DNA from: an uncultured Bacteroidota bacterium
GTDB lineage: Bacteria; Bacteroidota; Bacteroidia; Chitinophagales; Chitinophagaceae
Direction: 5' to 3'
DNA: 16,087 bases
Assembly: GCA_946479535.1 (NCBI GenBank)
Contig: CAMLGP010000010.1
Coordinates: forward strand, 1-16,087
Shown: in pieces, positions 1 to 16,087 of the stretch
Layout of the letters: the number at the start of each line of letters is the position of its first letter
Numbering within the stretch: the first letter of the stretch is position 1
Notes under the pieces: model-generated
Databases searched by the model: none
Told to the model about the DNA's origin: nothing
The model's input: the letters and a program-made list of their open reading frames with translations, nothing else
Position numbers and translations under genes: made by a program

Positions 1-3000
1 CGTAAAGCTGGCTGCCTTTGTATTATTGGCTGTTATACCATCATCAGGCGAGCTTGCTATTACAGTGGCAGTAAAGTTGCCTGGAACAAAATTATAGCCA
101 GGCAGTGTTATCACTCTTGAGGCACCGGGCGCCAGTGTACCTGTATTCACCACAACGTTTACAGAAGCGGTTGATGTGCCTGTAATATTTGCTGTTACAG
201 TTACAGGATGCGCTGCAAAATCAAGTGTTGTGAGATTGTTATTATATACTGTTGCCTGCAATTGGGTGTTGCCAGTACAATTTGGCAGGGCAGATACCGC
301 TGTGATAGCAGCATCAATGATGGGTGCTACTTTCAAATGTATGCTATCCAGGTAAAGACGGAATTCATCCGGTGCTGAATATACCTGGAAGCCCAGATAA
401 TAAACACCAGTAGTAGCAGGTGTAAATGAAAGTCTCTCCAGTTTGGCAAAGGGTGCTCCTCCATTGGCCAGGATAGCTGGATAATCTTTCAACACAGTTG
501 TCATTGCCGTACTGGTTGCTTTTGAACCATACGCCACTTTCATGCTTTCAGGGAACAGTGGGTCCGTTGTTCCGTATTTATAATCCAGCTCGTAAGTTGT
601 GCCTGCAGTAAGATTAATACCCTGTGTATAGAACCAGTCGTTTCCTCCTTTATCTGTTACATAAGTATAGCGCAATGCCTGACCGGGGAAGCCGTAAGTA
701 GCCGGTGGCGTCACCACCTGCCAGGTGGGCCATCCATTGTAATCCTGTAAAGAAGTACAGCCGGGTAAATTGGGGGATGTTACTCCTGTGAAATCCTGGA
801 TATAGGGAACATTCACTGCAGCACATTGTGTTCTTGTCTTTGATAATACATTATCACTATAATCAGCACCAGCAGTACAAACCCTCCTTACATAAACATC
901 GTAATCTGTATTGGCTGGTAACCCTGTAATGGCAATGGGTGATGCTGTTCCGGTAACAATAGTTCCACCGGTACCAGCGGCTGCACCGGTTCCGGGAGTA
1001 AATCCGGGTGCACCATATTCAACAATAAAATTATTTCCGGTGGAAGTAAAGCTTACTTCCATAGTGGATGAAGTTGCACCTGTTGCCAATACAGCTGTTG
1101 GCCTGCTACAGGTTGGAACGGCTCCAACCCATACATCATCCAGCGTAACCCCATAACCAAACAGATCTGTTCCTTCAAATGCTATATAATATTCTCCTGT
1201 TGTTGATCCCGGAAGCGCCAGCTCAACTTCTGTCCAGTCGCCTATGTTCTTCGTAAAATCATATACAGCTCCTGGAATAAGCGTCCAGGCACCAAATGTG
1301 GATGTTTTATAATAAACACGCAATTCATTCTGATCAAAATCCCATAGCTGGTTGGAATACCAGAATCGTAGAATGGCTCCTCCAGCACCTATACCGGAGA
1401 AATTGAAGGGTGGTGAAACCAGTTTTGTTACATCACCGGTACCATCACCATAATAAGCTGCATTACGTGAACCACTGTGTGCAGTAGTTACTTCTCCTCC
1501 ATTGGCTGCACCCGCTTCGTATGTCCAGTCAGTAGAGCCACTCACGTGCAGATTCTTCCAGCAGTCCAGGCTTGGACTTGTTGTTTCAAATGTTTCAATG
1601 AAGGGGAAGCTGGTAATAAGTGAACATGGCGTAGCAAACGTAATGGGGTTTGACCACAAACTATATTCTGTTCCGGGTGTACATACAGAACGTACATATA
1701 GCGAATAGCTGGAATTGGAAACAAGTCCGGGTACATTGGCCGTTGTAACACCTGCTGCAGTACTGCCATTTGCTGCCAGCCCTGTTGCTCCACTTCCTGG
1801 TGCGCCGGATGTGCGAACCTCCCAATCATATCCGGAAGCTGGTCCGGGTGTGGGAGCTGTCCAGGACAGGGTTACTGATGTTGGACCCAGTGCTGTAATC
1901 CCAACATTGCCTGGTTTGATACAGGCTGGTGGCGCAGTAATATTGATGAGATAATCTTCCGTTTCGCCAAAATCAGTAGTACCGCAGGCGCCTGATATGG
2001 AATAAGCAGCATCATTACCTCCTCTGACTCTCATTCTTGTATTTCCTAATAAAGCAGAGGCCGGTACATCAAAATCATAGGTAATGGTTGATCCACCACT
2101 TGAGGAGTTCGCTGCCAGTGCAATATTTTCAGATGATTCAAATACTCCATTTTGATTCCAGTCGATCCACGCAGCACTCCATTGTATTCCATCTGTACCA
2201 AATGTGATGGCCAGTGTGCCACTCGTTTGCTGTCCCATATCTAACGGCGTATTATTATAGGAAACATAATTAGTGGTACCGTTAGATGTACTTGCATTGG
2301 CGTAGTTGGCACCTGCTTCATTGGTGAGTGATACATTAGTAATAATATCAACACCATTAACTGATGTTGTTAGTCCGCTATTACAATAACAGTTGAGGAA
2401 GGTGTTTTGAGTAACCTGCACGGGAGTGGAAAATGCATCGGTACCGCTACAGGTCATTTTTCGGCGATAATAAGTAGCGGCAGTTTGTGTAACAGTGGCC
2501 CCTACGGTTGTTGCACCGCCTATATCAGTCCAGGTAGTTCCATCAGGTGAGGATTGCCACTGGTATGTCATTGATGATCCAAAACTGGAGGAACCCGGAG
2601 CTATAAATAAATTAAAAGCTGTACCGGTGCAGGCTGATGCTATACTGGATTGAGTGGTTCCACCCGCCAGTGATCCAGGCACACATGCCGGACTGGAAAA
2701 GGTCAATTGTACATTTGGCCTTAAAGCGTTCAATACTCCATTTCCTGCCGGAGCAGTATTATCTCCATTCCATCGCTGATAATATTGCGTAGTGAAGAGA
2801 TCAGTAGCGCGGAACTGTTTACCGGTGCTCCCCTCACCGCCTGCATTTCCAAAGTTGGTTTCAATGATTATTTCCAGGTTGCTGGTGCCATTATACACAA
2901 AATTGGTAGCCAGCGTTATGGTCTTCCACTGATTGGCTGTTAAGGATGCCGCTGTAATAGTGGTTGGCCCATATACAAGCGTTGCACCACCTGTTTCAGT

Positions 3001-3309
3001 TGCATAAGTTGAAGCAGTGGTGAACAGATCATTCCGGTGCTTCATATAGATGCGCACATCAGTGGCATTGGAAGCAGCGGTAAGACTATTGATATAAAAA
3101 CCTACGGCAGAGAGGATACCTGCAGTACCCACTTCGGCTGGAGTGTATATCAGGGCTGTCCTTTCATATCCATAGAAAGTGCCCAGGGGGTCATTTACTG
3201 ATGCATTGTTTGTGTTGCTGGTTGGAATGGTAACTACCTGTGCAATAGTGTTTACCAGATTAGCAAGGACAAAGAATAGCGTTAATAGGAGAAGGTAGAA
3301 TTTTCTCAT
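1..3309 (-). CDS. Very large secreted FN3/GEVED multidomain surface protein, N-terminal part (C-terminus off window)
   Basis: An uninterrupted minus-strand frame runs from an ATG at 3309 to the left window edge (1103 residues). I read every codon of much of the frame and found no stop. Residues 1-24 form a signal peptide (MRKF, a Leu/Phe-rich core, then NTIAQ). A beta-rich region to about 280 is followed by a GEVED-type domain (about 304-456, with WIDWNQNGVFE and GETEDYLINI). Next come a fibronectin type III domain (about 463-562), a MAM/jelly-roll-like domain opening with FPFIETFE (about 562-733), a second FN3 (about 734-828), another jelly-roll-like domain (about 829-990), and a CARDB-like domain (about 990 onward). 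Composition is rich in Thr, Ser, Gly and Ala. Such proteins in Bacteroidota are usually exported by the type IX secretion system and carry a C-terminal sorting domain. That end is outside the window, so this route is inferred. An adhesin or surface role is likely; the ligand is unknown. Confidence 0.88.
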   Translation of the reverse strand, partial: MRKFYLLLLTLFFVLANLVNTIAQVVTIPTSNTNNASVNDPLGTFYGYERTALIYTPAEVGTAGILSAVGFYINSLTAASNATDVRIYMKHRNDLFTTASTYATETGGATLVYGPTTITAASLTANQWKTITLATNFVYNGTSNLEIIIETNFGNAGGEGSTGKQFRATDLFTTQYYQRWNGDNTAPAGNGVLNALRPNVQLTFSSPACVPGSLAGGTTQSSIASACTGTAFNLFIAPGSSSFGSSMTYQWQSSPDGTTWTDIGGATTVGATVTQTAATYYRRKMTCSGTDAFSTPVQVTQNTFLNCYCNSGLTTSVNGVDIITNVSLTNEAGANYANASTSNGTTNYVSYNNTPLDMGQQTSGTLAITFGTDGIQWSAAWIDWNQNGVFESSENIALAANSSSGGSTITYDFDVPASALLGNTRMRVRGGNDAAYSISGACGTTDFGETEDYLINITAPPACIKPGNVGITALGPTSVTLSWTAPTPGPASGYDWEVRTSGAPGSGATGLAANGSTAAGVTTANVPGLVSNSSYSLYVRSVCTPGTEYSLWSNPITFATPCSLITSFPFIETFETTSPSLDCWKNLHVSGSTDWTYEAGAANGGEVTTAHSGSRNAAYYGDGTGDVTKLVSPPFNFSGIGAGGAILRFWYSNQLWDFDQNELRVYYKTSTFGAWTLIPGAVYDFTKNIGDWTEVELALPGSTTGEYYIAFEGTDLFGYGVTLDDVWVGAVPTCSRPTAVLATGATSSTMEVSFTSTGNNFIVEYGAPGFTPGTGAAAGTGGTIVTGTASPIAITGLPANTDYDVYVRRVCTAGADYSDNVLSKTRTQCAAVNVPYIQDFTGVTSPNLPGCTSLQDYNGWPTWQVVTPPATYGFPGQALRYTYVTDKGGNDWFYTQGINLTAGTTYELDYKYGTTDPLFPESMKVAYGSKATSTAMTTVLKDYPAILANGGAPFAKLERLSFTPATTGVYYLGFQVYSAPDEFRLYLDSIHLKVAPIIDAAITAVSALPNCTGNTQLQATVYNNNLTTLDFAAHPVTVTANITGTSTASVNVVVNTGTLAPGASRVITLPGYNFVPGNFTATVIASSPDDGITANNTKAASFT

Positions 3310-3543
3310 AAGCAGAACTTGGTGAATGGTTAGATAAAAGGGAGGTTATTCAGAGGAGATCAGGTTTGGAAATTAATGTATTTTTCCAGTTTAACAATTT
3401 TTGAACAGTATTTTCTTCTTTCAAAACAGGTTGATGCGACTAATGGTTTTTTACTATTTTTTGCATGTATTTTCCGCGTTAACACTACTAATTAACGATT
3501 TACATATACTAGGTCTCTTTCGGGTCCGTTTTAAAATGAAGCT
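3310..3543. other. Intergenic region between divergent genes
   Basis: This stretch separates the large minus-strand surface protein from the plus-strand secreted protein, so promoters for both should lie here. It is AT-rich. I found no clean TAnnTTTG box in either orientation. The closest is TATTTTTTGC near 3454-3463 on the plus strand, which has one T too many. A short inverted repeat, CGTTAA and TTAACG nine bases apart, lies at 3477-3497. Nothing else recognisable was seen. Confidence 0.4.
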
Positions 3544-3607
3544 ATTAGCCTTTAGCTATTAGCCATTAGATTAATTCTTGGTTAACAGCTAATAGCTAAA
3601 GGCTAAT
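3544..3607. repeat. 20-bp perfect inverted repeat (GCTAATAGC-type) covering the ATG of the next gene
   Basis: The left arm ATTAGCCTTTAGCTATTAGC (3544-3563) is exactly reverse-complementary to 3588-3607, with a 24-nt AT-rich loop. The second base of the ATG at 3606-3608 is the last base of the right arm. Related GCTAAT/GGCTAAC sequence occurs at 8547-8576 and 13238-13254, so this belongs to a dispersed class. It has no U-rich tail after the right arm, so it is not an obvious intrinsic terminator. Confidence 0.85.
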
Positions 3608-4673
3608 GGCAAACATCAAAACCAGTCACTTGAAAAGACTATTTCTGATCCGTACCTGCACACTGTTTCTGGCCATTATGGCATTCATGGCTGTAAAAGC
3701 CCAAATGATCACAGGTATATGGCAGGGAAAGATCAACAGGCAGAAGGTGGAAGTGAAGATCATCCAGCAGGGCGATAGCCTTACGGGAACCTCGTATTAT
3801 TACGAGTCTCCAACGCATTATCGCCGCTATGGCATCAAGGGTTATTTTGATCCCAATACCAATGAAGCAGTATGGTGGGATGATCATTTGATTGAAGAGA
3901 GAACAGGAAGCTCACGCAATGCTGCAGGTAAAATGGCTATGTTATCCCGTGCAGATTTTAATTGTCCGGGTGAAGGTAAAATGATGCTGGATGGGAAAGC
4001 TGGCAAACCTGAAGATGAAAATCCGAAAGGAGATGTTCACCTGGATAAAACAGCATCAACCAATTTTCCGGATGATTGGGATGATGTGATAGATAGTTAT
4101 CTCATTGGCGGTAACGATCCTGATCTTATAGCCAAACTTTCTGCAAGAGATCAGGAAGAACCAATAACCCAAATTCCTTCTCCCATTCTTCAGCGTACGC
4201 GCCAGGAACCAATAATAGAACCAATAAGAGAGCCTGTTACTATTGCACCGCCTATAGCTGATGCAAAGATTGACAAACCAATAACACCTGCCCCAACAAT
4301 TGAACAAAAATATATTACACGTAAAAAGGTATTGGTTAAAGAAATTCCACTGGCTGGTGATTCTGTTGAGTTACAGTTTTATGATAATGCCGAAATAGAT
4401 GGCGATTCGATTTCATTATTCCTGAATGACCGTCTCATCTTTCAACATATCCGTTTATTAGGATCAGCTTACACTATTAAGATAGCCGTAAAACAGCTGG
4501 AGGAAACCAATGAATTGACGATGGTGGCGGAGAACCTGGGTTCTATTCCTCCCAATACGTCCTATATGATTGCACTGGTAGGAGATAAGCGATATGATGC
4601 AAGGCTGGAAAGTACGGAAGGAAGTAGTGCGATGATACGGTTTGTGAAAGCGGGTGAAGCTACTGACCGCTAG
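3606..4673 (+). CDS. Uncharacterised secreted protein, two domains joined by a Pro/Ile/Glu linker
   Basis: I do not recognise a named family. From ATG 3606 the protein is 355 aa. The hydrophobic segment at residues 12-30 followed by KAQ gives a signal peptide with likely cleavage before Gln33. The mature N-terminal part (about 34-130) has alternating strands (TGIWQGKI, VEVKIIQQGDSLTG, YGIKGYFDP) resembling a small beta-barrel or lipocalin-like fold. A disordered linker rich in Pro, Ile and Glu spans about 183-235. The C-terminal domain (about 240-350) contains YDNAEIDGDSISLFLNDR, an Asp-rich loop that could bind calcium, and looks like a beta sandwich. The start is uncertain: ATG 3606 lies in an inverted repeat. 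A TTG at 3630 would give MKRLFLIRTCTLFLAIM, a textbook signal peptide of 347 aa in total. The gene converges on the EEP gene across the 45-bp repeat array. Confidence 0.8.
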   Translation: MANIKTSHLKRLFLIRTCTLFLAIMAFMAVKAQMITGIWQGKINRQKVEVKIIQQGDSLTGTSYYYESPTHYRRYGIKGYFDPNTNEAVWWDDHLIEERTGSSRNAAGKMAMLSRADFNCPGEGKMMLDGKAGKPEDENPKGDVHLDKTASTNFPDDWDDVIDSYLIGGNDPDLIAKLSARDQEEPITQIPSPILQRTRQEPIIEPIREPVTIAPPIADAKIDKPITPAPTIEQKYITRKKVLVKEIPLAGDSVELQFYDNAEIDGDSISLFLNDRLIFQHIRLLGSAYTIKIAVKQLEETNELTMVAENLGSIPPNTSYMIALVGDKRYDARLESTEGSSAMIRFVKAGEATDR

Positions 4674-4680
4674 CCTCCCG

Positions 4681-4860
4681 CCATGGTTCGTGTCTCACAA
4701 ACCATATCGAAACTCATCCGATCCGCCATGGTTCGTGTCTCACAAACCATATCGAGATACATCCGATCCGCCATGGTTCGTGTCTCACAAACCATATCGA
4801 GATACATTCGATCAGCCATGGTTCGTGTCTCACGAACCATATCGAAATGCATTGCGTGGA
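4681..4860. repeat. Four tandem 45-bp units, each with a GGTTCGTG/CACGAACC palindrome (array I)
   Basis: Units start at 4681, 4726, 4771 and 4816, each exactly 45 bp. Each opens with CCATGGTTCGTG, loop TCT, then a complementary arm, followed by a 20-bp linker. Palindromes are at 4683-4705, 4728-4750, 4773-4795 and 4818-4840. Only the last has a perfect 10-bp stem (ATGGTTCGTG with CACGAACCAT). The first three carry CACAAACCAT, one base different. In plus-strand RNA that gives a C-A mismatch, and in minus-strand RNA a U-G wobble, so the fold survives better in transcripts coming from the EEP side. The array starts 7 bp after the plus-strand stop and ends 3 bp before the minus-strand stop, filling the convergent gap. 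Confidence 0.95.
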
Positions 4861-4863
4861 TTG

Positions 4864-5706
4864 TTATGGGATCAATACATTTGCGATAACACTAAAATGA
4901 TCTGACGCATATCTTCCTTCCCATGTTTCAGAAATGGTGGCATGCTTAAGCACTTTCCATTTTCCTTTGATGAAGATGTGATCAATGGGGTCATTATAGA
5001 GCTCTTTGGCTGTAAAACCATTGAAAGTTCCTTCGGGTCCGTAATGAGGTGTGGCTGATATGCCCTTTGTATCTGTTAAACGTAACGGGTTATTGGCATC
5101 AACAATTACCCGGATAGGCTCATCAGAAGGTTTTGCATTGAAATCACCGGTAATAATAGCCGGTGTGGTGCCTGCAATATCTTTTACCTTTTGTAATAAC
5201 AGTTTAGCACTTTCTCTTCTTGCAACCTGCCCCATATGATCAAAATGCGTATTGAAAGCGAAGAAGATCTTCTTTGATTTTTTGTCGCGGAATTTAGCCC
5301 AGGTTACGATCCTTGTCAATGCTGCATCCCAACTTTTACTTGCTACTACTGTTGGTGTTTCTGAAAGCCAGAAAGTTTCTCCCTGTAATAATTGCAAGCG
5401 CGTTGAATCATAAAAGATTGCGGAATGTTCTCCTTTTGTTTCTCCATCACGCCCAACGCCAAAGTGTTTAAACCTGGGCAAACGCTGCTGAAGGTCTTCC
5501 ATCTGGCCGATCAATGCTTCCTGCACTCCCAGTAACTCTACACCATGAAATAATACCTGGGAAGCCAGTTTATCCTTACGATAGGGCCATGCGTTCAGGC
5601 TATCACCCGGATTATTATATCGAATATTAAATGTCATTACGTGTAATTCCTGGGCTTGCATAGCAATAGGGATCATAGCCAGCAAAGGCATTAGTAATAT
5701 TTTCAT
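4864..5706 (-). CDS. Secreted endonuclease/exonuclease/phosphatase family protein
   Basis: This is a 280-aa member of the EEP superfamily (metal-dependent phosphoesterases related to DNase I and AP endonuclease). Its substrate cannot be told from sequence. Visible active-site motifs are MTFNIRYNN (Asn27), GVQE (Glu63), NTHFDH (His154), GDFN (Asp188, Asn190), DPIDHIF (Asp242, His243) and SDHF (Asp269, His270). All expected catalytic residues are present, so it should be active. Residues 1-19 (MKILLMPLLAMIPIAMQAQ) form a signal peptide, placing it in the periplasm or outside the cell. I chose ATG 5706. A start at 5736 would put ten polar residues before the signal peptide and overlap the leuS stop. 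It lies 16 bp downstream of leuS on the same strand and is probably co-transcribed. Its stop abuts the 45-bp repeat array. Confidence 0.92.
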   Translation of the reverse strand: MKILLMPLLAMIPIAMQAQELHVMTFNIRYNNPGDSLNAWPYRKDKLASQVLFHGVELLGVQEALIGQMEDLQQRLPRFKHFGVGRDGETKGEHSAIFYDSTRLQLLQGETFWLSETPTVVASKSWDAALTRIVTWAKFRDKKSKKIFFAFNTHFDHMGQVARRESAKLLLQKVKDIAGTTPAIITGDFNAKPSDEPIRVIVDANNPLRLTDTKGISATPHYGPEGTFNGFTAKELYNDPIDHIFIKGKWKVLKHATISETWEGRYASDHFSVIANVLIP

Positions 5707-5722
5707 GCAGTGATAATTTTTG

Positions 5723-8533
5723 TTAAACAACCACATTCACCATTTTCCCTTTAACATAGATGATCTTTTTGGGAGCCTTTCCTTCCAGCCATTTCTTTAT
5801 TACTTCATTTTCCAATACGATCTTTTCTACGTCCAGTTGGGCCGCATCCAGTGAAATATTCAGGGTAGTGCGGGTTTTGCCATTTACGGAAATGGGATAT
5901 TCTTTACTGGATTCAGTAACATATTTCTCTTCAAATAAAGGATAGTGCGCATCCAGCACTGTTGTTTTGTTACCTAATTGATGCCAGAGTTCTTCGGCAA
6001 TATGAGGTGCATAGGGAGCCAGCAGGATCAATAAAGGCTCCAGTATCTGTTTTTTATTGCATTTGAGATCAGTAAGCTCATTTACCGCGATCATAAAGCC
6101 ACTGACACCGGTATTGAAGCTGAATCGTTCTGTATCATCTTCAATTTTCTTAATGGCGCGATGTAATACTTTCAGTTCAGCATCAGTAGCCTTTTCATCA
6201 GTCCAAACCTTTCCTTTTACCTCATCAAAGAAAAGTCGCCATAATTTTTTGAGAAATCGGTGCACCCCTTCAATTCCTTTGGTGTCCCAGGGTTTTGACA
6301 TTTCTACCGGGCCCAGGAACATTTCATACATACGGAAGGTATCAGCGCCGTATTTATAAACAAGATCATCGGGATTGTCGACATTATATTTAGACTTCGA
6401 CATTTTCTCCGATTCCTCTTTTACATAAATGAATTCTTCTTCGCCTTCCTTTTCCCAACGAATCTCATAACTTGGGGCTTCTATTAAATTCTCACTAATA
6501 GCCCTTTCAAATATTTTTCTAAATAAGCGTCCATCGTTATCAACAATCCTATGTCCGTATCTTAACCTGGGAGAATTGCCGGAGGCTGTTGTTTTATTAT
6601 ATGAAGTAATATATTGTTTAGGATCAGTAGGATTATCCTCAAGAACTAAATTAAAAAAATATGACCTCCCTGTAATCATTCCCTGGTTCACCAGTTTCTT
6701 ATAAGGCTCATCATACCCGATATAGTCCAGATCATATAGCACTTTCGTCCACATGCGGCTATACAGCAAATGCCCAACAGCATGTTCTGTTCCGCCGATG
6801 TATAGGTCTACCTGGTTCCAGTAATCAGAGATCTTCCGGTCGCAGAATGCTTTATCATTATGCGGATCCATATAGCGGAGGAAGTACCAGCTGCTGCCTG
6901 CATAACCGGGCATGGTGTTAGTTTCCAGATGCTGGTCAGTCCAGGCTTTTATATTGGCGAGCGGTCCTTCTCCTTCTGGTCCGGGTTTATACGAATCTAC
7001 ATACGGCAATTCCAGTGGCAATTCTTTTTCATCCAGCGGATATGCCACTCCATTGATCCATTTAATGGGGAATGGTTCACCCCAGTAACGCTGGCGACTG
7101 AAGGCCGCGTCCCTCATTTTGAAATTCACTTTGCGAATGCCGATACCCATCTCCTCTATTTTCCGGATCACGATCTCAATGGCCTCCTTCATTACAATGC
7201 CATTGAGAAAACCGGAATTCTCCAGGATGGCTTCCTTTGTGGGGTTGGCATCCTCACCATCATAATATTTACCAATGATATTGGTGATAGGGATATTAAA
7301 CTGCTTCGCGAATTTATGGTCACGCTCATCACCGCAGGGTACAGCCATGATTGCACCGGTACCGTATCCTGCCAGTACATATTCAGAAATCCAGATGGGA
7401 ATCTTCTGCTGGTTGAAAGGATTTAAAGCATAAGCTCCGGTAAATACCCCACTGATCTTTTTTTCAGCCATACGTTCCCGCTCACTCCTGCTCTTTACAT
7501 AAGTAATATAATCATCTACTGCCTGCTGTTGTTCAGGTGTTGTAATAGAGGCCACAAGATCATGCTCGGGCGCGATCACCATAAAGTCAACGCCAAATAT
7601 GGTATCCGGACGGGTAGTATACACCCTGAGTTTATCAGCAGTTCCGGCAATGGCAAAATCAATTTCAGCTCCGGATGATTTACCAATCCAGTTGGTCTGC
7701 ATTTCCTTCATGGCATCGCTGAAATCCACTTTCTCCAGTCCTTCCAGCAAACGATCTGCATATTCCGTTATGCGGAGATACCATTGGCGCAGTTTCTTTT
7801 TTACTACTGGATAGCCGCCTCGTTCACTCACTCCATTGATCACTTCATCATTGGCCAGTACGGTGCCCAGTGCTTCACACCAGTTCACTTCACCATAGCC
7901 GCAATAAGCGAGACGATATTGCATGAGAATATCCATTCTTTTTGCTTCATCAAAGTTCTCCCATTCATCAGCTGTGAATTTAAGAGAGGGATCACCCGGA
8001 CAGGGATGTGATTTATTACCTTCTTTTTCAAAAGCATTTATCAGCACCGGTATCCGTTCTGCCTTTTTATTTTTTCGATTAAAGAAGCTGTCGAACAACT
8101 GCAGGAAGATCCATTGGGTCCATTTGTAATAAGAAGGATCGGAAGTGCGGAACTCCCGGCTCCAATCGAACGAAAAACCCACATTATCCATCTGCTTCCG
8201 GAAATTGTTGATATTCTGCTCCGTGCTTACAGCGGGGTGAATGCCGTGTTCAATGGCATATTGTTCAGCAGGCAAACCAAAGGCATCATAGCCCATGGTA
8301 TGGAGCACATTGAAACCTTTGAGTCTTTTATAACGGGCATAAATATCGCTGGCGATGTATCCAAGTGGATGGCCTACATGCAAACCTACTCCACTGGGAT
8401 AGGGAAACATGTCCAACACATAACATTTGGGTTTGAGGCTTGCCCCTTCGCCAGGATTGGGGACCTGGTACACTTTATTCTCTTTCCACTGTTCTTTCCA
8501 GCGTTGCTCTATATCTCTGAACTTATATTCCAT
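5723..8533 (-). CDS. leuS: Leucine--tRNA ligase
   Basis: This class I synthetase charges tRNA-Leu with leucine in the cytoplasm. Its 936 aa are normal for Bacteroidota. The HIGH motif is HVGH (residues 52-55) after YPSGVGL, and KMSKS is at 710-714. The CP1 editing domain shows the threonine-rich TTRPDT (306-311) and GTGAIMAVPCGDERD (391-405). The editing aspartate is present, but the position that is His in the common GHD/AHD motif is Gly here (CGD). An insertion with a Cys-containing stretch at 160-240 precedes the editing domain. The anticodon-binding and C-terminal domains follow KMSKS. The segment at about 623-706, just before KMSKS, is AT-rich, uses TTA/AGA/AGG codons unlike its surroundings, and does not resemble the leucine-specific region I would expect. 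ATG 8533 fits the family N-terminus (EYKFRDIEQRWKEQW). Confidence 0.98.
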   Translation of the reverse strand: MEYKFRDIEQRWKEQWKENKVYQVPNPGEGASLKPKCYVLDMFPYPSGVGLHVGHPLGYIASDIYARYKRLKGFNVLHTMGYDAFGLPAEQYAIEHGIHPAVSTEQNINNFRKQMDNVGFSFDWSREFRTSDPSYYKWTQWIFLQLFDSFFNRKNKKAERIPVLINAFEKEGNKSHPCPGDPSLKFTADEWENFDEAKRMDILMQYRLAYCGYGEVNWCEALGTVLANDEVINGVSERGGYPVVKKKLRQWYLRITEYADRLLEGLEKVDFSDAMKEMQTNWIGKSSGAEIDFAIAGTADKLRVYTTRPDTIFGVDFMVIAPEHDLVASITTPEQQQAVDDYITYVKSRSERERMAEKKISGVFTGAYALNPFNQQKIPIWISEYVLAGYGTGAIMAVPCGDERDHKFAKQFNIPITNIIGKYYDGEDANPTKEAILENSGFLNGIVMKEAIEIVIRKIEEMGIGIRKVNFKMRDAAFSRQRYWGEPFPIKWINGVAYPLDEKELPLELPYVDSYKPGPEGEGPLANIKAWTDQHLETNTMPGYAGSSWYFLRYMDPHNDKAFCDRKISDYWNQVDLYIGGTEHAVGHLLYSRMWTKVLYDLDYIGYDEPYKKLVNQGMITGRSYFFNLVLEDNPTDPKQYITSYNKTTASGNSPRLRYGHRIVDNDGRLFRKIFERAISENLIEAPSYEIRWEKEGEEEFIYVKEESEKMSKSKYNVDNPDDLVYKYGADTFRMYEMFLGPVEMSKPWDTKGIEGVHRFLKKLWRLFFDEVKGKVWTDEKATDAELKVLHRAIKKIEDDTERFSFNTGVSGFMIAVNELTDLKCNKKQILEPLLILLAPYAPHIAEELWHQLGNKTTVLDAHYPLFEEKYVTESSKEYPISVNGKTRTTLNISLDAAQLDVEKIVLENEVIKKWLEGKAPKKIIYVKGKMVNVVV

Positions 8534-8546
8534 GGTATTTTTCCAG

Positions 8547-8576
8547 GGCTATTGGCAATTAGCCGTTAGCCATTAG
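8547..8576. repeat. GGCTAAC/GCTAAT-class repeat in the leuS leader
   Basis: This sequence contains ATTAGCCGTTAGCC (8558-8571). The reverse complement of that 14-mer is found exactly at 13238-13251, and the class resembles the inverted repeat at 3544-3607. GGCTA (8547-8551) and TAGCC (8560-8564) can pair. It lies 14 bp upstream of the leuS start codon, so it would be in the 5' untranslated region of the mRNA. Confidence 0.6.
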
Positions 8577-8666
8577 TATTTATCCTTTAATAATCAATAA
8601 CACCTGATAATAAAATATTGGGTTCCTGATAGCGTTAGATGTATAATCTGCCCATCGGCATGGCAG

Positions 8667-8684
8667 TCCTGCCTGACGGCAGGA
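8667..8684. repeat. Perfect hairpin palindrome, 7-bp stem and TGAC loop
   Basis: TCCTGCC, loop TGAC, GGCAGGA: a perfect GC-rich hairpin in an otherwise AT-rich divergent intergenic region. It lies between the two proposed -7 boxes and the leuS start. No U-tract follows in either direction, so it is not a standard terminator. It may be a dispersed intergenic palindrome; only one copy is in this window. Confidence 0.75.
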
Positions 8685-8687
8685 TGG

Positions 8688-8695
8688 CAAAATTA
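8688..8695 (-). promoter_or_regulatory. Possible -7 box for leuS
   Basis: The minus strand reads TAATTTTG followed by C, an exact match to the Bacteroidota -7 consensus TAnnTTTG. No convincing -33 TTG was found at normal spacing. It would give leuS a leader of about 150 nt that includes the 8667-8684 hairpin and the 8547-8576 repeat. Confidence 0.4.
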
Positions 8696-8717
8696 CGGAT
8701 TGCAGAGCTAAATTGGC

Positions 8718-8725
8718 TATTTTTG
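8718..8725 (+). promoter_or_regulatory. Possible -7 box for ftsX
   Basis: TATTTTTG followed by C matches TAnnTTTG exactly. It lies about 30 bp before the ATG at 8755, leaving a short leader. The nearest TTG upstream (8700-8702) is only 15 bp away, shorter than usual. This box makes the in-frame TTG at 8713 an impossible start, because it would lie upstream of the transcript. Confidence 0.45.
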
Positions 8726-8754
8726 CCATACCCTACCATTTCAAAATCAATAGC

Positions 8755-9627
8755 ATGGCTGAATCCAGAAAGGCTTCTATCAAGCGTGGAAAACCGTCTT
8801 ATTTCATGACTATCCTGGGCGTTACGCTCATCCTTTTCCTGTTGGGCATGATTGGCTGGCTGGTGATCAACGCCAATAAGCTGGGCGATTATTTCAAGGA
8901 GAGCGTGGAAGTAAGAATTTACCTGCGGGGTGATCTTGCACCCTCAGACAGTACGGCACTCATGCAGTATATTTCTGCCAAACCCTATATCAGATCAATT
9001 GATTATATCACCAAGGAAGAGGGAAAGAAGATCTATTTGTCAGATGGCAATGAGGACTGGGATAAAGTGCTTACTGCAAATCCGCTCCCCAATGCCATTT
9101 ATTTTAAGGTGACGGATAAGTACCTTAATACAGATTCACTTACCCTGATCAAGAAGGATCTGGAACAGCAGACATATATTAATGATGTGCAATACCCCGA
9201 AGCATTGGTAGGAAAGATGAATGAGAACCTGAAAAAGATCAGTATTTATATGCTGGTGATTGTGATCCTGCTTTCCATAGTGGTGATCTTTTTGATCGAT
9301 AATACCATCCGCCTTGCCATGTTCAGCAACCGCTTCCTCATCAAGACCATGCAGATGGTAGGCGCTACACGAAAGTTCATTGCCCGGCCAATGAACAACA
9401 GGGCAATTATTTATGGAGCACTGAGTGGAGTAATAGCTTCAGTAGCAGTTTACCTGGTCATTATATTACTGGAAAACCTCCTTACCGGGCTTAGAGGCAT
9501 GAGGGATAATTTCATGCTCTCCGTATTGTTCATGTCCCTGATCCTGATAGGAGTGTTTATCACCCTGTTCAGCACTCACCGGAGCGTGATTAAATACCTG
9601 AAAATGAAGCTGGATGATTTATATTAA
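8755..9627 (+). CDS. ftsX: Cell division protein FtsX (ABC transporter permease-like)
   Basis: FtsX is the membrane partner of the ATPase FtsE at the division site. The complex activates peptidoglycan hydrolases rather than moving a substrate. The 290-aa product has the FtsX plan: a cytoplasmic N-terminus rich in Lys/Arg, TM1 at about 17-38, a large extracytoplasmic loop (about 40-160, beginning SVEVRIYLRGD), then TM2 (162-184), TM3 (217-239) and TM4 (253-273). LIKTMQMVGATRKFI (195-209) is the conserved cytoplasmic coupling segment of this family. I chose ATG 8755 over the upstream TTG 8713, because the extra 14 residues are not family-like and overlap a promoter box. No ftsE is adjacent, which is common in this phylum. 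The DUF3098 gene and uppP follow on the same strand. Confidence 0.93.
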   Translation: MAESRKASIKRGKPSYFMTILGVTLILFLLGMIGWLVINANKLGDYFKESVEVRIYLRGDLAPSDSTALMQYISAKPYIRSIDYITKEEGKKIYLSDGNEDWDKVLTANPLPNAIYFKVTDKYLNTDSLTLIKKDLEQQTYINDVQYPEALVGKMNENLKKISIYMLVIVILLSIVVIFLIDNTIRLAMFSNRFLIKTMQMVGATRKFIARPMNNRAIIYGALSGVIASVAVYLVIILLENLLTGLRGMRDNFMLSVLFMSLILIGVFITLFSTHRSVIKYLKMKLDDLY

Positions 9628-9634
9628 GGATTTA

Positions 9635-9727
9635 GAAATGGGAAATTTCGAAATTTTAGACAATCATGCCCTGAAAAAGAGCTAATTAAGCGTTTCCTGC
9701 CCCTGAATTTCACAATTTCCCCATTTC
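9635..9727. repeat. Imperfect AT-rich inverted repeat after ftsX
   Basis: The arm at 9635-9657 (GAAATGGGAAATTTCG then AAATTTT) is roughly reverse-complementary to 9705-9727 (GAATTTCACAATTTCCCCA then TTTC), with about 18 of 23 positions matching and a 47-nt loop. The whole 147-bp gap between ftsX and the next gene is of this AAATTTC-rich kind. It could fold in the transcript, but low sequence complexity makes chance pairing easier. Confidence 0.4.
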
Positions 9728-9774
9728 AAAATTTCAAAATTATTCTCCTATCTTGCTGACCCAAATCTCCAATA

Positions 9775-10065
9775 ATGGCAGAAAAAAAGACGAGTTCACC
9801 CATTGAAAGAAAACCGAATACGCCTGTGGCTGCATCTAATAATTCCATCTTTACAAAGGATAATTACCGCTGGATGCTGATCGGTATAATTGTGATTGCA
9901 TTAGGGATGTTCCTGATGAGCGGTGGTGCAAGCAAAGACCCCAGTGTATTTAATAAAGATGAGGTGTATAGCTTTCGCCGTATTACGCTGGCCCCGATAC
10001 TGATCATGGCGGGATTGGTACTTGAGATCTACGCAATATTCAAACGGCCCAAACCTACCGTATAA
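9775..10065 (+). CDS. DUF3098 family small membrane protein
   Basis: This 96-aa protein has a polar, probably cytoplasmic N-terminus (1-30), then NYRWMLIGIIVIALGMFLMSGG (TM1, 33-50). A short loop with DPSVFNKDEVYSFRRI precedes TM2 (71-88), and the tail is KRPKPTV. This arrangement is the DUF3098 family, known from Bacteroidota and commonly placed between ftsX and uppP, as here. Its function is not known. The conserved position suggests a link to division or cell-wall lipid cycling (inference). It ends 12 bp before uppP, so the two are very likely one transcript. TATCTTGC just upstream (9751-9758) resembles a damaged -7 box. Confidence 0.88.
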   Translation: MAEKKTSSPIERKPNTPVAASNNSIFTKDNYRWMLIGIIVIALGMFLMSGGASKDPSVFNKDEVYSFRRITLAPILIMAGLVLEIYAIFKRPKPTV

Positions 10066-10077
10066 TCTGCCCATTGA

Positions 10078-10902
10078 ATGAATTTATTTGAAGCAGTTAT
10101 TCTCGCCATTGTAGAAGGGGTAACCGAATTTCTACCTATTTCTTCAACGGGTCATATGGTCATTACCAGTTCATTGCTGGGAATACATAAAGAAGAGTTC
10201 ACCAAATTATTTGAAGTTGCCATTCAGTTTGGCGCCATCCTGGCCGTGGTATTTTTATATGCACGTAAATTCTTTCAGTTCAGTCGCTGGCAATTCTATT
10301 TACGACTGCTGGTTGGCGTGATCCCTGCCCTGGTGCTGGGTTATCTGTTTTCCGATAAGATTGATGAAATGCTGGAGAGCCCGATGATAGTTGGCATTAC
10401 CATGCTGGCAGGAGGTTTCATATTATTATTTATCGATAACGTATTTAAGAACCCAACCATAACAAAGGATGATCAGATCACTTATGGCAAATCATTCATT
10501 GTTGGTATCTGGCAATGCCTGGCCATGATACCAGGTGTAAGCAGAAGTGCTGCTTCCATTATCGGTGGCATGCAACAGAAGTTCACGCGGCAGCTGGCTG
10601 CTGAATTTTCTTTTTTCCTGGCTGTTCCAACCATGTTTGCAGCTACTGCTCATTCCATTTTCCTGAAAGAATGGGAAATAGGAGGCGTGAAAGAGAAAGG
10701 TTACGAGATCATCATGGCGAACAGGGATAATACTATTTCATTTATTGTAGGCAACCTGGTGGCATTTTTTGTGGCCATACTGGCCATCCGGTTCTTTATT
10801 AATTTCCTGAAGCAGTACGGCTTTAAAGTATTTGGCTGGTACCGGATAATTGTGGGCGCTTTATTGCTGATCCTCTTACTTACAGGAACCCTGAAAAGCT
10901 GA
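10078..10902 (+). CDS. uppP: Undecaprenyl-diphosphatase UppP/BacA
   Basis: This integral membrane phosphatase converts undecaprenyl diphosphate to undecaprenyl phosphate, recycling the lipid carrier for peptidoglycan and surface glycans. Loss or overproduction alters bacitracin sensitivity in known members. The 274-aa product has both signature motifs: EGVTEFLPISSTGH (residues 13-26) with catalytic Glu17 and His26, and PGVSRSAAS (152-160) with catalytic Arg156. The second motif reads SRSAAS where SRSGAT/S is usual. Several hydrophobic segments follow the standard BacA topology. ATG 10078 begins MNLFEAVILAIVEG, as expected. It is 12 bp after the DUF3098 gene, completing the ftsX-DUF3098-uppP cluster. 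Confidence 0.97.
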   Translation: MNLFEAVILAIVEGVTEFLPISSTGHMVITSSLLGIHKEEFTKLFEVAIQFGAILAVVFLYARKFFQFSRWQFYLRLLVGVIPALVLGYLFSDKIDEMLESPMIVGITMLAGGFILLFIDNVFKNPTITKDDQITYGKSFIVGIWQCLAMIPGVSRSAASIIGGMQQKFTRQLAAEFSFFLAVPTMFAATAHSIFLKEWEIGGVKEKGYEIIMANRDNTISFIVGNLVAFFVAILAIRFFINFLKQYGFKVFGWYRIIVGALLLILLLTGTLKS

Positions 10903-10979
10903 TCAAAAAACGATTACTAACCGTTACGCTATCTTCGTCATAGTAGAGCTTACTCCCGAACGAACCAACTTTTTCAGTT

Positions 10980-12323
10980 ATGCAAACAGCTTCCAAGAAG
11001 ATTGTAAATGCCTGGGCCATGTATGACTGGGCCAACTCAGCTTACAATCTTGTTATTACTTCCACCATATTTCCAGCTTACTATGTGGGCATTACTTCAG
11101 CTTCCAATCACAATGATCAATCCTATGTATATTTCTTTGGACGACGTTTTGTGAATACTGCACTGGAGAACTATACATTGGCTGCTGTGTTTTTGCTGGT
11201 GGCGTTGACCTCACCCATACTTAGTTCAATAGCGGACTATCGCCGGAATAAAAAGATCTGGTTGCGATGGTTTTGTTATATCGGTTCGGCAGCCTGTGTT
11301 GCGCTTTTCTTTTTTGCAAAAGATAAAAGCGGGCATCTCAATATTGAATACGGAATGTTTGCTTTTGGCATAGCCGCCATGGGTTACTGGAGCAGCCTGG
11401 TATTTTATAATTCATATCTGCCTGATATTGCTGCCCCTGCGGATCAGGACAGGATCAGTGCAAAAGGATATTCTCTCGGCTATATTGGTAGCGTACTTCT
11501 CCAGATCATAGCATTTGTTGTGATCCTGAAACCTGAATGGTTTGGCCTTAATAAAGAGGATGGAACAATAGGTGCCCGTATTTCATTTTTGCTGACAGGG
11601 CTCTGGTGGTTTGGCTTTGCACAGATCACTTTGCGTGCATTGCCGGTTAGCAGCAGAGCTGAGCGCAAAGCAAAGAGAAATGTGCTGGCTAATGGATTTA
11701 TTGAATTGAAGAAAGTATGGTATCAGTTGCGGCACATGCCGGCCCTCTCCCGCTTTCTACTCAGTTTCTTTTTATACAGCAGTGGAGTACAAACGGTAAT
11801 GCTGGTGGCGGCTGGTTTTGGTAAGAAAGAAATTTTTCCGGATGAGAAAGATGAACCCAAATTGCTCATGACCATTATCATTATTCAGTTAGTGGCGATT
11901 ATTGGTGCCGTAGGGATGAGCAGATTAAGCCGGAAGATCGGTAACTGGTGGGTGATTGCTATTGCTGTATTGATCTGGATCGTGGTATGTATTGCTGGTT
12001 ATAAAGTGCAATCACAAACAGGATTTTATTTACTGGCCGCACTTGTTGGACTGGTAATGGGTGGCATTCAAAGCATGAGCAGAAGTACGTATAGCAAGTT
12101 ATTACCCGAAACGCAGGATACTACTTCTTTTTTCAGCTTTTATGATGTGACTGAAAAGATCGCTATTGTATTAGGCATATTCACTTTTGGGTATTTAGAA
12201 GAACTCACCGGAAGCATGCGTAACAGTATCATTGCACTTGGTGTATTTTTTGTAGCAGCTTTCCTGGCGTTATTATTTGCCAAGGCTCCGTATGACAGGC
12301 GCATGAAAGAGGTAAATGGATAA
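10980..12323 (+). CDS. MFS transporter, UMF1 (Atg22-like) family
   Basis: A 447-aa membrane protein with about 12 hydrophobic segments. The N-terminal signature NAWAMYDWANSAYNLVITSTIFPAYY (residues 10-35) is typical of the UMF1 family of the major facilitator superfamily, related to yeast vacuolar effluxer Atg22. Other family-like parts are DYRRNKKIW after TM2 and GLVMGGIQSMSRSTYSKLLPE (about 355-375) in the C-terminal half. The substrate is unknown; yeast Atg22 exports amino acids from the vacuole, but that cannot be carried over here. The 77-bp gap after uppP contains TATCTTCG (10930-10937), one base from TAnnTTTG, so this gene may have its own promoter. The MBL-fold gene follows after 14 bp and is probably co-transcribed. 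Confidence 0.9.
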   Translation: MQTASKKIVNAWAMYDWANSAYNLVITSTIFPAYYVGITSASNHNDQSYVYFFGRRFVNTALENYTLAAVFLLVALTSPILSSIADYRRNKKIWLRWFCYIGSAACVALFFFAKDKSGHLNIEYGMFAFGIAAMGYWSSLVFYNSYLPDIAAPADQDRISAKGYSLGYIGSVLLQIIAFVVILKPEWFGLNKEDGTIGARISFLLTGLWWFGFAQITLRALPVSSRAERKAKRNVLANGFIELKKVWYQLRHMPALSRFLLSFFLYSSGVQTVMLVAAGFGKKEIFPDEKDEPKLLMTIIIIQLVAIIGAVGMSRLSRKIGNWWVIAIAVLIWIVVCIAGYKVQSQTGFYLLAALVGLVMGGIQSMSRSTYSKLLPETQDTTSFFSFYDVTEKIAIVLGIFTFGYLEELTGSMRNSIIALGVFFVAAFLALLFAKAPYDRRMKEVNG

Positions 12324-12337
12324 TTCAATTTTACGAA

Positions 12338-13201
12338 ATGACAAAACTTTATACTATCAATACCGGGTACTTTAAGCTGGATGGCGGCGCCATGTTTGGC
12401 GTAGTACCCAAATCAATCTGGAACAAGATCAACCCGGCTGATGAAAATAATTTATGCTCCTGGGCGCTCCGTTGTTTGCTGATACAGGAAGGCAATCGCC
12501 TGATCCTGGTAGACAATGGCAATGGCGATAAGCAGGATGCGAAATTCTTCAGTCATTACCACTTGCACGGTGACGATACATTGGATAAATCACTGGCGAA
12601 ATATGGATTTTCCAGGAATGATATTACCGATGTATTTCTGAGTCATCTGCATTTTGATCATTGTGGTGGAAGTATTGTGCGTGAAGGCGATAAACTGGTT
12701 CCTGGTTTTAAAAACGCTACTTTCTGGAGCAACAAAGAACACTGGGAATGGGCGGTGAACCCGAATGAACGGGAAAAGGCTTCTTTTCTGAAAGAAAATA
12801 TTTTACCGATAGAAGAAAGTGGCAAACTGAAATTCATCCCGATAGCTATCGGGACAGATGGTAAACTTGGAAAAACTTCCTTCACTGAAAATATAGACGT
12901 ACGTTTTGTCAATGGCCACACACAGGCTATGATGTTACCTCAGATAAAGTACAAGGGAAAGACGATTGTATTTATGGCAGATCTGCTGCCTTCCCAAGGC
13001 CATATTCCCCTACCTTATATCATGGGATATGATATGTTCCCGTTAACTACATTACAGGAAAAGAAAGCTTTTTTGAAGGAAGCTGTTGAAGGGGAGTATA
13101 TCCTTTTCTTTGAGCACGATCCTCAATATGAATGCTGTACATTAAAGTACACTGAGAGAGGGATCAGACCGGATAAGTTCTTTAAACTGGAAGAGATATA
13201 A
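12338..13201 (+). CDS. MBL-fold metallo-hydrolase
   Basis: This 287-aa soluble protein of the metallo-beta-lactamase superfamily has no visible signal peptide and is probably cytoplasmic. The metal-binding set is complete: HLHFDH (103-108), His194 in VNGHT, Asp215 in FMADLLP, and His260 in FFEHD. The layout, including TINTGYFKLDGGAMFGVVP at the N-terminus, resembles the lactonase-like branch (acyl-homoserine lactonase relatives), but the substrate cannot be assigned. Residues 167-173 (IPIAIGT) are encoded across an 18-bp perfect palindrome that may be an inserted or copied repeat. It lies 14 bp after the UMF1 transporter gene, possibly one operon. Its stop is followed after 4 bp by a GGTTCGTG-type hairpin. 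Confidence 0.9.
   Translation: MTKLYTINTGYFKLDGGAMFGVVPKSIWNKINPADENNLCSWALRCLLIQEGNRLILVDNGNGDKQDAKFFSHYHLHGDDTLDKSLAKYGFSRNDITDVFLSHLHFDHCGGSIVREGDKLVPGFKNATFWSNKEHWEWAVNPNEREKASFLKENILPIEESGKLKFIPIAIGTDGKLGKTSFTENIDVRFVNGHTQAMMLPQIKYKGKTIVFMADLLPSQGHIPLPYIMGYDMFPLTTLQEKKAFLKEAVEGEYILFFEHDPQYECCTLKYTERGIRPDKFFKLEEI
12837..12854. repeat. 18-bp perfect palindrome inside the MBL-fold gene
   Basis: TCCCGATAGCTATCGGGA equals its own reverse complement, with no loop. It lies in frame within the coding sequence and encodes part of IPIAIGT (residues 167-173). I recall this type of CCCGATAGCTATCGGG palindrome as a dispersed element in Bacteroidota genomes, but I could not check this. Confidence 0.9.
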
Positions 13202-13205
13202 GCAT

Positions 13206-13254
13206 GCCCTGGTTCGTGTCTCACGAAACATGGCGAGGGCTAACGGCTAATAGC
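13206..13254. repeat. Composite hairpin: GGTTCGTG-type palindrome plus GGCTAAC-class repeat
   Basis: TTCGTG (13213-13218), loop TCT, CACGAA (13222-13227) form the core of the same palindrome as in arrays I and III, here as a single copy with a mismatch beyond the core. GCCCT (13206-13210) and AGGGC (13236-13240) are complementary and could extend the stem past an internal loop. GGCTAACGGCTAAT (13238-13251) then overlaps the outer arm and matches the repeat upstream of leuS. The element fills most of the 57-bp gap between the convergent MBL-fold and DUF3108 genes. It could act as a two-way 3'-end structure. It has no long T-tract on the plus side. Confidence 0.8.
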
Positions 13255-13258
13255 TTTC

Positions 13259-14068
13259 TTACTTCTTTCTGATCAGTGAACTCAATGGGTAACGGATATT
13301 ATTATAGCTCATCATATCTATCTTCACTTTACCTACCACGATGGGGCTTTCAATGCGAACGGGGATATGATTCTCATCATCAGTGACCCATACGGTCATT
13401 TTTTCACCACCATCAAAGATGGTTCCTTTGATCAGAAGCGGTTTGAACTTGATGGCGTTGAACTTTCCATACTTGGTTTTAATGGTTTCCTTTCCGAGGT
13501 AACGGATATACATTTCGTTTACCTCATTGTCAAGGAACAGGCTGAAAGCGATCTTGTCATTGGGGCGTAATTTGGAGAAATCGATATTGCGGGCATAGAA
13601 AACAGAACTTACCACATCCTGCACACAGGCTGGCACCTTAAATATTCCTTCATTGGTAAGTGCAGTATTGGCCGTTTTATTGAAAGTAACATTCTGGTAA
13701 ATCTTGTGGCCGCCTTCATTCACATTCCGCACAAACTTGTAGGTCTGAAGGGTGGCAGTGTCAATATAAGTTTCATATTTGTCGCGCACCTTATAAAGAA
13801 AATCGTAAGATGAATTGGTGGCGCCATCACCTACAATATGATAAACAGGTTTGCCATTTAAATTTTCCAGGGTATTGGTAAAGGTGGCGGTGCCTGCGTT
13901 GACATAGATGCCAGCTACAGCATAATAAACCGTGAAAACTACCTTTTCACCGGCACTGAATGCGGTATTTTTAATACCGCACATTTCCTGGTAAGGGGTT
14001 TCGGAAGGTGTGGTGAAAGCCATTAATGCAATGAGCGATACAGCCAACAGTTTCAAAGTTCCTTTCAT
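13259..14068 (-). CDS. DUF3108 domain-containing exported protein
   Basis: A 269-aa protein with a signal peptide (MKGTLKLLAVSLIALMAFTTPSE, cleavage near 20-23). The mature part follows the DUF3108 pattern: FSAGEKVVFTVYYAVAGIYVNAGTATF near the N-terminus, DFLYKVRDKYETYIDTATLQTYKFVRNVNEGG in the middle, then NDKIAFSLFLDNEVNEM, GKFNAIKFKPLLIKGTIFDGGEKMTVWVTDDENHIPVRIESPIVVGKVKIDM at the end. The fold is probably an all-beta periplasmic barrel. The function is unknown; family members are envelope proteins. It is 67 bp downstream of the flippase-like gene on the same strand and may share its transcript. I saw no good -7 box in that gap. Confidence 0.87.
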   Translation of the reverse strand: MKGTLKLLAVSLIALMAFTTPSETPYQEMCGIKNTAFSAGEKVVFTVYYAVAGIYVNAGTATFTNTLENLNGKPVYHIVGDGATNSSYDFLYKVRDKYETYIDTATLQTYKFVRNVNEGGHKIYQNVTFNKTANTALTNEGIFKVPACVQDVVSSVFYARNIDFSKLRPNDKIAFSLFLDNEVNEMYIRYLGKETIKTKYGKFNAIKFKPLLIKGTIFDGGEKMTVWVTDDENHIPVRIESPIVVGKVKIDMMSYNNIRYPLSSLIRKK

Positions 14069-14135
14069 CAGAATTGTATTGTTTTATGGGTCACCCAGAT
14101 TCCTCAGGTAAAAAGCTTATTGCATAATAATCTTC

Positions 14136-15152
14136 TTATCCCTGTTGTTCATTTTTATTAAGTAATATTTTTTTAATGCTCAAAATTAACAAGCTGCCAG
14201 CTAATGCCGGAATTATTAAATTGATCACCCAGATATTCACCGAAGTAAACCATATACCGAGGTGATTTTCACTGAACATTCCCACCAGGTTTAAACTGAC
14301 CTCCCACCGGAGGCTCAGGTCTGTAAACAAAGCGATGGTTGGAATTACCGCCATAACCAGGAAGGAAACGCTCACAGTCCATAACGTTTGTTCCCCCGAA
14401 ACATGCACACCAAAAAAGCGGAACAGCAAATAATACTGCGCTATAAAAACCAGAAAGCGCAATGCTGATAAAGACAGCAGTTGCAGCAGCAAAGTTGCAT
14501 TAAATTCCTCCAGGGCACGGAAAAGCCAATCATACTTTCTTATCCATTTAATACGCTCAAACCACCTGGCCACCCCCGCCAGACGGAAATAAAAAAATGT
14601 TAAAAATAGTAACGCAATAATGGTTCCATACAGTATGCTCTTGTACCAGAAATGGGATACCAGGTGGTTGGCTTCCAATTGAGGAGCCAGAATTATCCAG
14701 CCTGCCACCCCCATGATAAGGGTAATGATCAACTGGCTCATACTTCCGGTTATGGTCAGGGAAATGGCCTTTAAACGGTTCCCCTCATCCATGTATAACA
14801 CCCGACCCAGGTATTCCCCTACCCGGTTGGGAGTGCTAACAGCAAATGAAACTCCTGATAAAACGGCTTTAAAGGCTGTCAAAAACCTGACCTGCTGAAC
14901 ACGCTTTATACAGACTTTCCATTTAAATGCTTCCAGGGCCCAGTTCAATATCATCAGAAATATTACCGCTACCAGGTAGATGATCCGGGAACTGGTAAAA
15001 GATGCCTGGATCTCCTGCCATGATCTTTCCAGACGATCCTGTTTGATCAACTGATGATAGATGGAATAAGAAACCCAGATGAATAATAGCGGACCCAGGA
15101 AGTAATGGATAAAGAATCTAAAATATTTTGCAGTGGTTTTCCTTTTTTCCAT
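14136..15152 (-). CDS. Flippase-like integral membrane protein (LPG synthase TM domain family)
   Basis: A 338-aa polytopic membrane protein. Hydrophobic segments lie at about 16-36, 57-75, 133-155, 172-190, 229-248, 258-276 and 303-327, with AVSTPNRVGEYLGR (104-117), the conserved TPxRxGE motif of the lysylphosphatidylglycerol synthase transmembrane family (PF03706 type). The soluble aminoacyl-transferase domain of MprF is absent, so this is the stand-alone flippase-like form. These are thought to move or modify lipid-linked substrates; the actual substrate is unknown. ATG 15152 gives a Lys/Arg-rich cytoplasmic start (MEKRKTTAKY). It is divergent from ruvC, sharing the 15153-15351 region, and lies upstream of the DUF3108 gene. 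Confidence 0.88.
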   Translation of the reverse strand: MEKRKTTAKYFRFFIHYFLGPLLFIWVSYSIYHQLIKQDRLERSWQEIQASFTSSRIIYLVAVIFLMILNWALEAFKWKVCIKRVQQVRFLTAFKAVLSGVSFAVSTPNRVGEYLGRVLYMDEGNRLKAISLTITGSMSQLIITLIMGVAGWIILAPQLEANHLVSHFWYKSILYGTIIALLFLTFFYFRLAGVARWFERIKWIRKYDWLFRALEEFNATLLLQLLSLSALRFLVFIAQYYLLFRFFGVHVSGEQTLWTVSVSFLVMAVIPTIALFTDLSLRWEVSLNLVGMFSENHLGIWFTSVNIWVINLIIPALAGSLLILSIKKILLNKNEQQG

Positions 15153-15186
15153 AATTGCTTACTGTGAAATATTCTGATTAGGTTAT

Positions 15187-15266
15187 GGCCACAGAGAAAC
15201 AGAAAGGTGCCAAAGCCCGCAGAGAGCACTCTGTGACTCTCCTGGTGTCTGTGGTTCCCTGTGGTC
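15187..15266. repeat. Nested imperfect inverted repeat of CACAGAG type upstream of ruvC
   Basis: An outer arm with GGCCACAGAGAAACAG (15187-15202) is partly complementary to CTGTGGTTCCCTGTGG (15249-15264) and its flank; about 13 of 17 positions match. An inner perfect stem CAGAG (15220-15224), loop AGCA, CTCTG (15229-15233) lies between. The sequence is simple and CACAGAG-rich, like a degenerate dispersed element. It lies in the divergent region between the flippase-like gene and ruvC. Confidence 0.55.
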
Positions 15267-15351
15267 TAAAACGGAGACAATCATCTCACTTGTTATCTGT
15301 AATTTGCGATGGATATGCCGGCTAATCGGTTTTATTAATCGTGTAAAAATA

Positions 15352-15930
15352 GTGCCCCTCTTGCACAAACCTGCCAAAATAATTCTGGGAATTGATCCGG
15401 GTACACTTCAAATGGGTTATGGTATAATTGAAATAACCAGTGGCAAGATGTTATTACGCGAAATGCAGACCCTTCGGATCTCAGCCAAAAAAGATAATCA
15501 CGAACGTCTTCACGTAATACACCAAAAAGTGGTGCAGCTGATCATACAATATAAACCTCATGAGTTTGCCATTGAAGCGCCTTTCTTTGGAAAGAACGTT
15601 CAAAGCATGCTGAAGCTGGGAAGAGCCCAGGGTGTTGCCATTGCAGCTGCCATGCATGCCGGTATCCCAGTTACAGAATATTCACCCCGGAAAGTAAAAC
15701 AATCAATAACGGGTAATGGAAATGCGGATAAAGTACAGGTCTGGAAAATGCTCCGGTCCATCCTTAGCCTGCAGGAAGAGCCCGATTATTATGATGCTAC
15801 TGATGCACTGGCCATTGCTGTGTGCCATCATTTCCAGATGAATCCTCTAATGGAGAAGCAGGGAAAGAAGTATAAGGGGTGGGAAGATTTCCTTAAAGAC
15901 AGAAAGGTAACTGCTACAAGGCGTAAGTAG
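15352..15930 (+). CDS. ruvC: Crossover junction endodeoxyribonuclease RuvC
   Basis: RuvC resolves Holliday junctions by paired metal-dependent cuts, working with RuvAB in recombination and repair. From the chosen start it is 192 aa. The catalytic set is complete: Asp15 in ILGIDPGT (12-18), Glu75 in FAIEAPFFGKN (72-82), and Asp148 and Asp151 in YYDATDALAIAVCHH (146-160). SPRKVKQSITGNGNADK (111-127) is the conserved loop. The Lys/Arg-rich tail after about 175 is typical of Bacteroidota members. No in-frame ATG lies before the IDPGT motif. I chose GTG 15352, giving MPLLHKPAKIILGIDPGT. TTG 15361 is also possible. The TTG at 15304 adds a non-family extension and falls in a TAATTTGC promoter-like box (15300-15307). 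A nine-codon out-of-frame reading frame (15309-15338) precedes it. The stop TAG touches the first unit of array III. Confidence 0.94.
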   Translation: MPLLHKPAKIILGIDPGTLQMGYGIIEITSGKMLLREMQTLRISAKKDNHERLHVIHQKVVQLIIQYKPHEFAIEAPFFGKNVQSMLKLGRAQGVAIAAAMHAGIPVTEYSPRKVKQSITGNGNADKVQVWKMLRSILSLQEEPDYYDATDALAIAVCHHFQMNPLMEKQGKKYKGWEDFLKDRKVTATRRK

Positions 15931-16087
15931 TGGTTCGTGAGACACGAACCATGGCCTTGCGTGAATCACGACGTTGTTCGTGAGACACGAAACATTGCCC
16001 TGCGTGAACCACGCCGTTGTTCATGAGACACGAACCATGCCTTGCGTGAACCAAGACGTTGTTCATGACACACGAACCATGGCCCTG
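15931..16087. repeat. Tandem 42-43-bp units with the GGTTCGTG palindrome (array III, cut by window edge)
   Basis: Units begin at 15931, 15974, 16017 and 16059 (periods 43, 43, 42), and the fourth runs off the window. Unit 1 has a perfect 9-bp stem, TGGTTCGTG, loop AGA, CACGAACCA (15931-15951). Unit 2 ends CACGAAAC (one outer mismatch). Units 3 and 4 start GTTCATG (one inner mismatch), and unit 4 has loop ACA. The linker holds a second small palindrome, CGTG-AAT-CACG in unit 1 (15960-15970). The core is the same as in array I read on the opposite strand, but the linker differs. It follows the ruvC stop codon with no gap. Confidence 0.93.

What the first reader, a model, noticed from the sequence alone, without database searches (positions are those of the whole stretch)
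4681..16087. Dispersed palindromic repeat family (GGTTCGTG, TCT/AGA loop, CACGAACC) at three loci, always right after a stop codon
Nine copies occur in 16 kb: four tandem at 4681-4860, one at 13206-13240, and four (the last cut) at 15931-16087. The core is identical across loci, while linker and period differ (45 versus 43/42 bp), so these are separate amplifications of one mobile or amplifying core rather than one duplicated block. Every locus lies 0-7 bp from at least one stop codon. This looks like a REP-like palindromic element family, possibly moved by a REP-associated (Y1, TnpA-REP-like) transposase elsewhere in the genome, or a recurring 3'-end RNA structure. Sequence facts are direct; mechanism is inference.
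Basis: partly seen in the sequence, partly recalled or inferred. Interest (0 to 1): 0.75.

Follow-up and report, generated by a model that had tools for sequence, protein, structure and literature searches.

The report
Bacteroidota REP hairpins with cognate transposase
The repeats are small DNA hairpins of a mobile family found in several lineages of Bacteroidota; in relatives they flank the gene of a matching single-strand DNA transposase, so this is a known kind of element with an unusual tag, worth describing but not a new kind of system.

Summary
The nine hairpins are real (no shuffle of 200 has more than one). They are REP elements of Bacteroidota: a one-sided GCC tag, a 2-bp variable foot, an 8-bp stem (usually GGTTCGTG), a 3- or 4-nt loop. 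Stem positions change in compensating pairs (0 of 500 shuffles reach the covariation score). In relatives they flank, inverted, a ~185-aa REP-associated tyrosine transposase (RAYT) with motifs like TnpA-REP subclass 2.6. Of 30 loci fetched by that protein alone, 27 carry such a hairpin, against 1 of 30 PF01797 loci and 0 of 22 control loci. Of 294 family genomes, all 20 with a close RAYT hold the hairpin. Stem variants largely follow RAYT clades. The window's sites are empty in relatives. Copies lie between genes, near 3' ends.

Limits: the window's genome is not held, so its own RAYT is unseen; 62 of 85 hairpin-bearing genomes lack a close RAYT; mobility and mechanism are inferred. A 2018 paper notes GT[AG]G-less hairpins at subclass 2.6 genes; its table was not readable here.

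The parts
4680..4705 (+). REP copy 1 of array 1: GCC tag, foot AT/AT, stem with one C-A mismatch, loop TCT
   Evidence: ssDNA -4.2 kcal/mol
4725..4750 (+). REP copy 2 of array 1 (same stem mismatch)
4770..4795 (+). REP copy 3 of array 1 (same stem mismatch)
4815..4840 (+). REP copy 4 of array 1, perfect hairpin
   Evidence: ssDNA -9.8 kcal/mol, z -6.9
4678..4852 (+). Array 1: head-to-tail, period 45, between convergent genes (3606-4673 + and 4864-5736 -)
   Evidence: absent in Segetibacter G006 together with the nuclease gene and absent in G486, where both gene homologues stand side by side
13206..13231 (+). Single REP copy, one stem mismatch, between convergent genes (12338-13201 + and 13259-14068 -)
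13197..13258 (.). 62-bp stretch (REP copy plus a second repeat, GCTATTAGCCGTTAGC on the - strand) absent from the aligned Segetibacter site
   Evidence: alignment
15930..15955 (-). REP copy 1 of array 3, perfect 8-bp stem; its outer edge meets the ruvC stop codon
   Evidence: ssDNA -9.3 kcal/mol
15973..15998 (-). REP copy 2 of array 3, two mismatches
16018..16036 (-). REP copy 3 of array 3 (core only; the sequence lacks one G of the tag region, which gives the 42-bp spacing)
16058..16083 (-). REP copy 4 of array 3; hairpin complete, repeat unit cut by the window end
15933..16087 (-). Array 3: head-to-tail, spacing 43/43/42, just after ruvC (15304-15930 +)
   Evidence: absent after ruvC in Segetibacter

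Best explanation
The repeats are REP elements: short one-sided (GCC-tagged) DNA hairpins, non-autonomous partners of a clade of REP-associated tyrosine transposases (RAYT / TnpA-REP, subclass 2.6 by motif) of Bacteroidota. Shown here: the anatomy, compensatory stem changes, the inverted flanking of RAYT genes in relatives, joint occurrence across genomes, stem variants that largely follow RAYT clades, intergenic and 3'-end placement, empty orthologous sites. Inferred from TnpA-REP and IS200/IS605 biochemistry: when DNA is single-stranded (replication), the RAYT binds the folded hairpin, uses the unpaired GCC 5' of the foot as guide in place of GTAG, cuts at a nearby pyrimidine-rich site (CC/CT is enriched 4-5 nt before GCC), and joins the element elsewhere. 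Placement at gene 3' ends then reflects where insertions are tolerated, and the head-to-tail arrays grew later by slippage or unequal exchange.
For: Anatomy with sharp borders: tag G82 C82 C79 %, flanks near random (167 distinct copies with a TCT/AGA loop and up to 2 core mismatches). Covariation: 67 distinct elements, 91.9% paired vs 83.6% shuffled, score 0.238 vs 0.088, 0 of 500; the five pairs that vary on both sides beat all of 1000 shuffles each. Half-site test, not conditioned on the 3' arm beyond its first CAC: of 19 elements with another 5' arm, 9 carry the matching 3' arm, shuffle maximum 5. RAYT between inverted copies: L151 (7 and 18 bp), L049, L057, L004 and others; by protein alone 27 of 30, vs 1 of 30 and 0 of 22. 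In 294 genomes: RAYT at E<=1e-55 in 20, all with the hairpin, p 2.8e-12. Tree: 30-row clade (95/96) with mainly GGTTCGTG stems, sister 7-row clade with GGTNGGTG stems, distant RAYTs with unrelated hairpins. Fold best match 4ER8, TnpA-REP with REP hairpin, E 1.7e-6. Up to 136 copies a genome. Close pairs: 36 tag-outward, 11 tag-inward, 33 same way. Placement. Empty sites. Flank dinucleotide.
Against: No RAYT seen in the window or, as its genome is not held, in its genome. The nearest relative found, Segetibacter G006 with 46 copies, has only a RAYT of another clade, with no such hairpin in its locus. 62 of 85 hairpin-bearing genomes have no RAYT at E<=1e-50; 7 of the 18 richest had none at 1e-15 (six of these seven hold other RAYTs, G633 none). 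In an even phylum sample exact 3-nt-loop copies occur in fewer genomes than the reversed control (3 of 395 vs 10 of 395), so the family is patchy. In the half-site test 8 of the 19 odd 5' arms keep the standard 3' arm, and one covariation measure, pairs changed on both sides, is only 5 vs 3.3 (33 of 500 shuffles reach it). The window arrays are direct, not alternating as in BIMEs. No transposition was observed.
Confidence: 0.87

Rival explanations
1. A 3'-end RNA structure (terminator, processing or stabilising hairpin) kept by selection on transcripts; the RAYT link is incidental.
For: 3'-end and convergent-gene bias: nearest end 3' for 87 of 117, convergent 33% vs 17% expected by bases, divergent 8% vs 24%. 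Perfect copies fold well. A terminator-like site starts 4 bp after the single copy (13235-13258), in the second repeat.
Against: No terminator-like site is listed at the nine REP hairpins themselves (one at 16002-16014 lies in a spacer); no Rfam match. Either strand occurs after stops. RAYT flanking and patchy distribution are not expected.
Confidence: 0.05
2. REP elements that today have a host role (e.g. gyrase or nucleoid protein sites, transcript stability) and are kept after the RAYT is lost; mobility is past.
For: Many hairpin-rich genomes lack the close RAYT (62 of 85); copies near gene ends. Such roles are reported for REPs in general (passages of PMC6006769).
Against: Window copies are mostly imperfect (7 of 9) and the sites are empty in relatives, so no sign of retention of given sites.
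Confidence: 0.25
3. A protein-binding palindrome (operator) of a regulator in double-stranded DNA.
For: Inverted repeat with a core that changes little (copies there were selected by that core).
Against: The site is asymmetric (GCC on one side, TCY loop), and arms change together on both sides with many pair types; copies are rarely between divergent genes.
Confidence: 0.03
4. Mobilised in trans by another RAYT clade (L232/L233/L241) in genomes lacking the close one, perhaps the window's lineage included.
For: That clade occurs in hairpin-rich G006, G684 and G607; in G607 the hairpin stands 26 bp after such a gene.
Against: One-sided in G607, none near L232 and L233.
Confidence: 0.15

Closest known systems
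TnpA-REP subclass 2.6 / RAYT group 5 REPtrons of Bacteroidetes (PMC6006769, passages read)
   Same: Phylum, length, motifs NH[LIV]H - WQ - YIH[QN]NP (with variants), genes flanked by hairpins without GT[AG]G, copies elsewhere in the genome
   Different: The passages read give no sequence or consensus for these hairpins (they point to Table S1, not readable here); here: GCC tag, covarying foot and stem, 3/4-nt loop, sister stem classes, genome counts. The paper calls the structures weaker; perfect copies here have 8-10 bp stems
Canonical REP / BIME with GTAG-recognising RAYT (E. coli, Stenotrophomonas; PMC2817692, PMC8266576, passages)
   Same: One-sided tag 5' of a hairpin, inverted REPs around the rayt gene, inverted doublets, intergenic, RAYT-REP co-evolution, similar fold (4ER8)
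   Different: Tag GCC instead of GT[AG]G; direct arrays in the window; copy numbers mostly low (1-136)
CGTC-tagged palindromes (PMC3733652, passages)
   Same: Short tagged palindromes, reported also from Bacteroidetes
   Different: Other tag; no CGTC in the consensus
IS200/IS605 ends (IS608, ISDra2)
   Same: HUH Y1 transposase, hairpin with 5' guide; structures among the fold matches
   Different: No IS seen in the window; in relatives hairpins can far outnumber the gene and stand alone

Membership tests
REP element / REPtron (RAYT-associated) | Short palindrome, dispersed, extragenic, several to many copies | tested here: met
   (up to 135 copies of the 4-nt-loop form); 117 of 134 clusters intergenic
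REP element / REPtron (RAYT-associated) | rayt gene flanked by inverted copies of the palindrome | tested here: met
   in relatives; 27 of 30 RAYT-fetched loci hold the hairpin type somewhere in the locus
REP element / REPtron (RAYT-associated) | Canonical 5' GT[AG]G tag | tested here: not met
   tag is GCC; TTA or CTA in three loci of the sister clade
REP element / REPtron (RAYT-associated) | Cognate RAYT in the same genome as the repeats of the window | not testable with these tools
   no genome held for the window
TnpA-REP subclass 2.6 (RAYT group 5) | Motifs NH[LIV]H, WQ, YIH[QN]NP, about 179 aa, Bacteroidetes | tested here: met
   L012: NHIH, WQ, YIHNNP, 185 aa. Of 48 RAYT rows, distant ones included, NH[ILV]H in 33, TH[LV]H in 4, 11 not found by my pattern; YIH[NQ]NP in 25, close variants in most others. 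Assigned by motif; the paper's own profiles were not run
TnpA-REP subclass 2.6 (RAYT group 5) | Flanking hairpins without GT[AG]G, copies in the genome | tested here: met
TnpA-REP (biochemical) | Binds and cuts single-stranded REP hairpin | not testable with these tools
   needs protein; fold agrees with 4ER8
Intrinsic terminator | Hairpin followed by a T-run | tested here: not met
   no site at the nine hairpins
Known RNA family | Rfam match at gathering score | tested here: not met
   0 matches
BIME / REPIN | Inverted pairs of REPs | tested here: inconclusive
   relatives: 36 tag-outward pairs of 80 distinct close pairs, 33 same way; window arrays are direct

The most novel reading that the evidence does not exclude
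A REP system with a non-GTAG guide: a GCC-guided single-strand transposase family in which guide (GCC, or CTA/TTA in a sister branch), stem (GGTTCG vs GGTNGG) and loop length have switched step by step along the RAYT tree, so nature offers a graded series of retargeted TnpA-REP enzymes; and in genomes that lost the cognate enzyme the repeats are carried in trans by a second RAYT clade.
Probability: 0.3. Interest if true: 0.65.

Novelty: new variant of a known kind. Interest (0 to 1): 0.5.

Why it matters
It gives the hairpins of the Bacteroidota-dominated RAYT subclass, described in the passages I read only as 'atypical', an explicit anatomy, a cognate enzyme and a phylogeny of matched variants. 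The recognition study I could see (PMC8266576, passages) worked on GTAG systems of two other groups; the GCC family would let the guide model be tested outside them. It may also account for assembly breaks at such repeats (this window ends inside one) and shows that PF01797 can overlook the transposase.

Tried and rejected
PF01797 as a probe for the transposase: 11 of 14 genomes had hits (a fifteenth handle, L047, was not held), but none of the 30 loci carried the palindrome within 3 mismatches. This first looked like a refutation of the RAYT idea; the cognate clade scores below that model's cut-off and was found by reading the ORFs inside a hairpin cluster.

Phylum-wide abundance of exact 3-nt-loop copies: not above the control in an even phylum sample; rejected as a statement about the whole phylum.

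Counting only 3-nt loops undercounts; 4-nt loops were added. Other stems were not counted genome-wide.

Correlation as proof of one-to-one pairing: rejected, because 62 of 85 hairpin genomes lack the close RAYT.

Viral contigs: 0 matches. Text search for the two heptamers: 259 papers hold both, 20 were listed, and their titles look unrelated. None of the titles and abstract starts listed names a GCC-tagged REP; of papers I read passages of PMC6006769, PMC3733652, PMC2817692, PMC8266576 and PMC11194056 (a RAYT gene in Chryseobacteria; no occurrence of the word REP). Subscription papers and supplements were not seen. Bertels 2017 was not read; its group numbers come from PMC6006769.

Loci L001-L120 were fetched by the palindrome, so RAYT adjacency there is conditioned; one search uses protein-fetched loci instead, the best-scoring ones. 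There hairpins with up to one mismatch were sought anywhere in loci of 3.4 kb on average, and the 22 control loci overlap one another in part. Stem labels were set by hand.

The gene caller is crude (ORFs of 100 aa or more, longest first); 22 of 156 clusters at locus edges were dropped.

After the filing check I ran: it corrected my reading of the nuclease gene in G486 (it is in place there, without the array) and (14 of 20 copies tagged, not nearly all).
Full report
OBSERVATION. Two of nine are perfect; the others have one or two mismatches. They form two head-to-tail arrays and one single copy. Each locus starts 0-6 bp after a stop codon; loci 1 and 2 lie between convergent genes.

WHERE THE WINDOW COMES FROM. 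No genome is held. Among the 47 genomes searched, FtsX is closest (77%) to a Segetibacter MAG (G006, locus L001); its RuvC is 91% identical. So the window is most likely from Chitinophagaceae. That MAG has 46 copies with up to one mismatch.

A FAMILY OF BACTEROIDOTA. It is patchy: exact 3-nt-loop copies occur in 3 of 395 phylum-sampled genomes (one is G001 itself), fewer than the reversed control, 10. In the family of G001, 48 of 294 genomes carry the 3-nt-loop form with up to one mismatch (control 4) and 65 of 294 the 4-nt-loop form (control 4), 85 in all, with up to 136 copies.

ANATOMY. Turned so that the loop reads TCT, 167 distinct copies give 5'-GCC-NY-GGTTCGTG-TCT-CACGAACC-RN. GCC stands on one side only. 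The foot pairs covary: AT/AT, TT/AA, GT/AC, TC/GA, CC/GG. Inner stem positions do too: GGTGCGTG, GGCTCGTG, GGAGCGTG, GGTGGGTG and others, with their complements. To avoid choosing what I wanted to show, I took elements by tag, 5' arm, loop and the first CAC alone: 9 of 19 with a non-standard arm had the matching partner (shuffle mean 0.9, maximum 5; 8 of 19 kept the standard partner), and 10 of 17 for 4-nt loops (mean 2.5, maximum 6; 6 kept it). On 67 distinct sequences the covariation score is 0.238 against 0.088 in shuffles, and slid structures reach 0.075 at most; one of the five measures, pairs changed on both sides, is weak (33 of 500 shuffles reach it). Selection, or a copying process, keeps the hairpin and not just the sequence.

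THE TRANSPOSASE. The Y1_Tnp model gave many hits, none of the 30 fetched beside the palindrome. But inside a cluster of copies in a Chitinophagaceae MAG (L151) lies a 185-aa ORF with the HUH motif FVIMPNHIHLIW and the Y motif YIHNNP, 7 and 18 bp from inverted copies. Its relatives stand between such hairpins again and again. Loci fetched with the protein alone hold the hairpin type in 27 of 30 cases (21 with GCC), PF01797 loci in 1 of 30, loci around ftsX and ruvC in 0 of 22. Three of these proteins score 69.5-74.6 bits with NCBIfam's REP_Tyr_transpos (cut-off 80) and 14.4-17.3 with PF01797 (cut-off 23). The AlphaFold model (mean pLDDT 84.6) matches best 4ER8, the REP-associated tyrosine transposase with a REP hairpin (E 1.7e-6, TM 0.60/0.66).

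CO-EVOLUTION. In the tree of 48 RAYT rows, a 30-row clade (support 95/96) goes mainly with GGTTCGTG stems (exceptions: GGTGCGTG beside four, GGCCTGTG beside one, none found beside two), its 7-row sister (94/72, not a firm join) with GGTNGGTG stems beside six, three of them with a TTA or CTA tag, and distant RAYTs with unrelated hairpins or none. Long branches make the deepest joins unsure.

JOINT OCCURRENCE. Of 294 genomes, 20 have a RAYT at E<=1e-55 and all 20 have the hairpin (p 2.8e-12); at 1e-50, 23 of 27. Of the four without it, G449, G567 and G617 have variant stems beside their RAYT and G682 GGTTGGTG-type ones (L182). In the other direction it is weak: 62 of 85 hairpin genomes lack a close RAYT. 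The rich ones among them, G006, G607, G573, G504, G684, G415 and G683, hold other RAYTs; G633 holds none. In loci drawn from seven hairpin-rich genomes, five of them without a close RAYT, 14 of 20 distinct copies have the GCC tag. Loss of the enzyme, or service by another clade, are both open.

PLACEMENT AND AGE. 117 of 134 clusters are intergenic (13% expected); the nearest gene end is 3' in 87 of 117 (46.5% expected); convergent gaps are favoured and divergent ones avoided. The Segetibacter contig is syntenic at 81-89% nucleotide identity in five blocks; none of the three loci has an element there. At locus 2 the alignment shows 62 extra bp in the window; G470 has no REP there either, but a different short repeat. 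At locus 1 the nuclease gene is missing in Segetibacter along with the array; in G486 both flanking genes stand next to each other without an array. This fits gain in the window's line, though loss elsewhere is not excluded.

MECHANISM. Inferred: the RAYT acts on single strands, with GCC in the place of GTAG as guide. A pyrimidine pair 4-5 nt before GCC is enriched (of 151: CC 33 vs 7.1 expected, CT 19 vs 8.3); known TnpA-REPs cut at CT 5' or 3' of the REP (PMC8266576, passages). This is a candidate cleavage site, not a shown one. A simple pairing of the last two guide bases would predict GG, which is not what is enriched, so the guide rule may not carry over unchanged. Three copies of array 1 share their mismatch, so that array grew by local duplication.

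KNOWN OR NEW. PMC6006769 (passages) describes subclass 2.6 with these motifs and 'atypical secondary structures' lacking GT[AG]G. The kind is thus known. I saw no GCC tag, consensus or variant series in the passages and listings named above, but its supplementary table may list such hairpins.

Noticed in passing
3541-3610, 8548-8570, 13239-13254: A second dispersed repeat, GCTATTAGCCNTTAGC with a 7-bp rhythm, at three places between genes (7 matches up to 2 mismatches, 0.04 expected), once 7 bp from the REP copy inside the 62-bp extra stretch; no exact match in any of the 250 fetched loci. G470 has a similar-looking TTAGCAATAGACAA repeat at the same orthologous spot.
   Followed up: partly
L138, L139, L144, L148, L226, L229, L237: Other RAYT clades of Bacteroidota carry quite different flanking hairpins, e.g. 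CTGCGAGGCT(NNN)AGCCTCGCAG after GCT, or GTCCGGATT(NNN)AATCCGGAC.
   Followed up: partly
L239: A RAYT-like gene in G415 beside hairpins GGGCGAAT(NNN)ATTCGCCC preceded by GTAG, a canonical-looking REP in a Chitinophagaceae genome.
   Followed up: no
4864-5736: The endonuclease/exonuclease/phosphatase gene next to array 1 is missing between its neighbours in Segetibacter G006; in G486 its homologue is in place beside the homologue of 3606-4673 but about 3.9 kb from leuS, so this region is rearranged.
   Followed up: partly
16087: The window ends inside array 3, as expected if such repeats break assemblies; in two fetched contigs a copy lies within 30 bases of the end (L100, L107).
   Followed up: no
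L187 (G455): 13 hairpins of the GGTTGGTG/GGTTAGTG type within 3.5 kb around one RAYT gene, a possible active amplification spot.
   Followed up: no
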